From Thermoproteota archaeon (GTDB lineage: Archaea; Thermoproteota; Thermoprotei; Gearchaeales; Gearchaeaceae), in the NCBI GenBank assembly GCA_021324265.1, contig JAJPJK010000018.1, forward strand, positions 1 to 64,000: 64,000 nucleotides of DNA. Direction: 5' to 3'. The number at the start of each line of letters is the position of its first letter. Position 1 is the stretch's first letter. Below are positions 1 to 64,000 of the stretch, one piece after another. Under the pieces are notes generated by a model. It worked only from the letters and a program-made list of their open reading frames with translations. It searched no databases and was not told the DNA's origin. The position numbers and the translations under genes were made by a program.

Positions 1-776
1 CTAGCTATTGCTAAAGCCATGTGCATTGCTTCATTCGTCCCAACACATTCCAGCGAGGCATCTACGCCTACATTGTTTGTTAGATCCATGACTTTTTTGA
101 CAGCTTCTTCTCCTCTATCGCTAATAATATCGGTAGCCCCCAATTCTCTTGCTAATTTCTGCCTTGCAGGATTCCTGCTGCCTACTAGTATTATTCTATT
201 TGCTCCCAATCTTTTCGAAGCGATTATTGCGCACATTCCAACGGCTCCATCTCCAACAATTGCAACAGTATCGCCGGGCCTAACGTTTGCGCATTTTGCA
301 GCATAATGACCTGTACACATTACATCTGTTAGAGTTAGTAGCGCCGCGAGCTTTTCTTCTGGATAATCCTGCTTTGGAATTCTAACCAGTGTTCCATCTG
401 CAAAAGGAACCCTTACTGCTTCACCTTGTGCGCCATCAGTATCAATGCCCCAAACGCCTCCGTTTTCACATGCAGAGGTTACGCCTGCTTTGCAATGAGG
501 GCATGTATTATCGCTGAAAAAGAAAGGAGCGATAACCAGATCTCCTTCAACTACATTTTTCACATCTTTTCCAACTTTTTCAACAATTCCTATGAATTCA
601 TGGCCTATTGGGTAATCCTGCGGATAAGGTGATATTCCACGGTAATACCAGAGGTCTGAGCCGCATACAGTGGTCATTACAACTTTTACGATCGCGTCTT
701 TCGATTCCTTTAAGGTAGGATAAGGTCTTTCAGCAATCACTATTGAACCTTTGCCCTTGAAAATAGCAGCTTTCAT
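1..776 (-). CDS. zinc-dependent alcohol dehydrogenase (partial, 3' end outside window)
   Basis: About 258 codons are present; the frame is open to the window edge, so the C-terminal third is missing. It is a medium-chain dehydrogenase/reductase that would oxidise an alcohol or polyol with NAD(P). Visible motifs are the N-terminal MKAAIF strand, the catalytic zinc Cys in VCGSDLWYYRG, the GHE zinc motif in YPIGHEFIG, a structural-zinc-like CPHCKAG segment with fewer cysteines than the classical four, and the Rossmann segment VAIVGDGAVGMCAI. The start is the ATG read from 774-776. Substrate cannot be told from the sequence. Upstream DNA is non-coding up to the divergent coiled-coil gene at 921. 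Confidence 0.9.
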   Translation of the reverse strand, partial: MKAAIFKGKGSIVIAERPYPTLKESKDAIVKVVMTTVCGSDLWYYRGISPYPQDYPIGHEFIGIVEKVGKDVKNVVEGDLVIAPFFFSDNTCPHCKAGVTSACENGGVWGIDTDGAQGEAVRVPFADGTLVRIPKQDYPEEKLAALLTLTDVMCTGHYAAKCANVRPGDTVAIVGDGAVGMCAIIASKRLGANRIILVGSRNPARQKLARELGATDIISDRGEEAVKKVMDLTNNVGVDASLECVGTNEAMHMALAIA

Positions 777-920
777 AAAGAATAAGTATGCTGATTTGTT
801 ATTTATGAGTTTTAGTGGCGTTGTTTCTATTGAAATTAAAGAAGAATGAAGATGGATTTTGTGAAGCAATCTGCTATATGATAGCTGCATTAGATAAACT
901 TGAGATTAGAAAAATTTGAA

Positions 921-1860
921 ATGGCTTATAAATATCGAGATTTATTTCAATTTGTGCAAAGGGAAAGGCTTAGGAAAGCACTAATCGATTTACTTGAACA
1001 GGATAAAGAATTTAGGTACACAGTAGCAGGCTTAATAGGATACAAAGAGATATTGGAGAGATTAGCCAATGTAGAAGAAAGATTATTAAAGGTAGAAGAA
1101 AGAATAGCAGACCTTAATGAAAGACTTTTGAAAGTAGAAGAGAGATTAGCCAATGTAGAAGAAAGATTACTGAAAGTAGAAGAAAGATTGGCTAATCACG
1201 AAGAAAGGCTCTTGAAAGTAGAAGAGAGATTAGCCAATAGAGGAAAGATTATTAAAGGTAGAAGAAAGAATAGCAGACCTTAACGAAAGGCTCTTGAAGG
1301 TAGAAGAGAGATTATTAAAGGTAGAAGAGAGACTAGCTAATCACGAAGAAAGGCTCTTGAAAGTAGAAGAGAGATTGGCCAACGTAGAAGAGAGACTTTT
1401 GAAAGTAGAAGAAAGATTACTGAAGGTAGAAGAAGAGATTAAGAATCTAAGAATCGATATGCAAGAAGGCTTCAAGAGGTTTGAGCGCTTAATAACGGCA
1501 TTAGGTGCTAGGTGGGGTATAATGAGCGAAAAAGCTCTTAGGGAGGCATTGAAAGGCGTTTTTGGGAAAGAAATGGGTTATAGTATAACGGCATGGAATA
1601 CTTATGATGAGTCAGGTTATGTGTATGGATATCCGAGCAATGTTGAACTAGATATTGTAATAAGCGACGATAAAATCATTGCATTAGAGGTTTCATCTCA
1701 TATCAAGAAAAGCGACGTATACATCTTCAGAAAAAAAGTTGAACTCTATGGGAAAAAAGTTGGGAAAAATGTGCAAAGGCTCATATTCGTAACTCCCTTT
1801 ATAGATGATGAAGCAAGAGAGGCTTGCCAAGCAGTTGGTATAGAAGTTTATTCTCCATAG
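921..1860 (+). pseudogene. coiled-coil PD-(D/E)XK-like (DUF3782-type) protein, interrupted by a 2-nt deletion
   Basis: Two open frames (from 921 to the stop at 1283, and on to 1860) join into one 313-residue protein if GT is restored between 1238 and 1239, where AAT-GTA-GAG is expected by comparison with the other repeats. The N-terminus (about 45 residues) is followed by 18 ERLxxxE heptads forming a long coiled coil. The C-terminal domain has GARWGIMSEKALREAL, then ELDIVISDDKIIALEVSSH, a PD-(D/E)XK-like core with ExS in place of ExK. This layout matches the DUF3782 family common in Sulfolobales and relatives; cellular role unknown. ATG 921 is preferred to an upstream TTG at 900. It could be a decayed gene, repeat slippage, or a sequencing error. 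Confidence 0.8.
1056..1431 (+). repeat. tandem 21-bp coding repeats (18 heptads) in the coiled-coil gene
   Basis: Eighteen 21-bp units encode ERLLKVE, ERLANVE, ERLANHE or ERIADLN in tandem, often alternating as 42-bp pairs. A higher-order block (ERLLKVE-ERIADLN-ERLLKVE) occurs twice, showing internal duplication. The ninth unit lacks two bases, which causes the frameshift of the host gene. Confidence 0.93.
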
Positions 1861-1880
1861 GCTGAAACCTAATTTCTCAA

Positions 1881-1953
1881 CGCCCTGGCCGGGATTTGAA
1901 CCCGGGCCTCAAGGGTGACAGCCTCACATTCTTCCGGGCTAAACTACCAGGGC
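1881..1953 (-). tRNA. tRNA-Asp (GTC)
   Basis: Cloverleaf on the minus strand: acceptor GCCCTGG pairs with CCAGGGC, anticodon loop CTGTCAC gives GTC, the T arm has TTCAAAT, and the discriminator is G as usual for tRNA-Asp. No intron and no encoded CCA. It lies downstream of tRNA-Arg on the same strand with its own AT-rich box between them. Confidence 0.95.
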
Positions 1954-1980
1954 AATCTACTCTATGATAGAAGGTAGGAA

Positions 1981-1990
1981 ATATATAATT
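1981..1990 (-). promoter_or_regulatory. probable box A of tRNA-Asp
   Basis: The AT-rich stretch AATTATATAT on the minus strand lies 28-37 nt before the tRNA-Asp 5' end, the usual archaeal TATA spacing. Supported only by sequence and spacing. Confidence 0.45.
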
Positions 1991-2005
1991 TTTAAGTTCT
2001 CGTTA

Positions 2006-2080
2006 CGCCCCAGACGGGAATTGAACCCGTGACCTCTGGCTTAGAAGGCCAGCGCTATGTCCAAGCTAAGCTACTGGGGC
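2006..2080 (-). tRNA. tRNA-Arg (TCT)
   Basis: Acceptor GCCCCAG pairs with CTGGGGC; anticodon stem CTGGC/GCCAG encloses CTTCTAA, anticodon TCT. T loop TTCAATT; no intron, no CCA. It sits 35 nt downstream of leuS on the same strand. Confidence 0.95.
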
Positions 2081-2114
2081 ACATAGAATATTTCTTAAAT
2101 CTCTTCTTAAAATT

Positions 2115-4985
2115 TTATTCAAGATAAAATCCTAATTTGAAAGGTAGCGCTTTATTGGCCTTGCTTAGTGGATCATATTTTACATTTTCCTCCTCATATA
2201 TCTGGCATTCTATGCTGTCTTTGCTCATCAATCTTTTTAGCTCATTTGCTACTTCAGCATCGATTTTATTCGCATCGTTGATCGTTTTTCTTAGCGTTTC
2301 CTCAAGCTTGAAATAGTGCTCGTAAATATCATTGGATAGCTTTACAGCAGTTTTTTCGTCATACGTATCTTTAAGTTCTTCCATGATCTTCTTCATTATT
2401 TCCTTTCTTTGAACCTTTGAGTTCGCGAGTTCGTTTATTTTCTTAAGAACTTCATATTTTTTTCTTGAGGGCAGATAAACAAAGACCTTAGCGATGTTTT
2501 GTTTCGTTCTCTTTATGTTGGAAATGTCTTCATACATCCTAGTCAGTAAAATCTCCCTTGCTTCCGCTAAAAGATCGATTGAAGCTTCATTATATGTAGG
2601 CCAAGCTTGAGCAGATATGAAGCCTTTATTTCCCATTCTTTCCCAAATTTCTTCGCATATATGCGGTATGAAAGGCATGAGCAAAATAAGCCAATTCTTC
2701 AATATTTCTTTGAGCAATCTAGGATTTGGATTCTCACTCCTTCTTAAATACCACTTTATATCGTTCCAAACTCCGTAGAATGCTTGCACCACAGCGCTTC
2801 TTAGCCTAAGATCTTCTAAATAATCTGTAGTAGCTTTTAGCCTTTTGTTAAAACTACTCCTAATCCAGCTATCCATTGCAGTCTTTTCATCTTTGTCTTC
2901 CATTTCGATGATTTTCAAGGCGAAATTGTAAAATGCTTGTAAATTGCTTATTGTTTCTTGAATGCCTTTATTTGTCCAGTCAGCGTCCTCCATTCCTTCA
3001 GCCAAACTTGAAAGATAAAGTCTCAAAGGATCTGCTCCGAATTCTTCCAATGCCTCCTTTATTGCTATCACTATGCCCTTAGATTTGGAAAGTTTTTTCC
3101 CTTCTATATTTATCATGCCATTCACTGCAATCATTTTTGGCCATAGCTCCTTAGGGAATAGAGCAGTATGATGGAAAATGTAAAATGTGAGGTGATTAGG
3201 AATAAGTTCTTTTGCAGAGGTCCTCAAATCTACTGGGTACCAGTAAAGGAATTCTTCTCTGATCTTATCTAGTAATGAAATGCTTACACCACATTTCTCG
3301 CTCACTTCTCTTTGATCTCTCTTACCTAGCAGCACATAATCAAAGAATTCTTCTGTTAGATTTTCAGGCTTAATAATACCAGCATTAACATATTTAGCTA
3401 TTACGTAATAGGGCATGTAGATTGTTGAATCGCTCAATGTCTCAACGATCCACTCTTTGTCCCATGGCAATGGAGTACCTAGACCTGATTTCCTTGCGCA
3501 TGCTTTGTCTTCAAGCCAATTTACTGTGTTGAGGAACCAGTTCCTTGCATCTTCTGGAAAGATTTTCATTGAGTACAATGCTTGCCTAACTCTTTCTTTC
3601 CATTCAGGATCTGAATACTTCAAGAACCATTGGTCTTTAAGAATGGATACAATACATCTAGTCCCGCATCTACAAACTACAGGTGTAAGTAGGTCATAGA
3701 TCTTTGTAGCAAGCCCTCTTGCTTTAAGCTTTTCGAAAATTTTAAACCTAGCTTCGCTGACTTTCATTCCTTCAAACTCTTGTGTTCCTTTGTCCATGAT
3801 GCCTTTGTTGAATTCTTCAAGATAGATCTTTTGGGTAGCTTCTTCAAGCTTGGGGTCATCTACACCTTCAATTTTCATATTTTCAATTATCGATGCTGCA
3901 GGATGTTCGCCTAAACCCTTAGTTTTGATAATGTTTATGGGTTCTATTTTCTCTATAATATCTTCGCTTATTCCATATTTCCTCAAGATTTCTCTATTTT
4001 TCTTCAGAAACTTCAATCCAGCATAATCATAGGGCGCATGAGAAGGAACACTATAAACAACTCCTGTTCCTATATGCGGGTCTATGAAGAAGGCTGGGAG
4101 GATGATTACCTTCTTTTCTACTATTGGTGCCTTGGCATATTTACCGATAAGTTCTTCTCCTTTGAAGCTTTCCAAGATCTCTACGCTGAAATCTTGTGCC
4201 CTGAGTTTTTCAACAGTTTCTTTGTTTACAATCCATTTTTCTCCGTTAACAATTGCCTTCACCATGATAGCGTTCGGATCTATCCATATGTTAGTTATTC
4301 CGAACAGGGTCTCAGGTCTAAGCGTAGCCGCAACCAAGTAAACATCCTCTAATTCGAACTTAATCAAAGTAATTTCTTCAGGGCTTACACCTTCTCCTTG
4401 AAGTCTGTCATGATCTCCTGTAGGTGATAGATCTTTAGGACACCAAACTACGGGATGCGTGCCCTTCGTTACATATCCCATTTCTTTTAGCTTGAGATAT
4501 TGCCAAGTAACATAAGCGCTGAATCCTCTATTATGGGAAGTTGTATTGAATTCCCTTCTCCAATCAATGGAATATCCCAAGCCCTTTATGGCTTTCCTAG
4601 ATTCATTTGTGAAATAGGTAGCTATATAGAGAGGATCTGTGAATTTAACGATTTCTTCATCAGAAACTTTTTCTATCCGCTTCAGAAGGTTAATCATCAC
4701 CTCATCTCCAGCTTTTATACGCTTCGCCATTCCTGCTATTGGTTCTCCAGTCCAATGCCAAGCCCAAGGAAATAAAACATTGTAGCCTTGGGCTCTTTTG
4801 AATCTTGCGTAAATATCATTCCTCAATGAAGTAAAAGCATGGCCTACATGCAAATTCCCATTTACATAAGGAAAACAGAACGTTATGAAAACCTTAGGGC
4901 GCGATCTATCTACTTCTGCTTCAAATAGTTTAGCTTCATCCCATTTTTTCTGCCATTTGGTTTCAATTTCTCGAAAGACATTCAT
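2115..4985 (-). CDS. leuS: leucyl-tRNA synthetase
   Basis: 956-residue class Ia synthetase that charges tRNA-Leu, of normal archaeal/eukaryotic length. The HIGH signature is HVGHA at residues 46-50 and the KMSKS signature is KLSKSKG near residue 630; an editing (CP1) domain lies between, including LRPETLFG and the ThGTGVV-like segment GTGVVYSVPSHAP. The C-terminal region is the anticodon-binding helical bundle. The start ATG overlaps the alaS stop as ATGA, so the two synthetases are translationally coupled as the last genes of the large information cluster. Two tRNA genes follow on the same strand. Confidence 0.97.
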   Translation of the reverse strand: MNVFREIETKWQKKWDEAKLFEAEVDRSRPKVFITFCFPYVNGNLHVGHAFTSLRNDIYARFKRAQGYNVLFPWAWHWTGEPIAGMAKRIKAGDEVMINLLKRIEKVSDEEIVKFTDPLYIATYFTNESRKAIKGLGYSIDWRREFNTTSHNRGFSAYVTWQYLKLKEMGYVTKGTHPVVWCPKDLSPTGDHDRLQGEGVSPEEITLIKFELEDVYLVAATLRPETLFGITNIWIDPNAIMVKAIVNGEKWIVNKETVEKLRAQDFSVEILESFKGEELIGKYAKAPIVEKKVIILPAFFIDPHIGTGVVYSVPSHAPYDYAGLKFLKKNREILRKYGISEDIIEKIEPINIIKTKGLGEHPAASIIENMKIEGVDDPKLEEATQKIYLEEFNKGIMDKGTQEFEGMKVSEARFKIFEKLKARGLATKIYDLLTPVVCRCGTRCIVSILKDQWFLKYSDPEWKERVRQALYSMKIFPEDARNWFLNTVNWLEDKACARKSGLGTPLPWDKEWIVETLSDSTIYMPYYVIAKYVNAGIIKPENLTEEFFDYVLLGKRDQREVSEKCGVSISLLDKIREEFLYWYPVDLRTSAKELIPNHLTFYIFHHTALFPKELWPKMIAVNGMINIEGKKLSKSKGIVIAIKEALEEFGADPLRLYLSSLAEGMEDADWTNKGIQETISNLQAFYNFALKIIEMEDKDEKTAMDSWIRSSFNKRLKATTDYLEDLRLRSAVVQAFYGVWNDIKWYLRRSENPNPRLLKEILKNWLILLMPFIPHICEEIWERMGNKGFISAQAWPTYNEASIDLLAEAREILLTRMYEDISNIKRTKQNIAKVFVYLPSRKKYEVLKKINELANSKVQRKEIMKKIMEELKDTYDEKTAVKLSNDIYEHYFKLEETLRKTINDANKIDAEVANELKRLMSKDSIECQIYEEENVKYDPLSKANKALPFKLGFYLE

Positions 4986-7702
4986 TGATAATTGATTATA
5001 TTCTCGAATTCTTTTAAAACCTTATCAAGTCCTTCTTTCGAAACACCTCCTGCTTGAGCATATTCTGCCCTACCACCACCTCCGCCTTTAATAAGTTCGG
5101 CAACCTTCTTAATCATCAAATCAGCTCTATAACCTTGCTCAATAAGAGTTTTGCCTAGCATAATTATAACGATCACTCTTTCACCTACAGATGCCAATAA
5201 AACAATTGCCCTTGAATCATGCTTAACTATCTCTTCTCCTATTTTCGCAAGCACTTCACTGCTTATCTCCTCTGTCTTAAGCTTGTAGATGTTTGCGTAT
5301 TCTGTTTCAGTTCTTTTAATCTCTTCTGTAGCTAGTTTTGAAATGAGCGATATTAAATTCTCTTTCTCTTTCCTTTCTTTCTTCAGATCCTTTTGCATCC
5401 TCAAGATTCCTTCAAGCAATTTTTCTCTTGGTACTTGTAATGCGTTGGAAATTGATTCGAGCATACTATCGTATTCCCTAAATTTATCAAGCGATAATGA
5501 GCCCGCAGTGAATATGAATCTCTCTATACCGTCTTGAATTCTTTCAGTCTTAATTACCTTGATCATACCCACTTCAGAAGTATTCTCGAGATGTGTTCCT
5601 CCACATGCTTGGTGATCTATATTGTCGATACTAACTACTCTTATTGTTCTTCCTCCCATGACTCCTCCTTGGTAAAGCTTGAAGCCATATCTTTCCTCAG
5701 CCTCCTTTCTATCCATGAACCTTGCTTTTACAGGAAGCCTTGAAAGCACAACTTCGTTAGCTATGTTTTCTATCTGTTCAAGTTCTTCTCTTGAAATTTT
5801 CTTGTAATGTGTTACATCCAATCTAGCTTTATCCTCTTCCTTCCTAGCACCAGCTTGCCAGATATGATCTCCCAGCACCTTCCTTGCGGCATAAAGCAAG
5901 ATATGTGTTGCAGTATGATGACGCATAATTTTAAGTCTCCTTTCTTTATCTATAACGCCCTTAACCGCTAATCCTGATATATCAGAATCTAGCCTATCTA
6001 CTTCATGGTATATCACACCGCCTTTTTTGTATACAGCCTTAACCTTCAGAACCTTATCATTAACTAAAATGGAGCCTGTATCGAAAATCTGGCCACCACC
6101 TTCTGGATAAAAAGCAGTTCTATCCAGTATTACCCATCTTGGCATTATCACCTTCAAGACTTTTGCTTCGAATTCGCTCATGTAAGGATCATCATAATAT
6201 AACTGATAGGTTGCAGGGACATCTTTTACCTCAGGAATTTCTTCTTTTTGTTCCTGTTTGGTTGGCTTTTCATGTTTCTCTACGACCTTTGAAAAGAAGT
6301 CTGCAGGCATCGATACACTTATTCCCTCTTTTTCAGCCTCCTTTATTACGAAATCAGGATGAATGCCTTGAGAATCATATAACTCAATGAGTTCGCTAGC
6401 GCTGATAGTGTTTTCCTTCTTATTCTTTTTTTCCTTTATGAGATTCGAAACTTCAATCGCAGCTCTGTTCATTAGATTATTGTACTTTTCTTCTTCGATT
6501 TCGAGAATCTCCTTAATCCTTTCCTTGGAACCATGGATATTTTTGAATTTACTCCATAGTCTTATTTGCTTGTTTATTATATCGATGAGAGATGTATCGA
6601 TATTTATAGAGCGCAAATTCTTTAGTGTCTTCCTTATAAGCAATCTCCCCAAATAACCTTCGCCGCTATTTGAAGGGACTAAGCCATCTGCAAGCATGAA
6701 TAATATGCATTTTGTATGATCTAGGATGGCATATGCAGCTTCTAGCTTGGATATGAGATCTTCGATATTTTCTTTCGTTCCTAGACTTTCCTTAATTCTT
6801 TTAATCACTTCTTGTCTTTTAGCAAGTCCACCTTCACTATACAACACTGATTGCCTTGCATGCTCCATTATCAATTCATCATTTTCCTTAAGCCCAATCT
6901 CTGTTAGTAGTTCTCTGAGAATATCGTCATATAATGCATGGAATACAGTAGGTTTTCCTGTGAGATACCAAGTATATCTTTCCATTCCATATCCAGTATC
7001 TACGATGAAAATTGGGATATCTACGTAATTTCCATCAACGATCTTGTATTTCATAAACACTAATGTAGCTATCTCAAGACCTTTCGAAGCTACTTCCAAG
7101 CAAGGTCCTGCATTACCTCCCCCCTCCCAAAACTCCTCTATATATGTTACACTGTAGGGATCTATCTTGAATATATTTGTGTTCATTTCATGGCAGAATC
7201 TTGCTGTTTCATCTTTCCAATAAATAACTTTCTCTTTTGTGTTGAAGGCATGATGTGCTGCCATTTCGAAAATAGTTAGATGCCTTCCCGATGTTAACCC
7301 TACAAGATCTAAGTCTTTCAACCTTATGCATGGTTGCGACATTACCAGCGGATTTGCAGGCGGATCAACTTCTCCACTAGTTACAAAAGGCTGGAATACT
7401 GCTATGCTAGCTATTGTCAAGTATATATCTTCTCTCCATCTCGCTACAACGGGCCTTGGTTCTATATAAGTGTGGTTCCTTTTCTCGAAGAATTCAATGA
7501 AACTACTTCTTACATCATCTATGGTGAGTTGAGCATTATGCTTTCCTATGAATGAATAATCATCACAAGGCGCATCTTGACATGTTTCCAGCTCTTTATT
7601 AAGCGTCCAGAAAAACCTCTTGCATTTCTTACACTGCTTCCTTATAAAACCATTTTTCTTGAAAAAATCTAATTGATACTCTTTTTCTCTATCAATCGAC
7701 AA
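4982..7702 (-). CDS. alaS: alanyl-tRNA synthetase (archaeal type)
   Basis: 906 residues. The N-terminus carries the archaeal zinc-binding module (CKKC near residue 24 and a later CxxxxC pair), followed by the class II catalytic core and motif 3 in the GMERYTWYL region. The editing domain has HHTATH near residue 597 and CGGTH near residue 700, the metal-binding set that removes mischarged Ser/Gly. The C-terminal part has a coiled segment and the glycine-rich DHHA1-like end GGGGGRAEYAQAGG. It begins 7 nt after the L12 stop and overlaps leuS by 4 nt. Confidence 0.97.
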   Translation of the reverse strand: MSIDREKEYQLDFFKKNGFIRKQCKKCKRFFWTLNKELETCQDAPCDDYSFIGKHNAQLTIDDVRSSFIEFFEKRNHTYIEPRPVVARWREDIYLTIASIAVFQPFVTSGEVDPPANPLVMSQPCIRLKDLDLVGLTSGRHLTIFEMAAHHAFNTKEKVIYWKDETARFCHEMNTNIFKIDPYSVTYIEEFWEGGGNAGPCLEVASKGLEIATLVFMKYKIVDGNYVDIPIFIVDTGYGMERYTWYLTGKPTVFHALYDDILRELLTEIGLKENDELIMEHARQSVLYSEGGLAKRQEVIKRIKESLGTKENIEDLISKLEAAYAILDHTKCILFMLADGLVPSNSGEGYLGRLLIRKTLKNLRSINIDTSLIDIINKQIRLWSKFKNIHGSKERIKEILEIEEEKYNNLMNRAAIEVSNLIKEKKNKKENTISASELIELYDSQGIHPDFVIKEAEKEGISVSMPADFFSKVVEKHEKPTKQEQKEEIPEVKDVPATYQLYYDDPYMSEFEAKVLKVIMPRWVILDRTAFYPEGGGQIFDTGSILVNDKVLKVKAVYKKGGVIYHEVDRLDSDISGLAVKGVIDKERRLKIMRHHTATHILLYAARKVLGDHIWQAGARKEEDKARLDVTHYKKISREELEQIENIANEVVLSRLPVKARFMDRKEAEERYGFKLYQGGVMGGRTIRVVSIDNIDHQACGGTHLENTSEVGMIKVIKTERIQDGIERFIFTAGSLSLDKFREYDSMLESISNALQVPREKLLEGILRMQKDLKKERKEKENLISLISKLATEEIKRTETEYANIYKLKTEEISSEVLAKIGEEIVKHDSRAIVLLASVGERVIVIIMLGKTLIEQGYRADLMIKKVAELIKGGGGGRAEYAQAGGVSKEGLDKVLKEFENIINYQ

Positions 7703-7708
7703 ATCAAC

Positions 7709-8023
7709 TTAACCGAAGAGTGCTGAAAGTCCTGCAGATAGCGTTTCCTCTGATACTTCCTCCTTCTTTTCCTCTTTCTTTTCCTCCTTCTTCTCTTCAG
7801 CTTTTGCTTCAGCTTGAGCTGGCGCAGCAACTGGAGCAGTTACAACGGGTGTTGCCTGCTTTAATACCTCTTCCACATTTATCTCCTTAAAGGCAGCAAC
7901 AAACATCTTAACCCTATTTGAATCATAATTTATCCCTGTAGCTTGGAAGATTTTCTCCATGTTTTCCTCTGTTATATCCTTTTTCGCATAGTGCAATAGT
8001 AATCCAGCGTAAACGTATTCCAT
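7709..8023 (-). CDS. rpl12: 50S ribosomal protein L12 (P1 type)
   Basis: 104 residues: N-terminal dimerisation helices (MEYVYAGLLLHYAKKDI), an Ala/Pro-rich then Lys/Glu-rich hinge (repeated KEEKKEE), and the conserved tail SAGLSALFG that recruits translation factors. It is the stalk protein that docks on L10. It lies 33 nt downstream of the L10 gene and 7 nt upstream of alaS, in the conserved crenarchaeal L11-L1-L10-L12 order. Confidence 0.96.
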   Translation of the reverse strand: MEYVYAGLLLHYAKKDITEENMEKIFQATGINYDSNRVKMFVAAFKEINVEEVLKQATPVVTAPVAAPAQAEAKAEEKKEEKKEEKKEEVSEETLSAGLSALFG

Positions 8024-8056
8024 AAATCTCTTTTATCAATTAGGTAATATTAAAGT

Positions 8057-8908
8057 TTAAAGCTTGTCCTTGAGCCTTTGGTATAAGGTCTCTGCTATTA
8101 TCTTTGCCTTACTTATGTTTTTAGGAAGAATATCCTTTTCTGGTACTACAAGATTTTCCGCTATTTTCAAATATTCTTGATATGCACGCTGTATAAGCAT
8201 TGGCATCACCTCTACTACAGGCAAGCTGGCATTCAATGCAAGCTTAAGTGCATTGCCCTGTGCGTTTTTGATCTCTTTCATCATTTCATCTAGGTCAAGC
8301 CTTATGTCCTTGATTATTTCCTTGCCATCATAAGCTAATCTAAGGTTAAGGGTTGTCTCGATAGGCTTTATGCCCAAAAGATTTAGCAGTTCAACAACGT
8401 CTTTGCTTATAACTTCTCCTTGTTTAGCCACAACTGTATCTTTGGCTATCCATATTGAGCCCTCAACAATTTTTGTCGGGACTTTGAGCTTGCTGAATTT
8501 GCTCAATACTGGACCGGGCGCTAAGCCTGTATTCCCCTCGGGTACTACGATGTCTTTAGGAGCAATCATACCAGCTTGTGCTTCAGTTGCGATTTTATTT
8601 CTTTGTAAAAAGAGATAAAGTTCAAATGGATTCTTGTTAGTGAATATGAACAAGTTCTGGCCTGTGAGATCAAACTTTGTTCCATGAACTCTTTCTATTG
8701 CTTTCTGAACAAGCCTATTTCTAGCAACTTTAAGCACTGCAACACTTCTTAGTAATTTCCTCATAGTTTGCAGTTCAGCACTACCTACCTTGACAAGCTC
8801 TGCTATTACCATGTACTTGTAATTTTTGAGATATTCTTCCAGCTGAGCAAGTGTTCTGGATTTTACTTCTCTCGTAACTTTCTTTACAGCCCTATATCTT
8901 AGCGACAT
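8057..8908 (-). CDS. rpl10: 50S ribosomal protein L10 (P0 type), lacking the acidic tail
   Basis: 283 residues. The N-terminal rRNA-binding domain and the inserted domain 2 (GLAPGPVLSKF, PTKIVEGSIWI) are intact, followed by the L12-binding helical spine. Archaeal P0 proteins usually run to about 330-345 residues and end in a charged hinge and a GLxxLFG tail like L12; this one stops at RLKDKL. The stop TAA and the 33-nt gap before L12 show no remnant of the tail. The start ATG overlaps the L1 stop (TAATG). Confidence 0.93.
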   Translation of the reverse strand: MSLRYRAVKKVTREVKSRTLAQLEEYLKNYKYMVIAELVKVGSAELQTMRKLLRSVAVLKVARNRLVQKAIERVHGTKFDLTGQNLFIFTNKNPFELYLFLQRNKIATEAQAGMIAPKDIVVPEGNTGLAPGPVLSKFSKLKVPTKIVEGSIWIAKDTVVAKQGEVISKDVVELLNLLGIKPIETTLNLRLAYDGKEIIKDIRLDLDEMMKEIKNAQGNALKLALNASLPVVEVMPMLIQRAYQEYLKIAENLVVPEKDILPKNISKAKIIAETLYQRLKDKL

Positions 8909-9561
8909 TATTTGATCCTTATAGGTTCACTCATTGTCTTTTTAATATAAATACTTGCAATCCTTCCCTTTCCTGCAGCCCTCTTATTAACTTCCTCGAT
9001 TACGCTCAATGCATTTTCCTTTAGGGCTTTTATTTCCATCCCCTCTTTCCCTATAGCACAAGCTATTACTGGTTGGCCTTTCATCCTAATCCTGATACTC
9101 TGCTTGAGATCTTCAATCAATCTTTGAACAGAAACATTTGGAGCGAGTACTTGGGGCAGTTTGCCTCTACTTCCTAAATAAGGTCCTAAAAGTTTACCTA
9201 CAAGTGGCATAAGATCTGGCTGTGCAAGGAAATACTTATAGTTCCTAGCTAATTTCTTCAATTCACGCTTATTTCCCTGCAATTTTTCTAGATCGTTTCT
9301 CCTCAGCACGAGATCAGCGCCTGCTTTCTGTGCTTCATTTGCGATATCCCTTTCTGCTATGACACATATTTTATTATTCAAACCAGCTATTGGATTTGGC
9401 AATTTAATGATTCCTGAAAATTTATCGGCATCTTTTTTGGGGTCAATACCTTCGAACGAAACTATTATTTCATAGGTTTGTTTAAACCTTCGTTTCTTTG
9501 ATTGTTCTAATTTTTTGATTGCATCTTCAAAATTCCCGATGATTTCTTCAGCTTGAGCCAT
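8908..9561 (-). CDS. rpl1: 50S ribosomal protein L1
   Basis: 217 residues, the normal size for archaeal L1. It has the two-domain L1 pattern with LMPLVGKLLGPYLGSRGKLPQ (family signature around residues 115-135) and C-terminal GRIASIYIKKTM. It binds 23S rRNA at the L1 stalk and in several archaea represses its own operon. The start ATG lies 2 nt after the L11 stop; the stop overlaps the L10 start. Confidence 0.96.
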   Translation of the reverse strand: MAQAEEIIGNFEDAIKKLEQSKKRRFKQTYEIIVSFEGIDPKKDADKFSGIIKLPNPIAGLNNKICVIAERDIANEAQKAGADLVLRRNDLEKLQGNKRELKKLARNYKYFLAQPDLMPLVGKLLGPYLGSRGKLPQVLAPNVSVQRLIEDLKQSIRIRMKGQPVIACAIGKEGMEIKALKENALSVIEEVNKRAAGKGRIASIYIKKTMSEPIRIK

Positions 9562-9563
9562 GT

Positions 9564-10049
9564 TTACTCTTTGAATAATTCATCATAGAGTCCTTTATCT
9601 ATTTCCTTCTGAACTTCCCTAGGATCTTTACCCTCAACAGTTATACCAAAGCTAACGCATGTTCCAAGTATCTCTTTAGCTGCACTTTTTAAGCTTTTGG
9701 CAAGCAAATCTTTCCTCTTTATTTTAGCTATTTTTACGATTTGTTGAATTGACAAATTTCCTACTTTTTGCTTTGCAGGTGAACCAGAACCTTTCTCCAC
9801 TTTGAGCTCATTGAGAAGAAGCGCCGCTGTTGATGGGACTCCAATTTCTACTTCATATTCTTTCGTTGTTGGATCTACATTGACAATTACTGGTACCCTC
9901 ATACCTGCGAAGTCCTTTGTAAGATCGTTAATCTTTTTAACTATATCCATAACGTTTACGCCAAGCGGATTCAATGCTGGCCCAATAGGCGGGCCTCCCG
10001 TAGCTTTCCCTCCTTCTATCTCAAAATTGAAGGTCTTGAATTGCGGCAT
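9564..10049 (-). CDS. rpl11: 50S ribosomal protein L11
   Basis: 161 residues. The N-terminal domain has GGKATGGPPIGPALNPLGVNV, the proline-rich helix that contacts factors at the GTPase-associated centre; the C-terminal domain binds 23S rRNA (KEILGTCVSFGITVEGKDP). It follows spt5 by 11 nt. Start ATG with MPQFKTFNF is the only sensible start. Confidence 0.96.
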   Translation of the reverse strand: MPQFKTFNFEIEGGKATGGPPIGPALNPLGVNVMDIVKKINDLTKDFAGMRVPVIVNVDPTTKEYEVEIGVPSTAALLLNELKVEKGSGSPAKQKVGNLSIQQIVKIAKIKRKDLLAKSLKSAAKEILGTCVSFGITVEGKDPREVQKEIDKGLYDELFKE

Positions 10050-10060
10050 AACTTATCCCT

Positions 10061-10540
10061 TTATTTTTTGATTATTTTAATGTAGTCTACAGGTAGATTT
10101 ATAGGTATTGGTGTCACAGAATCTTTAAGAACAACAGTTACTTCTTTCTTGTTTTGTTCAACGCGAACAACTTCTGCTGTGCTTCCTTTGAAAGGTCCCC
10201 ATACTATCTCAACCTCTGTACCTTCCCTTATCTCACCCATCATTTCCTTAGGAACTAGGAAGTGCTCAATTTCCTTGATTTCTATTGCTCCTCTTACGTG
10301 TCCTCTTACATGCTTCAGCCCATAAAACAGCGATATTACATCCGTTTTGCTTTTGGCTTCTACAAGTACGAAAGATTTCATTTCATCTAGAGTTAAGATG
10401 GAATAAATCCCAGAGTTAGGACCTAAATTCTTAGCTTTTTCTGCAGCGATCATTCCAATCAAGTTTTCGTAACCTGCAGTAACCTTTACTGCGTATAACT
10501 TCCTTTTTGTTTCACTACCACCTTCCTTTTCTGCTTCCAT
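10061..10540 (-). CDS. spt5: transcription elongation factor Spt5 (NusG homologue)
   Basis: NGN domain (KLYAVKVTAGYENLIGM and LVEAKSKTDVISLFYGLKHVRG) followed by a KOW motif (EGTEVEIVWGPFKGSTAEVVRV). It binds the RNA polymerase clamp with Spt4 and supports processivity. The start is taken as the ATG at 10538-10540 (MEAEKEGG); a longer version from 10567 would add nine residues that only mirror the end of secE in another frame. Overlaps secE by 26 nt. Confidence 0.94.
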   Translation of the reverse strand: MEAEKEGGSETKRKLYAVKVTAGYENLIGMIAAEKAKNLGPNSGIYSILTLDEMKSFVLVEAKSKTDVISLFYGLKHVRGHVRGAIEIKEIEHFLVPKEMMGEIREGTEVEIVWGPFKGSTAEVVRVEQNKKEVTVVLKDSVTPIPINLPVDYIKIIKK

Positions 10541-10799
10541 AATAATAAACCACCAAAGTAATACCAACTATTATAGTTATCGCAAATAAGGCAATCTGTG
10601 GGACTATCGAAATATTTTGAAATGACTCAAGTCCCACGGCGACTAAATTTATCATGAAAGCATAAAGGCCAACAGCAAAGATGCCCAGCAGTGTTATCTT
10701 CATCATTAATCTAAATTCATCTCTAGTAGGTTTGCTGGCCAAATTGAAAATATTTCTTATCGATCGAATTAACTCTCTTACTCTCTCTGACATAAACAA
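10515..10799 (-). CDS. secE: preprotein translocase subunit SecE (Sec61 gamma), long form
   Basis: The first ~58 residues match archaeal SecE: an amphipathic helix, the KPTRDEF motif and a transmembrane helix (ITLLGIFAVGLYAFMINLVA). The protein then continues with a second predicted membrane segment (ALFAITIIVGITLVVYYYGS) and a basic end, 94 residues in all, whereas archaeal SecE is usually near 60. The extra part overlaps the start of spt5. It clamps SecY in the membrane. A second ATG (residue 3) is an alternative start. Confidence 0.88.
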   Translation of the reverse strand: MFMSERVRELIRSIRNIFNLASKPTRDEFRLMMKITLLGIFAVGLYAFMINLVAVGLESFQNISIVPQIALFAITIIVGITLVVYYYGSRKGRW

Positions 10800-10804
10800 T
10801 AAAT

Positions 10805-11743
10805 CTAGAACAAAGCTACTAATATAGCTTTACTCGTATGCAGCCTGTTTTCTGCTTGGTCAAATGCTAGTGATCTGTTACTATATACCACATCTGCAGT
10901 GATTTCTTCTCCCAAATGCCATGGGCCGCAATGCATAAAGTATGCATTCTCTGCAACGTCCATAAGTTTGGCATTGACTTGATATTTGGCGAGTACTCTA
11001 AGCCTTTCCTCCCTCTCATTCTCCATTCCCATCGATACGAAAACATCAGTATAGATGATATCCAAATCCTTTACTGCGTTTATGTCTTCTGTAATTTTTA
11101 TCTTCGCATTTGTCTTGTTAGCTATGCTTAACGCTCTTTCAAGAACACTTTTCTTAGGCTGATATTTGTTAGGTCCAATAAGCCTTATCTCCAAGCCTAA
11201 GATGGCACAGGCATATGCTAAGCTCGTAGCAACATTATTCGCTGTATCTCCGATGAAACCGAGTTTGAGCCCATCTAGCTTTCCAAATTTTTCATATGCC
11301 GTAAAGAGATCTGCAATTATTTGACATGGATGTTCTTCGTCGCTCAATGCATTGATCACAGGTCCTCTAAACTCTTTTGCAAAGCTATATAGAATTTCGT
11401 GCCCGTAGACTCTCAATATAAGTCCATCAAAATACCTATCAAGAACCTTTGCAGTATCTTCGACAGTTTCTCCTCTGGCTATCTGCATTTCATTCCAGCT
11501 AAAGTAATATGGAATGCTGCCTAGCTCATGAATTGCAACAGAAAATGATGATCTCGTCCTCGTTGAATGCTTTTGGAACATCAGTGCAATTTTCTTATCA
11601 GCTAAATAGTTGAGATTTTTTACACCAATTTTGCTAAGCTTTTTCAAATATGCTGTTAACTCTAGAAGATCTAGGATTTCCTGTTTACTTAAATCTGTTA
11701 TAGATATCAGATCTCTTCCTCTTAGGCCTTTAATTGTTTCCAT
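10805..11743 (-). CDS. argF: ornithine carbamoyltransferase
   Basis: 312 residues. Carbamoyl-phosphate motif STRTR at 60-64, HPCQ at 138-141, the ornithine loop DVFVSMG ending at 239, and the C-terminal catalytic motif, here HCGP (271-274) in place of the family's HCLP. The SMG loop favours ornithine over aspartate. It makes citrulline in arginine synthesis. It sits inside the translation/secretion cluster between ftsY (14-nt overlap) and secE, which is odd for an arginine gene and suggests operon insertion. The HCGP change could affect kinetics or specificity. Confidence 0.9.
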   Translation of the reverse strand: METIKGLRGRDLISITDLSKQEILDLLELTAYLKKLSKIGVKNLNYLADKKIALMFQKHSTRTRSSFSVAIHELGSIPYYFSWNEMQIARGETVEDTAKVLDRYFDGLILRVYGHEILYSFAKEFRGPVINALSDEEHPCQIIADLFTAYEKFGKLDGLKLGFIGDTANNVATSLAYACAILGLEIRLIGPNKYQPKKSVLERALSIANKTNAKIKITEDINAVKDLDIIYTDVFVSMGMENEREERLRVLAKYQVNAKLMDVAENAYFMHCGPWHLGEEITADVVYSNRSLAFDQAENRLHTSKAILVALF

Positions 11744-12641
11744 TCCCCAATATCTTATTTACTATCCACTCTCTTTTAGCTATCATGAAGTCTTCATATT
11801 CGGTACCGTTGCTAATGAATACAATGGGTTTTTTCGTTTCATAAGTTATGGAAAGTGCAACGCCTCCTTTATCATCTGCATCAACTTTCGTTAATATGAA
11901 TCCATCGTAGCCAACTTCTTTAGCGAATATTTCTGCCTGTCTATAGGAGTCGTTGCCAGTAAGGCTATCAACGACTAAAAAAACAGCATCAGGTTGAATA
12001 ACTCTTACAAGTTTCTTCATTTCTTCCAGTAAGTCACGATCAGTTTGCATTCTCCCAGCGGTATCAATTAAAACTACATCAATACTTTTTTTTGTAGCTA
12101 GCTGTACTGCATCATATGCTACGGCTGTAGGTGAGGCACCGTATTTGTGTTTAACGATCTCAATGCCTAGTTTCTTTGAATGAAGCTCTAGTTGTTCAAT
12201 TGCGCCAGCCCTGAATGTATCTCCACATGCAATAATCAGCGAATAATTTTTTTTCTTAAGCAAATATGCCAGCTTTGCTATCGCAGTTGTTTTGCCTGTA
12301 CCGTTTATACCTAAAAAAACTATCACGAAAGGCTTTTCTTTCTTCTCTTCAATCTTTCTGAAAAGATCATAACTTCCTATGTTTTCAAGCAATTCTTGCA
12401 ACTTGTTTTTAAACAAATCCTCTATAACATCCTCGATCTTATCAAATCTGCCAATTTTCTTTCCAAGCAATTCCTTTCTAAATTCTTCAGATATTTTCCT
12501 AGCGACGTCAGCAGTTACGTTATTCTCGATAAGCTTTAGTTCAAAATCCCATAGGGTAGCTTCCAAATCTTTCTCGCTTATTTCTTTAGTAGAAATAGCC
12601 TCTTTTAAATTAGAAAAGGCCTTCTTTAATCCCTCAAACAT
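11730..12641 (-). CDS. ftsY: signal recognition particle receptor FtsY
   Basis: 303 residues: charged N-terminal helical region and N domain, then the SRP-GTPase NG core with G1 GINGTGKT (111-118), DTFRAGAIEQ (141-150), G3 DTAGR (193-197) and G4 TKVD (251-254). It receives SRP-ribosome complexes at the membrane and passes them to SecYE, whose E subunit is encoded just downstream. It overlaps pfdA by one base (TAATG). Confidence 0.97.
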   Translation of the reverse strand: MFEGLKKAFSNLKEAISTKEISEKDLEATLWDFELKLIENNVTADVARKISEEFRKELLGKKIGRFDKIEDVIEDLFKNKLQELLENIGSYDLFRKIEEKKEKPFVIVFLGINGTGKTTAIAKLAYLLKKKNYSLIIACGDTFRAGAIEQLELHSKKLGIEIVKHKYGASPTAVAYDAVQLATKKSIDVVLIDTAGRMQTDRDLLEEMKKLVRVIQPDAVFLVVDSLTGNDSYRQAEIFAKEVGYDGFILTKVDADDKGGVALSITYETKKPIVFISNGTEYEDFMIAKREWIVNKILGNGNN

Positions 12642-13060
12642 TACTTCTTTTCGCTTAATTCATTGATTTCGTTTTCCAACCTTGCAATAATTAAGCTCAA
12701 TTCTTCAATAACTTTGCTCGTATTGTTTATAGCCTCATTTATCTTTGCCTTTTTCCTATTTAAAAAATCCAAGGCCTGCTCTAAAGTATATTCAACGTAA
12801 ACCTTTGCACCTATATTAACCAAAATTTTTTCGTTCTTATCATAGTTGAATTTTACAAAGGAACCGCTTCCTATAGGAGCATATAACTCAACTTTTTCTT
12901 GATTCTCGCTTCTAATCGCTTCAAAACTATTGATAGCGTTTTCTACATCGTTGAGCAATACTCGAGCTGTTTCGAGATTACCTCTATAGCTATTCAAAAG
13001 CTCTCTGTAGTATTCATATTCTAGAACCTTCTTATTGAGCTCAACTTCCTTATTGCTCAT
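12641..13060 (-). CDS. pfdA: prefoldin alpha subunit
   Basis: 139 residues with two long coiled-coil helices flanking a beta-hairpin region (VELYAPIGSGSFVKFNYD, ILVNIGAKVYVEYTLEQA), the prefoldin alpha pattern. It forms the hexameric jellyfish chaperone with prefoldin beta and delivers substrates to the thermosome. It lies between aIF6 and ftsY, as in other crenarchaea, but the r-protein LX gene usually found nearby is absent from the 33-nt gap to aIF6. Confidence 0.93.
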   Translation of the reverse strand: MSNKEVELNKKVLEYEYYRELLNSYRGNLETARVLLNDVENAINSFEAIRSENQEKVELYAPIGSGSFVKFNYDKNEKILVNIGAKVYVEYTLEQALDFLNRKKAKINEAINNTSKVIEELSLIIARLENEINELSEKK

Positions 13061-13093
13061 CGTCCTTATTTCTAATCTCCTCTCTCTATATAT

Positions 13094-13768
13094 TTACTTC
13101 TTTGCGAGACCGAATACCTGCTCTATTTTGGCAATCTCAGCACCTGTTGTTAGTCCTCCAACAACGGCTCCCTTTTCATTTATCACAAGCCCAAGCTTAA
13201 TTGCAGAACTACCCCTGTTTATAGTACCTATATCTCCTTCAGTATCGAATATTTCTCTGAATAATTTCAATGCGCTTTCATCGAAAAGTGGCGAAGCTAA
13301 AAAACCCTTATCGTTGACAACTAGAAAGGAAGCAAGCTTTCTATTTTCAGCTGGCAAAATAGCTATGCTTTTGACCTTAAGAACGTCCTTGATGAAATTT
13401 ACCTCATCTTCAGTGAAGTCTGCATGAAGCACAGCGCCTTTAGAATTTGCACTTATTAAGTTACCGAGTGCATTGAATTTAGTCCTTAGTACAGCGACTT
13501 CATCAAAGTATGATTTCAAAACGTCTATCTCCTCTTCTGTAGCACTCCATGGCAAAAGCGCAGCCCTTGAGTTTGCTGCAATGAAGATTCCTACAAGACT
13601 ACTTTCTGATATCGTTATCTCTTTTACCTCTATTTCAAGCGTTTCTTCAAATATCCTTTTGTATTTTTGTTCTGCACCCTTACAAATAAAGCAGTATTTA
13701 TTGTTGGCGAACGAAAAAGCTCCTATGAGCTCGGAGTTAAAAATAAAATTTCTCGAAGTACCTACCAT
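13094..13768 (-). CDS. eif6: translation initiation factor aIF6 (ribosome anti-association factor)
   Basis: 224 residues with five repeated alpha/beta units of the pentein fold (IGAFSFANNKYCFI, GIFIAANSRAALLP, GNLISANSKGAVLHADFT, ASFLVVNDKGFLASPL, GLVINEKGAVVGGLTTG). It binds the 50S subunit and prevents premature joining. The start overlaps the L31e stop (TGATG). Confidence 0.95.
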   Translation of the reverse strand: MVGTSRNFIFNSELIGAFSFANNKYCFICKGAEQKYKRIFEETLEIEVKEITISESSLVGIFIAANSRAALLPWSATEEEIDVLKSYFDEVAVLRTKFNALGNLISANSKGAVLHADFTEDEVNFIKDVLKVKSIAILPAENRKLASFLVVNDKGFLASPLFDESALKLFREIFDTEGDIGTINRGSSAIKLGLVINEKGAVVGGLTTGAEIAKIEQVFGLAKK

Positions 13769-14154
13769 CAGCTACTTAAGAAGACCAGCGCCCTATCCTT
13801 AGTGGTTAAGAATACTCTTAACTTAACTTTGCTAGGTGGCTTCTTAACACCTTTTTCCCATATTTTTTCGTTTAGCTTACTATCTATCCAAACTTCTTTT
13901 TGCTTTGTATACTTTTTAGTTAATTCTCTAACTAAATTTACTGCTTTCTTTCCTCTCTTTAATATTGGTGCCTTCTTAGAATCTCTAAGATTTAATATTA
14001 GAATCCTTTCCTCCTTTATGTTCTCATCTTCAAATAAGAGTTCCTCTCTAACCTTCTTTAAGATTTCATCCTTTACCTCTTCCTCTTTTACTTCTTCTAC
14101 CTTTTTCTCTTCTTCTTTTACCTCCTCGATTTGCTGCGTTGTTTCCTCGCTCAT
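13768..14154 (-). CDS. rpl31e: 50S ribosomal protein L31e with acidic N-terminal extension
   Basis: The L31e core occupies about residues 48-128 (ILNLRDSKKAP, RGKKAVNLVRELTKKY, VKLRVFLTTKDRALVFLSS). Before it lies a roughly 45-residue Glu/Lys-rich stretch not present in typical archaeal L31e (near 85-90 residues). The only good start is the ATG that follows the L39e stop by 2 nt; I see no alternative ATG close to the core, so the extension seems real. Position is near the exit tunnel on the large subunit. Confidence 0.92.
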   Translation of the reverse strand: MSEETTQQIEEVKEEEKKVEEVKEEEVKDEILKKVREELLFEDENIKEERILILNLRDSKKAPILKRGKKAVNLVRELTKKYTKQKEVWIDSKLNEKIWEKGVKKPPSKVKLRVFLTTKDRALVFLSS

Positions 14155-14156
14155 TT

Positions 14157-14321
14157 TTAAGGCTTTATCCTAGATGTCTTCCAAGTCCTTCTCCTGTTAT
14201 GTCTCCTCAGTCTTTTTCCTCCTATTCTTGTTTTAGCCGTAACCCATACAGGAACTGGTTTACTTAGCTTACCTTCTCTAGCCAACTTCTTCTTTCTTAC
14301 TAGTGTCTTATTCCTTGCCAT
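14157..14321 (-). CDS. rpl39e: 50S ribosomal protein L39e
   Basis: A 54-residue basic protein beginning MARNKTLVRKKKLAREGK and ending RRRTWKTSRIKP, the L39e pattern (KPVPVWVTAKT centre). It lines the exit tunnel. It is very short but unambiguous, sits between PDCD5 and L31e with 1-2 nt gaps, and follows the conserved L39e-L31e-aIF6 order. Confidence 0.96.
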   Translation of the reverse strand: MARNKTLVRKKKLAREGKLSKPVPVWVTAKTRIGGKRLRRHNRRRTWKTSRIKP

Positions 14322-14322
14322 T

Positions 14323-14661
14323 TTATTCCTTCCTCAATATCCTTATCTTAGTTTCTTGTGTAGATGTTATAGATTTAAGTATTTTCTTTATATCTTCTTC
14401 GTCTAGCATGCCCTTTATTCTTCCAGCACTTGCGAGCTGAATTAAATAGAGCTCCAGTTGATCCGCGAGTTCAGGCTTGACCAATCTTATATTTTCCAGT
14501 CTACTTCTTGCATCTGGCGTCAATATTCTCCTTAAAATCGCTTGCTTTCGTTCTTCTATTTCTTTCCTTTCTTTTTCCTTTTCATAAGCTTCAGCAATTC
14601 TCCTCTGATATTCCTCTAACTTCCTTCTTCTTAGTTCTTCTAGCTCTTTATCCTCTTCCAT
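14323..14661 (-). CDS. PDCD5-family DNA-binding protein
   Basis: About 112 residues: a charged N-terminal helix (LEELRRRKLEEYQRRIAEA), then the conserved core (ILTPDARSRLENIRLVKPEL, AGRIKGMLDEEDIKKIL). Family members are small archaeal/eukaryotic nucleic-acid-associated proteins of uncertain role. The ATG at 14659-14661 is preferred; a GTG nine bases upstream is possible. It overlaps the end of the S19e gene and keeps the usual S19e-PDCD5-L39e order. Confidence 0.92.
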   Translation of the reverse strand: MEEDKELEELRRRKLEEYQRRIAEAYEKEKERKEIEERKQAILRRILTPDARSRLENIRLVKPELADQLELYLIQLASAGRIKGMLDEEDIKKILKSITSTQETKIRILRKE

Positions 14662-15127
14662 CTTTACCACCCGGCAAATATTTTGTCAACTCGGGATTCG
14701 TTTCCAATATTTCCTTGAAAACCTTAGATGAGACTTTACTCACCAATGATTGTCCTTTCTCTGTCAAAACCCTACCTTTCTCTGTCTTTTTCACCAGTCC
14801 TGCGACCTCAAGCTGTTGTAATATTTTCCTAGTTATCGCTCCACTAGCTTTGTGATGATGTTCCATCCTTTTCTTAAACTTTTTCCTTCCACCATAGATC
14901 GTACGAAAACTCTCTACGCTCAAAGGTTGTTTAATATATAATTTTCTCAGCATTGCTGCAGCACGTATATACCACCAATTATCCTGAATTGGAAGCCTTT
15001 CCCTCGAAGGTGAAGTTTTTACGAATATAGACCAAGGTGGGGGAGAGATTTCTTTAAAATTTTCTTTTATATATTCAGCTAACTCATTTATCAACGAATC
15101 TGCTGGAACCAATCTGGGGTCAACCAT
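14648..15127 (-). CDS. rps19e: 30S ribosomal protein S19e
   Basis: 159 residues with the S19e signature in the middle (WWYIRAAAMLRKLYI, SVESFRTIYGGRKK, HHKASGAITRKILQQLEVAGLV) and a winged-helix end. It is needed for 40S-type subunit maturation. ATG start with MVDPRLVPAD; 16 nt after the Rpp21 gene. Confidence 0.95.
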   Translation of the reverse strand: MVDPRLVPADSLINELAEYIKENFKEISPPPWSIFVKTSPSRERLPIQDNWWYIRAAAMLRKLYIKQPLSVESFRTIYGGRKKFKKRMEHHHKASGAITRKILQQLEVAGLVKKTEKGRVLTEKGQSLVSKVSSKVFKEILETNPELTKYLPGGKDGRG

Positions 15128-15143
15128 AAGAGTTGCTAGTGAT

Positions 15144-15434
15144 TCAATCTTCTTGCGCTAATTTAAATCTTATCGGTTTAACAAGCTCCTTTCTTATTTT
15201 TCTACCGCATTTCAAGCAAGTAGTAATGAGCTTTATGTTTTTTCCTTTCCCAACAATTCTGATCTTTGCTCCTCTTGAAGGTATTAGTAATGATAAACAA
15301 TTCTTACAATACATGTTTTTAAACCACGAAGGGAAATTCAAGTTATATTTCCTTTTTAACGCTAATGCGATCTTCAAACAATTCCTTGAGAATTCAGGAT
15401 CTTTATCAAAGCTTTCCAGTGATCTCTTTATCAA
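15144..15434 (-). CDS. rnp4: RNase P protein component 4 (Rpp21/Rpr2), start unclear
   Basis: The zinc-ribbon part (CKNC ... CLKC, residues near 43-75) and the preceding helix match Rpp21, the metal-binding RNase P subunit. The first usable codon in frame is TTG at 15432-15434, which cuts off the conserved first helix. The frame continues upstream coding KKKLIEKDIARQRIRI, clearly family-like, but contains no ATG, GTG or TTG before a stop. Either a non-standard ATA/ATT start is used, or one A too many in the A5 run (15491-15495 as T on plus) hides a GTG start at 15499-15501. Confidence 0.85.
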   Translation of the reverse strand: MIKRSLESFDKDPEFSRNCLKIALALKRKYNLNFPSWFKNMYCKNCLSLLIPSRGAKIRIVGKGKNIKLITTCLKCGRKIRKELVKPIRFKLAQED

Positions 15435-15542
15435 TATCCTAATCCTTTGCCTTGCGATATCCTTCTCTATTAATTTCTTTTTCCTAACTATTTTTCTTCA
15501 CTAATTTTTTAATCAGTACGCTACATAATTAATTTAGTTCAT

Positions 15543-15616
15543 GGCCCGGATTGAGTAGCCTGGTAGCTCGTAGGCCTGTGGAGCCTATTGCATGGGTTCA
15601 AATCCCATTCCGGGCC
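15543..15616 (+). tRNA. tRNA-His (GTG) with genome-encoded G-1
   Basis: Acceptor GCCCGGA pairs with TCCGGGC, an extra G at 15543 faces discriminator C at 15616 (the G-1:C73 identity pair of tRNA-His), anticodon stem TAGGC/GCCTA with loop CTGTGGA gives GTG. No intron or CCA. Confidence 0.95.
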
Positions 15617-15618
15617 TT

Positions 15619-15690
15619 GGGCCGGTAGTTCAGCGGTAGAATGTCCGTTTCGCATGCGGAAGGTCGAGGGTTCAAATCCCTCCCGGTCCA
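15619..15690 (+). tRNA. tRNA-Ala (CGC)
   Basis: Acceptor GGGCCGG pairs with CCGGTCC (one G-T), anticodon loop TTCGCAT gives CGC; T loop TTCAAAT; discriminator A. It begins only 2 nt after tRNA-His, so the two are probably one transcript. aRF1 starts 40 nt downstream. Confidence 0.95.
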
Positions 15691-15729
15691 TAACGCATAT
15701 AAAGCTTGTAGAAAAATAGTCTCAGTATT

Positions 15730-16971
15730 GTGTCTGATAATATCAGCGAAAAAGAGCTCATTCGATTGAGAAGGCTAGTTAGGATTCTGAAAAGCAAAGA
15801 GGGAAGGGGTACTGAATTGATATCGTTATATATACCAGCAGGAAGACAAATCGGCGAAGTAGCAAATTTGCTCAGAGAAGAATATTCTCAAGCCGGTAAT
15901 ATCAAGGATCGCAATACAAGGCATCATGTTCAGGAGGCGCTAACGAGCATTATGCAACGGCTGAAGCTATTCAATAAGGCACCTGATAAAGGTTTGATCG
16001 TCTTCGCTGGTTATGTAGCAGGTGAAGTTTTGGGCGATGAGAAGATGGAGATCTATCTTCTAGAACCTCCAAAGCCAATATCTACATATCTTTACAGGTG
16101 CGATTCTCGTTTTCATACAGAGATACTTGAAGAAATGATTAAGGTAGGTAATGCTTATGGACTTGTGACCATAGATAGAGAGGAATCATCATTCGCCATT
16201 CTTGAGGGATCTCAATTGGATATCTTGGAAACAATAACTTCAGGTGTTCCAGGGAAGCATAGGGCAGGAGGTCAATCTGCTAGGAGATTTGAGCGAATTA
16301 TCGATATCATGGTGCATGAGTTTTTTAAGCGAATCGGTGAAAGGATGGTAAAGTACTATATGGCTGAAAGAAAAATCGATGGGATTGTTGTAGGAGGCCC
16401 TGGGCCTACTAAGTATGACTTCCTCGACAAGGACTATATTCCTGCTGATTTGAAGAAGAAGATCCTTGGGGTATTAGATTTGGGTTATTCAGGAGAAGAG
16501 GGTATATATGAGCTCTTAGAGCGCAGCAAGGAACTCTTGCAAAAAGTCGAATACATAAAGCAAAAAGAGGAATTCAACAATTTCCTAAATCTTCTTAAAG
16601 ATAATCCAAAGGGTCTTGTTATAGGCATAAAAGAAGTCATGGGGGCAGTGGCTAAAGGGTCGTTGGAAAAATTGCTCATGCTTGAAGATGTTACAATTCT
16701 GACTGTTAGTTATACCTGCACGAACTGTGGAAATAGCGAAACGGTTACTGAAGCAACGGAGGACATGTTTTCGTTTAAGCAATCATTGAAATGTAGCAGA
16801 TGTGGCTCTCAAAACATTAAGATAGTAGCTGAGAGTGATGAGACAGATAATATAATAGAAAAAGTGTTTGAAAGCGGGGGCGAGGTCATATACATTAGTA
16901 AATCATTGAATGAGAGCTATTCTTTAGCTAAAACATTCGGAGGCATTGTAGGGATTCTTAGGCAAACATGA
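15730..16971 (+). CDS. prf1: peptide chain release factor aRF1
   Basis: 413 residues, standard for archaea. Domain N has the stop-codon reading loop as AGNIKD (residues 55-60, family consensus xASNIKS) and YRCDSRF (122-128, the YxCxxxF motif). Domain M has AGGQ with GGQ at 180-182, which triggers peptidyl-tRNA hydrolysis. The C-terminal mini-domain has a four-Cys zinc ribbon (CTNC and CSRC). It starts at GTG and overlaps pyrH by ATGA. The NIKD loop is unusual because this genome uses TAA, TAG and TGA. Confidence 0.95.
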   Translation: MSDNISEKELIRLRRLVRILKSKEGRGTELISLYIPAGRQIGEVANLLREEYSQAGNIKDRNTRHHVQEALTSIMQRLKLFNKAPDKGLIVFAGYVAGEVLGDEKMEIYLLEPPKPISTYLYRCDSRFHTEILEEMIKVGNAYGLVTIDREESSFAILEGSQLDILETITSGVPGKHRAGGQSARRFERIIDIMVHEFFKRIGERMVKYYMAERKIDGIVVGGPGPTKYDFLDKDYIPADLKKKILGVLDLGYSGEEGIYELLERSKELLQKVEYIKQKEEFNNFLNLLKDNPKGLVIGIKEVMGAVAKGSLEKLLMLEDVTILTVSYTCTNCGNSETVTEATEDMFSFKQSLKCSRCGSQNIKIVAESDETDNIIEKVFESGGEVIYISKSLNESYSLAKTFGGIVGILRQT

Positions 16972-17645
16972 GGAAAATTGTGCTGAAATTGGGAGGTCAT
17001 TTGCTTTTTTCAAAGCCTGATTCCTTCAAAGATTATGTAATAGTGCTTGATAAAGTGCTTGCAGATTTCAAAAACCTTTTCATTGTAGTCGGTGGCGGTC
17101 AGAAGGCTAGGGATTACATTAAATTGGGAAGAGAATTGAATCTCAGTGAAGCATATCTCGATCAGCTAGGAATCATGATAAGTCATGTGAATGCCTTTTT
17201 GATTTACTCTTATCTTATAAGGAATCATCGAGTTAAGTTCGTTACAAGCTGGGAGGAATTCATAGAGCTTGCTGGTTCTGATTACGCTTTAATTTCAGGC
17301 GGTCTTCTCCCTTCAATTTCTACCACAACTGTAGCGTGTTTGATGGCCGAGGCTACAAATGCAATGTTATTGTATGCCACAGATGTAGAAGGAGTTTATG
17401 ACAAAGATCCCAAGAAACATGCGGATGCAAAACTTTTCAAAGAAATAGAAATCGAAGACCTTATCAAAGTATTAAGAGATACTCAAGACATGAGGGCTGG
17501 GCAGTATAAACTTTTCGATCAGCATGCTTTGGATATAATGAAGAGGTCTAAAATACCTGTTCGTGTTTTCAATGGGCTCAATGTTGAAAATATTATTAGA
17601 GCTATTAAAAATGAAAATATTGGAACCTTAATATACTATAAATAG
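16968..17645 (+). CDS. pyrH: UMP kinase (archaeal amino-acid-kinase family)
   Basis: 225 residues. Phosphate-binding KLGGHLL at the N-terminus, VVGGGQKARDYI, a central substrate loop, and the nucleotide segment ATDVEGVYDKDPKKHADAKL typical of archaeal UMP kinases. It phosphorylates UMP for pyrimidine nucleotide synthesis. Coupled to aRF1 by ATGA; tRNA-Leu begins just 1 nt after its stop codon. Confidence 0.93.
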   Translation: MRKIVLKLGGHLLFSKPDSFKDYVIVLDKVLADFKNLFIVVGGGQKARDYIKLGRELNLSEAYLDQLGIMISHVNAFLIYSYLIRNHRVKFVTSWEEFIELAGSDYALISGGLLPSISTTTVACLMAEATNAMLLYATDVEGVYDKDPKKHADAKLFKEIEIEDLIKVLRDTQDMRAGQYKLFDQHALDIMKRSKIPVRVFNGLNVENIIRAIKNENIGTLIYYK

Positions 17646-17646
17646 T

Positions 17647-17732
17647 GCAGGGGTGCCCGAGCTAGGTCCAAGGGGCGGGACTCAAGATCCCGTGGCTAAA
17701 GGCCATCGTGGGTTCAAATCCCACCCCCTGCA
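17647..17732 (+). tRNA. tRNA-Leu (CAA)
   Basis: Class II tRNA with a long variable arm (86 nt). Acceptor GCAGGGG pairs with CCCCTGC; anticodon stem CGGGA/TCCCG with loop CTCAAGA gives CAA. It starts 1 nt after the pyrH stop; its likely TATA element (TTAATATACTATAAA) lies inside the last codons of pyrH. Confidence 0.95.
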
Positions 17733-17755
17733 TGAAAACCTCAAAGAAACCCTTT

Positions 17756-18493
17756 TTATGGACCTACTAGAATGCGCATCAAGCCTTTTTCATCAACAAT
17801 GTTCATCCTCTTTATTTTCATCTGAACAACTCTTGCGCTATCATGTCTAACTCCAGCAATTAAGGCAATTTCCTTCAGTGTTAAATACTTAAGTCTTGCT
17901 TGGCCAAGCATTTTCATGACAACAAGCCTCTTCAATCCTTGCCTCTCATAAATCTTGATTCTTTCTTCGAATTCTTTATATCTTCTGAAAAGATTGTTTT
18001 TTGCAAGGTTAAACATCTTCGCTACTTTATCAAAACTCATGTTTATGTTGTTTTTTCTAAGGTAATACATAAGGGCAATCGCTTCGAAAATTGGCTCTGC
18101 TCCGTTACCGTTCAAGAAGACCTTTGCTACATTCTTATATGCTTTGCCAATCCTCAAGAATTCGTCATTCATCAATTCTTTGTGTTGAGTTCTGATCATC
18201 TCATAAATTCTCATCCTCAGCTCCTTGCTATTATTCTGTTCCATAGCTGTTAGTTTTAACCTTGCAAGCATTCCATCTGTTAATTTCTTGCTATACTTCT
18301 TAGGCAGCTTAGCCTTCTTTAGGATTTTTGTATATGTTATTTCTTTTTTCATCTTTCTCTTCTTTGCTTCGCTTCTTGACTCAGAGAAGGAATATATCCT
18401 TATTTCGCTTAGCAGTCCACATTCTGAGCATACTAAGAATTCTGATTGGTCAGCTTTTACTAGCTTTCCTCCACATTCTTCACAAGCGCTCAT
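17756..18493 (-). CDS. TFIIB-like zinc-ribbon/helix-turn-helix protein
   Basis: 245 residues. A TFB-type zinc ribbon is at the N-terminus (C4, C7, C22, C25: CEECGG and CSECGLL), followed by a basic linker and an all-helical region with a cyclin-like part (PIFEAIALMYYLRKNNINMS) and a C-terminal helix-turn-helix (LTLKEIALIAGVRHDSARVV). It is shorter than true TFB (about 300 residues), I do not see the TFB B-reader motifs, and only one cyclin-like repeat is plain. It could be a divergent TFB paralogue or a zinc-ribbon regulator. The start overlaps the stop of the upstream small HTH gene (ATGA), so the two are co-expressed. Confidence 0.7.
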   Translation of the reverse strand: MSACEECGGKLVKADQSEFLVCSECGLLSEIRIYSFSESRSEAKKRKMKKEITYTKILKKAKLPKKYSKKLTDGMLARLKLTAMEQNNSKELRMRIYEMIRTQHKELMNDEFLRIGKAYKNVAKVFLNGNGAEPIFEAIALMYYLRKNNINMSFDKVAKMFNLAKNNLFRRYKEFEERIKIYERQGLKRLVVMKMLGQARLKYLTLKEIALIAGVRHDSARVVQMKIKRMNIVDEKGLMRILVGP

Positions 18494-18690
18494 TCCTTGA
18501 TGAAATATATCGTTCTGTATGAGAGCTTCTTGTACTTTACTCCTGGCATTTTGATTAGATGCTGGCTAACTTTCTGAGGAGTAGTTTCTATGCCTTTAGC
18601 TAATAGATAAGCGGTGATATCCTCAGCGGTAGCCTTTCCAAGCTCCAGCAGTGATTTGTAAAGCATAGCTTTAAAGTAAATAGTATCCAT
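18490..18690 (-). CDS. small winged-helix-like protein
   Basis: 66 residues. The middle (LGKATAEDITAYLLAKGIETTPQKVSQHLIKM) looks like a helix-turn-helix, followed by a short beta-wing (YKKLSYRTIYFIKE). No enzyme motif. It is translationally coupled to the TFIIB-like gene. Probably a DNA-binding partner; function unknown. Confidence 0.65.
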   Translation of the reverse strand: MDTIYFKAMLYKSLLELGKATAEDITAYLLAKGIETTPQKVSQHLIKMPGVKYKKLSYRTIYFIKE

Positions 18691-18722
18691 CGTATGATAC
18701 TTGAAAAAAGGTATAAAAGCAA

Positions 18723-19148
18723 CTAGAGCTCTGCTACGGATATTACTCCAAGAGAAATACAGAGAATTCTAATATAATTTATATTATTATTAATAATTAG
18801 TGTATTAGAAAAGTTAAAATTATAAAAGATATAACTTCCATTAAAATTTTTTATAATATGATTAGGGTCATTGAGCTCTAGGAAGATCTTCTTGCTTAAC
18901 CCAATATAATTTTTTGTGATGTAAATCCAGGCGCCTTGAGGCAAATAAATCTTTATTGTAAGCGAGCTCAGAGGCTGACTGTATACGAATTGAATTGCAT
19001 TATTTATTTCTTGAACAGCCCTTAGCAACGCTTGATCTTCGAAATAGTTTTTGTCTAAGTATATAAGTGGGAGGCTGTTTATGAACGCTAACGAAATGAT
19101 TGCTAAGAGCGTGAATATGACAAGGTAATCAGAAAAATTGGCTGCCAT
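18723..19148 (-). CDS. membrane-anchored subunit of the pilus-like operon (tenth gene)
   Basis: 141 residues from the ATG at 19146-19148, chosen because it gives the TAATG coupling seen elsewhere in the operon. One N-terminal hydrophobic helix (DYLVIFTLLAIISLAFI) and an extracellular beta-rich part (LTIKIYLPQGAWIYITKN), a pilin-like layout without an obvious processing motif. I recognise no family. Last gene of the operon. Confidence 0.65.
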   Translation of the reverse strand: MAANFSDYLVIFTLLAIISLAFINSLPLIYLDKNYFEDQALLRAVQEINNAIQFVYSQPLSSLTIKIYLPQGAWIYITKNYIGLSKKIFLELNDPNHIIKNFNGSYIFYNFNFSNTLIINNNINYIRILCISLGVISVAEL

Positions 19149-19837
19149 TATGCAAAGAGCCAAAGAACTATGTTCTCTTGATTCTTAATTTCAATAAGTA
19201 ACTTATCTTTGTATGTACCATCAAAGATCAGGGTAAAGAAATCTCCGCTTCTTTGGGCAACAAAATCTACAACGCTTCCTTGTGAATAGGCAGTTATATT
19301 ATAGCTGGAATCCTTAATTTTCAAATCTTCGCTTATGATATAAACACTTGAGATAAAGATTGTAATGTAGTAGTAAACCCCTATACTTGTATTTGAAGCC
19401 CTTAGGCTTGCATCGAAGACATAGCTAGTTATGTTTGCAAGAATTGTGTTGTTTTCTTGAACTTTAGCTCTGAACGAAGCGCCTTTTCCCTTTAGGCAAT
19501 TAGACGTTATTTCGAAATCAAGGTTTGGCATTGTCCCGAAACTGCTATTTTTGAATATGACTTTTAGATTGCTCGTTGCTTGGTTCCAGTATGTTTTGGC
19601 ATCATTGGTAGCTTTCTGGGAAGCCAAAGCGCAGTCTATATTACCATTTAAGAGATCATGAAATGTTTTATTCGTTGCATATGATAGCGCAGAGGTATAA
19701 AATGAGAATATCGTTGAAGTTTTCGTTTCCTCCTCATCATCTATGACATATACTTGTAGCCTTAAGTTGGTGAAAGCGAGCGCTATAATTATTAACGATA
19801 TCACGAAAGAAGTTAATATAAGTGCTTGGCCTCTCAT
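19148..19837 (-). CDS. pilin-like minor subunit, operon gene 9
   Basis: 229 residues. It begins MRGQALILTSFVISLIIIAL: R-G-Q-A fits the archaeal class III signal pattern ([KRDE][GA] followed by permitted +1/+2 residues) directly before the hydrophobic helix. The rest is a Thr/Asn/Ser-rich extracellular domain with two cysteines (DCALAS, NCLKGKG). Separated by 1 nt from the preceding gene. Confidence 0.7.
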   Translation of the reverse strand: MRGQALILTSFVISLIIIALAFTNLRLQVYVIDDEEETKTSTIFSFYTSALSYATNKTFHDLLNGNIDCALASQKATNDAKTYWNQATSNLKVIFKNSSFGTMPNLDFEITSNCLKGKGASFRAKVQENNTILANITSYVFDASLRASNTSIGVYYYITIFISSVYIISEDLKIKDSSYNITAYSQGSVVDFVAQRSGDFFTLIFDGTYKDKLLIEIKNQENIVLWLFA

Positions 19838-19838
19838 T

Positions 19839-20246
19839 TCAACTAATCGCTAAGACAATGATTAAAATGTTTGAAGGACTGTTTCCGTTCACTGCTATAT
19901 AAGAGGACTCTGAATCTGCGTCATCGAAATAACTTCTTTGATAACTCCACATCAAATACCAGCTCGAGTTATAAAGAGAGATTCTAAAACCATATTCTAC
20001 AGGGATGATAGCTTCGGTTGCGTTAACTATCAAGAAATAGTTGCCTTTGAATACTTCTCTAAGAATTCCCGTATAGAGCAAATAAGCTAGAGTCTTTTCA
20101 GCAAGATCCTTTTTTTCCGTTTTGCTTCTAATCATTGCATTACTTGCGAGATATGGGTTTATGAAGAACATCGTCATAGTTAAAAGCAAACAAGCTAGTA
20201 GCGCTTCAATAACTCTTGAGATTGCTCTATGGCTGGCCATATACAT
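19839..20246 (-). CDS. pilin-like minor subunit, operon gene 8
   Basis: 135 residues; an ATG two codons in (20240) is equally possible. SHRAISRVIEALLACLLLTM has R-A-I-S before the hydrophobic helix, again compatible with prepilin peptidase processing. The exterior part is beta-rich and ends in a hydrophobic stretch (NILIIVLAIS). Overlaps the preceding gene by 20 nt (14 nt with the later start). Confidence 0.65.
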   Translation of the reverse strand: MYMASHRAISRVIEALLACLLLTMTMFFINPYLASNAMIRSKTEKKDLAEKTLAYLLYTGILREVFKGNYFLIVNATEAIIPVEYGFRISLYNSSWYLMWSYQRSYFDDADSESSYIAVNGNSPSNILIIVLAIS

Positions 20247-20631
20247 TTACCTCTATTACTACGAGGGTGTAGCTGGAATTCATGAATGCTCCCAAAGCCT
20301 TTGCTTCGCCTATGAAGCTAGGCAAGCTTGAATTTTTAGGATAAGTACCGTTCTTCAACAAATACACACTTTGTTCGTAGATATATATCCAGTATCTTAT
20401 CATTATGAATATCTTGGCATTTATTTTGTAGAATGAAGGTGTTGCTACGCTATCATTTAGGTGCTTCGTTGAAATTATGTTATCTCTTATCGCAATTGCA
20501 TATTCCAACAAGATAGATCCAATCTTATCTTCATCGTTTGCTGAAAGATAGATGTTGATGCTGAATAATGACCAGCTAAGCACCAATAAAAACAATGCTA
20601 TACCAAGGATAGTTTCTATCGAGCTCTCCAT
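20227..20631 (-). CDS. membrane-anchored subunit, operon gene 7
   Basis: 134 residues with an N-terminal hydrophobic helix (ILGIALFLLVLSWSLFSINI) and a soluble exterior part ending YTLVVIEVNVYG. No class III cleavage motif is evident. Start overlaps the TadC-like stop (TAATG). Unknown family. Confidence 0.62.
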   Translation of the reverse strand: MESSIETILGIALFLLVLSWSLFSINIYLSANDEDKIGSILLEYAIAIRDNIISTKHLNDSVATPSFYKINAKIFIMIRYWIYIYEQSVYLLKNGTYPKNSSLPSFIGEAKALGAFMNSSYTLVVIEVNVYGQP

Positions 20632-22502
20632 TATGGAACTTGGAAAATACTCATCATGTTAGTTATGCTGAGCGAGATAAAGCAGATCATACCGCATAGG
20701 ATTGCGTTCTTCGCACCTTCTACACTATTTCCTTCAGCATATCCTCCTAGAAACCCTAAAAAAATAGAGTTGAGATATCCTGCAACCGAAACAAGTTCTT
20801 TTATGCTTGAAAATGGGATGTTGAGATTCAATAAATTAAAAGAATAAACCATTGTGCTTGCTTGAGCGATAATATTAAACGTTGATACGAGGCTACCCAG
20901 CACAGCTAGCGAAATTCCCAATGAAAAGCCCAGTAGAGCTGTAATCATATAGCTAGAAAATCTGAAGAATTTCGTCCTCATCTTGTAAATCTTTCTTATG
21001 CTATCAAGCCTGTACACAAAATCAGCAAATTCTTCCATTGTAGCAGAATCTAGGGCAACCTTATCGCATTCCTCTAATGCTATGAATACCTGTTTAAAGA
21101 AACTTGGTAGCTTTTCTTTTTCCAGTATTTCCTCCACTGATATGCCCAGCATTCTAAGTAAGCTAATTTTCCTTAGGAAGTCTCCTGCATATTCATATCT
21201 CTCATGTATCTTATCAATGGCTTGGTAAAGACTATTGCCTTTTTTAACTTCTTCAGCTAAGTCTCTCACTATATTCGGTAGCTCATTCAATAATCTTTCA
21301 TTCTCAATTGAGCTTTTTCTATGCAATAAATAGTATCCTATAAGCAAAAACATTGCGCTTGAAAAGAAAGTCATGCTAAGATTAAGAAAGCCCATGAAAT
21401 TGAGTATGAAAAAAACAATTGGAGGAAGTAAAAGCAAGTATACTCTACTATCATGCTTCAATCCCATCCTCAGAAAGGGCAATGCGTAACCTTGTATCAT
21501 AAAAAAGAAGAGAATGAAGAAAACCGATGGAATTAAAAATAGCGTTGCGAAAAGCATGGAAAAAGTATTGCCTTGCATGAAGAGAAGTGTCATCATTGAA
21601 GCGATGGGGAGCAAAATGAAGACGATGAGTTGAGCTGCCAAAAGCACATTGAATCTATCTATGAACTCCTCGATCTTTTTTTCAAAAACTTTGAAGGTTT
21701 CCTTCATGTATTCTTTCATAATCGTATAGATCCCTGAGCCTAAGCTTATCGCAGAAATTGCCTGAAGTAATTTTTTGACGGATTCATCTCTTACAATTTT
21801 TGCATAAAGCGATATTGCATCTATGGGACCTATAGCTAGGAAAGTCTTAAGTCTCTCAATTTGCCTATAGATCCTGTTGAAGCTAGGGAACAATCTCAAC
21901 TTTCCAAGCGTGTTTATAGCTGAATAAGGATGTATGTTCGCTGCAGAAAAAGCAGTGATGAACATACTCGCTACAGGCAATTCTCTGCTTATTTTAGAAG
22001 TGAACTCTCCTTCCTTTATCGCAGGTAGTATCAATAAGTAGCCCAGTAAAAGGAAAGGGATGATGGATATGATCAATAAAATGAGTAGATTTGCTAAATT
22101 GCTTCCGATATCGTTCAAAAATATGGAAAACAATACGAAATTCAATATAAAGGTCATTATCGAAGTGAATAGCACGCTCAATATCAGCTCGTTATATTCC
22201 GCCGGAGTGTATCCTAGCTCCGTGTAATAAAGCCGGCCATAATTTTTATCGTTCTCCTTTTTATATATTTTGGTAAAGAAAAAGAGAGTAAATAAGTTCG
22301 ATAAGATTGTAATAAGTAAGTATGAAAATATCCCATACAATAATACAAATAAATTTGATGAAAATATAAAAATAAATAAAGAATAAATAACAACTGGAAG
22401 CTTTATAACAAATTTTATACCAAGCCTTTCTTTTTTAAGAATAAGCTTCAAAATTTTACCCTTTTTGTTCTCTTCTTCAATTAAAACGATCTCCTCACTC
22501 AT
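20631..22502 (-). CDS. TadC/FlaJ-type pilus assembly membrane protein
   Basis: 623 residues, highly hydrophobic, with two T2SSF-like cytosolic modules: the first around ISRELPVASMFITAFSAANIHPY and the second around LNELPNIVRDLAEEVKKGNSLYQ, each followed by membrane helices. This is the polytopic platform protein that works with the operon's ATPase. Length and double module match archaeal pilus platform proteins (Aap/Ups/FlaJ classes). Overlaps the ATPase gene by 8 nt. Confidence 0.88.
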   Translation of the reverse strand: MSEEIVLIEEENKKGKILKLILKKERLGIKFVIKLPVVIYSLFIFIFSSNLFVLLYGIFSYLLITILSNLFTLFFFTKIYKKENDKNYGRLYYTELGYTPAEYNELILSVLFTSIMTFILNFVLFSIFLNDIGSNLANLLILLIISIIPFLLLGYLLILPAIKEGEFTSKISRELPVASMFITAFSAANIHPYSAINTLGKLRLFPSFNRIYRQIERLKTFLAIGPIDAISLYAKIVRDESVKKLLQAISAISLGSGIYTIMKEYMKETFKVFEKKIEEFIDRFNVLLAAQLIVFILLPIASMMTLLFMQGNTFSMLFATLFLIPSVFFILFFFMIQGYALPFLRMGLKHDSRVYLLLLPPIVFFILNFMGFLNLSMTFFSSAMFLLIGYYLLHRKSSIENERLLNELPNIVRDLAEEVKKGNSLYQAIDKIHERYEYAGDFLRKISLLRMLGISVEEILEKEKLPSFFKQVFIALEECDKVALDSATMEEFADFVYRLDSIRKIYKMRTKFFRFSSYMITALLGFSLGISLAVLGSLVSTFNIIAQASTMVYSFNLLNLNIPFSSIKELVSVAGYLNSIFLGFLGGYAEGNSVEGAKNAILCGMICFISLSITNMMSIFQVP

Positions 22503-24084
22503 TTATTTCACCAATTTCTATGCCTACTTCTTCTTCTCCCAGTCTTTCAGTTAGCCCCTCTTGATGTTCCTCATTGCCTGTTTCAAAGGACTTAGGATTT
22601 TCGTAAAATTTCCATATAAGCTGTGTTACTGTTCTATAATCTAGGAGGTCTTCGTTCGTTTCAGCTTCTTTTTTCAACCTAGAGAAGAATTTATACCTCA
22701 ATTCAATCTCTGTTAGTAATTTCTTTTCATCCCATCCTCTTTCCTCCATTATTATTTTACTTGTAGGTAGTTTAAGCAATCCTTCTTCGTCTATTCTTTT
22801 GAAGCTATCATCTTGACTATTGAACTTAGCTACGCTATGAAATCTAGCTCTTTTTCTCTCCAATGATATTTCAAAGTCGAAGAAATCGGAGACCCTTCTT
22901 AGGAATACCTTTCTTGGAACACCTCTTTCATCTTCTTTTATCATGACATATTTTTTCACACCAACTAGCGCGTGTAGGGCTGAAAGGCTTCCTATATCAA
23001 CTTTTATAGGCTCTGATAATAACCTCTCTATCGCTGTTGTGTGAGATTCTGCATGGAAGGTCGTTAAGCCACCATGTCCAGTCATTATTGCCTGAGCCCA
23101 TATTTTTCCTTCTTCACCCCTTACTTCTCCTACTACTAGATAATCACCACTCATTCTTAATGCATGCTTTACAAGCATGAACATGTCTATATTGCCCTTT
23201 TCATCAATAGTCAAACTCTCTCTCGTTATCAAGGGGATCCAGTAAGGATGAGCTAGCCTAATTTCTGGAGTATCTTCTACTGTTATGATAGTTGCTCTCT
23301 CGTTTATACAGTTTGCCAGTGCATTGATCAAACTGGTCTTCCCGCATCCCATGCCTCCATATACTAAAATTGCTTTCTTGTGTTCTATGAGTAGCATCGA
23401 CCATGCAGCGATCCAAGGGTCTATTGTATTATTCACCAGTAATCTAGTCATACTCCAAGGTCTTTCTGGAAACTTTCTTATCGTTATGCTTGAACCTTTA
23501 TGACCAACTTCCTTTTTGTATGTAAGCGTGACCCTTGTCGTATCAGAGGTCCTTATCGATAACAAAGGTTTAAAAGCGCTTATACTTTTGCCACTCCTAT
23601 ATGCGAACTTCTCTGCATAGAGGTTAATTTCTTTTTCATCCAAAACAACATTCGTTACTAGTTTATCATAATCCGAGTGCACCACTCTTGCAGGTACATC
23701 TGGGCTAGGAACTTGTACATCTTCAACCTTAGGGTCTTTAACCAATGGATCAAGAGCTCCAAATCCAAAAATTTCTCTTTTAAGGAAATAGATTGATCTT
23801 TCATTTTTAATACCAAGTCTTCTAAGCTCTTTTTCGAAGTTGGAATCGTCGTTGATGTTTACAGCGCGTACTTTAAAGAGCAAATATTCAAGTGTTTCTC
23901 TTAAAGAATTAAGTTCTGCATCACTTATGGGAGGGTCCTCAACCAAGTATTTTCCATTAGCTGTTATGAAAATATGAGATAAACCAATTCTATATTCATC
24001 AATAATCGTTTCATTAGAGAGTGATACACGATTGATTTTGAAAAGTGAATAATTTGAGAAAAAAGAATTTGTAAACATATTCAC
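22495..24084 (-). CDS. type IV pilus/secretion ATPase (GspE/FlaI/TadA family)
   Basis: 529 residues. Walker A GGMGCGKT at 243-250, Asp box VEDTPEIRL near 270, Walker B LVVGEVRGEE near 317-324, and His box TGHGGLTTFHAE near 336-345. It powers pilin extrusion together with the downstream TadC/FlaJ protein. A C-terminal charged tail of about 60 residues is rich in Glu. Starts with ATG 4 nt inside the pilin gene end; a second Met at residue 3 is possible. Confidence 0.93.
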   Translation of the reverse strand: MNMFTNSFFSNYSLFKINRVSLSNETIIDEYRIGLSHIFITANGKYLVEDPPISDAELNSLRETLEYLLFKVRAVNINDDSNFEKELRRLGIKNERSIYFLKREIFGFGALDPLVKDPKVEDVQVPSPDVPARVVHSDYDKLVTNVVLDEKEINLYAEKFAYRSGKSISAFKPLLSIRTSDTTRVTLTYKKEVGHKGSSITIRKFPERPWSMTRLLVNNTIDPWIAAWSMLLIEHKKAILVYGGMGCGKTSLINALANCINERATIITVEDTPEIRLAHPYWIPLITRESLTIDEKGNIDMFMLVKHALRMSGDYLVVGEVRGEEGKIWAQAIMTGHGGLTTFHAESHTTAIERLLSEPIKVDIGSLSALHALVGVKKYVMIKEDERGVPRKVFLRRVSDFFDFEISLERKRARFHSVAKFNSQDDSFKRIDEEGLLKLPTSKIIMEERGWDEKKLLTEIELRYKFFSRLKKEAETNEDLLDYRTVTQLIWKFYENPKSFETGNEEHQEGLTERLGEEEVGIEIGEINE

Positions 24085-24590
24085 CTTTGAACTACTGCTA
24101 TGAAAGGTATAGTGCCTGCTGTTGTTTGTATTACGCCATTGACTTGCGTTAGCGATCCAATGGAAACATTATTAAAGGTAGCGGTAATGGTTTGAGTTTC
24201 ACCTGGGTTTATACTGGAGCATTGTTTAGTTGTTGTTGTAGTAGTAGTTGTCCCAGCATTTGTTGTGGTTGTTACAAAACTTACAGAACAATTATTAGAC
24301 GATGCAGTACTTGTGGTACTTCCTGTTATAGTCTGAATATATATTCCTGTTATGTTAGCTTGTAGATTACCTACATTCTTTAATGTAATGTACAAAACAA
24401 CATTGCTACCTTGTACTTGCAAGGTAGGTGTTCCTACAACGATAATATTTGCTTGCTTACTCGTAGAAATACCTAATCCGTAAAGCCAAGAAATTACCAG
24501 TGCAGCTATGCTTATCGATGCTATTACTAGAAGTATTGTTATTATCGGTGCAGAGATATCTCCTCTCTTGTTCTTAATTAGTTTCCTCAT
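24081..24590 (-). CDS. pilin with class III signal peptide
   Basis: 169 residues. NKRGDISAPIITILLVIASI: R9-G10 followed by D11-I12 matches the archaeal prepilin/prearchaellin processing pattern, with cleavage expected after G10, and the following segment is the assembly helix. The exterior domain is beta-rich and Thr-rich (a run of eight Thr between two cysteines, which may form a disulfide loop). It is the best candidate for the main pilin. Overlaps genes on both sides by 4 nt. Confidence 0.88.
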   Translation of the reverse strand: MRKLIKNKRGDISAPIITILLVIASISIAALVISWLYGLGISTSKQANIIVVGTPTLQVQGSNVVLYITLKNVGNLQANITGIYIQTITGSTTSTASSNNCSVSFVTTTTNAGTTTTTTTTKQCSSINPGETQTITATFNNVSIGSLTQVNGVIQTTAGTIPFIAVVQR

Positions 24591-25000
24591 CTCACTATAT
24601 TAGGGGGTATATAAAGAGGTGATGGTTTTGTTATGTAGACAATTCCATTTACGTATTGGAAAACTACTATGTTTGAACTCACAGTTCCATAAACGTTCAA
24701 AGGTGAAGGCATTGTTTCATTGATTCCGTAATAAGATATAATAAGGATATTAGTCCCATTGCCTCTAAGATAAACATATTTATTTAAAATTAATGTTATG
24801 TTCTCATTTTTATTATATTTCTGTCCATCATAATATATTTTTTGCAATATGTTTTTTATTTTATAATATATTAAATTAAATTCAAGACTATGATCACTAT
24901 AATAATAGAAGAAGTAAATATTCGAAGATAAAGAAATCAGCAATGCTGAAATGCAAAGCAAAGCAACAGTATTGAGGATCTCGATTATAGCTCTATCCAT
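24587..25000 (-). CDS. pilin-like minor subunit, operon gene 3
   Basis: 137 residues. MDRAIIEILNTVALLCISALL: R3-A4-I5-I6 fits the class III pattern before the hydrophobic helix. The exterior part is short and beta-rich (NITLILNKYVYLRGNGTNIL). One-base overlap with the upstream gene, 4-nt overlap with the pilin gene. Confidence 0.66.
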   Translation of the reverse strand: MDRAIIEILNTVALLCISALLISLSSNIYFFYYYSDHSLEFNLIYYKIKNILQKIYYDGQKYNKNENITLILNKYVYLRGNGTNILIISYYGINETMPSPLNVYGTVSSNIVVFQYVNGIVYITKPSPLYIPPNIVR

Positions 25001-25689
25001 TATACAGCCTGCTGGATCAAGTTCACCTTAATACCTATTAAATAGAAGTTGATTATCGATCTATCATTTATTTTCAAGGAATAAATTGTAGATCCATTGA
25101 TATAGAAGCTCAGCATGAATCCTAGTTGAAATATCCTCGTAAGCGTAACAGCATTCTTTTGTGATTCTATTCTGATCGAATTTTCACCTGTTATTTTTCC
25201 TGTAAAATTGAAATTGAGTATAGATACATAGAAATTATAGATTGTTATGTTTTCTAGCCCAGTTTTGTTTACTTCTATATTCAATGTAGCAATGATAGTT
25301 GTGTTTATTTCCCTAATGGGCTGGGAATTTATAGAATAGAGATCATTTTGGCTGTATTCACATATATTGGAGAGACAAAGCATATACAAGTTCAAGATCC
25401 AACTAAGCGTTTCGTTGGGCAAGCCTATAGAGAAATTAAAAGCAGTTTTCTGGATGTTTATACTCAATCCTCCAAGATTCAGAATCTTGATGTAATTCTG
25501 TTCATTCGTAAAATAAATATCATTCAATGTTTCCTTCAGCATTTTCGAAGCTGTTTCAGGATCTATGCTTGCAACCCTACTCGAGTAATCATATTGGTGT
25601 GCATTAAGGAAACTTAAGATCATGAAGGAAGATATGATCAGTATTGAAACTACGCTTAAGATCTTAATGAGTGTTAATGATATGTTCAT
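25000..25689 (-). CDS. membrane-anchored extracellular protein, operon gene 2
   Basis: 229 residues: an N-terminal hydrophobic helix (ILSVVSILIISSFMILSFL) and an Asn/Ser/Thr-rich beta domain with a close cysteine pair (MLCLSNICEYS). No clear prepilin motif. Many Asn-X-Ser/Thr sequons suggest surface exposure and N-glycosylation. ATGA overlap with gene 1. Confidence 0.62.
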   Translation of the reverse strand: MNISLTLIKILSVVSILIISSFMILSFLNAHQYDYSSRVASIDPETASKMLKETLNDIYFTNEQNYIKILNLGGLSINIQKTAFNFSIGLPNETLSWILNLYMLCLSNICEYSQNDLYSINSQPIREINTTIIATLNIEVNKTGLENITIYNFYVSILNFNFTGKITGENSIRIESQKNAVTLTRIFQLGFMLSFYINGSTIYSLKINDRSIINFYLIGIKVNLIQQAV

Positions 25690-27119
25690 GGCCAGCTGTT
25701 GTAGTATAGGATTATGTTTGAATAATCACCTGTTATGAGGATCTCATTTGTACTATTTAGCACAACTTTTATTTCTAGCATATTATATTGGAAGTTTGCT
25801 TGTATCGCCAATCTTGCATAACCTTGATTGTCTGTCAATGAATAGGATATCGGGACGTTGTCTGCTAGCAAGATGACGGTAGAATTTGGAATGGGACTGA
25901 AGTCACTTAATCTAATTAACTTTATGGTCACGAAATTTTTATCATGAGTCAATACTATGCTTGCAACAGTATCCCATGCTAGGTTTGCTGCATAGCTATT
26001 AGGAATAAGCCCTCCATCATAGTACTGAGGATAGAAGTTCAAGATTCCATACAAAGCTCTAAGTTTATTCACTATAATCCCTTTGTTGAGTGTGAAATTC
26101 AAATAGCCATTCTTATCGCATGCAGGTGAAGACATGGAAAGCCCCCTTAAGTTTAGGCTTATTACGTTCTCCTTGCCGATCACCATTCCTGAATTATCGG
26201 CCCATTGAAGAGCAAATTTTACGATATAAGCATCGCTAGTATCGTATATATTTACAACCTTCGGTAATACACCCATGACTTTTACTTCAGTCGAGTTAAA
26301 AGCTGAATATGTGTAATTTTGGGTTGAAAAGGTTGTTCTTATAGTGATCTTAACATTACTGAAGATACTGAGGTATATATAACCAGTCGAATTGGGCAGC
26401 CCCAGTTCATAATTTCCTTCAGGAATCGTTATATTGACAATTAGCGATTTCGAGGGTGTAAACTGTATTGTTTTATTCAATTCAATGGTATCTACAGATG
26501 AAACTTCACTTCCAAGCCTTTTGAGTATTAGGCTGCTGGTTTTCACCAATGTATTAATTGTTAGATTTCCTTTGCCTAGATAGCTCGTACTAGGGAAATT
26601 TATAGTAAGTTTAGCCTCAATTTTTATCTTCTCCAGCGGTAGAAAAACCTTTCCAGCTTCATTGTTGATCGCATCCTCGATGGTAATATTTATGCTACTA
26701 TAGCTTGAACCTATTTTAGAAACAATGAAATAAAGGCTAGCATAAGCTTTTCCTCCGATGACTTGTATTACATAAAGGTTGCCCGTGAACGTGGCTGTAG
26801 TATTTGCTGATAAAGGATTTGCGATTTCAATATCATATGAAGCACCCCATGAATTGAAAATGTATCCAGAAGGGAAAATGGCAGTTATTCTATGCTTCCC
26901 ATAGGGGTATGCTATTATATCGCCACTTTGATGAAACTGGTTGTCTATATAAACTCCGAAGCCTGAACCTGTTAGCAAGACAATATTGTTTCCAGTCATT
27001 GAATAAACGCCTATTTTAAGCATAATGCTAGTTGTATCAGCACTTAAACTATGAACATTTGATGGTATGATATATAATAGGATCACCAAAATGAAAATCC
27101 AAGTTTTTAACTTCTTCAT
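25686..27119 (-). CDS. secreted beta-rich protein, first gene of the pilus-like operon
   Basis: 477 residues with a classical Sec signal peptide (basic KKLK, hydrophobic core IFILVILLYIIPS, residues ~1-24). Residues ~45-105 resemble a listerial-type B repeat (YPYGKHRITAIFPSGYIFNS followed by W-G). The C-terminal ~70 residues resemble a carboxypeptidase-regulatory/Ig-like fold (SPIPNSTVILLADNVP, LTDNQGYARLAI). No C-terminal anchor. Possibly an adhesin or tip/cell-surface protein of the machine. Not recognised at family level. Confidence 0.65.
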   Translation of the reverse strand: MKKLKTWIFILVILLYIIPSNVHSLSADTTSIMLKIGVYSMTGNNIVLLTGSGFGVYIDNQFHQSGDIIAYPYGKHRITAIFPSGYIFNSWGASYDIEIANPLSANTTATFTGNLYVIQVIGGKAYASLYFIVSKIGSSYSSINITIEDAINNEAGKVFLPLEKIKIEAKLTINFPSTSYLGKGNLTINTLVKTSSLILKRLGSEVSSVDTIELNKTIQFTPSKSLIVNITIPEGNYELGLPNSTGYIYLSIFSNVKITIRTTFSTQNYTYSAFNSTEVKVMGVLPKVVNIYDTSDAYIVKFALQWADNSGMVIGKENVISLNLRGLSMSSPACDKNGYLNFTLNKGIIVNKLRALYGILNFYPQYYDGGLIPNSYAANLAWDTVASIVLTHDKNFVTIKLIRLSDFSPIPNSTVILLADNVPISYSLTDNQGYARLAIQANFQYNMLEIKVVLNSTNEILITGDYSNIILYYNSWP

Positions 27120-27137
27120 CGAAATTCTTTTTTAAAT

Positions 27138-27147
27138 CGCTATTTAA
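27138..27147 (-). promoter_or_regulatory. probable box A of the pilus-like operon
   Basis: On the minus strand GCTTAAATAG followed by TTTAAAAAAG lies 10-30 nt before the ATG at 27119. Either element could serve as the TATA box; the first one gives a leader of only a few bases. It overlaps one copy of a 23-bp direct repeat. Confidence 0.4.
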
Positions 27148-27163
27148 GCCACTGAGAAATTTT
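27141..27163 (+). repeat. 23-bp direct repeat, copy A (upstream of pilus-like operon)
   Basis: Begins TATTTAAGCCACTGAGAA and matches copy B at 27200-27222 at 20 of 23 positions. The copies are 59 bp apart, both between the pilus operon start and tRNA-Leu. Confidence 0.7.
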
Positions 27164-27199
27164 GAGATAGAACTAGATGAAGGACTTAAATCTCTTTCT

Positions 27200-27222
27200 T
27201 ATTTAAACCATTGAGAAGTTTT
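27200..27222 (+). repeat. 23-bp direct repeat, copy B
   Basis: Begins TATTTAAACCATTGAGAA; three substitutions from copy A. It ends 28 nt before tRNA-Leu(GAG), where it runs into a TATA-like TTTTATAAT. Confidence 0.7.
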
Positions 27223-27250
27223 ATAATCGATCTTCAATAATAAAAAATAA

Positions 27251-27336
27251 GCGGGGGTACCCGAGCCAGGTCAAAGGGGCAAGCCTGAGGCGCTTGTGCG
27301 GTAAGCGCTGCGTGGGTTCAAATCCCACCCCCCGCA
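27251..27336 (+). tRNA. tRNA-Leu (GAG)
   Basis: Class II tRNA: acceptor GCGGGGG pairs with CCCCCGC, anticodon stem CAAGC/GCTTG with loop CTGAGGC gives GAG; long variable arm; T loop TTCAAAT. No intron or CCA. Confidence 0.95.
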
Positions 27337-27405
27337 TTTTCTTGTATTCTTTTTAGTAAGGATGATGCGGTAGATTAAAATGTCAATGTGATTATTTTCC
27401 TGCTT

Positions 27406-28137
27406 ATGTATTTTGAAACCTTAAACAAAGTTCCCGAAGATCTGAGGGAAAAGATAAAAGAACTGTATTCCAGCGATCCTTTAACTTACGTTTATCTATA
27501 TTACGACTTAATCACTCCAGAAGAGTCAAAGGATACTGCACTGGCTTTGAATGATGATTCAATGGTTCTTATCTATAGCGGGCTTGGAAGGAATGACATT
27601 CTGCTTTACGGAAATGGAGTAGAACTCATCCCCAATATAGATATACATAATATTCAAACCTTTAATGTTAAGAGGCTTGACCTTCTAGAGAAAAAATTCC
27701 CCCATATGAAAGCGATAAAATATATCGACATGATATGTGATTCGCCTAGCACTAGCGATGTTGCAGTGAGGCTTGATGAAAAGGACATTGATCAGCTCGT
27801 TTTCATAAAGAAATTGTCCACAGGATCTGGTTCAATCGAAAGGGTAAAGAAAATCCTTAAAAAACCTGTCTTTGGAGTTAAGGTGAAAGAAAAAATTGTT
27901 TCCATTGGCCAGATATCGGTGAACTTGCCTGAGGTTTGGATCATTGGCGGAGTGTTCACCCTTCCAGAATACAGAGGTATGGGCTATGCTGGTGAAGTTG
28001 TGAAGGCGCTGGCCTGGGAAGCTAGAAGAAATGGAGCCTTGCCACTTCTCCATGTTAGAGAGGATAACCTCCCAGCTATTAGAGCTTATTCAAGAGTAGG
28101 CTTCAAAGAATTGAGAAGGCGATGGTGGCTAGTTTGA
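27406..28137 (+). CDS. GNAT-family N-acetyltransferase
   Basis: About 243 residues. The C-terminal half carries the acetyl-CoA fold: VFTLPEYRGMGYAGEVVKAL (motif A with RGMGYAG) and the NLPAIRAYSRVGF pattern (motif B). The N-terminal half is unrecognised and may be a second, degenerate GNAT lobe. ATG 27406 (MYFETLNKV) is preferred over a GTG at 27388. Substrate unknown. Confidence 0.82.
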   Translation: MYFETLNKVPEDLREKIKELYSSDPLTYVYLYYDLITPEESKDTALALNDDSMVLIYSGLGRNDILLYGNGVELIPNIDIHNIQTFNVKRLDLLEKKFPHMKAIKYIDMICDSPSTSDVAVRLDEKDIDQLVFIKKLSTGSGSIERVKKILKKPVFGVKVKEKIVSIGQISVNLPEVWIIGGVFTLPEYRGMGYAGEVVKALAWEARRNGALPLLHVREDNLPAIRAYSRVGFKELRRRWWLV

Positions 28138-28486
28138 ACAGCATTCGGGCTTTGAAGATCTTCTGTACTGAATCAATGGATAATAATCCAAGTAAGCCAT
28201 GTTGTGTTATTATTGAAGATGGCCCCACCAAATATAATGAATAAAAGAATTCGATACACAGCTCTCGGTTCTATTTTCGAGTTATCCTCTAATAGAACGG
28301 AATTGCATTCGATCCATACAGGTTGGAGGGAAGGTAAATGGGAGGAAGCCATGAAATATTTTGAAAATGCATGGACATCTGCGCTTAAGCAGTTCAGAGC
28401 AATGCACCGAAACAAGTTGGTTCATTCATGATCTCAATTTAGTATTTTAAGATTACTTTTGAGTTTCATAGTCATAGGATTTTCGC
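28138..28486. other. intergenic region without a supported gene
   Basis: Both strands carry short open frames (about 75-80 codons) that overlap each other and resemble no family I know. The plus-strand one (28204-28431) has a plausible helical composition (WREGKWEEAMKYFENAW), so a small gene or remnant cannot be excluded. Confidence 0.3.
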
Positions 28487-28867
28487 TTATTCATAAAGTT
28501 CGATCCATATTCCGTTAGGATCCTGTATGTATATCCATCTAGCAGTATCACTTTTTACTTCCAGAATGGGTTTTATGCCATGCTTGCCAAGAGTTTCGAG
28601 GGTTTTTTCTATATTATCTACCTCGAAGCCTAGATGATCTAACTCTTCTCCAGCGGTATAAGACTTATAAAATTTACTGTTTTCTGGATAGAAATTTAAT
28701 TCGAGTATGTTATTTCCTTTGGACGACTTTAGTACTGCGATTTCACCGCCTGTCTCTGCTATTTTAGTTCTGTGAATTAATTCCATCCCAAGCAGTTCTG
28801 TATAGAAGTATATTGATATATCTAGATTTTTTACCCTTATTCCAGTATAGACAAAATTTGTACCCAT
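28487..28867 (-). CDS. VOC (glyoxalase/bleomycin-resistance) family protein
   Basis: 126 residues with the two beta-alpha-beta-beta-beta modules of the vicinal-oxygen-chelate fold: YTGIRVKNLDISIYFYTELLG then LDHLGFEVDNIEKTLETL and the end IYIQDPNGIWIELYE, where the last Glu is a typical metal ligand. Homologues include lactoylglutathione lyase and methylmalonyl-CoA epimerase; no neighbour identifies the substrate. A standalone gene. Confidence 0.85.
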   Translation of the reverse strand: MGTNFVYTGIRVKNLDISIYFYTELLGMELIHRTKIAETGGEIAVLKSSKGNNILELNFYPENSKFYKSYTAGEELDHLGFEVDNIEKTLETLGKHGIKPILEVKSDTARWIYIQDPNGIWIELYE

Positions 28868-29478
28868 AATGAACTTTAGAAAAAGTCAAAGTATATCTAT
28901 TTTGTCGTAGTATTGAGAGGCGTATTTATTGTTCCTTCAATGAAAAGCCATGTAGAATTATAAATAACAAAAATCTTCTTTTTCTAAAAGCTTTATTCTA
29001 ACTATATTCCTGAATTTTAAGTACAATCTATAAATAGAGAAAGTAAAGAATGTAGAAAACCATACATCAAATCTCAAATAACCAAGTAGCTGGGCCTGAA
29101 TCCAGAAGAGAGGGGCTTATACAATGCAGAAATTCGCGCCTATTATTAATTGAATGGTTCTTCCGAATTCTAAGGTCTGAATTTTTGGATATTGCACATT
29201 CTTCCCTTTTAGGTGAGCGATAGCTAATGAAATCAATCCTTAAATCACAAAGCACATCAACCATATATCTATTGCAAAAATGGGAGATGCGAAATCCTAA
29301 AAGCCTGTACCAAGCAAAAAGAACATGCTATTAATTTTGATTGTTTGTTTTTCTTTAGGTCGATCACAATTCTCATTCTGTAGTTCATTGAAATGATTGG
29401 AAATATGGAAGACTATAGCAAGGAAAAATGCTTGGTGTAACCCTGTATTGCTTATAATTTCTGATACTAAATTTTATC
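28868..29478. other. 611-bp intergenic region
   Basis: No convincing gene, RNA or repeat was found. A 65-codon open frame on the minus strand (29067-29264) lacks family resemblance. The right end holds the probable promoter of malate synthase, with a CTTATAATTT box about 25 nt before the GTG start. Confidence 0.5.
29449..29458 (+). promoter_or_regulatory. probable box A of malate synthase
   Basis: TTGCTTATAATTT centred about 25 nt before the GTG at 29479 implies a leaderless or nearly leaderless transcript. Spacing-based only. Confidence 0.4.
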
Positions 29479-31961
29479 GTGCAAAGATATAGCGTTGAGA
29501 TAAGCGTTGAGAAGGAGTATGATGATCTCCTAGGAGAGAAGATGGTAAATGGTGCAAAGATCGATGTTAAAGAAACCATTTATGAGTTATTCGCTGAGTT
29601 TGAACCAAAGATAAAGCATGCTTTGTGCAATAGAAGGGCTTGGCTCGATTTAAAGGAAAGTGTAAGAAGAAAAGGTTCCTTACCAGCTTGGGATAGCAAG
29701 TTCGAAGATGCAGATGGAAATATCTTGACTTTCAAGGAGATCGTTCAAGGTCTTATCGATAATTTCCATGGTAAAAATACCACTCTGCGCTGGTGTTTGA
29801 ACGAACATGTCCCAATACCAAGCGAAAGTCATCCCTTGAAAAATCCTGGGCTTGAGATAACGGGTCCTTGGCATCCCTTGAGCAGAGCTTTTAATCAGTT
29901 GAATGCGGATGTAGCTGTAGCTTTCGAAGATGAAGAAGACGCTTCGCCAGCATGGTATGTACCGTATGGTTCGAACGAAAAATATCCCTCTGTTTGGGAG
30001 GCCAGAAGGAATGTTAAAAGAGTAATCGAGGGAAGCATTCCTGAGATTTACTATGAAAAGGGTAAGGAGTACAGGCTTTTAAAACCAAGGAACAAATGGC
30101 CCGCAATATTCCATAGGCTTCCGAGCATTCATCTCTTAGATGAAACTGTAAAAGTTAATGGAAAGCCTGTGCCTGCGATCATCACTTCTCTTGTAATATA
30201 CGTGCTCAATAACTATGATAATTTGGCTAAATTAGGTAAGGGAGTTAACTTTTATCTTCCCAAAATTCAATTCCCTCAGGAGGCCCTTATTGTTGAGAAA
30301 ATGTTTAGAAGGATTGAAGGGAAGATAGGGGTGAAAAAAGGTACTTTGAAGGTTGCCATTTTGTACGAAGAAGGTATAGCCGGGCTATATTTCCCAGTAA
30401 TCCTTTGGATCCTCAGAGAGAGATTGATAAAATCCAGCAATGGAAGATGGGATTATCTAGCGAGCCTCATAGAAATGTGGAAGGATGAAGCGGTCTTTCC
30501 AGATCCCCAGAATATTACTATGACTTCTCCTAATATGATGGCCTATCAGAGATACAACGCGCTCATGTTGCTCATGGCTGGCATGAAAAACGGAGAACCA
30601 GATGCTGCACCTGTAGGTGGGATGGCAGCAGTGATGCTTTATCCTAAGACAGATCCCTATGCAAGATATAGATTCAATCAAAAGGCGTTAAGAGATATAA
30701 AGCTGGATAAGCTAAGGGAAAGGCTGATAGGCTTGATATTCGTTTCTGAAGAGAAAATAGATGCGCCTGTAACGCTTGAGGACATACTTCAAGGTAAGTT
30801 TAAAGGAAAACTCTATGACATGTTCAGACAAAGTTGGGTTGCTACGAAAGAAGAATCATATGTTGAGGCCGGCAATGAGCCGCTGAGAGCTAAACTGGAG
30901 GATCTCCAAGCAATCATAGATAGAAGGGTAGAATACGTAGAAGTTGGCGGTAATAAATTCCCAACCGTAGCCAGTGGTTTGACTCCTGAGGAAAAGGCTC
31001 GCTTCATCAACTTGGGTTTGCTCAACAAAGAAGGCAAGATAACTCCTTGGGTGATACATAGATATTCAATTACGGAGCCTGAGCAACTCTACTCTAAAGA
31101 GTTATGGAATGGCAAGGATCTGTGGGAAGCCCTATATAGCGTGCCTATGGCGATATTACCATCGAACACATTCAGCATGCATTTTACATGATCGCAAACT
31201 ATGGCTTCCAGATCCTCAACGGCAACCTTGCTGCTGCCATCGATGATTACGAACTTAATCAGAGATTCATGAATGATTTAGCTACATATAGAATCTTCGT
31301 TACTTGGCTCTGGACTTTGCTCAAACACAAAGCTAGGATAACAAGAAATGGCTATTTGAAAGGACCGCAGAGGACAGAAAATGGTGTAATTCTAGCAAAA
31401 AACCTCATTGAAATATCCAAAGGTACAATTTTCGATGAAGAACTTTTCAAAAAAGTCTGGGAACAGCACTACGAATGGACAAAGATGTTCTATGAAGATT
31501 ATGACAGAATCGTTGCTAAACGCTTAATCGAGTACTTTAAATTAAACCTGAGTAACGAAAGCTTAATGGATGAAATCTTGGCTTCCATCTCTAAGGCATA
31601 CGCTGCAGGTCCATTCCTTAATTATTCCTCTGAAGCAGCGGCAAAAGATATTAGCGAGCTTTTAGGGGTTGAGCAAAAAAATGTAGAAGAGATCATAATT
31701 CAAAATGCACCTAGATTTGATAGATCTAAGGCTGATGTAATAATGGATGTGCTTTACAAGCTCTTGCTTTCGAAGAGCTACTTACAGCATAACTCCAGAT
31801 TCTTGTTTGCAATAGCGAGCACAGAGCCTACAAAGCAGCGGTTGCTTCTCGATGTCATCTTGAACTATTCTAGAGAAGAAGTATTGAAGAAGGTTGAGCG
31901 CGGAGAGCTTGAAACTGAGATATTACAAATATATGATTACGTATATGATTATAAAGACTAA
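29479..31961 (+). pseudogene. aceB: malate synthase (Sulfolobus type), 1-nt frameshift near codon 557
   Basis: Two frames (29479 to a TGA at 31191; and the rest to 31961) form one protein of about 827 residues, close to the ~824-residue unusual malate synthase of Sulfolobus. The first frame is family-like through LWEALYSVP (31146); the second is family-like from GDITIEHIQHAFYM (31149 onward), which precedes its first ATG at 31188. One base is missing at about 31147, for example a T giving CCT-TAT-GGC. The enzyme condenses glyoxylate and acetyl-CoA. It converges on aceA with a 3-nt overlap of stop codons (31959-31961 and 31958-31960). Either a real mutation or a sequence error. Confidence 0.85.
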
Positions 31962-33232
31962 AATTGGTGTTTTTCAGTTGACTTCGTCAATGCCTTAAGG
32001 ACAGATTTCTTTTCATGAATTACATCTGAAACTTCATCGTAATAATTAACTCCGACGTAGCTTTGATGCTTCACAGCTCTAAATCCTTCTTTTTCAAGCT
32101 CAAACTCTTTTTGCTGGAATTTAGCATATGCCAACATTCCTTCCTTTAAAATTGCTTTTGCTAGCTCGAACATAGAAGCATTGAGTGAATGGAATCCTGC
32201 GAGTGTAATGAATTGGAACTTATATCCCATCTCTCCAAGCTTGTTCTGGAATGTTGCTATCGTATCAGCATCAAGGTTCTTTAGCCAATTGAAAGAGGGC
32301 GAAAGGTTGTACATTAGTATTTTTCCAGGAAACTTGCTATGTATTGCATCTGCAAATTTCCTCGCTTCCTCAAGATCTGGCTTGGATGTTTCAAACCAAA
32401 GCATATCGCTATACGGCGCATATGCTAATGCTCTTTCTATGGCCATCTCCAATCCACCTTCTACTTCATAAAATCCTTCCTCAGTTCTACTCGTGCCCGT
32501 GATGAACTTTGCATCTCTTTCATCTATATCGCTAGTTATGAATTGTGCGCCTATTGCATCAGTTCTAGCAATGATTATCGAAGGAACACCGCATACATCT
32601 GCTGCTAATCTTGCAGCTATAAGCATGCGTATGAATCTACTTGTTGGCACAAGTACCTTACCTCCTAGATGACCGCACCTTCTTTCGCTAGTAGATTGGT
32701 CTTCAAAGTGAACACCCGCTGCACCGGCTTCAATCATTGCTTTCATGAGTTCGAAAGCATGTAAAGGTCCTCCGAAGCCAGCTTCTCCATCGGCAACAAT
32801 GGGGATGTAATAATCTATAGCATTTCTTCCTTCAAGCATTTGTATCTGATCTCTTCTTTGAAGCGCCTTTACTATTTTCCTGATAAGGATTGGTGCGCTG
32901 TTGGATGGATAAAGCCCTAGATCAGGATACATATTTCCTGATTCATTATTATCTGCAGCAACTTGCCATCCACTAACATAGATGGCCTTGAGTCCAGCTT
33001 CAGCCATCTGAACAGCTTGGCTACCAGTGAGGGCGCCCAAAGCGGTCACATAGGGCATGCTCGTTAAATATCTCCATAGTTTAATAGAACATACTTTGGA
33101 AACCGTGTATTCAATCTTTAACGACCCTCTTAGCTTTAGGACATCCTCTGGATTATAGGGCCTAACAATTCCTTTCCATCTCTCTTCCCTCCATTGGTTT
33201 TCTATTTCTTCCAGTTCTTCTATATTTAGCAT
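31958..33232 (-). CDS. aceA: isocitrate lyase
   Basis: 424 residues. TIM-barrel lyase with the substrate/metal segments [20 protein letters not shown] and HFEDQ, and the catalytic loop RRCGH (184-188, KKCGH in most family members) carrying the active-site Cys. It cleaves isocitrate to glyoxylate and succinate; together with the neighbouring malate synthase it completes the glyoxylate bypass. An AT-rich TTAAATA element lies ~27-34 nt before the ATG, so it has its own promoter downstream of the Lrp gene. Confidence 0.95.
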
Positions 33233-33258
33233 TTTTTTGTCTACAACTTAATACTCCT

Positions 33259-33266
33259 ATTTAACT
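33259..33266 (-). promoter_or_regulatory. probable box A of isocitrate lyase
   Basis: GTTAAATA on the minus strand, 27-34 nt upstream of the aceA ATG, in the 56-nt gap after the Lrp gene. Confidence 0.4.
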
Positions 33267-33288
33267 TTTAGTACTCTTTAATTAGTGC

Positions 33289-33771
33289 TCAAACTTGAAC
33301 ATTAGCTTCTTCCTTAGCTGTATGCAGTACTAAGCATGTAAGCGTTTTTTCTATTCCCTTCATCCCCCTCAATTCATCTACAACGAATCGACCAATGCTT
33401 TCTACATCTTTATGCTTAGCTTTTATGAGGATATCCCAGTCTCCGGTTATAATATGGACTTCCTGAATGTTTGGTATTTTACTTATTTGTCTAACAATTT
33501 CCCTCTGGGAAACGCCTTCTGTTTTGGAGAATGAAGCGAAAATGAATGCGGTGACTGGCATACCAAGTTTGGCATGATCAATTATCACAGTATAGTTCTT
33601 TATTATTCCTGAACTTTCCAGTTTTTTCAACCTTGAATATAATGTAGTAGCAGGAATGCCTATCTTCTTAGCAATTTCCTTTACTGGTCTTCGGCTATCT
33701 TCTTCCAATTCTCTTAGGATCAGCCTGTCTAGCTTGTCAATATTCACGTAATTTTTACGATTTTTCCCCAT
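33289..33771 (-). CDS. Lrp/AsnC-family transcriptional regulator
   Basis: 160 residues. N-terminal helix-turn-helix (LDRLILRELEEDSRRPVKEI, IPATTLYSRLKKLESSGII) and a C-terminal RAM/ligand-binding domain (VHIITGDWDILIKAKHKDVES). It lies upstream of aceA on the same strand and divergent from the asparagine synthetase gene. Three 13-bp palindromes between the two genes are likely binding sites, one inside its own first codons, suggesting autoregulation. Ligand unknown but the context points to an amino acid. Confidence 0.93.
   Translation of the reverse strand: MGKNRKNYVNIDKLDRLILRELEEDSRRPVKEIAKKIGIPATTLYSRLKKLESSGIIKNYTVIIDHAKLGMPVTAFIFASFSKTEGVSQREIVRQISKIPNIQEVHIITGDWDILIKAKHKDVESIGRFVVDELRGMKGIEKTLTCLVLHTAKEEANVQV
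33747..33759. promoter_or_regulatory. palindrome 1, putative Lrp operator
   Basis: CGTAATTTTTACG, arms CGTAA/TTACG perfect, located in codons ~5-9 of the Lrp gene. Confidence 0.55.
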
Positions 33772-33787
33772 TTAAATCTGTATTTTT

Positions 33788-33800
33788 TGTAAAAATTACG
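33788..33800. promoter_or_regulatory. palindrome 2, putative Lrp operator
   Basis: TGTAAAAATTACG, the reverse complement of palindrome 1 except for one end base. Its centre is 41 bp (about four helical turns) from palindrome 1 and 54 bp before the asnA ATG. Confidence 0.55.
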
Positions 33801-33811
33801 AAATTTTTTCG
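33799..33811. promoter_or_regulatory. palindrome 3, putative Lrp half/secondary operator
   Basis: CGAAATTTTTTCG, arms CGAAA/TTTCG perfect, immediately next to palindrome 2 (11 bp centre to centre, one turn). Confidence 0.45.
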
Positions 33812-33847
33812 GAAAATTTTTTATTAACTCCCAATGATGATTGTATT

Positions 33848-34966
33848 ATGTACTCAAAGGTTGAGCAGCAATTCAAGTTTCCAGAGCCAAAGGATTATGC
33901 TGATGACATCTTCAAGATAGTGAGTAATCCTTTAATGCAAAAAATCTACAAAATATATGATCTCGTAAGTAGCTACATTCGTGAGTTTCTAAACAAGGAA
34001 GGCTTTCAAGAATACAAGGCAGTAATAATTGGTCCTGTAACTGATCCGGGCATAAGAGGTGCAAAACAAGTATCGATAGACTACTACGGTAGAGAATACA
34101 AAATAATGAGCAGCGCAATATTATATAAACAACTTTTATCGATTGCGAATAAGAGTGCAGGTGGAAGTGGAAAAATCTACTTCTTTGCAGATAACATAAG
34201 ACTTGAACCTTTGGAAACTGCTAGTACAGATAGACATCTCGCAGAATTCATACAAGTCGATTTGGAAATATTTGGTGCTGATCATCATGAAGCCATGAAT
34301 GTTGCCGAGCGTCTTCTGAGCTATGTTATTGAGCGGGTGAAAAGTAGAGAGGAACTCAAAGAAATCTGGAACTATTTTGAACCTTATCGTTTATCGAGAG
34401 GGCTTAAGAGTCGCAAATCGTTGAAAGAATTCAATCCTCCCTTCAAAAGATATACGCATAAGGAAGCTGTTGATTTCTTAGCAGATTATTTGTCTTCGCA
34501 TAAAGAGATATTGGATGAAATGAAGAAGCTCTTCGGTTATAAACCAAAGGAGTTGAGCTATTCTTCAGAGATCCCTTGGGAATATGAATGGTTAATGTCA
34601 TACTTGCATTCAGAGCCTTTCTTTATTCATGATTATCCAAGAGGGTCAAGAGGTTTCTATGATAGGGAATATCCAGACAAGCTTGGTCTGTTGATGGATT
34701 TCGATTTACTTTATCCAGAGGGCTATGGTGAGGCAGCTTCGGGTGCTGCGAGGGAGTACGAGTTGTCTAAAGTAGTTCAGCGCATGAAGGAGACTGGTGA
34801 AAAGCTTGAAAAATATGCATGGTATTTGGATTTCTTGAAGAAGTATTCAGCTCCTACTGCTGGCTTCGGGATAGGACTGGAAAGACTTGTCCGTTATATT
34901 TGTGGTCTTCCAAGCATATATTTGAGCATACCAACACCTAAAATACCAGGAGTTTATTCTCCTTGA
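33848..34966 (+). CDS. archaeal asparagine synthetase A (class II synthetase-like)
   Basis: 372 residues with a class II synthetase core: motif-2-like FFADNIRLEPLE and ADRHLAEFIQVDLEIFG-type segments, and motif 3 GFGIGLERLVRYI near residue 345. There is no N-terminal anticodon-binding OB domain, which separates it from AspRS/AsnRS and fits the archaeal AsnA that makes asparagine from aspartate and ammonia. It is divergent from an AsnC-type regulator and overlaps the next gene by 4 nt. A truncated AsnRS paralogue with another role is the alternative. Confidence 0.82.
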   Translation: MYSKVEQQFKFPEPKDYADDIFKIVSNPLMQKIYKIYDLVSSYIREFLNKEGFQEYKAVIIGPVTDPGIRGAKQVSIDYYGREYKIMSSAILYKQLLSIANKSAGGSGKIYFFADNIRLEPLETASTDRHLAEFIQVDLEIFGADHHEAMNVAERLLSYVIERVKSREELKEIWNYFEPYRLSRGLKSRKSLKEFNPPFKRYTHKEAVDFLADYLSSHKEILDEMKKLFGYKPKELSYSSEIPWEYEWLMSYLHSEPFFIHDYPRGSRGFYDREYPDKLGLLMDFDLLYPEGYGEAASGAAREYELSKVVQRMKETGEKLEKYAWYLDFLKKYSAPTAGFGIGLERLVRYICGLPSIYLSIPTPKIPGVYSP

Positions 34967-36351
34967 AGTATAGCGATTATCCAGTAGAAGAAATCATAAG
35001 GAGAGCTAGGCTTGGAAGGAGAGCAATATATCCTTTGATTCTCAAATATGGTCGCTTCTCTATTCATGGATTAAACATTTTCACCGAGAATAAAAGGTTC
35101 CATGATCTTGATGACATCATCTTAGTCCCCCCTCAATTTACGCCAAGACGATTAAAGAAAGCTATTGAACTCGCTACAAGAGAACCTGTATTCTTTGATG
35201 TTAATACTAAATCCATGATCGGAGGATTTGAAGTCGATTTACCTATCGTTCAATCTTCAATGGGGAGCCAAGATGACTGGAATAGAGTAGCTGTCTATGC
35301 AGCTATTGCATGTGCTAAAGCAGGAATAATATGCGGTATAGGAGAAAATGTATCCAGTACTTGGGGCTACGATAAGAGGAAAAAAGCAGATCAACCATGT
35401 TTCATGGAAAGAGCTTTAGCATTTTTGGAAAATTCAAAATGTGGAGGTCTTGTTATACAGCAGAACGAGGAAGAAGCCTTCGATGAACTTTGGAACAAGA
35501 TATATTCGGATAAAAGATTTGATCGATATATTCAAGATGGAAGAATAGGATTTGAGATCAAAGCTGGACAAGGTGCAAAGCCCGGTCTTGGAGGGGAGAA
35601 GATCGTAGATAGAAATCAAGCACTAGCTTTAAAGCAAAAATACTACATATATCCAGATCCCGAGAAGATTGAATCAAGCTATTATGAACGTCACTCTTCT
35701 CCTGATATCTTCACAGAGGAAATTCTTGAATATCGAATAAGGAAGCTTAAAAACGATTATCCAAGGGTTAAGGTATGGGTAAAGACTGGCCCCTTTAGGG
35801 ATCTTGAAAAAGTATTCGAAATTTGTAGCAAAGCTGGAGCTGACTGCTTAGTCATAGACGGTAAGGAAGGAGGAACAGGCATGAGTCCTACTGTAGCACT
35901 AAAAGATCTAGGTTTGCCTTTAATTGCATGCTTCATTATAATTCGTAAAGCTAGGCAAAAAGGTTTCAATCTTCCTGTTGTAGTATCTGGCAGATTGTAT
36001 AATGGCTCTCACTTAGTGAAGGCATTAGCGTTAGGGGCAAATGGAATTGCTATGGGAAGGCCGTTCTTGCTTTCAGCATATGCTTATAGGTTTTCTTCTT
36101 TTGTGATATCTAAGGAACTTTACAAAAATCCGTTTATAGGCTTTTTAATTGATCATTTCTTTAGACCAAATAAAAGCTCAGTCAATTTCGTGGAAAACTT
36201 CATTGAGAGCGTTAGAATCGAAGCTCAAATGCTAACATCTGCACTTGGCAAGTACGATTTGAACGAGCTAGCAAAGGAAGATTTGGCGACCTTAAATGAA
36301 AATCTCGCTAGAGCTCTAGGAGTAAATTACATCTATGAGCCGATTTCCTAA
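34963..36351 (+). CDS. glutamate-synthase domain (FMN-binding GltB2-type) protein
   Basis: 462 residues, homologous to the FMN/2-oxoglutarate barrel of glutamate synthase: VQSSMGSQDDWNRVAV, GFEIKAGQGAKPGLGGEK, VIDGKEGGTGMSPTVALKD and ALALGANGIAMGRPFLL. The amidotransferase domain is absent, as in archaeal stand-alone versions. It starts at TTG overlapping the asnA stop, so both are coupled; glutamate/asparagine nitrogen metabolism is likely. I do not see the full set of cysteines for the 3Fe-4S cluster of bacterial GltB, so the electron route is unclear. Confidence 0.8.
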   Translation: MKYSDYPVEEIIRRARLGRRAIYPLILKYGRFSIHGLNIFTENKRFHDLDDIILVPPQFTPRRLKKAIELATREPVFFDVNTKSMIGGFEVDLPIVQSSMGSQDDWNRVAVYAAIACAKAGIICGIGENVSSTWGYDKRKKADQPCFMERALAFLENSKCGGLVIQQNEEEAFDELWNKIYSDKRFDRYIQDGRIGFEIKAGQGAKPGLGGEKIVDRNQALALKQKYYIYPDPEKIESSYYERHSSPDIFTEEILEYRIRKLKNDYPRVKVWVKTGPFRDLEKVFEICSKAGADCLVIDGKEGGTGMSPTVALKDLGLPLIACFIIIRKARQKGFNLPVVVSGRLYNGSHLVKALALGANGIAMGRPFLLSAYAYRFSSFVISKELYKNPFIGFLIDHFFRPNKSSVNFVENFIESVRIEAQMLTSALGKYDLNELAKEDLATLNENLARALGVNYIYEPIS

Positions 36352-37500
36352 CTATTTTATTCTTCTGATGATTTGGGGATATGCTATGAAGTTTATGAGC
36401 ATGAGCATAAGCGTGTATTGCAATATGTTCTGGTTAAGTCCATAACTTAATACAGCGAAATTGGCTATTAGGAAGGAAATTTCTCCAGGAACACTAATTG
36501 AAATAGCAACCTTAGAAGCTACTTCCTTACCATAACCATTTAACCAGAGCATTGTATAAGCGGGCAGAAATTTAGAAACTATGAGTATTACATATAGTAA
36601 AATTATAGGTTCGAAGTTGGAAAAGTTCCAAATATTCATAAAGAATCCTGCATAAAGAAAGAATATTCCCGCTACGATTTCTTCTAAAAATTTGAAATTC
36701 TCCTCTAATTTTTCTCTCAATTTCAGAGTCGATAAAGTTACACTCATGAGCAATATCGCTGTTATAGGCGTGATTAGAATGTAAGTACCTAGGTAAGCGA
36801 TGGCAAAGGCTAAAGCTATCGTTAATAGCATAGCTAAGTTTTCATCAACACTCGCTATAATCTCGAAAATTTTAGGGAAAGCATAGCTCCCTCCTATCAG
36901 CAATAATCCAGTGAATAATGTAACAAGGCTAAGTTGAGTTGAAAGTGATATGTAATCAACGTGTATGCTTATGAGGATCCCGAGTATAGATAAAACTATC
37001 GCAAACATTACATTTTCTACTAAGCATATCCCAGTTGCTATGGAAGCAAACATTTGCTTCGACAGTTTTTCTTCTTGAATGGTACGGAGCGTCATCGAGA
37101 TGCTGCACGGCACTAAAGAAGCTGCCATCAGTGCAGCTTCAATCGAGGAAAAACCAAGGAGATATAAGCAAACTAAGTATATCGCGCTTACAGAAAAGAA
37201 GACCTCTATGAGCGTTGTGACAAACACTATATTAGCATAGCGCCATATCCTAGCAAGCGGAAATTTAATGCCTAGGCAAAGAAATAGGAATAAACTTGCA
37301 ATTGTATAGGCTATAGCTATTGCTTGTCCGTTATTAATCAACTTGAAATTTAGTGAGGAGAAGGTATACATGCTGGCTAGGATGCCTGTTATCAAGTAAG
37401 CTGTAATAGTAGGTTGCGTTAATTTCCTGAACAATAAGCCTAATGAGAAAGCAATCGCAAGCGTAATCGTTAGATCTATTAATCTCGAATCAATTATCAC
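36352..37500 (-). CDS. CPA2-family cation/proton antiporter-like protein
   Basis: 382 residues, about 11-13 membrane helices. The layout (GLLFRKLTQPTITAYLITGI first, then LFLFLCLGIKFPL) matches Kef/NapA-type antiporters. In the ion-binding helix, where the family has a pair of aspartates, this one reads CLVENVMFAIV. There is no C-terminal RCK domain. It converges on the GltB2-type gene with no gap. Probably a monovalent cation transporter, but the altered motif makes function uncertain. Confidence 0.8.
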   Translation of the reverse strand: MIIDSRLIDLTITLAIAFSLGLLFRKLTQPTITAYLITGILASMYTFSSLNFKLINNGQAIAIAYTIASLFLFLCLGIKFPLARIWRYANIVFVTTLIEVFFSVSAIYLVCLYLLGFSSIEAALMAASLVPCSISMTLRTIQEEKLSKQMFASIATGICLVENVMFAIVLSILGILISIHVDYISLSTQLSLVTLFTGLLLIGGSYAFPKIFEIIASVDENLAMLLTIALAFAIAYLGTYILITPITAILLMSVTLSTLKLREKLEENFKFLEEIVAGIFFLYAGFFMNIWNFSNFEPIILLYVILIVSKFLPAYTMLWLNGYGKEVASKVAISISVPGEISFLIANFAVLSYGLNQNILQYTLMLMLINFIAYPQIIRRIK

Positions 37501-37549
37501 AAAATGAATAGCAGATATTTTTTAATTTGCTTTTCTAAATTATAATTTA

Positions 37550-37622
37550 GCCCCGGTAGCTAAGCTGGCATAGCATCCGCCTTGTAAGCGGAAGGTCGCG
37601 GGTTCAAATCCCGCCCGGGGCT
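37550..37622 (+). tRNA. tRNA-Thr (TGT)
   Basis: Acceptor GCCCCGG pairs with CCGGGGC, anticodon stem TCCGC/GCGGA with loop CTTGTAA gives TGT; T loop TTCAAAT; discriminator T. No intron or CCA. The 6-phosphogluconate dehydrogenase gene starts 25 nt later. Confidence 0.95.
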
Positions 37623-37646
37623 TAGAAATAGAAATAAAACTATATC

Positions 37647-39017
37647 ATGTATAAGGTTTCTATGAATGCTGATTTAGGAATCATAGGTCTTGGTTCAATG
37701 GCTGAGAATCTGATAATTCAACTTTCCAATAAAGGTTTTAGGGTTTCATTGTATAATCGAACAGCAGAAAAGCTCAAGGATTTCGTTTCAAGGAATGCTG
37801 GGCTTAATATAATAGCTAATTACGATCTCAAATCTTTCGTAAACTCTATTGAAAGACCAAGAAAAATTTTCCTATTGATCAAAGCAGGTGAAGCTGTAGA
37901 TAATATGCTTATTTCTCTTTCTCCTTTCCTTGAAAAAGGAGATATTATCGTTGATTGTGGCAATTCACATTTCAAGGATACGGAAAGGCGATTCTCAGAG
38001 TTTGATAAAAAGGGCATTAAATACTTAGGCGCTGGAATAAGCGGAGGAGTTGAAGGAGCTAGAAAGGGTCTTAGCATAATGGTAGGAGGCGATAGGCTTG
38101 CCTATGAAACTCTAGCTCCAATTTTCGATTCCATATCTAGTAGATATAATTCTAGGCCTGCGCATGGATATTTTGGAAAGGGAGGTGCTGGACATTTTGT
38201 AAAAATTATTCATAATGGTATCGAATATGCTCTAATAGAGAATATCGCAGAAACTTATTTCCTCTTGAAAAGTATTGGAAAAGGCAATGAAGAAATATCA
38301 GGCATCTTCGATGATTGGTCAAAGCGAGAGCTAAAATCTTATCTTCTTTCAGCAGCTTCTGAGGTTTTGAAGTTAAGGGAGGATGGAAATTTCCTCGTCG
38401 ATCTTATATTGGATAAAGCAGAGCAGAAGGGTACTGGAAGATGGGCATCTGAGATATCCTTGGAACTTGGTATCCCAGCTCCATCTATATGCTCAGCAGT
38501 AATTTCAAGAACAATTTCAAGCTTCAAGGAAAGAAGACTCTTACTTTCAAAGACTTTAGAAATACGTAAGAAAAAGCCTAACGTAGAGGAGCATGAAATT
38601 TACAATGCTCTCTTACTATCTAATATCGCAGCATATGTTCAAGGTTTTGATATTATGAGGAATGCAAATGAGTACAGTTTTAATTTAAAGGATATTATGC
38701 ATGTTTGGCAAGGAGGAAGTATCATAAGGAGCCTTTTAATCGAAAGGTTTATGTTGGAAAAAAGTGATGACCCTTTAAGTTGGGGCTATGTCCTCAATAC
38801 GCTACAAACCCATTATAGCGATTTCCTAAAAGTTGTTTCTGAAATGAATGCATGTGCACTTCCAGCATTAGTGTTCTCTTCTTCTTTGAACTATTTCATC
38901 TACTTTTTCTCTCCTATTTTACCTGCCAATATAACACAAGCCTTGAGAGATCATTTCGGAGATCACGGTTTTCAAAGAATAGACAAAACTGGTGAGTTCC
39001 ATCTAAATATTCGCTAG
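37647..39017 (+). CDS. gnd: 6-phosphogluconate dehydrogenase, decarboxylating
   Basis: 456 residues, the full bacterial/eukaryotic length. Nucleotide motif GLGSMA (14-19) with NRT at 37-39 favouring NADP, LLIKAGEAVD, DCGNSHFKDT, ISGGVEGARKG (131-141), the catalytic HFVKIIHNGIEY (183-194), QKGTGRWA, and the C-terminal tail RIDKTGEFHLN that reaches the partner subunit. It converts 6-phosphogluconate to ribulose 5-phosphate. Crenarchaea normally make pentoses by the reverse RuMP route and lack Gnd, so transfer from bacteria is plausible. No glucose-6-phosphate dehydrogenase gene is in the window. A second ATG at residue 6 may be the true start. Confidence 0.93.
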   Translation: MYKVSMNADLGIIGLGSMAENLIIQLSNKGFRVSLYNRTAEKLKDFVSRNAGLNIIANYDLKSFVNSIERPRKIFLLIKAGEAVDNMLISLSPFLEKGDIIVDCGNSHFKDTERRFSEFDKKGIKYLGAGISGGVEGARKGLSIMVGGDRLAYETLAPIFDSISSRYNSRPAHGYFGKGGAGHFVKIIHNGIEYALIENIAETYFLLKSIGKGNEEISGIFDDWSKRELKSYLLSAASEVLKLREDGNFLVDLILDKAEQKGTGRWASEISLELGIPAPSICSAVISRTISSFKERRLLLSKTLEIRKKKPNVEEHEIYNALLLSNIAAYVQGFDIMRNANEYSFNLKDIMHVWQGGSIIRSLLIERFMLEKSDDPLSWGYVLNTLQTHYSDFLKVVSEMNACALPALVFSSSLNYFIYFFSPILPANITQALRDHFGDHGFQRIDKTGEFHLNIR

Positions 39018-40385
39018 TTCCTTTTTTTCGTTTTCTATTAGTTCCAGTAATCTCCAATACAATTTCTCAGAGATTATTTCTTTGACCACGATATCTTCCA
39101 GTTTATCTCTATCGAGAATTTTTATTTCGCCGCTACTTTTTTTCACCATGTCGACTTCAAGATCTATGTAACTTATTGCATTAGGATAGATTTCAATAGG
39201 CGTAGAAAAATTCGAATAAATGCCAATTAGCTCACCCCCCTTTCTATAATAATGTGTCCTAGTAACCATGGAGCCAAGCTTGTACGTAGCTACAGCATAA
39301 TCCCCGATTTCTTTCTTTGCTTCCAAGCCATCATAAACTCCTGTACCTTTTAGATTTCTCATCAAAGTCACGCTTTTATCTTTTGGATCTGAAGCGATTA
39401 TTTTACCCGGTGATAGCTTAATCAATCTTCCATTCGGTTTAAAATGGAAAATGTTCATTAACTTTCCAACTTTAAAAACCTCAGTGAATATACTCTCGTA
39501 TAGGTTTTCCTCTATCTTATCAATACCATGGCTAAGCAGATTCTCTGCAAAATGTATTAATGTATTCATCCCTTCACCCCAGCTCCTAAGATAATGATGG
39601 CCCTTAACTGTTGGAATAACCTTATTTCTTATTTCATCAAGTTTACTCTTTGATTCGTAGCTCAGATATATTTCGCAATATTCAATTCCTTCATGAAGGA
39701 CCCCCTTCGATTCAGTCTTATTCTCTAAGAGAGTTTTGCATTTCGCTAACAATTGCTCCAATTCATCCTTAATCTCTTTTTCATCACTATTTATGCATGT
39801 TTCGAAGAAGACGGCACCCCATCCAGGAAGCAATGTTTCTTTCGCTAAGGATAACAGTTTCTTTCCTTTCCAGTTATTCAATATATGCTTTGGTATGACC
39901 ACATCTCCATTTTGGACTAACATAGAATATTTCCCGCTTGCACATACGCCAGGAGAAAAAACTATATCATCTTCAAAAATCGGTTCCCTTACAGAGACCA
40001 AGAGTTTACTTCCGACAGGAAACCTGCCCCATATATATCCTTGAATAGTACCGATGTCCACCTTAGATCTTTTATCGCTTTCTTCTATCACCTCAGCCAA
40101 TGCTGTAAGCCCTAAGTTGATCTTGCTTTTCCTAATGACTACAGGATCGAGTTCTTCCTTTATTATCTGTAATATTTCCTTAACTACTATGCTATCCCCG
40201 AAGAGTTTAAGACCGAAAGGTGTAGGATTTGATATCAGCGCAGCAGACCACTGGGAAGAGAATTTTTCTAATCCTAAGCGCTTTGCTATCGTCTTCGAAG
40301 GAAAAGCTAATTCGAAACCTTTATCTAAGAAAAGCCTTGAAATCGCTGTACTATATATTCCTTGAATATAGACATTCTTAGGCAT
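39003..40385 (-). CDS. FAU-1 family RNA-binding protein/ribonuclease
   Basis: 460 residues. It matches archaeal FAU-1 (RNase E/G-like): N-terminal YIQGIYSTAISRLFLDKG, central RSWGEGMNTLIHFAENLL, and a C-terminal DUF402-type module (LGSMVTRTHYYRKGGELIGIY and DLEVDMV). Family members bind AU-rich RNA and in some archaea process 5S rRNA. Convergent overlap of 15 nt with gnd; preceded by UPF0147, with which it shares one base (TAATG-type). Confidence 0.86.
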   Translation of the reverse strand: MPKNVYIQGIYSTAISRLFLDKGFELAFPSKTIAKRLGLEKFSSQWSAALISNPTPFGLKLFGDSIVVKEILQIIKEELDPVVIRKSKINLGLTALAEVIEESDKRSKVDIGTIQGYIWGRFPVGSKLLVSVREPIFEDDIVFSPGVCASGKYSMLVQNGDVVIPKHILNNWKGKKLLSLAKETLLPGWGAVFFETCINSDEKEIKDELEQLLAKCKTLLENKTESKGVLHEGIEYCEIYLSYESKSKLDEIRNKVIPTVKGHHYLRSWGEGMNTLIHFAENLLSHGIDKIEENLYESIFTEVFKVGKLMNIFHFKPNGRLIKLSPGKIIASDPKDKSVTLMRNLKGTGVYDGLEAKKEIGDYAVATYKLGSMVTRTHYYRKGGELIGIYSNFSTPIEIYPNAISYIDLEVDMVKKSSGEIKILDRDKLEDIVVKEIISEKLYWRLLELIENEKKELANI

Positions 40386-40648
40386 CAGTCTTTTACTTGT
40401 TCAAGAACACTTATTGCCCTCCAGATTGCAGTCCTAGCATAAACGGGCAATGTAGGATCCTGTGCAACTTCTTCAAGCCTAGAAATACTACTAGCTGATT
40501 TAACTGAATATGAGGTGATTTTTTTATCCTGAAGTTTGTCAATAGTTTCTTTACATGCTTCTTTCAAATTTCTAGGTAAGGCAGGATCTTTAACTAAGTT
40601 ATTGAGCAAATCCACCACCATCCTTATTCTGTCCTCATTACTCTGCAT
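40385..40648 (-). CDS. UPF0147 family protein
   Basis: 87 residues, all-helical, with the family pattern LLNNLVKDPALPRNLKEAC and VAQDPTLPVYARTAIWRAI repeated in the two halves. Conserved across archaea, function unknown. It starts 69 nt from the divergent zinc protein gene and is coupled to the FAU-1 gene, so an RNA-linked role is possible. Confidence 0.9.
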   Translation of the reverse strand: MQSNEDRIRMVVDLLNNLVKDPALPRNLKEACKETIDKLQDKKITSYSVKSASSISRLEEVAQDPTLPVYARTAIWRAISVLEQVKD

Positions 40649-40716
40649 TTTACTTTCTTCTTATCCTCACATGAATATAAAAAAATATGTCTTGAAGTGC
40701 ATTATGGCTATGTAGC

Positions 40717-41076
40717 ATGTCGCAAAGTCCGCGTGAGGAAATATACAAAAAAATGGCTGAATTGCTTAAGGCTGGAAATACAATGCTAGCTGAATCATGC
40801 CCTGATTGCAAAGTTCCTCTCTTCAAGATGAAGGATGGTAAGATAATTTGTCCTTCATGTAATAGGGTTGCAATATACGTAAAGCATGGCGAAGAAGAGA
40901 GCGTGAATAGATATCAAGTCATAGAAAAATTGATATCAACAGTTACTGGGAAATTGGTTGAGATAGAATCGGCTATAGCAAATGAATATGACGAGGTTAG
41001 GTTGAAGAATAAGGTCGATCTCATGATATCTTTGCTAGATGCTTATGAAAAGCTCTCTAAACTAAAAGGATCATAG
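40717..41076 (+). CDS. p27/SSSCA1-type zinc protein
   Basis: 119 residues: helical start with MAELLKAGNTMLAE, a zinc ribbon (CPDCKVPLFKMKDGKIICPSC), then a helical C-terminus. It matches the archaeal/eukaryotic Sjogren autoantigen p27 (ZNRD2) family, of unknown molecular function. Coupled to tmk with a 2-nt gap. Confidence 0.87.
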   Translation: MSQSPREEIYKKMAELLKAGNTMLAESCPDCKVPLFKMKDGKIICPSCNRVAIYVKHGEEESVNRYQVIEKLISTVTGKLVEIESAIANEYDEVRLKNKVDLMISLLDAYEKLSKLKGS

Positions 41077-41078
41077 TA

Positions 41079-41684
41079 ATGAAGGGTCACTTCATCGTTT
41101 TCGAAGGTATAGATGGCGCTGGTTTAACTACAAATAGCAAGTTTCTAGTAGATTGGTTAAATAGCATAGGTATAAGGGCTTGGTATACTAAGGAGCCTAC
41201 GCAGGGAACGATAGGGCTATACATTAGAAAATTGCTAAAAAGTGGAGCAGATCCCTTTCTCCTGACGCTTCTCTTCACTGCTGATAGAAAGGAGCATATG
41301 GAAAATGAAGTAATTCCCAAAATCAGGGATGGTATCTTTGTAGTATGTGATAGGTATTTGTTCTCTACCATAGCTTATCAGTCAGCACATGGGGCAAAAG
41401 AAGAATTGATAAGAAGACTTAACAAAAATTTCCTCAAACCTGATCTGGTATTCCTGTTAGACATCGATCCTTCAATTTCATTGAATAGAAAGCAAGCTGA
41501 GAAGGAAAGCTATGAAAGAAAAGAATTTCTAGAAAAGGTTAGAAGGAAATTCCTTGAACTTGCTTCTGATGAAGGTTTTATCGTAATTCCTACCGACAGA
41601 CCCTTGAATGAAATTCAGGAGGATATTAAGAAAGTTATGAAATATTTTTTAGAAGAGGTGGGTTATGCTCAGGAAAAAGTTTAA
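41079..41684 (+). CDS. tmk: thymidylate kinase with altered P-loop
   Basis: 201 residues, normal length. VFEGIDGAGLTTN places Leu at residue 16 where the Walker A Lys belongs. Other dTMP-kinase features are intact: TKEPTQGTIG, FTADRKEHM and DRYLFSTIAYQSAHG (DRY 91-93). It should phosphorylate dTMP to dTDP. The Lys-less P-loop may be a clade feature or a changed mechanism. The 20-nt overlap with the HD-domain gene downstream suggests joint control of nucleotide pools. Confidence 0.88.
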   Translation: MKGHFIVFEGIDGAGLTTNSKFLVDWLNSIGIRAWYTKEPTQGTIGLYIRKLLKSGADPFLLTLLFTADRKEHMENEVIPKIRDGIFVVCDRYLFSTIAYQSAHGAKEELIRRLNKNFLKPDLVFLLDIDPSISLNRKQAEKESYERKEFLEKVRRKFLELASDEGFIVIPTDRPLNEIQEDIKKVMKYFLEEVGYAQEKV

Positions 41685-42906
41685 GACATGGGGGTTCATC
41701 AAAGATCCTATTCATGGCTATATCTCTATATCCGAAGAAGATAAACGCTTAATAGATACTCTTGAATTCCAAAGGTTGCATAGGATAAAGCAGTTGCCTT
41801 TAGCGGATTACGTTTATCCCGGTGCGGTGCACAGTAGGTTTGAACATTCACTTGGCGTCATGCACCTAGCCTCAATGATCATGGAAAATTTGCCGTTAGA
41901 AATAGGCGAGGAAGAAGCTAGATTGATAAAGTTTGCTTCATTATTGCATGACATAGGTCATGGACCTTTTTCCCATCTCTTTGAATATTTTACAATCAAT
42001 AAGCTCAAGATGAATCACGAAGAAATAGGCATGCGCATCATTGAAGAAAGTAGTATAGCAGATATACTGAAGGATTTTTCTGTAGATCCTTCAAAGATAG
42101 GCTACATTATAACTGGCAACAAAGTCTTTTTGAGAAAATTCTTACATCAAATAACGAATAGTGGTATAGATGCAGATAAGTTAGACTTCATTAAAAGGGA
42201 TAATTTTCATAGCGGTGCTGGTTATGGAGGGATAGATACCGATAGGTTAGTAACTACGATGGAAGTATATAATGAAGAGCTCGCGATAAATTCAACTGCG
42301 ATCTTTACTTTTGAGCTTTTCATCATGGGAAGAATAAAGAGCTTCGAGGCTATATATTATCATAAGACGATAAGGAGTGCTCAGTTGCTTCTATTGAGGG
42401 GTATTGAGGAAGCTTTCAAGGAATTTGGATTTATGGAAAAGTTTGATGTTGATAGCTACTTAGCATTGGATGACTACACTACATGGGTCGAAGTAAGTAG
42501 AAGCAAGGAAGGAAGCCATTTCCTTGAAAGGCTTGCAAAGCGTGACCTGCTGAAGAGTGCCTTTGAAAAAAAATTCATAATGAAAAGCAAGAAAGATGAG
42601 ATGATGAAGATTCTTTCAGAGGCTAAATCCGAGATTGCTAAGTTAACAGATATGAATGAAGATATGATATATCTGGATCTTTCTATACTACCTTCTGTCC
42701 CTTATCATAATTCATATATCAAAGATCCTTTTGAGATACCTGTTTTCGATAGCAAAACTGGCAAAGTTAGTAAATTCTCAGAGATTTCACCTTGGATTGA
42801 AACACTTAAAGGTTATCTGAATATACTTAGAGTGTATACGGATAAGGATAAGCGCGACCGCGTATCACTTGCATGTCAAAAAGTCTTTAATAGATTATCT
42901 ATTTGA
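41665..42906 (+). CDS. HD-domain phosphohydrolase (SAMHD1/dGTPase-like)
   Basis: 413 residues. H-HD-D metal set: EHSLGVMHLA (H61), LLHDIGHGPFSH (HD 95-96) and GIDADKLDF (171-174). The N-terminal DPIHGYISISEED and QRLHRIKQLPLADYVYPGAVH strongly match archaeal and eukaryotic SAMHD1-type dNTP triphosphohydrolases. A GAGGTG Shine-Dalgarno lies 6 nt before the ATG, inside tmk. Likely dNTP hydrolysis; exact substrate not shown. Confidence 0.88.
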   Translation: MLRKKFKTWGFIKDPIHGYISISEEDKRLIDTLEFQRLHRIKQLPLADYVYPGAVHSRFEHSLGVMHLASMIMENLPLEIGEEEARLIKFASLLHDIGHGPFSHLFEYFTINKLKMNHEEIGMRIIEESSIADILKDFSVDPSKIGYIITGNKVFLRKFLHQITNSGIDADKLDFIKRDNFHSGAGYGGIDTDRLVTTMEVYNEELAINSTAIFTFELFIMGRIKSFEAIYYHKTIRSAQLLLLRGIEEAFKEFGFMEKFDVDSYLALDDYTTWVEVSRSKEGSHFLERLAKRDLLKSAFEKKFIMKSKKDEMMKILSEAKSEIAKLTDMNEDMIYLDLSILPSVPYHNSYIKDPFEIPVFDSKTGKVSKFSEISPWIETLKGYLNILRVYTDKDKRDRVSLACQKVFNRLSI

Positions 42907-44245
42907 TCAATCCTGAATCCCTAAGTATTTCAGAAATTCTTTCTTCTCCTACAGGTATCTTTGACTTTTTGAATTTTTCTAAGGGTTTTCTGTAACTCAT
43001 CGTTGCATCTATTCCAAGCTTACTGCCCAGCCCTATATCTTGTTCGGATGAAGGATCTAAAGTAGAGACTGTTGCATCTGGAATTATCAAGATGCCTTTT
43101 GCAGGATTTAAACGTGTAGCTAAGGCCCAATTGACTTGATCTGGATCATCAGGATCTATGTCATCATCCACAACAATTGCTATCTTTAAAGAAGAATGAG
43201 CTGCGAAGCAGGCTGCGATTACATTTTTAGCATCTCCTTCTCTCAATTTTCTTATCGATGCTACTGCTATTAGCCAGCCACAACCGCCTTTAATTAACCT
43301 CACTTTTCTCACATATGGCACAACCCTTTCAACGTATTTCCTTATCATCACCTCTCTCCCAAGACCCATAAGTAAAAAGTGTTCGCTGCTAGCAGGCAGT
43401 ATATCTTGATATATCGAATCTTTGGCCGCATATATCTTATTGATATGGACTACAGGCTGTTTTCTCACGACATCTGCCGTACCGGTAAGATCAGTGAAAG
43501 GGCCTTCTTCCACTTCTTCAAGAGGGTCTATATAACCCTCCATTATTATTTCGCTTTCTGCCAAAGCTAATACACCGTTTTCACATCTAAATTGATGGAG
43601 ACTTCCGTTAAGCAATTTATTCGCAACATGGATGTGATCCACTTTATATCTTGGGCTTAGGCCAGAGGATAAATAAACTGCAGGATGAGCTCCAATACAA
43701 ATCGCTATGTTTAATACTTTTTTTCTCTTTTTTGCTTCCTGAAGCATAGCGAATAGATGTCTAGGTACTATTCTTATAGCGAAGGTTTCATCATCTATCT
43801 GCATTAACCTGTGGATTGAAGCATTTTGGAAATTTTCATCTTCATCTTTAGCGATTACAATGCCAGAAGTTATGTAATAGCTTTTTTCGCTTTCATAGTG
43901 TTTAGTTATAGGAAGATCTGATACCTTCAAGGTTGTATCGGGCTTAAAAGCAGGGCCTTTAGTTATTTCACATACCATTGGATTTTCAGTAGCGTTGTAA
44001 ATGATATCATGGTAGTTCTCCTCATCAGCGCTGAATGAAGATAATAATCTCTTTCTTTCTCCACAAACATTGCCAACAATCTTCATTTCCTTGCCCTCCA
44101 CTTCTTCAAAAAGAACGATTTTATCTTCCATTCTTTGCAAGATAGCTGAAGTTTCGTATTCTCTTCTGACCTTTGTCTTAATTTTTACTAATTCACCTCT
44201 TCGATTCTCATATTCAAGATAATCTTTGAGATTATTTATGCCCAC
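42899..44245 (-). CDS. UbiD-family decarboxylase, probable trans-anhydromevalonate 5-phosphate decarboxylase
   Basis: 448 residues with UbiD features: SIHRLMQID (prenylated-FMN Arg region), CIGAHPAVYLSSG, EGPFTDLTGTAD, and the Asp-rich VVDDDIDPDDPDQVNWALATR. In archaea with the modified mevalonate pathway a UbiD enzyme makes isopentenyl phosphate; that is the most likely role because ubiquinone synthesis is absent. GTG start at 44243-44245, overlapping the XPD start by 8 nt head to head. Convergent with the HD gene (8-nt overlap). Confidence 0.85.
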   Translation of the reverse strand: MGINNLKDYLEYENRRGELVKIKTKVRREYETSAILQRMEDKIVLFEEVEGKEMKIVGNVCGERKRLLSSFSADEENYHDIIYNATENPMVCEITKGPAFKPDTTLKVSDLPITKHYESEKSYYITSGIVIAKDEDENFQNASIHRLMQIDDETFAIRIVPRHLFAMLQEAKKRKKVLNIAICIGAHPAVYLSSGLSPRYKVDHIHVANKLLNGSLHQFRCENGVLALAESEIIMEGYIDPLEEVEEGPFTDLTGTADVVRKQPVVHINKIYAAKDSIYQDILPASSEHFLLMGLGREVMIRKYVERVVPYVRKVRLIKGGCGWLIAVASIRKLREGDAKNVIAACFAAHSSLKIAIVVDDDIDPDDPDQVNWALATRLNPAKGILIIPDATVSTLDPSSEQDIGLGSKLGIDATMSYRKPLEKFKKSKIPVGEERISEILRDSGLIK

Positions 44246-46091
44246 AGAACCTTATAGCGACTTTAGACTTATATTTGAGTTGAATCCCTTCTTATACTTC
44301 CCTTACGGTGAATTCAAGAAAAAGCAAAAAGAATTGATAGAAAAAGTTTTCGAAGCAATACTCAAATCGAAAATCCTATTTCTAGAGGCTCCAAGCGGTT
44401 TTGGAAAGACAATTTCTTTACTTACAGGTGCATTTCCATTCGTAGATCTAAATAACGCGATATTGATCTTTGTAGCAAGGACTTATAGAGAACTCGATCG
44501 TATTGTTGAAGAGATTCGTAAAATCCCTAATCTTAAGAATGTAAAATTTGCTGAAATCAGGGCAAAGCGCGAATTTTGCATAAATAGTAATATTAAGGAT
44601 ATTACGAAAAGCGCTGAAACTTTCAATCATCTTTGCGCTTACGCGATAAGAAGCGGCCAATGCTTTTATTTCGAAAATTTCAAAAAGAAGGCCATTAAGA
44701 TTCATGATTTCCTGAAGGAAAAAAGAGGATTTAGCTTTGAAGATGTATTTGCGTTAGGCGTGAATTTAAACATTTGCCCCTATGAGCTTAACTCTGCGCT
44801 ACTATATAGTTCGAATGTTATTTTGCTTACATATACTTCTCTAATGAATCAATGGCTTCGCGCACAAATTTCTGAGCTCATGAGTAAGTATGAAAAAAAG
44901 ATTTTGATTTTAGATGAAGCACACAACCTCTTGGATTTATCTGTAAATTATAGCAATATTGAAATTAATTTAACTTCATTGATTGAAGATATTAAAGATA
45001 ATAAATCACTATATCCTTTCATTTTTTCATTGATTAATCTTATTGAAAATGAATCTGGGTCATCAAATTTCAAAAAGATATCTAGCTATGAGTTTTATAA
45101 AAAATTCGTCTCTAAGTTCGGTTTAAACGTAAATGATCTCTATGACATGCTAGTCAGGCAGCAAACTAGTCGTTGGTATGATACCACAATACAGCTTTAC
45201 AATTTATTGATCAATATGTTGAAAGCTGAGAGTTTAGGTAATTTTTACGTTCTTAAGAAAGGCAGTTCTTTAATTCTTGGCTTTTATTCATTCGAAGGTG
45301 AAAAAGCTATAAATGATATTCTTTCCATGTTTGATGCCATAATTTTTTCCTCTGCAACATTGCGTCCCATAGAACCTTTACTTAGCAAAATTAAGATGCA
45401 AAATAAGGAATTTGATTTCTTTGATATCACCGAAGTGGATCTTGCGTTGAGATCTATTGTAATAAGAAATTTAACAACTAGATATGTAGAGAGAAATACA
45501 GAGCTTTATGCATCCTTTGCTGAATTAATTTCAGAAGCTTCCATAGCCACCAAGGGTGGTCTAGCTATTTTTGTGGCTTCAAGTGAGGTAATGAAAGGAA
45601 TATTATATGCAGGTTTGGGAAATCTGATAAACAGGGATCTTTTGATTGAAGATCCAAAGCTGGATTACGAAGGGATAGTTAAATTGGTTGAAAACTTTAA
45701 TGAGAAACCGGATTCAAAGGCTTTATTGGCTATACAAGGCGGCAGAATTTCTGAAGGAGAGGATTTTTCACGTGATTCCATAAAAACTGTTATCATTATA
45801 GGTATTCCCTTTGAAGAACCTTCGCCTCTGATCAAAGAAAAGATAGATTATTATGAGAAGATTTTCCCTGGGAAAGGCTTGGAGTATGCATATATTTTGC
45901 CAGCCATAAGAAAAGTGATCCAATCAATAGGACGTGCAATGAGAAGAGAAGGATCAAATCTGAACGTAATCCTTGCAGATGGTAGGTATTGTAGCGAAAG
46001 AATTTTTAAGTTACTACCTAGTTGGTTGGTGAAAGATGCAATCGTTATCAATTATGTTAAGGGCAAATTGAAAAGAATGCTTTATGAATGA
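44238..46091 (+). CDS. xpd: XPD/Rad3-type DNA helicase
   Basis: Start taken as ATG 44238 (MPTEPYSDF); an upstream TTG at 44226 is possible. Residue numbers below follow the TTG version. Walker A APSGFGKT (55-62), four Fe-S cysteines at 118, 137, 146 and 184, DEAH at 230-233, SATLRPIEPLL (motif III) and QSIGRAMRREGSN (motif VI). A 5'-3' Fe-S helicase of superfamily 2 used in repair. Confidence 0.94.
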   Translation: MPTEPYSDFRLIFELNPFLYFPYGEFKKKQKELIEKVFEAILKSKILFLEAPSGFGKTISLLTGAFPFVDLNNAILIFVARTYRELDRIVEEIRKIPNLKNVKFAEIRAKREFCINSNIKDITKSAETFNHLCAYAIRSGQCFYFENFKKKAIKIHDFLKEKRGFSFEDVFALGVNLNICPYELNSALLYSSNVILLTYTSLMNQWLRAQISELMSKYEKKILILDEAHNLLDLSVNYSNIEINLTSLIEDIKDNKSLYPFIFSLINLIENESGSSNFKKISSYEFYKKFVSKFGLNVNDLYDMLVRQQTSRWYDTTIQLYNLLINMLKAESLGNFYVLKKGSSLILGFYSFEGEKAINDILSMFDAIIFSSATLRPIEPLLSKIKMQNKEFDFFDITEVDLALRSIVIRNLTTRYVERNTELYASFAELISEASIATKGGLAIFVASSEVMKGILYAGLGNLINRDLLIEDPKLDYEGIVKLVENFNEKPDSKALLAIQGGRISEGEDFSRDSIKTVIIIGIPFEEPSPLIKEKIDYYEKIFPGKGLEYAYILPAIRKVIQSIGRAMRREGSNLNVILADGRYCSERIFKLLPSWLVKDAIVINYVKGKLKRMLYE

Positions 46092-46131
46092 TTACTTGAA
46101 TGCTTTTTAGAATGCAATGCTTATTTAGGAT

Positions 46132-47352
46132 ATGGATAAAGCATCCTTATCAAGGCTTTTCTCAAAACAACTCAGCAAGCTCCGTCTTTCGCCCATAAGA
46201 AAAGTTGCAGCGATGTTGGATGAAGCTGCAAGCAAACAAGATATAATTTCTTTTGGAGGTGGTGCTCCTAGTCTTCTACCTCCCAAAGAACTTATCGAAA
46301 CATTTATTGAAGATCTTGAAAGCAATCCAGCAGATTATTTCAAATATACAAGTACTCGTGGCGCTCTAGCTTTTAGGGAGAAAATAGCTCAAGATGTTAA
46401 GGAATACAGCGGTGTCGATTATGACCCAGCGAAAGAGATTATAGTAACTGAAGGGTCTACAGAAGGTATCTTTTTAGTTCTGGCTTCACTCTTAGAAGAG
46501 GGAGACGAAATAATTTTGACAGATCCGACATATTTGGGATATTCTGAAATAATCTCGATGTTCAAAGCGAAAGAAGTTAGAATAAAGCAACTGAAGGAGC
46601 ATGGTTATCAACCATCACTCGAAGAGCTTGAAGAAAAGATCAACAGTAAGACTAAGGCCATCCTAATAAATACTCCCGAAAATCCTACAGGAAGAATACT
46701 TTCCAGTGACGTAGCCAGAGGGATCGTTGAGATAGCGAAAGATAAAGGTATATTCGTAATAGTAGATGAAGCCTACAAACACATTGTATACGAAAAGGAA
46801 AATACTTATCTTCAAAAAATCGATAAGGAAAATGTCATATCAGTATGTTCATTTTCAAAAGAAGCCTCTTCTCCAGGTTTCAGGTTAGGTTATGTTTGTG
46901 CAAACGAAGAGGTTATCACAAATCTTGAGAAGATAAAACAATTCGTGACACTTTGCTCTAATATGGTTGGACAAAAAGTGTTGATGAATTATTTAGCGAG
47001 CGAAATAAAACGGAGATATTTGAAAGAAGTCGTGATACCCACTTACAGAGCAAGGCGTGACTTCATGCTTAAAATGATTAGAAAATATCTCCCTGATTCG
47101 AATGTTAGCACTCCTGAAGGTGGATTTTATGTATTCTTGGATTTAAGGCCATGGCTGGGCAATAAATTCGAAAACGATGAAGATGTTATGTTTGATCTCT
47201 TCAAGCGGAAAAAGCTTGTAATAATCCCTGGTTCTTATTTTGGAAAAATGGGTAAAGGGAGTTTCCGTTTAACTTTTGTTTCAGAAGATCTTGATAGAAT
47301 AGAGGAAGGTATAAGAAGACTAGTAGATTATTTAGAAACAGATGCAGTCTAA
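46132..47352 (+). CDS. class I/II aminotransferase (AspC/LysN-like)
   Basis: 406 residues, PLP fold type I. YTSTRGALAFREKIA, TEGSTEGI (cofactor phosphate region), NTPENPTGR, VDEAYKH and the Schiff-base lysine in SFSKEASSPGFRLGY; C-terminal FRLTFVSE with the carboxylate-binding Arg. It resembles the archaeal broad-specificity group that includes 2-aminoadipate/kynurenine-type enzymes; the exact amino acid is not shown. A relative lies at the right edge of the window. Its last 11 nt overlap polB. Confidence 0.88.
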   Translation: MDKASLSRLFSKQLSKLRLSPIRKVAAMLDEAASKQDIISFGGGAPSLLPPKELIETFIEDLESNPADYFKYTSTRGALAFREKIAQDVKEYSGVDYDPAKEIIVTEGSTEGIFLVLASLLEEGDEIILTDPTYLGYSEIISMFKAKEVRIKQLKEHGYQPSLEELEEKINSKTKAILINTPENPTGRILSSDVARGIVEIAKDKGIFVIVDEAYKHIVYEKENTYLQKIDKENVISVCSFSKEASSPGFRLGYVCANEEVITNLEKIKQFVTLCSNMVGQKVLMNYLASEIKRRYLKEVVIPTYRARRDFMLKMIRKYLPDSNVSTPEGGFYVFLDLRPWLGNKFENDEDVMFDLFKRKKLVIIPGSYFGKMGKGSFRLTFVSEDLDRIEEGIRRLVDYLETDAV

Positions 47353-49936
47353 AGTTGATTACGAGGAAGAAGAGGAGTATGAGGCTGAGCAAGAAGAGCT
47401 TAGAGAAGAGGCAACAATTTATGAGGCAGAATCTCCTCTCAATCTAGGGCGTAGTTATATTATATCAGTAACTTATAGCGGTAAAAAAAGGTGTGCACTT
47501 GTTAAGCTATATGAACCTAATGAAGGGAAGATATACTATTGGTATGATAATACTGGCCATAAACCTTATTTTTACACCGACGTTCCTGAGGAAAGATTAA
47601 GGACTGTAACTGCTGTTGCATTACATAGAGGTCTTCTAGGATTCGAGAAAGTTAAGCTTTATGATGCGCTACATGATAAGGTTGTAGAGCTCACTAAAAT
47701 AATCACAAAAGATCCTCTTGCAGTAGGCGGTTCTCAAAATTCTTTGAGAGAAATAATACCCGCAAAAACTAACGGGAGAGTTTGGGAGGCAAATATCAAG
47801 TATCACTCAAGCTACATCTATGACCGCGGTCTTATCCCTGGCGCACCTTACAAAATTGTAGATGGTGATTTGATACCTGATTTTGAGGAAATTTCTCACA
47901 GTGAGTTGGAAGAGCAATTTAAGGATGAAGAAAAGGAATACTTTTTAGCGCTGAAGGAATGGTTGAGAATTTTAAATCAACCAGTCCCATTGATCAAGCA
48001 TGTAGCGCTAGATATAGAGGTAGAAATGGAAACTCCTACCTTGATGCCCTCTCCTAAAAAAGCAGAAAATAGGGTGATTGCAGTTTCTTGTGTAGGAAGT
48101 GATGGTCTGAAAAAAGTATTCCTTCTGAAGCGAAACATAGAAATGGGGACTAAGCCTAGCGATCTCGATGGAGTAGATATAGAATTAATCGATAATGAAG
48201 TTGAACTCCTTTCTAAGGTCTTTAAGATAATCGCAAGTTATCCTCTTTTGATCACTTTCAACGGTGATAACTTCGATTTAACCTACCTATTTCATAGGGC
48301 TCAAAAGCTAGGAATCCCAAGAGAGCGTATACCTATAGCTCTTGGCAAAGAGATTGCGCTAATAACTCCTGGTGTTCATGTAGATCTTTATAAATTCTTC
48401 CATAATAAGGCAATTCAAGTTTATGCCTTCAGTAAGAAATATGATGAGGTCGATTTGAATTCAATAAGTAAGGCCTTGCTAGGCGTTGAGAAAATTGTTC
48501 TAAAGGACTTCATTAATTCTCTTCCTTTGTATGAGCTCGCTGCGTACTGCTATAGAGATGCTTGGCTCACATATTCGTTGGTCAATTTCAATGATCGCTT
48601 GGTTCTGAAGCTCTTCGTAATACTTATGCGAATAACCAAGCTTCCCATCGAAGATGTGACAAGGATAGGTATATCTAACTGGATAAAAAGCATGATATCC
48701 TTCTCATTGAGAGGCTCAAAGATTCTAATATCTAATAAGGATGAAATCGAGGAAGCTAAAGGAAAGCTCGCTACCACTGCTATCATAAAAGGTAAGAAAT
48801 ATCTCGGAGCTAAGGTCATAGATCCTGTACCTGGGATACATTTCAACGTTGTTGTCGTTGACTTCGCTTCGCTTTATCCTTCTATAATCAAAATATGGAA
48901 CATTTCCTATGAAACAGTTGATTGTGTCCACGAAGAATGCAAAATAGAAAGATTGCCTGGAATATCGCATTGGGCATGTAAGAAAAGAAGAGGTGTTTTC
49001 AGTACACTTATTGGTAGTCTTAGAGACCTTAGAGTAGCATGGTATAAACCTCTATCTAAGAGGCCTGATTTGGACAAAACCACAAAGTCACAATATGAGG
49101 TAATCCAAGCTTCAATAAAAGTCATACTCAATGCTGCATACGGTGTCCTCGGTGCTGAATCGTCTGATCTTTATTCACCTGCAGCTGCTGAGAGCGTGAC
49201 TGCGATTGGTCGATATAACATAGATAAAACTATAGAAATTGCAAAAAGTATGAATTTAGAAATTATTTATGGCGATACGGATTCTCTTTTCATAAAGAAT
49301 CCTCCACCGAATACGCTAAAGGAATTCATAGAAGAAGTTGAGCATGTATTGAAAGTTGATTTAGACATAGATAAGACCTACAAATATGTAGTGTTTTCAC
49401 AAAGAAAAAAGAACTATTTCGGAATAACAAAGGAAGGAAATGCTGATATCAAAGGCCTGTTAGGTAAAAAGAAGCACATACCGGAGTTCGTTAAAAAGAC
49501 TTTTTATGAGATCATTGATATCCTAAAGGAAATAGAACGTGTAGAAGATTTCGAACCAGCAAAAGAAAAGATCAAGAAACTAACTTATTCTCAATATTCT
49601 CTGCTTAAATCTGGGAGGATTTCCCTTTCAGATCTTGCAATCAAGGTTATGATGAATAAAAACATAGAAGACTACAATAAAACCACTCCTCAACATGTAA
49701 AAGCTGCTTTATTATTGAAGAATTTCGGAATCGAGGTCAAGGCTGGTCAAAATATTGCATATGTAAAGGTTAGGACTGCAGAAGGTGTTAAGCCTGTGCA
49801 GTTAGCTAGGTTAGACGAAATAGATGTCAATAAATACATAGAGATGATGAGGAGCAGTCTTGAGCAGTTATTGGAACCCTCTGGTATCGATTTTGAAGAA
49901 ATACTAGGTACTAGTTCGCTAGGTAAGTTTATGTAG
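47342..49936 (+). CDS. polB: family-B DNA polymerase (PolB1 type)
   Basis: 864 residues. Acidic N-terminal leader (residues ~1-32), then ISVTYSGKKRCALVKLYEP and the YYWYDNTGHKPYF segment typical of crenarchaeal PolB1. The proofreading exonuclease has DIEVEMETP (~223), TFNGDNFDL and YCYRDAWLTYS. The polymerase has motif A DFASLYPSII (~505), motif B KVILNAAYGVLG (~595) and motif C YGDTDSLF (~642), then KKNYFG. Probably the main replicative polymerase. Confidence 0.95.
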   Translation: MQSKVDYEEEEEYEAEQEELREEATIYEAESPLNLGRSYIISVTYSGKKRCALVKLYEPNEGKIYYWYDNTGHKPYFYTDVPEERLRTVTAVALHRGLLGFEKVKLYDALHDKVVELTKIITKDPLAVGGSQNSLREIIPAKTNGRVWEANIKYHSSYIYDRGLIPGAPYKIVDGDLIPDFEEISHSELEEQFKDEEKEYFLALKEWLRILNQPVPLIKHVALDIEVEMETPTLMPSPKKAENRVIAVSCVGSDGLKKVFLLKRNIEMGTKPSDLDGVDIELIDNEVELLSKVFKIIASYPLLITFNGDNFDLTYLFHRAQKLGIPRERIPIALGKEIALITPGVHVDLYKFFHNKAIQVYAFSKKYDEVDLNSISKALLGVEKIVLKDFINSLPLYELAAYCYRDAWLTYSLVNFNDRLVLKLFVILMRITKLPIEDVTRIGISNWIKSMISFSLRGSKILISNKDEIEEAKGKLATTAIIKGKKYLGAKVIDPVPGIHFNVVVVDFASLYPSIIKIWNISYETVDCVHEECKIERLPGISHWACKKRRGVFSTLIGSLRDLRVAWYKPLSKRPDLDKTTKSQYEVIQASIKVILNAAYGVLGAESSDLYSPAAAESVTAIGRYNIDKTIEIAKSMNLEIIYGDTDSLFIKNPPPNTLKEFIEEVEHVLKVDLDIDKTYKYVVFSQRKKNYFGITKEGNADIKGLLGKKKHIPEFVKKTFYEIIDILKEIERVEDFEPAKEKIKKLTYSQYSLLKSGRISLSDLAIKVMMNKNIEDYNKTTPQHVKAALLLKNFGIEVKAGQNIAYVKVRTAEGVKPVQLARLDEIDVNKYIEMMRSSLEQLLEPSGIDFEEILGTSSLGKFM

Positions 49937-50237
49937 CCTTAATTGCATCCTTTATTATCTGTTTAGCTTTTTCCAGGTCTGGCTTCCCTTCGCTGTCTAA
50001 TGGTACTCTACCCATTAAGAACTTGATTTTTCCGCTATCGTCTTGTAAAAAAACTTGCGGAACCTCAACTCCTCCGAATTCATCCTTGACTCCATAGTTA
50101 ACCAAGAATTCCCAATCTTCTTCCTTTATTTCGATTTCGATATTCATCTCTTTTGAGATCTCCTCCACTATTTTCTTAACATATTTAGATGAAGCTTCCC
50201 ATTCCGCTATTACAGCTATGATTTTCTTAGCGGCCAT
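49929..50237 (-). CDS. thioredoxin-fold protein lacking CxxC
   Basis: 102 residues. The alternation of strands and helices with a cis-Pro-like VEVPQVFLQDDSGKIKFLMG fits a thioredoxin fold, but the active-site cysteines are absent (WEASSKYVKKIVEEI at the usual place). A conserved-hypothetical type of archaeal protein; role unknown. Convergent with polB with an 8-nt overlap. Confidence 0.55.
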   Translation of the reverse strand: MAAKKIIAVIAEWEASSKYVKKIVEEISKEMNIEIEIKEEDWEFLVNYGVKDEFGGVEVPQVFLQDDSGKIKFLMGRVPLDSEGKPDLEKAKQIIKDAIKAT

Positions 50238-50267
50238 GAGAATTCATGAGGCTTGTTGTATTTTAAT

Positions 50268-50975
50268 TTATTGTTTTAGAAGAAAACTCACGAAGCCTAA
50301 ACTGAGATCTCCAAAAACTATTGTGAAAGGTATAGAGATTGCAATGTAAACCAAAAAAGGTTGCGCTTTCTCATACCATTCACACACATATTCTTTCTTT
50401 TCGAAATCGAATTCTCTAATATCCGATCCTAAATTTAGTTTGCCATTCTTAAGTGCTGGCACGTAAAACTTACTCTTATAATACTCTTCTTCACTCAACT
50501 TTTGGGAAAATATGAATAGCATGACTTTCCTTGATATCGGAGTTTTTTTATTGAAGAGCTTTTTTTCTTTGATGTACTTGTTAACGTTGTGAAAGACATT
50601 TACGAATATGTAGAATGCAGATATTATCACAGAGTTGAAAACGATTGAAATGGGGAAAACTGGCATAACGGGTAATATTGTTTCAAATGGCGAGTATGGA
50701 ATAGCTATAGATAACGTCCAGATTGCCTTAGCATCAGCTCCTCCGAATTTGAAAACATAATATAAAAGGATTCCAAACAAAAAACATGGAAGGAAGTTGA
50801 TGATTAGTTTCATTAAACCTAGCATGTAAAAAGAAGAAGGTAAAGTTAGAATCGCAAGGATTATCCATAATCTGTCTTCTACCTCGCGTTTTTTAATATC
50901 CTTGAATGTAGCAATCCCAAAAGCAATCATCGTTATCGTAAGGTTGTAAAAGATCAGGATCTCTCTTAAGTCCAC
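50268..50975 (-). CDS. archaeal type IV prepilin peptidase (GxGD aspartic protease)
   Basis: 235 residues with GTG start at 50973-50975; a longer frame from 51023 collides with the divergent gene start. Polytopic membrane protein. Catalytic aspartates are visible in FKDIKKREVEDR (D26) and the GxGD-type motif GGADAK (GGAD, D81), as in PibD/EppA/FlaK. After the N-terminal membrane part there is an extended charged region, unusually long for PibD-like enzymes, then a final membrane segment. It would cleave class III signal peptides such as KRG/DIS of the pilin at 24081. Confidence 0.86.
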   Translation of the reverse strand: MDLREILIFYNLTITMIAFGIATFKDIKKREVEDRLWIILAILTLPSSFYMLGLMKLIINFLPCFLFGILLYYVFKFGGADAKAIWTLSIAIPYSPFETILPVMPVFPISIVFNSVIISAFYIFVNVFHNVNKYIKEKKLFNKKTPISRKVMLFIFSQKLSEEEYYKSKFYVPALKNGKLNLGSDIREFDFEKKEYVCEWYEKAQPFLVYIAISIPFTIVFGDLSLGFVSFLLKQ

Positions 50976-51017
50976 GATAAAGTAAATTTTTTTAAAGTAT
51001 AAAGGCTCCCTAGTAAT

Positions 51018-51452
51018 ATGCATCCTTTAAAATCAACTGTTATAGCATACTTCGTCATAATGCATGGCATTACAACTGCCTATGCTATATTCGTTCTTCA
51101 AACAAGTCCCTTTATAACCTTTCTAATTGCATCTATAGGTTCGCTTGTATTACTTTTGATTTCTTCTACAATTTTTTTAGATAATGTTGTTTTAACAAAG
51201 AGAGCTAAAAACAAACACTACCTCATATTTCATCTTTTATTCACGATCCCCATCACGCTTTTTTACTATCTACCAGTTTTCTATTCGAAAACGATCATTA
51301 AAGCAATAGGTTATGTCTTTCCCTCCATAGCTCAATACCTATTATGGCTCTCTTATAGCCCGGCTTATGCTTTGTTTATTTATCCACAATTTATAATATC
51401 TATGATACTAACTTTATTTGTATATTACTATTTAAGAAGTATAAAAAAATAA
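51018..51452 (+). CDS. four-helix membrane protein, unknown
   Basis: 144 residues with four hydrophobic segments (e.g. FITFLIASIGSLVLLLIS, YLIFHLLFTIPITLFYYL). No recognised family. Head to head with the prepilin peptidase; the 42-nt spacer contains AT-rich elements for both directions. Confidence 0.55.
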   Translation: MHPLKSTVIAYFVIMHGITTAYAIFVLQTSPFITFLIASIGSLVLLLISSTIFLDNVVLTKRAKNKHYLIFHLLFTIPITLFYYLPVFYSKTIIKAIGYVFPSIAQYLLWLSYSPAYALFIYPQFIISMILTLFVYYYLRSIKK

Positions 51453-52778
51453 TTATTCAGCTGTAGTTATATTTATATTTTCAACAAGTGCATAAGGAAC
51501 ATATGTTGGTGTGTTTACCTCCCACCACTGGATTGGATATACACTTTTAGTTAATCCTTTAATGTTGTTCAAAATGTTTAGGAAATTGTCGGTAAGCCTT
51601 GCTCCCAATAAAGGCTGTTTAATTTCTCCGTTTTCAACCAAGAATATTCCATCCCTGAGTATAGTAGAAAAATCCCCTAACTGGTAATTCTGGAATCTCA
51701 AATACCAATTGTTTACAATGAACAAGCCACGTTTAACTTCTTTGAGGATCTCCTCTTCTCCAAAGTCACCCGCTTCTACATGTATAGACCAAGGATGAGG
51801 TGTTATTAAGCCGGCATTTCCTGTAGTTTGGGTATTGAATTTCTTTGCTGTAGTCAAATTGTGCAGATATGTTGAGAGCACGCCTTTTGAAATAATTTCC
51901 TTCCTTTTAGTTGGTATTCCTTCTTCATCGAACCTTGTATAGCCTGCAGATTTTTCGTTTAAAGGATCATCTATTAATGTTATATTTTCACTCCCAACCT
52001 GTTTGTTGAGTTTTCCTGCAAAATATGAATATCCCGCCTCCACGCCATACGCTGAAGTTGCGAATGCGATGTGCTCCGCTAAGCTAGCAAATATCATAGG
52101 TGCAAAAACAACTGTATATTTACCAGGATTTGCTTTCTTATGATTTACGTTTATTTTGCATATTTCACTAGCCTTATTTACAACAAGTTTCCAATTGAGA
52201 TCGCTTAGATTCCTTGAAGTATATGACCATTGACCTGTAGAAGTTGAGTCTAGGAAACATCTATGATTTAACATTGCGCCTGATCTTTTGTCCTCCAGAT
52301 AAAGCCCATTTGAGTTCCAGTATTTTACTTCTAGATAATTGATCTGTAATGTTCCGGCCACTCTTTTAACACCAAGGCTTAAGCTCTCATTTATAATCCC
52401 TTCAACATAACTCAAAGAATTTTCTTCAGCTTTTTTTATTTGCTCCTCAGGTTCCAAAATTTTCGGATAATTGAACTTTTCTTTTGGAAGGCTTACGTAA
52501 ACTTCTTGTTCTTCTAGTTGTCTAAGCATCTTAGTTAAATTTTCAGCAAGTTGGGAAGGTTCGAAGTAAAGATCGTTGATTTGAGTTATAAGCCTCCTTT
52601 TGTTTTGTCCTATGCTAATGGAAATTAAAGAATCTTTATTGATGATAGGTATCATTATCTCGTTATTAGCATATCTCATTAGAACGGTATGGGTGTTTCT
52701 TAAGGTTGCGATGACATCCTCTACACCTTTCTCCTGTAAATTCTTAACTAAGGTTTCTATTTTATTTTCTACGCTCAT
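51453..52778 (-). CDS. tldE: TldE/PmbA-family protein
   Basis: 441 residues from the ATG at 52776-52778, which overlaps the tldD stop (ATGA); a longer frame up to 52823 is not credible. Non-catalytic partner with the TldE pattern (AEHIAFATSAYGVEAGYSYF, SGVLSTYLHNLTTAKKF type segments, GNAGLITPHPWSIHVEAGD) and no HExxxH. Forms a heterodimeric peptidase with TldD; in other prokaryotes the pair trims microcin/antitoxin peptides, while its archaeal substrate is unknown. Confidence 0.88.
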   Translation of the reverse strand: MSVENKIETLVKNLQEKGVEDVIATLRNTHTVLMRYANNEIMIPIINKDSLISISIGQNKRRLITQINDLYFEPSQLAENLTKMLRQLEEQEVYVSLPKEKFNYPKILEPEEQIKKAEENSLSYVEGIINESLSLGVKRVAGTLQINYLEVKYWNSNGLYLEDKRSGAMLNHRCFLDSTSTGQWSYTSRNLSDLNWKLVVNKASEICKINVNHKKANPGKYTVVFAPMIFASLAEHIAFATSAYGVEAGYSYFAGKLNKQVGSENITLIDDPLNEKSAGYTRFDEEGIPTKRKEIISKGVLSTYLHNLTTAKKFNTQTTGNAGLITPHPWSIHVEAGDFGEEEILKEVKRGLFIVNNWYLRFQNYQLGDFSTILRDGIFLVENGEIKQPLLGARLTDNFLNILNNIKGLTKSVYPIQWWEVNTPTYVPYALVENINITTAE

Positions 52779-54190
52779 TTTATCCACAAATTTCTTGCTC
52801 TTACAGTAGGTCCGCCAAACCAAACGGGCACGCCCTGCATTGGCTCACCTTTACCACAGTTACCTGCTTCAAATTTTAAATCTTTGCCAACTGCATCGAT
52901 ACTTTTATAAAGTTGACCAGTAGTTACTTCTAAAACTGGCCCCCTCAATAGCCCCTTTATTTCTCCATTTTCAATCAAGTATGCTTCCAATCCGCCATAT
53001 TTCTGATTCCATCTTCTGTCATCGATATTCCATTCCATATACGACTTAAAGTAAACACCTTTCTTAACATCTTCGATTAATTCTTCGAAGCTATAATCGC
53101 CCGGCTCAATATATGTATTAGCCATTCTTATCAAAGGTTCATTGAAATATGCAGTAGATCTAGCTGAACCATTACTTTTCAGCGATAATTTAGCTGCATA
53201 TTCTTTATTTAATAGGAATTCTTCTACAACGCCATTCTTAATTAAATACCGCTTTCTTGCTGGTACCCCTTCTTCATCGTACACATAGAAACCCAAGGAT
53301 TTTTCTATGAGCGGGTCATCACATATTGACAACACGTCGCTACCTATCTTTTCCTTTTTGAGCATATCAACCTTTAAATATGATTCTCCTCCCTGTGCAG
53401 CTTCTCTTCCGAGTATTCTATCTGCTTCGAAGGGATGACCACAAGATTCGTGGGAAATTAGGCCTGTAATTTCACCATCGATGATTACATCATAATAGCC
53501 AGCTTCTTTGAGCTTTTCACCTTGATCTAGGATTTTCCCCAAAACTTTAGCATCCTCTATAGCTTTTTTCTCGATCTCCAATTCCTTTAAGTATTCTAGG
53601 CCTGAAGATCCCCCCTCAGATTGCATCCTTTGCAATACACCTTTTTGTGGATCTATTGTAGTAAAGAATCTGTAAACAGTTACATAGGGAATTATATGCG
53701 TTATCTTTGACCCATCACTATTAACATATCCTCTTTCTTGTACTGCTCCTGTATAGCCCAATACTCTCATCGATGTCCTTTGTTCAGTTTCTAGAATTCT
53801 TTTGTCAAGTTCTTTCAGATCTTTTATTATGTCATCGACATCTGTGTTGACCGGGTCGATCTTAGGCTTGACAACTATTGTATCTTTATAGGCCCTTGTT
53901 CTTTCAATTGTATTTACTCCTCCTTTAGAATTGGCTCTAGCCATCTTAACAGCCTTTTGGGCGCATTCAATTACGCTCTCTTTAGTTAGAACGTTTGTAG
54001 ATGCAAAGCCAAAGGATTTATCTACTAATACTCGAACACCTATGCCTCTGTATGCATTCAGACTTGAACTTCTTATTTTGCCATTTAATAATTCGAGATG
54101 AACCAACTTGGCGTTTTGATATTTTGCCTCAGCGTACTTTGCACCATTTTTAAGTCCTTCTTGAACAGCAAGCTCTAGTAAATCTTCCAT
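52775..54190 (-). CDS. tldD: metalloprotease TldD
   Basis: 471 residues. Metal-binding motif HESCGHPFEADR carries the HExxxH signature, and GVRVLVDKSFGFASTN, YVNSDGSKI, GYYDVIIDGEITGLISHE and VLEVTTGQLYKSIDAVGKD are typical of TldD. It works as a dimer with TldE, coupled by ATGA, in the order tldD-tldE. Confidence 0.92.
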   Translation of the reverse strand: MEDLLELAVQEGLKNGAKYAEAKYQNAKLVHLELLNGKIRSSSLNAYRGIGVRVLVDKSFGFASTNVLTKESVIECAQKAVKMARANSKGGVNTIERTRAYKDTIVVKPKIDPVNTDVDDIIKDLKELDKRILETEQRTSMRVLGYTGAVQERGYVNSDGSKITHIIPYVTVYRFFTTIDPQKGVLQRMQSEGGSSGLEYLKELEIEKKAIEDAKVLGKILDQGEKLKEAGYYDVIIDGEITGLISHESCGHPFEADRILGREAAQGGESYLKVDMLKKEKIGSDVLSICDDPLIEKSLGFYVYDEEGVPARKRYLIKNGVVEEFLLNKEYAAKLSLKSNGSARSTAYFNEPLIRMANTYIEPGDYSFEELIEDVKKGVYFKSYMEWNIDDRRWNQKYGGLEAYLIENGEIKGLLRGPVLEVTTGQLYKSIDAVGKDLKFEAGNCGKGEPMQGVPVWFGGPTVRARNLWIK

Positions 54191-54221
54191 TACTGGAATA
54201 ATCGTAGAGATAAAGATATTT

Positions 54222-54806
54222 TTATCGAAGATTATCCAAATTGAAAATCAATCTGAGAATAGCTGCCGTATTTCCAAAAAGGAATATGATAAGTAAAACG
54301 ATGTCAATTGATCTAACGTAAATGGGATAGAATAAAGCGCCTAGTATAAGTAAAATGATTCTATCTGCTCTCTCGCCTATTATCGTTTTAGCCTTTACTT
54401 TGGATTGTTCAATGTTTAGCTCAAGCTTAGCTCTAACATAGGATGGTATCATGCTTCCAAATATTGCAAGTACGATGAAAAGCCAGTCAGCGAGTTTAGC
54501 TAGTCCTATTGCAGCTAAAGGAACGAAATCTGAATATCTGTCTAGGACTGAATCGAGAACATTACCCAGTTTAGTTTCCTTACCTCCTTTTCTTGCTACT
54601 ATACCGTCTAGCACATCCATAATACCTGTGAAGGCAAGAAATATCGCACCCAATATGGGGTTTCTAAAATAGAAGAAGACTGCTGAAATTAAGGATAATA
54701 AAAACCCTGCAAGCGTAAGCATGTTTGGCTCTACGTTTATTCTTATTAAATATGCCGCAATCGAAGAAAGTAACTCTTCTATTCTTTTCCTTAAATAACC
54801 CAGCAT
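54222..54806 (-). CDS. CDP-alcohol phosphatidyltransferase, probable archaetidylinositol phosphate synthase
   Basis: 194 residues, about five or six membrane helices. The signature D-x2-D-G-x2-A-R-x8-G-x3-D-x3-D is present as DVLDGIVARKGGKETKLG followed by the two later aspartates (85 and 89). It links CDP-archaeol and an alcohol phosphate to make a polar archaeal lipid; the crenarchaeal orthologue group uses inositol phosphate. One-base overlap with lysS. Confidence 0.85.
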   Translation of the reverse strand: MLGYLRKRIEELLSSIAAYLIRINVEPNMLTLAGFLLSLISAVFFYFRNPILGAIFLAFTGIMDVLDGIVARKGGKETKLGNVLDSVLDRYSDFVPLAAIGLAKLADWLFIVLAIFGSMIPSYVRAKLELNIEQSKVKAKTIIGERADRIILLILGALFYPIYVRSIDIVLLIIFLFGNTAAILRLIFNLDNLR

Positions 54807-56404
54807 TAAGATATGCTGCTTTTTATCAGCTTAAGAATTCTATCCTTTTCCGCAGCCTGAATTAGTGATACTAACTTTGGTCCACTATCCTTGCCAAGTA
54901 TAATGTTGTAGAGTAATCTAAAGCCTTCTTTTGGCTGAACGTCATTGGTTCTGATCGTATTATAAAGTTTCGTTTCTAGCAAAGTAACGTCTTTACCATC
55001 CCAACTCTCTATTATTGCATAGATTTGTTCCAACAGCTTTCTTTCTTTTTCATTAAGCTTAGCTTTAAATCCCTCTTGTACCTTATCTTGAATTCTGATT
55101 CTCATATTTTCGGGAGCATATTTTTCAACCCAGTAAGATACTTTTGCAGAATATTTATCTAAGAAATCTAAATCTTCGCTGCTCACTTCTTTCTTTACGT
55201 ATCCTATTCTTTCGAGCTTTCTTAGTAGTTCTTCTTTCCTATTTTCCTTGGGAAGAATTTGAACTAGGATGGCTAAGATTGTATATGGTACTTGGATCCC
55301 AATCTTCTTGGGCGCATTGAAATCATTTGCTGCCTCATAGCTAAACTTGATATCGTAGATCAGGTCTTTTACGGGAGGTTCTTCTAATCCGAAGTATATC
55401 CTTTCTGCTTTATCATATTCTTCATGGATCTGTGGGACAGTTGTTGAAGGATTGAAATCAAGGTGAGTTTTTTCCTTTGATATGACATACCAATATTTTA
55501 AGACCTCTGGCCTTCCTACTCGTAACCACTCATCAACATCAAATGAAACACCTTCTGAACTACCCATTGGCTCTCTTTTTCCTTCCTTTATTAAGCTCAC
55601 CCATTCATAAGCTAACCCTTTTGGATATTCTAAACCAAATACTTCCTTGTATAGCTCATTACAACTATCTCTACTACCTCCAGCAGCCGCATGATCTTTT
55701 CCATAAAATTCTATATCAACTAGGAAAGTATACCAAAGGCTAACCCATTCTGCACGCCATTCAAGCTTTCCATAATTTATCCTAGTTTTCCCTACATGGC
55801 TACACTTCTGGCAGCTGTATTCAACTTCTTCACCGTTTATCGAATTGACCCTAGTAGTCAATATATTATGGCATTTTTCGCAAAGTGGTTTTAATGGGAC
55901 CCAATTCGGGGCCAATTTTTCTCCTTTATACTTGTTCAGAACTTTCCTAGCTTTTTCCCTGTTGTCTATGAATATTTTTATAGCCTCTTTCATCCTAGGA
56001 TGGTTTTCGTAGATTTCATGAGTAAAAACTGGCCTCGCTGTTATACCATATGCTTCGTAGGTTGTTTTGTAAGGTTCGTAAAAATGCTCAACCCAGTTTT
56101 TATGGCAGCCTTTTGGATCTTCTACGTTTAATATTCTAACGCCCTTCCATTCTTCAATGAACTGTTTCGTGACTAAGGGTTCCTTGGCTTTCAAAGGATC
56201 TTGTGTATAGATCACCACGATATGATCTACTTCCTTTCCTTGTCTCCTAAGCATTCTTGCTATCATTGAGGGGTAAATTACCTCTCCTCTTAGCTTACCT
56301 ATATGAATAGGGCCCGATACAGCCATTCCTCCACTGACAACATAGCGATCCTTGTTATCCTTTAGTACCTCGTCTACAAATCGTTCAAGCCAGTTCTTGA
56401 CCAT
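54806..56404 (-). CDS. lysS: lysyl-tRNA synthetase, class I
   Basis: 532 residues. HIGH-like motif PIHIGKLRGE at residues 32-41; KMSKS-like MGSSEG near residue 281; a CEKC...CQKC zinc pair in the middle (CEKCHN, CQKCSHV). This class I enzyme is typical of archaea. It charges tRNA-Lys. One-base overlap with rps26e and the lipid gene on either side shows translational coupling. Confidence 0.95.
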   Translation of the reverse strand: MVKNWLERFVDEVLKDNKDRYVVSGGMAVSGPIHIGKLRGEVIYPSMIARMLRRQGKEVDHIVVIYTQDPLKAKEPLVTKQFIEEWKGVRILNVEDPKGCHKNWVEHFYEPYKTTYEAYGITARPVFTHEIYENHPRMKEAIKIFIDNREKARKVLNKYKGEKLAPNWVPLKPLCEKCHNILTTRVNSINGEEVEYSCQKCSHVGKTRINYGKLEWRAEWVSLWYTFLVDIEFYGKDHAAAGGSRDSCNELYKEVFGLEYPKGLAYEWVSLIKEGKREPMGSSEGVSFDVDEWLRVGRPEVLKYWYVISKEKTHLDFNPSTTVPQIHEEYDKAERIYFGLEEPPVKDLIYDIKFSYEAANDFNAPKKIGIQVPYTILAILVQILPKENRKEELLRKLERIGYVKKEVSSEDLDFLDKYSAKVSYWVEKYAPENMRIRIQDKVQEGFKAKLNEKERKLLEQIYAIIESWDGKDVTLLETKLYNTIRTNDVQPKEGFRLLYNIILGKDSGPKLVSLIQAAEKDRILKLIKSSIS

Positions 56405-56691
56405 TAGAAATACCTTTTCTCCTTTTCTCTTTCTTCTTCAGATCTAACCTTCCTAATTCCTCTGAATACTGCACAGGATACACAATATACCACTGTAACG
56501 GGTGCCTTGATTATCCTAGCCCCTTTTTTCTCCAATTCCGCTGCAAGTTGTGGATCTAAGAAGGATTGGTCCTTAGTAACTTTTATCGCTTTTCCTCTGG
56601 GAATAAGCCTGCCGCATCCATCACAGGATAACAATGAATCCCTTCCTTTAGCTCCCTTAGCTCTTCCTCTGCTCTTCCTCTTCTTCGGCAA
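56404..56691 (-). CDS. rps26e: 30S ribosomal protein S26e
   Basis: 95 residues, basic, with CDGCG (C22xxC25), CVSC (C72xxC75) and PRGKAIKVT. It is found in eukaryotes and in crenarchaeal/TACK lineages, so it is a useful taxonomic clue. Near the mRNA exit channel of the small subunit. Upstream of lysS, TAATG coupled. Confidence 0.95.
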   Translation of the reverse strand: MPKKRKSRGRAKGAKGRDSLLSCDGCGRLIPRGKAIKVTKDQSFLDPQLAAELEKKGARIIKAPVTVVYCVSCAVFRGIRKVRSEEEREKEKRYF

Positions 56692-56744
56692 TATAACTCA
56701 CCATACAATCTTAGTTTTGTAGATTAATAATCTTTCCTAGCCTA

Positions 56745-58160
56745 CTAATATTTTTTTGCTAGATATCCTATTTTCTCAGTCTCCTTTGAACATACAATAC
56801 AGAAACCCTTAATCCTTTGCTTAGCATCGTAGCCTATGAATCTTGTACCTTTGACGCTTTCTTCAACATGCATTCCGCATTCTTCATTTGAGCATATGTT
56901 GAACATTGCTACCTTTCCACTGTTTATAATATTCTCAAGATCTGATACTTTCTTGACCCTTTCAATCCTACTAAACATTTCATTTCTTATTTTTTCCCTC
57001 AACTTAGTTTCCATTTCTATGAGAGCGCTTTTTAAACTCTTGAAAAGCGCATCAAGCTCAATAACACTTTTATTTCTAAGTCTCGTCGCTATGGTTACCT
57101 TTCTTTCCTTTAATTCCTTAGGTCCCACTTCAATTCTAATAGGTATGCCTGCTCTCTCCCATTCATAAAATTTCTCTCCAGGCGTTTTATCGGGATCGTC
57201 ATCTAAAATTACTTTATATCCCGCAATTTCAAGGATTTCCTTGATTTCATTCGCGTATTTTGAGATTTCAGCTTTGTTATATTCATAATATATGGGCACG
57301 ATGACGATTTGAATAGGTGCGATGCTTGGCAGCAATATCGCTCCTGTATCATCTGCATAATGGATAATCAGTGAGGCTACAGCTCTTTCGGAGATCCCAT
57401 AACTAAGCATATATAACCAGTCGTATTCTCCATTTTTCTTCATGAATTTAGCATCAAATACTTTAGAGAAGCTCTGCCCTAAGTAATGCACAGAACCTAT
57501 CTGGAGTGTTTTCCCATCGGGCAAAATCGTATCAAATGTGACAGTGATCTCGGCGCCTGGAAATCTATCCCAAGCAGGTCTTTCTGGCGTTATATAAGGT
57601 ATTCCTAGTCTGTCGAAAATCTCTTTATAAGCGTTGTAAGCTTCTTCGAATTGCAGTAATGCATCTTCCCTTGATTCGTGAAAAGTAAATGCTTCCTTGA
57701 ATGTGGTGACTTCTCTCACTCTTATCATAGGTCTTGTAGCTTCAGTTTCATATCTAAAGATGCTTACTATTTGAAAGACTTTCAAAGGTAGATCTCTATA
57801 CGAAGAAATTCTATCCTTGAATACATATGTCATAGCAGTTTCACTTGTTGGCCTCAAAGCCAACTCTATATCAAGTTTTGTAGTCCCTCCCTTCGTTACC
57901 CAGTATACCTGTTCAAGAAATCCTGCAATGTGCTTTGCCTCTTTTTCAAGCATGTCTTTAGGTATGAGCATCGGCAGAAGAACTTCTTTATGCCCTGTCT
58001 TATAGAGTACTTCTCTGATTATCTCTATTACACGTTGCCTAATTTCAAAACCATAAGGTAACCATATCCCACAACCTTTTACGGGATACTTGCCATACTC
58101 ATAAATCTTAGCTGATGTGAGTATCTTGTCGAATCTCTCGATCAAACTTTCTTCTTCCAT
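56745..58160 (-). CDS. proS: prolyl-tRNA synthetase (archaeal/eukaryotic type)
   Basis: 471 residues. Class II core with [16 protein letters not shown] at the N-terminus, [10 protein letters not shown], the [10 protein letters not shown] motif 2 segment, the tRNA region [11 protein letters not shown] and a C-terminal zinc domain with CSNEEC and CIVC. It lacks the bacterial editing insertion. Own promoter likely, since 38 nt separate it from trmI. Confidence 0.95.
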
Positions 58161-58198
58161 CTATCTATTTTATTAAGCGCAAACTTAAAAAACGATGA

Positions 58199-58969
58199 TC
58201 ATTCGACGCTTTTCCTTGCCCATGTTATGTAACCTGTATGGGCTATCATGGATGTTTTAGGTCTGAGCTTTTCAGGTTCAGCTTGATATTCCCTTTCGAT
58301 TATTTCTGTGACATGAATGTCAACGAAATTTTTTTCTCTTAGTGCTCTAACAGTTTTTTCTATTTGATTTACTGTAGGAGAAAAAACTACGATTATTCCT
58401 GAATCTCTAAGTGATCTATAGGCGTTTTCTAAAACTTCCCAAGGGTCAGCGATATCAATTACTATAGAATCTACATTTTCTTCATCTATGCCTTCCTTAG
58501 CATTCTTTAGCTTCAATGTAACGTAATTGCTTAGCCCCAACTTTTCAATGTTCAATTTAGCTAGGTTAAAGAATTCTTCTCTCATCTCATAGGAGTATAC
58601 ATGTCCTTCTGGTCTAACTAACGAGGCTAAGACACAAGTTAAGGCACCACTACCTGTTCCGATTTCTACAACCTTTGATCCGCTAGTTATTCCTGATATC
58701 AGTGCTATGTATCCAGCATCCTTTGGGTAAATTATCTGCGTTTTCCTTGCGAGTTTTATTATGAAATCTCTAATCGTTGGCTTCAAAAGAAGGAAATCCC
58801 ATCCGCTACTGCTTTTGACACTTGAGCCATATCTTTTTCCTATTATCTCATCGATTAAAATGAAACCCTTATGTGTGTGGAATTTATTACCCTTCTCTGC
58901 TTTTACAAGATATTTTCTTTTTTCATCTAGGTAAAGTAGCACGTAGTCATTTTCCTTAATGCTATCCAT
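58199..58969 (-). CDS. trmI: tRNA (adenine-58-N1)-methyltransferase TrmI
   Basis: 256 residues. SAM-binding motif I VEIGTGSGALT (101-111), KPTIRDFIIKL before it, motif IV-like DSIVIDIADPWEVL, and C-terminal WARK. Archaeal TrmI methylates A57/A58 of tRNA and contributes to heat stability. Overlaps the zinc-ribbon gene upstream by 8 nt. Confidence 0.92.
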   Translation of the reverse strand: MDSIKENDYVLLYLDEKRKYLVKAEKGNKFHTHKGFILIDEIIGKRYGSSVKSSSGWDFLLLKPTIRDFIIKLARKTQIIYPKDAGYIALISGITSGSKVVEIGTGSGALTCVLASLVRPEGHVYSYEMREEFFNLAKLNIEKLGLSNYVTLKLKNAKEGIDEENVDSIVIDIADPWEVLENAYRSLRDSGIIVVFSPTVNQIEKTVRALREKNFVDIHVTEIIEREYQAEPEKLRPKTSMIAHTGYITWARKSVE

Positions 58970-59159
58970 ATTTCTCCTTCATTTTCAGTTTTTTAACTAA
59001 TTCGCTAGCGATATATGCGTTATCGAAGATTCCATATTGAACACTATTCGCTACATTGAATTTCTTCCCACATCTGCTGCACATCCTAGTTTTGTAGTGA
59101 GCATAAAACGCTTGAATCTCACCGCAATTAGGGCATTTAGCGACTCTTATCTTACTCAT
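58962..59159 (-). CDS. small zinc-ribbon protein
   Basis: 65 residues with CPNCGE (C9, C12) and CSRCGK (C32, C35), a four-cysteine ribbon, and a helical end (ASELVKKLKMKEKYG). Coupled on both sides: its ATG overlaps the stop of a 55-residue gene upstream, and it overlaps trmI. Likely an RNA- or DNA-associated accessory protein; family not identified. Confidence 0.75.
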   Translation of the reverse strand: MSKIRVAKCPNCGEIQAFYAHYKTRMCSRCGKKFNVANSVQYGIFDNAYIASELVKKLKMKEKYG

Positions 59160-59323
59160 CCACTCAATTTCTTCTCTATTTCCTCTACCTTTTTTAATAA
59201 CAAATCTAGTTTCTTATCGATACTGACTATCCTTCTAACTATCTCAAGCTCATAATCTCTATTAATTCCACCTAAAATATCTGGTCTATTAGATAGCAAT
59301 TTTTTTAGATCATCCTTCTCCAT
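59156..59323 (-). CDS. small coiled-coil protein (55 aa)
   Basis: A short open frame from ATG 59321-59323: MEKDDLKKLLSNRPDILGG, then a helix DYELEIVRRIVSIDKKL and a coiled-coil end LLKKVEEIEKKLSG. Its stop overlaps the next gene as ATGA, the same coupling as its neighbours, which supports it as real. Function unknown; possible partner of the zinc-ribbon protein and TrmI. Confidence 0.7.
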   Translation of the reverse strand: MEKDDLKKLLSNRPDILGGINRDYELEIVRRIVSIDKKLDLLLKKVEEIEKKLSG

Positions 59324-59357
59324 AATAAGATAAGTCTTGAGTAGGTAAATAACTTAA

Positions 59358-59918
59358 ATGAGCTTTTCAGATTTTTTGCAAAAAACGTCTGAATCAAAGA
59401 TGAGATTGTTATTTATAAAAAAGGTGAGCAGAAAATCTGTCTTCATGAATATTTTGAATTTGTTACAATCGCCGTATTATTCAGGAGTTATCCTTGGAAT
59501 AAGTGTTATGTTAAAATACGGCGAATTCTTGTCCAACTTCCTTTCAGACTGTTATAGATTAAACGTGAAATCTGTATTGGATTTTCCTATAATATCTGGC
59601 TTTATAGAAGAAGAGCTATTCACCTTTATTTCTAATCTAGGTTTCGACGCTTTGATAACACTACCTGATGCAGAAATAAGCAAGTTCATTAGAAAGCATG
59701 GAATGGGTCTAATCTGTTACGGTTACGTAGAAGGAAGAGCATCGCTCAATGAACTAATTTCAGCAAATTTAAGAAATATAGACTGCGATGGTATTTTCAC
59801 ATTAAATGCCAATAAGGAAATGATCTCGTTACTAAAAATAAATTTTAGAAAAGTAACTATGAATCTGGGCGAAGTAAAAGGCGATATCGAGATTGAAATT
59901 TTTAGGGACCTAACATGA
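59358..59918 (+). CDS. conserved hypothetical protein, possibly a degenerate TIM barrel
   Basis: 186 residues, alpha/beta. Segments such as [37 protein letters not shown] and [10 protein letters not shown] alternate strands and helices with a faint resemblance to orotidine-5-phosphate-decarboxylase-type barrels, but the catalytic DxK-type motif is missing. I do not recognise it with confidence. Its last 17 nt overlap a convergent ribbon-helix-helix gene. Confidence 0.55.
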
Positions 59919-60081
59919 TCTTCAGTCTTTCATCTAACTTCTTTGTTTCCTCTTCTTTCCTAAATAGATCAAGCAATGCAAATCTTATCAATTCACTTCT
60001 ACTAGTGAATCTACCTTGTTGAATTAGTTTATCTATTCGCTCCAGATAAGCCTCCGGTAACTTTATTGAGATTATCTTCAT
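59902..60081 (-). CDS. ribbon-helix-helix (CopG-type) regulator
   Basis: 59 residues: strand [19 protein letters not shown], then the helices [20 protein letters not shown], exactly the RHH layout, and a charged tail. Found by translating the reverse strand between 59918 and 60130. It is divergent from the KaiC-like gene; an imperfect dyad (TATTACC-TC-GGTATTA, 60081-60096) just before its start may be its operator. Confidence 0.85.
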
Positions 60082-60129
60082 ATTACCTCGGTATTACTAT
60101 CTTGGGTCTGATAAAAGTATTATCTTCTT

Positions 60130-60990
60130 ATGAAGAGAGCTAACTTTAGAATGGCTTTTTCATCACAAAAAACTAGAATACGCACAAAAAAACGCACTCC
60201 TGAGCGCTTAAAGTTTCAGTTAAGCCTTCTTGATGAGATCGCTTATGAAGGTTTTCCATCTAACTCTTTTATACTGATTTCTGGTGAAGGCGGAATTGCC
60301 AAGTCTACGATACTTCAATGTTTGGCCAACAAATTTATAGAAAGTCGATTTCCATGCATATATCTTTGCGTCGACGAGCATCCTTTATCTGTTTATCAGA
60401 ACATGTGCTTACATGGATTCAAGTTAAAGAAATACTTGAAGAAAGGAATCTTTCAGTTCATCGATCTGTTCACATATAAGTTGAATTTGCAGAATGAAGA
60501 ATTCGATTTCTTGAAAAATTCTCTTGTAGTAAATTATCCCATCAATTGGCAGAGCTTGCTCAATACGGTTGTATCTTATGTAACGCTTTTAGAATCAAGA
60601 TATGGGAAGGCATTAGTGATAATAGATTCTCTTACAGAGTTGTTGAATAAGTTAGATGTTAATTCTGTTCTCGATTTAATGAAGGCATTAAGATTTGAGA
60701 TTTGTAAGAAAAGGAATCATCCAATCTTTGCTAGCTCCCATTTCGGGATAAAGACATTCGAAGAGTTTGAGCAAATACTCGAGTATCATGTAGACGGCAT
60801 CATAGATTTGAGATATGATCCCGTAGCTATGCAGTATGGATCATTAGTTAAGCAGTTGCGTATAAGAAAACTTCGTGCTTCAAGATACCAGAGCAAATGG
60901 TATTCTTTTGATATTGGAAATGGTGATTTGATAAAGTCAGAGGTTGATACTATTCCTCAAAAGTTAGGGAGCTTAAATATCAATTTATAA
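60130..60990 (+). CDS. KaiC/RadA-like P-loop ATPase
   Basis: 286 residues. Walker A GEGGIAKST (52-60, Ala instead of Gly before the Lys), IYLCVDEHPLSVYQ, Walker B ALVIIDSLTEL (161-171), and the C-terminal LRKLRASRYQSKWYSFDIG that ends many KaiC-like domains. It resembles archaeal GvpD/KaiC-like regulators and FlaH, but no archaellum genes are adjacent. Basic N-terminus (KTRIRTKKRTPERLKF). Divergent from the RHH regulator, so probably controlled by it. Confidence 0.82.
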   Translation: MKRANFRMAFSSQKTRIRTKKRTPERLKFQLSLLDEIAYEGFPSNSFILISGEGGIAKSTILQCLANKFIESRFPCIYLCVDEHPLSVYQNMCLHGFKLKKYLKKGIFQFIDLFTYKLNLQNEEFDFLKNSLVVNYPINWQSLLNTVVSYVTLLESRYGKALVIIDSLTELLNKLDVNSVLDLMKALRFEICKKRNHPIFASSHFGIKTFEEFEQILEYHVDGIIDLRYDPVAMQYGSLVKQLRIRKLRASRYQSKWYSFDIGNGDLIKSEVDTIPQKLGSLNINL

Positions 60991-61005
60991 AGACTATGTA
61001 GAGAG

Positions 61006-61314
61006 ATGACCGAAAATGAAAAACTGAGCAGACTAGTTGTTGAAGCGTTATTATTGTTGGAGGCGATACCAAAATTTTATGGCATCAATTTAACTGAAGA
61101 GAATGTCGAAAGCGTTCTCTACTTGGTCTATGGCCTTAATGAGAAGCAAGCCATTACTTTAATTGAAACTTCACGAGGCAAAGTATTCGAAGATTCAGCA
61201 TATGTAGTAAAAAAAGCCAGAAAGGAGCTATACAAGTTTTTAAGCTGCATGGGTAAAATAGTAGTAGTAGAGGCTTTCTTTGAAACTGGTGCATATGAAT
61301 TCAGAACAACTTGA
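61006..61314 (+). CDS. helical protein of unknown function
   Basis: 102 residues, mostly helix, no family recognised (LVVEALLLLEAIPKFYGINL, ENVESVLYLVYGLNEK). It follows the KaiC-like gene by 15 nt and overlaps the next gene by 20 nt, so a small operon is likely. Confidence 0.55.
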   Translation: MTENEKLSRLVVEALLLLEAIPKFYGINLTEENVESVLYLVYGLNEKQAITLIETSRGKVFEDSAYVVKKARKELYKFLSCMGKIVVVEAFFETGAYEFRTT

Positions 61315-61663
61315 GAAATACGTGGTAAGCGTCGTAGAGAATGATAAGATCTTGTCAAAAATAGAGTTAATAAGGCATTTAAATCCCATCCTTATTGAAA
61401 GGATTGTTCGTGTGCTACCTTTATCTTCCTTTATTTTAGTCCTTAAGGACAGAATACTGCTGAAGGTAACAGCCAACTATGGTGTAGCGAAGAAAAAGAC
61501 CATCCATGAAGTAGGCGATGTGGCTTTTGACTCGCTTAATAGCGCAATCATAATTTATACAGATAAAAGCGTTGATGAATTTGAGAATATAGGAAAGGTA
61601 AAGGAGGGACTAGAAAATCTCTATAAGTTAAAAACTGGTAATTTAGTTCTCCTTAAATTATAA
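61295..61663 (+). CDS. cyclophilin-like fold protein
   Basis: 122 residues from ATG 61295. The C-terminal half (VTANYGVAKKKTIHEVGDVA, NIGKVKEGLENLYKLKTGNL, VLLKL) follows the strand pattern and VGDVAFDSLNSAIIIY signature of archaeal cyclophilin-like/DUF369-type barrels. Function unknown. Convergent with the next gene with a 6-nt overlap. Confidence 0.55.
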   Translation: MNSEQLEKYVVSVVENDKILSKIELIRHLNPILIERIVRVLPLSSFILVLKDRILLKVTANYGVAKKKTIHEVGDVAFDSLNSAIIIYTDKSVDEFENIGKVKEGLENLYKLKTGNLVLLKL

Positions 61664-61999
61664 CTGAATGAAATCTGGTTTTTTGAATAATGTAATTATT
61701 GGTATCGATATGTAACCTGCTTTAGTCTTATCCGCAAAAGTTATGCTCTCACCAGTTTCATCCACTTTCACGAGGATGTATTTACCTTCTTCTTTGTCAG
61801 TGCAATAATAGAATATAGGTACGCCATTCAAGTTGAAGTAATCATGAAATATAGCAAGCAACCCGTAATAATTTTCTTGTTCATACTTGAAATGAATCAC
61901 ATAAGCGGGTTGTCCTAGACTTATCATAAGAGCTGCGAATCTCGCAATATCTGATATTGAAGCCACCCTTATAGAATACAGCGGTCTTATTTCGGACAT
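61658..61999 (-). CDS. conserved hypothetical protein (113 aa)
   Basis: 113 residues, predicted alpha/beta, soluble. No motif recognised; the start MSEIRPLYSIRVASISDIARF is typical of small archaeal orphans. Convergent with the cyclophilin-like gene. Confidence 0.5.
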   Translation of the reverse strand: MSEIRPLYSIRVASISDIARFAALMISLGQPAYVIHFKYEQENYYGLLAIFHDYFNLNGVPIFYYCTDKEEGKYILVKVDETGESITFADKTKAGYISIPIITLFKKPDFIQL

Positions 62000-62080
62000 T
62001 ACTTTAGAATGACTGTTCAGCCTTATTTCTTTATCTTTTTAACCTTAATGGGGGGTTAAAGGGGGCGGAGTAGTTCACTA

Positions 62081-62623
62081 TTATCTCCTCAGTATTTCTG
62101 TTTTGCTATTCAGTTTTACTCCGAAAAAATAAGTTAGCGCTGGAACAATGATGATGGTGCTTATGATACCGAAATAAAAGTAGGCTTGGAAGGCTACATT
62201 AAAACTCGTTCGGAAAGTTATGGAATTAGCTAAGGATGATATCCATGCATAAAACGAGGCTGATATAAGGCATGCTAACACATTTACAACGATATGTGTT
62301 TTCTTCTCAGGTTCTTCCTTAAATAACACATTATGGAAAAGCAATACCATTGCAGTCGCAATGGAAAATAAAATAGAAAGTTGGACTGGCATTTTGATGA
62401 TATAGGAATAAGCAAAATATCCTATGAAACCGCCCAGAAGAGAAGAGTATTTCGTAGCGTAAGGAGTTACCAAAAAGATTAAGAAAAAAAGAGGCGCTAC
62501 TGCGCTAATAAAATTATTTTGGAAAGGTAAATAGATGATAAAATAATTTATGAGTGGTATTAATATTATTAATAAGATAGTTCCTATAATCCCTTTCTTA
62601 AAATTAGAAATTTTCTTAAACAT
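62081..62623 (-). CDS. polytopic membrane protein, unknown
   Basis: 180 residues with about five or six hydrophobic segments (IIGTILLIILIPLINYFIIY, ILFSIATAMVLLFHNVLF, AYFYFGIISTIIIVPALTYFF) and basic loops. Could be a small transporter subunit; no signature. The gene lies 22 nt downstream of alba on the same strand. Confidence 0.55.
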   Translation of the reverse strand: MFKKISNFKKGIIGTILLIILIPLINYFIIYLPFQNNFISAVAPLFFLIFLVTPYATKYSSLLGGFIGYFAYSYIIKMPVQLSILFSIATAMVLLFHNVLFKEEPEKKTHIVVNVLACLISASFYAWISSLANSITFRTSFNVAFQAYFYFGIISTIIIVPALTYFFGVKLNSKTEILRR

Positions 62624-62645
62624 AAAAAATTAAAAAATTTTTCTT

Positions 62646-62999
62646 CTACTTTACTTTTTCTAGATGTATTTCGATAATTGATACGTCTCTTGCTTTTTCG
62701 CCTTCTCCGACTCGTTCTGTACCAATTTCAATCTTGGATACTGCAACAGCGCCTGGTAGGAATTTGTTCTTTAATATTTCCACAACATCGACGGCCCTCG
62801 AAATGTTGGAGCCTCTAGCCTTCAAAACAGCTTTGCTGGATCCTCTTTGGAACTGCATCAGTGTAGCTACGACATAACCCATTATAGGCTTTTTGCCTAT
62901 TAACACAGTATTTTCGGGGATCGCTGTTCTCCTCTTTTCCTGTTCACCAACAACCGGAACGCCTTCGGATCTAGATTCTTCAGCTGACATGTTTCTCAC
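62646..62999 (-). CDS. albA: DNA/RNA-binding protein Alba
   Basis: 117 residues. The Alba fold is clear: NTVLIGKKPIMGYVVATLMQF (with the conserved lysines that bind nucleic acid), LKARGSNISRAVDVVEIL and RDVSIIEIHLEKVK. An N-terminal tail of about 25 residues rich in Glu/Arg precedes the core. A chromatin protein of archaea. Confidence 0.95.
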   Translation of the reverse strand: MRNMSAEESRSEGVPVVGEQEKRRTAIPENTVLIGKKPIMGYVVATLMQFQRGSSKAVLKARGSNISRAVDVVEILKNKFLPGAVAVSKIEIGTERVGEGEKARDVSIIEIHLEKVK

Positions 63000-63039
63000 T
63001 CGTTAATAGAAAATTAAGATAGAGGTTACTTATAAATGT

Positions 63040-64000
63040 TTAGCTTCTTTGGTTTGAGTCTATGAACTCTCTTATTCTTTCGATCCCTTCTTTGATTAAC
63101 TCAGGATTAAGCACTCCTGGAGATATGGATAATCTTGTCCATCCGTCCATTCCAAAGTCGATGCCAGGCGCTAAAGCTACTCTAACTTTCTCAAGTAAGT
63201 GTGTGCAAAATTCCCTAGAATTCGGATTTACAGAAGAGTGATTAAAGAAAAGGTAGAATGCACCTTTTGGTTCATTGAGGTAAAACTCAGGAATTTTGTC
63301 CCTTAGATATCTATAGCTCATAAGTGCTATTCCTTGGTAGGTCTCATTCCCTCTTTCAATGAATTCTTTTAAGCTCTTTATGTTATCCTCTTTTGAGATC
63401 ATCTCAGCGAATACTTTTTGTATAAAACCGTTTGGGCATAAAGTTTTAAGTTGTTCTACAAGTTCGAAGTTTCTTATCATTTCTTTTGAAGCTATAACAT
63501 ATGCAAGCCTTAAACCTGGTATTCTCAATTCTTTCGAAAATGTACATATGAATATTTCATGTGGCTCCACAGCATTACTGAAATAACTTGGTTTCTCGGT
63601 GTAGCAGAATCCTCTATAAGCTAAGTCTGTTATCAAGAAGACCCCTTTTTCTTTAGCAATCTCAGAGATCTCGTTGAAGAGACGATCGCTAATAATTTGT
63701 CCGTCAGGATTACCTGGGCTTGCCAATATTATTGCTTTTGTTTTATCATTAACGAGTTCCTTCAATTGTTCAATGTTTGGCCCATAGGTGTAGTCATCTC
63801 TCAGTAAATTCCAATATTTAATTTTAACGTTCAGATTTCCTACAAAATAGGATTGTCTTGAAAAGTTCAAATAATGAGGTTTGGTGAGGATTACTTCATC
63901 GCCTTCATCTAATATAGCTTCCAATACTGTGAGGGCTATTTCAGTACTCCCGTTTGAGATCAAAATTTCACTTTCATTAATATCCCTACCATAAATCCCC
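63040..64000 (-). CDS. class I/II aminotransferase (partial, 5' end outside window)
   Basis: The open frame continues to the window edge (GLYGRDINESEI and on), so the start codon is missing. Conserved elements: NGSTEIALTVL, ILASPGNPDGQII, LITDLAYRG and the PLP lysine in TFSKELRIPGLRLAY; C-terminal TRLSISPG. Related to the aminotransferase at 46132 but a different gene. Substrate unknown. Confidence 0.88.
   Translation of the reverse strand, partial: GIYGRDINESEILISNGSTEIALTVLEAILDEGDEVILTKPHYLNFSRQSYFVGNLNVKIKYWNLLRDDYTYGPNIEQLKELVNDKTKAIILASPGNPDGQIISDRLFNEISEIAKEKGVFLITDLAYRGFCYTEKPSYFSNAVEPHEIFICTFSKELRIPGLRLAYVIASKEMIRNFELVEQLKTLCPNGFIQKVFAEMISKEDNIKSLKEFIERGNETYQGIALMSYRYLRDKIPEFYLNEPKGAFYLFFNHSSVNPNSREFCTHLLEKVRVALAPGIDFGMDGWTRLSISPGVLNPELIKEGIERIREFIDSNQRS

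What the first reader, a model, noticed from the sequence alone, without database searches (positions are those of the whole stretch)
18723..27119. Ten-gene type IV pilus-like machine with many small anchored subunits
Ten genes are packed with ATGA/TAATG overlaps or a gap of at most 1 nt. They include a GspE/FlaI ATPase, a double-module TadC/FlaJ protein, one clear pilin, about six single-helix small proteins of unknown family and a large secreted protein. Archaeal Aap/Ups/archaellum loci as I know them have fewer such subunits, and no archaellum genes (arlF, arlG, arlH) are present. This looks like an undescribed subtype or a secretion device.
Basis: partly seen in the sequence, partly recalled or inferred. 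Interest (0 to 1): 0.75.

Follow-up and report, generated by a model that had tools for sequence, protein, structure and literature searches.

The report
Archaeal pilus operon with minor pilins
Ten tightly packed archaeal genes encode the motor, membrane platform, main filament protein and a set of small accessory proteins of a type IV pilus (a hair-like surface filament); it is a fast-evolving variant of a type of pilus gene cluster already described in other archaea, not a new kind of machine.

Summary
Ten minus-strand ORFs (A-J, 18723-27119) overlap by 1-20 nt or sit 1 nt apart. All ten are conserved, as one operon at the same genomic site, in two other genomes of the same family, so they form a real module; there the operon is circularly permuted (EFGHIJ-ABCD instead of ABCD-EFGHIJ). 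E is a VirB11/FlaI-class ATPase, F a double TadC/UpsF-like platform, and D a major pilin matching solved archaeal pilins. The genome's only prepilin peptidase lies in this window (50268-51023), and the genome has no archaellin. This is the cell's only ordinary type IV pilus (T4P) apparatus found here.

"Undescribed subtype or secretion device" is mostly not supported. H and I belong to small-subunit families found in Desulfurococcales-like, Thermoproteaceae and euryarchaeal T4P loci (H-g4: hhalign 90%; I resembles Pfam DUF7261). The order F-G-H-I recurs. Nearly the same layout occurs in another Thermoproteia genome (L139), and a pilin plus six small genes in L115, probably Thermoproteus uzoniensis. 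Makarova et al. 2016 already noted "at least 6 additional" pilin-like components there, and 3-4 untraced minor pilins in Desulfurococcales. What is new is a lineage-specific set: A, B, C, G and J have no secure homologues outside the family.

The parts
25686..27119 (-). A: 477-aa secreted beta-rich protein (Sec-type signal); candidate adhesin or surface-layer-associated subunit
   Evidence: N-terminal TM at residues 8-26 only; homologues of 675 and 665 aa in both sister operons at 19-26% identity; a sister copy weakly matches Divergent InlB B-repeat, E 0.036; AlphaFold mean pLDDT only 44, mostly strands
25000..25689 (-). B: 229-aa single-N-helix small subunit without a recognisable cleaved leader; candidate minor pilin
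   Evidence: orthologues in G001/G002; no Pfam family
24587..25000 (-). C: 137-aa single-N-helix small subunit; candidate minor pilin
   Evidence: orthologues in G001/G002; hhalign 11% (score 24.6) to g2 of Desulfurococcales-like T4P loci, above every reversed control (max 19.4)
24081..24590 (-). D: 169-aa major pilin with class III signal peptide (KNKRG/DISAPI)
   Evidence: phmmer to solved archaeal pilins 8fjs 4.7e-6, 8tib 1.9e-4, 6w8x 4.8e-4; 3-sequence HMM hits pilins of many other T4P loci down to 4e-11
22495..24084 (-). E: 529-aa pilus assembly ATPase (VirB11/FlaI/GspE class), intact P-loop GGMGCGKT
   Evidence: PF00437 9.5e-27; FlaI model 247 bits against a cut-off of 550; PDB 2oap 4e-57, FlaI 4ii7 7e-48
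20631..22502 (-). F: 623-aa double TadC/UpsF-like membrane platform
   Evidence: NCBIfam UpsF 2.7e-23 over residues 102-554, 82.5 bits against a cut-off of 400; about 10 TM helices; HMM hits platform proteins of other T4P loci down to 1.7e-21
20227..20631 (-). G: 134-aa single-N-helix small subunit (MESSIETIL); candidate minor pilin
   Evidence: orthologues in sisters; syntenic with x3, p1 and g3, the gene before the H homologue in other T4P loci
19839..20246 (-). H: 135-aa signature minor pilin (RAxxRVIEALLA N-terminus)
   Evidence: HMM hits T4P loci L083 3.6e-5 and L081 1.5e-4, with reciprocal hits by the g4 HMM on the two sister H proteins at 3e-4 and 2e-3; hhalign to g4 89.6%, E 1.9e-6; AlphaFold helix plus 4-stranded sheet, pLDDT 71
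19148..19837 (-). I: 229-aa minor pilin-like subunit with class III-like leader (MRG/QALIL), DUF7261-like
   Evidence: hhalign score 31.0 (38%) to the DUF7261-like protein of a euryarchaeal locus, 27.5 to g5, 25.8 to x5; reversed controls at most 19.4
18723..19163 (-). J: 146-aa small subunit (real start probably ATG at 19148); candidate minor pilin
   Evidence: orthologues in sisters; hhalign 20% (score 26.6) to p4, the gene at the same position in L144/L105
50268..51023 (-). Prepilin (type IV leader) peptidase, the only one found in the genome; needed in trans for D, H and I
   Evidence: PF01478 35.3 bits against a cut-off of 26.5
18490..18690 (-). 66-aa winged-helix-like protein downstream; possible regulator, not conserved at the sister loci
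   Evidence: weak Arg_repressor match, 0.034; T-run and TATA-like sequence between J and this gene
17756..18493 (-). 245-aa TFIIB-like protein (zinc ribbon only recognisable); possible regulator of the operon
   Evidence: PF08271 5e-4, below cut-off; TFIIB homologues in T4P loci are described in PMC4858521

Best explanation
This is the complete assembly locus of an archaeal type IV pilus with its own set of minor pilins. Inferred mechanism: the ATPase E turns ATP hydrolysis into movement of the platform F. F pulls mature D subunits, trimmed by the prepilin peptidase encoded at 50268-51023, out of the membrane into a helical filament. H and I (peptidase-type leaders) and the leaderless single-helix proteins G, J, B and C form the initiating, tip or collar complex. 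A, exported through Sec, decorates the tip or links the pilus to the cell surface for adhesion. Shown here: gene content, homology of D, E, F, H and I to T4P components, and conservation as one unit. Inferred: the roles of A, B, C, G and J, filament formation and function (adhesion most likely).
For: D matches solved archaeal T4P pilins. E and F match archaeal pilus/archaellum ATPase and platform families. The ten genes stay together in two sister genomes despite 19-55% identity and a rotated order. H and I have homologues in T4P loci of other orders. The order F-G-H-I(-J) is the best-scoring assignment against the x and p series (rank 1 of 24 each) and the g series (rank 1 of 6). L139 shows pilin-2 small-ATPase-TadC-3 small, with D 94% and the p2/H family 94%/12%. 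One prepilin peptidase and no archaellin are in the genome.
Against: B, C, G and J are linked to minor pilins only by position, size, topology and weak profile scores. Four of the six small proteins lack a recognisable class III leader, so they may be membrane-anchored collar proteins (ArlF/ArlG-like) rather than pilins. AlphaFold of A is unusable, and the fold search with H gave nothing significant. No filament has been seen.
Confidence: 0.86

Rival explanations
1. A type II-like secretion device: the D/H/I set forms only a short pseudopilus that pushes A (or other substrates) through the surface layer.
For: A large Sec-exported protein is co-transcribed, and several minor subunits resemble the pseudopilin set of type II secretion in number.
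Against: D is most similar to pilins solved as long filaments. Similar large secreted proteins in archaeal T4P loci are read as adhesins or S-layer proteins (PMC4858521). No secretin-like conduit is needed or present.
Confidence: 0.08
2. An envelope-anchored machine in which the leaderless small proteins form an ArlF/ArlG-like stator or collar rather than minor pilins, possibly allowing pilus rotation or twitching. (This is a different role for some parts of the same pilus, so it overlaps with the best explanation.)
For: B, C, G and J start directly at the helix without a basic cleavage site; the FlaI model is the best NCBIfam hit of E.
Against: No archaellin in the genome; E is far below the FlaI cut-off (247 against 550 bits); H and I carry leader-like motifs shared with T4P loci.
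Confidence: 0.12
3. A DNA-exchange or UV-inducible aggregation pilus, as Ups.
For: UpsF is the best NCBIfam model for F.
Against: UpsF score 82.5 against a cut-off of 400; the UpsA match of D is weak (0.0032; 17.6 against 130).
Confidence: 0.05

Closest known systems
Complex T4P loci of Thermoproteaceae (L115 = G031, probably Thermoproteus uzoniensis by replicon length 1,936,063 bp; L090 = G006)
   Same: Pilin plus six single-helix genes in series, an H-like (x4) followed by an I-like (x5) gene, a large secreted protein, ATPase and double TadC; [quoted passage not shown]
   Different: ATPase/TadC are on the other strand; x1, x2, x3 and x6 not provably homologous to B, C, G and J
Desulfurococcales-like T4P loci with g1-g5 (L075, L076, L079, L081, L083, L085, L103)
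   Same: Double TadC; g4 is homologous to H (hhalign 90%) and g5 resembles I; order g3-g4-g5 matches G-H-I
   Different: Five extra subunits, some much longer (g3 about 400 aa, g5 about 730-930 aa); ATPase in another clade of the tree
L139 (G005, same class)
   Same: Pilin-two small-ATPase-TadC-three small, with a D homologue (94%), a p2/H-type gene and an I-like gene in the same positions
   Different: No clear A or J in the run; ATPase very divergent
Euryarchaeal T4P small-subunit sets (Pfam DUF7261/7266/7287/7288/7289; L059)
   Same: DUF7261-like protein resembles I (38%); x4/p2, relatives of H, lean to DUF7288
   Different: Window proteins themselves do not reach any of these Pfam models
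Aap, Ups and Bas pili of Sulfolobales
   Same: ATPase, platform, PilA-type pilins
   Different: Aap has five machinery genes; Ups/Bas models far below cut-off for E and F

Membership tests
Archaeal type IV pilus system | VirB11/GspE-class assembly ATPase | tested here: met
   PF00437 9.5e-27, PDB 2oap/4ii7
Archaeal type IV pilus system | TadC/PilC-type multi-TM platform | tested here: met
   UpsF model 2.7e-23 across 102-554 (below its equivalog cut-off); about 10 TM; HMM hits platforms of other loci at 1.7e-21
Archaeal type IV pilus system | Pilin with class III signal and N-terminal hydrophobic helix | tested here: met
   D against solved pilins, 4.7e-6; KNKRG/DISAPI leader
Archaeal type IV pilus system | Prepilin peptidase available | tested here: met
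   window 50268-51023, PF01478 over cut-off
Archaeal type IV pilus system | Filaments observed | not testable with these tools
   needs microscopy
T4P variant with a dedicated minor-pilin set (Makarova 2016: Desulfurococcales 4A, T. uzoniensis) | several additional single-helix subunits encoded with pilin, ATPase and TadC | tested here: met
   six in the window; 4-8 in related loci
T4P variant with a dedicated minor-pilin set (Makarova 2016: Desulfurococcales 4A, T. uzoniensis) | sequence homology of the extra subunits | tested here: inconclusive
   H and I yes; C and J weak; G and B only positional
T4P variant with a dedicated minor-pilin set (Makarova 2016: Desulfurococcales 4A, T. uzoniensis) | ATPase in the same clade | tested here: inconclusive
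   E groups with L126, then with L115/L090/L105/L144 (support 0.86), long branches; the paper's own clade references were not included
Archaellum | archaellin (arlB) and arlI-level ATPase | tested here: not met
   no PF01917 hit genome-wide at E up to 1; FlaI model 247 bits, cut-off 550
Ups pilus | UpsE/UpsF/UpsA equivalogs | tested here: not met
   UpsF 82.5 against 400; UpsA 17.6 against 130
Bindosome | BasE equivalog | tested here: not met
   185 bits against a cut-off of 1000

The most novel reading that the evidence does not exclude
The five subunits without secure homologues (A, B, C, G and J), most of them leaderless single-helix proteins, make a structure not present in known archaeal pili, for example a trans-envelope collar or an export tip that delivers A, so that this family of Thermoproteota carries a functionally distinct pilus/secretion hybrid.
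Probability: 0.08. Interest if true: 0.6.

Novelty: new variant of a known kind. Interest (0 to 1): 0.3.

Why it matters
It links three previously separate groups of archaeal minor pilins (Thermoproteaceae, Desulfurococcales-like and euryarchaeal DUF72xx proteins) through two shared subunits and a shared gene order. This suggests one fast-evolving minor-pilin set rather than many unrelated ones. If true, the structure of one H/I pair would explain an accessory complex found in many archaea. The specific locus is otherwise an ordinary pilus operon of an uncultured lineage.

Tried and rejected
Archaellum: rejected, no archaellin and the ATPase is below the FlaI cut-off. Ups, Bas and Aap membership: rejected on cut-offs and gene set. 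Direct Pfam/NCBIfam annotation of A, B, C, G, H, I and J: nothing above chance. Homologues of A, B, C, G, I and J by 3-sequence HMMs in 105 fetched loci (mostly ATPase neighbourhoods): none outside the two sister genomes. Same-order genomes G003/G004: their T4P loci have pilin, ATPase and TadC but not this set. Matching B and C to x1 and x2: no better than other pairings (diagonal rank 6 of 720 over all six genes). AlphaFold of A (pLDDT 44) and a PDB fold search with the H model (no match with E up to 0.001): uninformative. The ATPase tree was read cautiously because of long branches. Name of the window's own species: not obtained; the nearest named relative is crenarchaeote SCGC AAA261-N23. 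The automatic small-gene count mis-scored the window itself (an id mismatch in my script); the window count is taken.
Full report
OBSERVATION. Ten minus-strand ORFs lie at the stated coordinates. In order of transcription they are A (25686-27119) to J (18723-19163). Every junction is an overlap of 1-20 nt or a 1-nt gap. The listed TTG start of J is probably wrong: the sister proteins align from the ATG at 19148, which makes I/J a TAATG junction. Upstream of A there is an AT-rich box about 25 nt before the ATG (sequence; reading it as a leaderless archaeal promoter is inference). A T-run follows J.

REALITY AND CONSERVATION. The window belongs to a 1.45-Mb, 95% complete genome of class-level Thermoproteia kin. 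Both carry all ten genes as one run beside the same neighbours, the release factor aRF1 and an amino-acid-kinase family gene. Their order is E-F-G-H-I-J-A-B-C-D, whereas the window has A-B-C-D-E-F-G-H-I-J. Identities run from 19% (A) to 55% (E). Conservation of a complete ten-gene set through such divergence and a rearrangement shows that the set works together.

WHAT THE PARTS ARE. E is a VirB11/FlaI-class ATPase (PF00437 9.5e-27; PDB 2oap, 4ii7). It falls far below the curated cut-offs for the archaellum (247 of 550 bits) and bindosome (185 of 1000) equivalogs. F is a double TadC; its best model is UpsF, below cut-off. D is a pilin, with phmmer matches to five solved archaeal T4P pilins at E of 0.01 or better, the best 4.7e-6. 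The only prepilin peptidase found in the genome is in this window at 50268-51023. No archaellin is present. Besides E, the genome has two divergent ATPases. One on contig 15 lies next to a TFIIB-like gene and has a cysteine-rich N-terminus (L042). This resembles the two-component '4D' system of Makarova et al. 2016 (PMC4858521). The other, on contig 20, does not match the locus. So the locus is the cell's only ordinary pilus ATPase found here.

THE SMALL PROTEINS. Direct library searches give nothing. I therefore fetched about 80 ATPase neighbourhoods from the related genomes and built profiles from the three family members. A, B, C, G, I and J hit only the sister loci. H hits other T4P loci (3.6e-5 to 0.015), and the profile of those proteins (g4) hits the two sister H proteins back. 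hhalign H-g4 gives 89.6%, E 1.9e-6, over 88 columns that extend past the membrane helix. I scores 31.0 against a DUF7261-like protein of a euryarchaeal T4P locus, 27.5 against g5 and 25.8 against x5. C scores 24.6 against g2 and J 26.6 against p4. Ninety comparisons with reversed profiles never exceeded 19.4. The reversed control does not remove all bias from shared N-terminal helices, so the matches for C and J are leads only. Gene order adds independent support. Pairing G-H-I-J in order with x3-x6 or p1-p4 is the best of 24 assignments each time, and G-H-I with g3-g5 the best of 6. The x-p comparison ranks second, and adding B and C to the x comparison ranks sixth of 720.

PRECEDENTS. L115 (probably Thermoproteus uzoniensis from its replicon length; inference) has a pilin followed by six small single-helix genes and a large secreted protein, with ATPase and TadC divergent; L090 is alike. 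L139 of another family has pilin-two small-ATPase-TadC-three small, almost the window's plan. L144 has TadC followed by four small genes of similar sizes. Desulfurococcales-like loci have five. Makarova et al. [quoted passage not shown] uzoniensis, with complex loci in other Thermoproteales.

HOW IT MOST LIKELY WORKS. E and F assemble D into a pilus (inference from established T4P biology). H and I carry leader-like motifs (RAQ or RGQ before the hydrophobic stretch) and would be processed by the peptidase at 50 kb. G, J, B and C begin directly at the helix and may be unprocessed minor subunits or an envelope collar. The AlphaFold model of H is a helix plus a four-stranded sheet (pLDDT 71), compatible with a minor pilin, but no solved structure matched significantly. 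A is Sec-exported and strand-rich; an adhesin or surface-anchoring role is the likeliest, by analogy with the large secreted proteins of other archaeal T4P loci. With one ATPase, any retraction would have to use the same motor, as discussed for Aap.

VERDICT. The claim of an undescribed subtype or secretion device reduces to a lineage-specific, fast-evolving variant of a known class of complex archaeal T4P loci. The useful extra is the recognition that H and I connect minor-pilin sets hitherto treated as unrelated.

Noticed in passing
L034:7382-9907 (G001) and L035:7845-10337 (G002): The sister ATPases carry an intein of roughly 310 aa inserted in the conserved motif VED/TPE (PF14890, 2.9e-18); the window's ATPase is intein-free.
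   Followed up: partly
L144:7339-9930: Another T4P ATPase (863 aa) has two homology segments split near the P-loop (query 249/250), probably a second intein site in this protein family.
   Followed up: no
window 17756-18690: A 66-aa winged-helix-like gene and a TFIIB-like gene (zinc ribbon only) follow the operon after a T-run and a TATA-like box; they are absent at the sister loci.
   Followed up: partly
L042:9209-12261 (G000 contig 15): A divergent VirB11-like ATPase with a cysteine-rich N-terminus sits beside a TFIIB-like gene, resembling the puzzling two-component '4D' systems of Makarova et al. 2016; a similar pair is in L046 of the other family in the order.
   Followed up: partly
L046:3350-4690 (G003): Three small single-helix genes stand beside a TFIIB gene and the 4D-like ATPase; they might be subunits of that otherwise pilin-less system.
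   Followed up: no
window 18723-27119 against L034/L035: The operon is circularly permuted between genera (ABCD-EFGHIJ and EFGHIJ-ABCD) at the same genomic site.
   Followed up: yes
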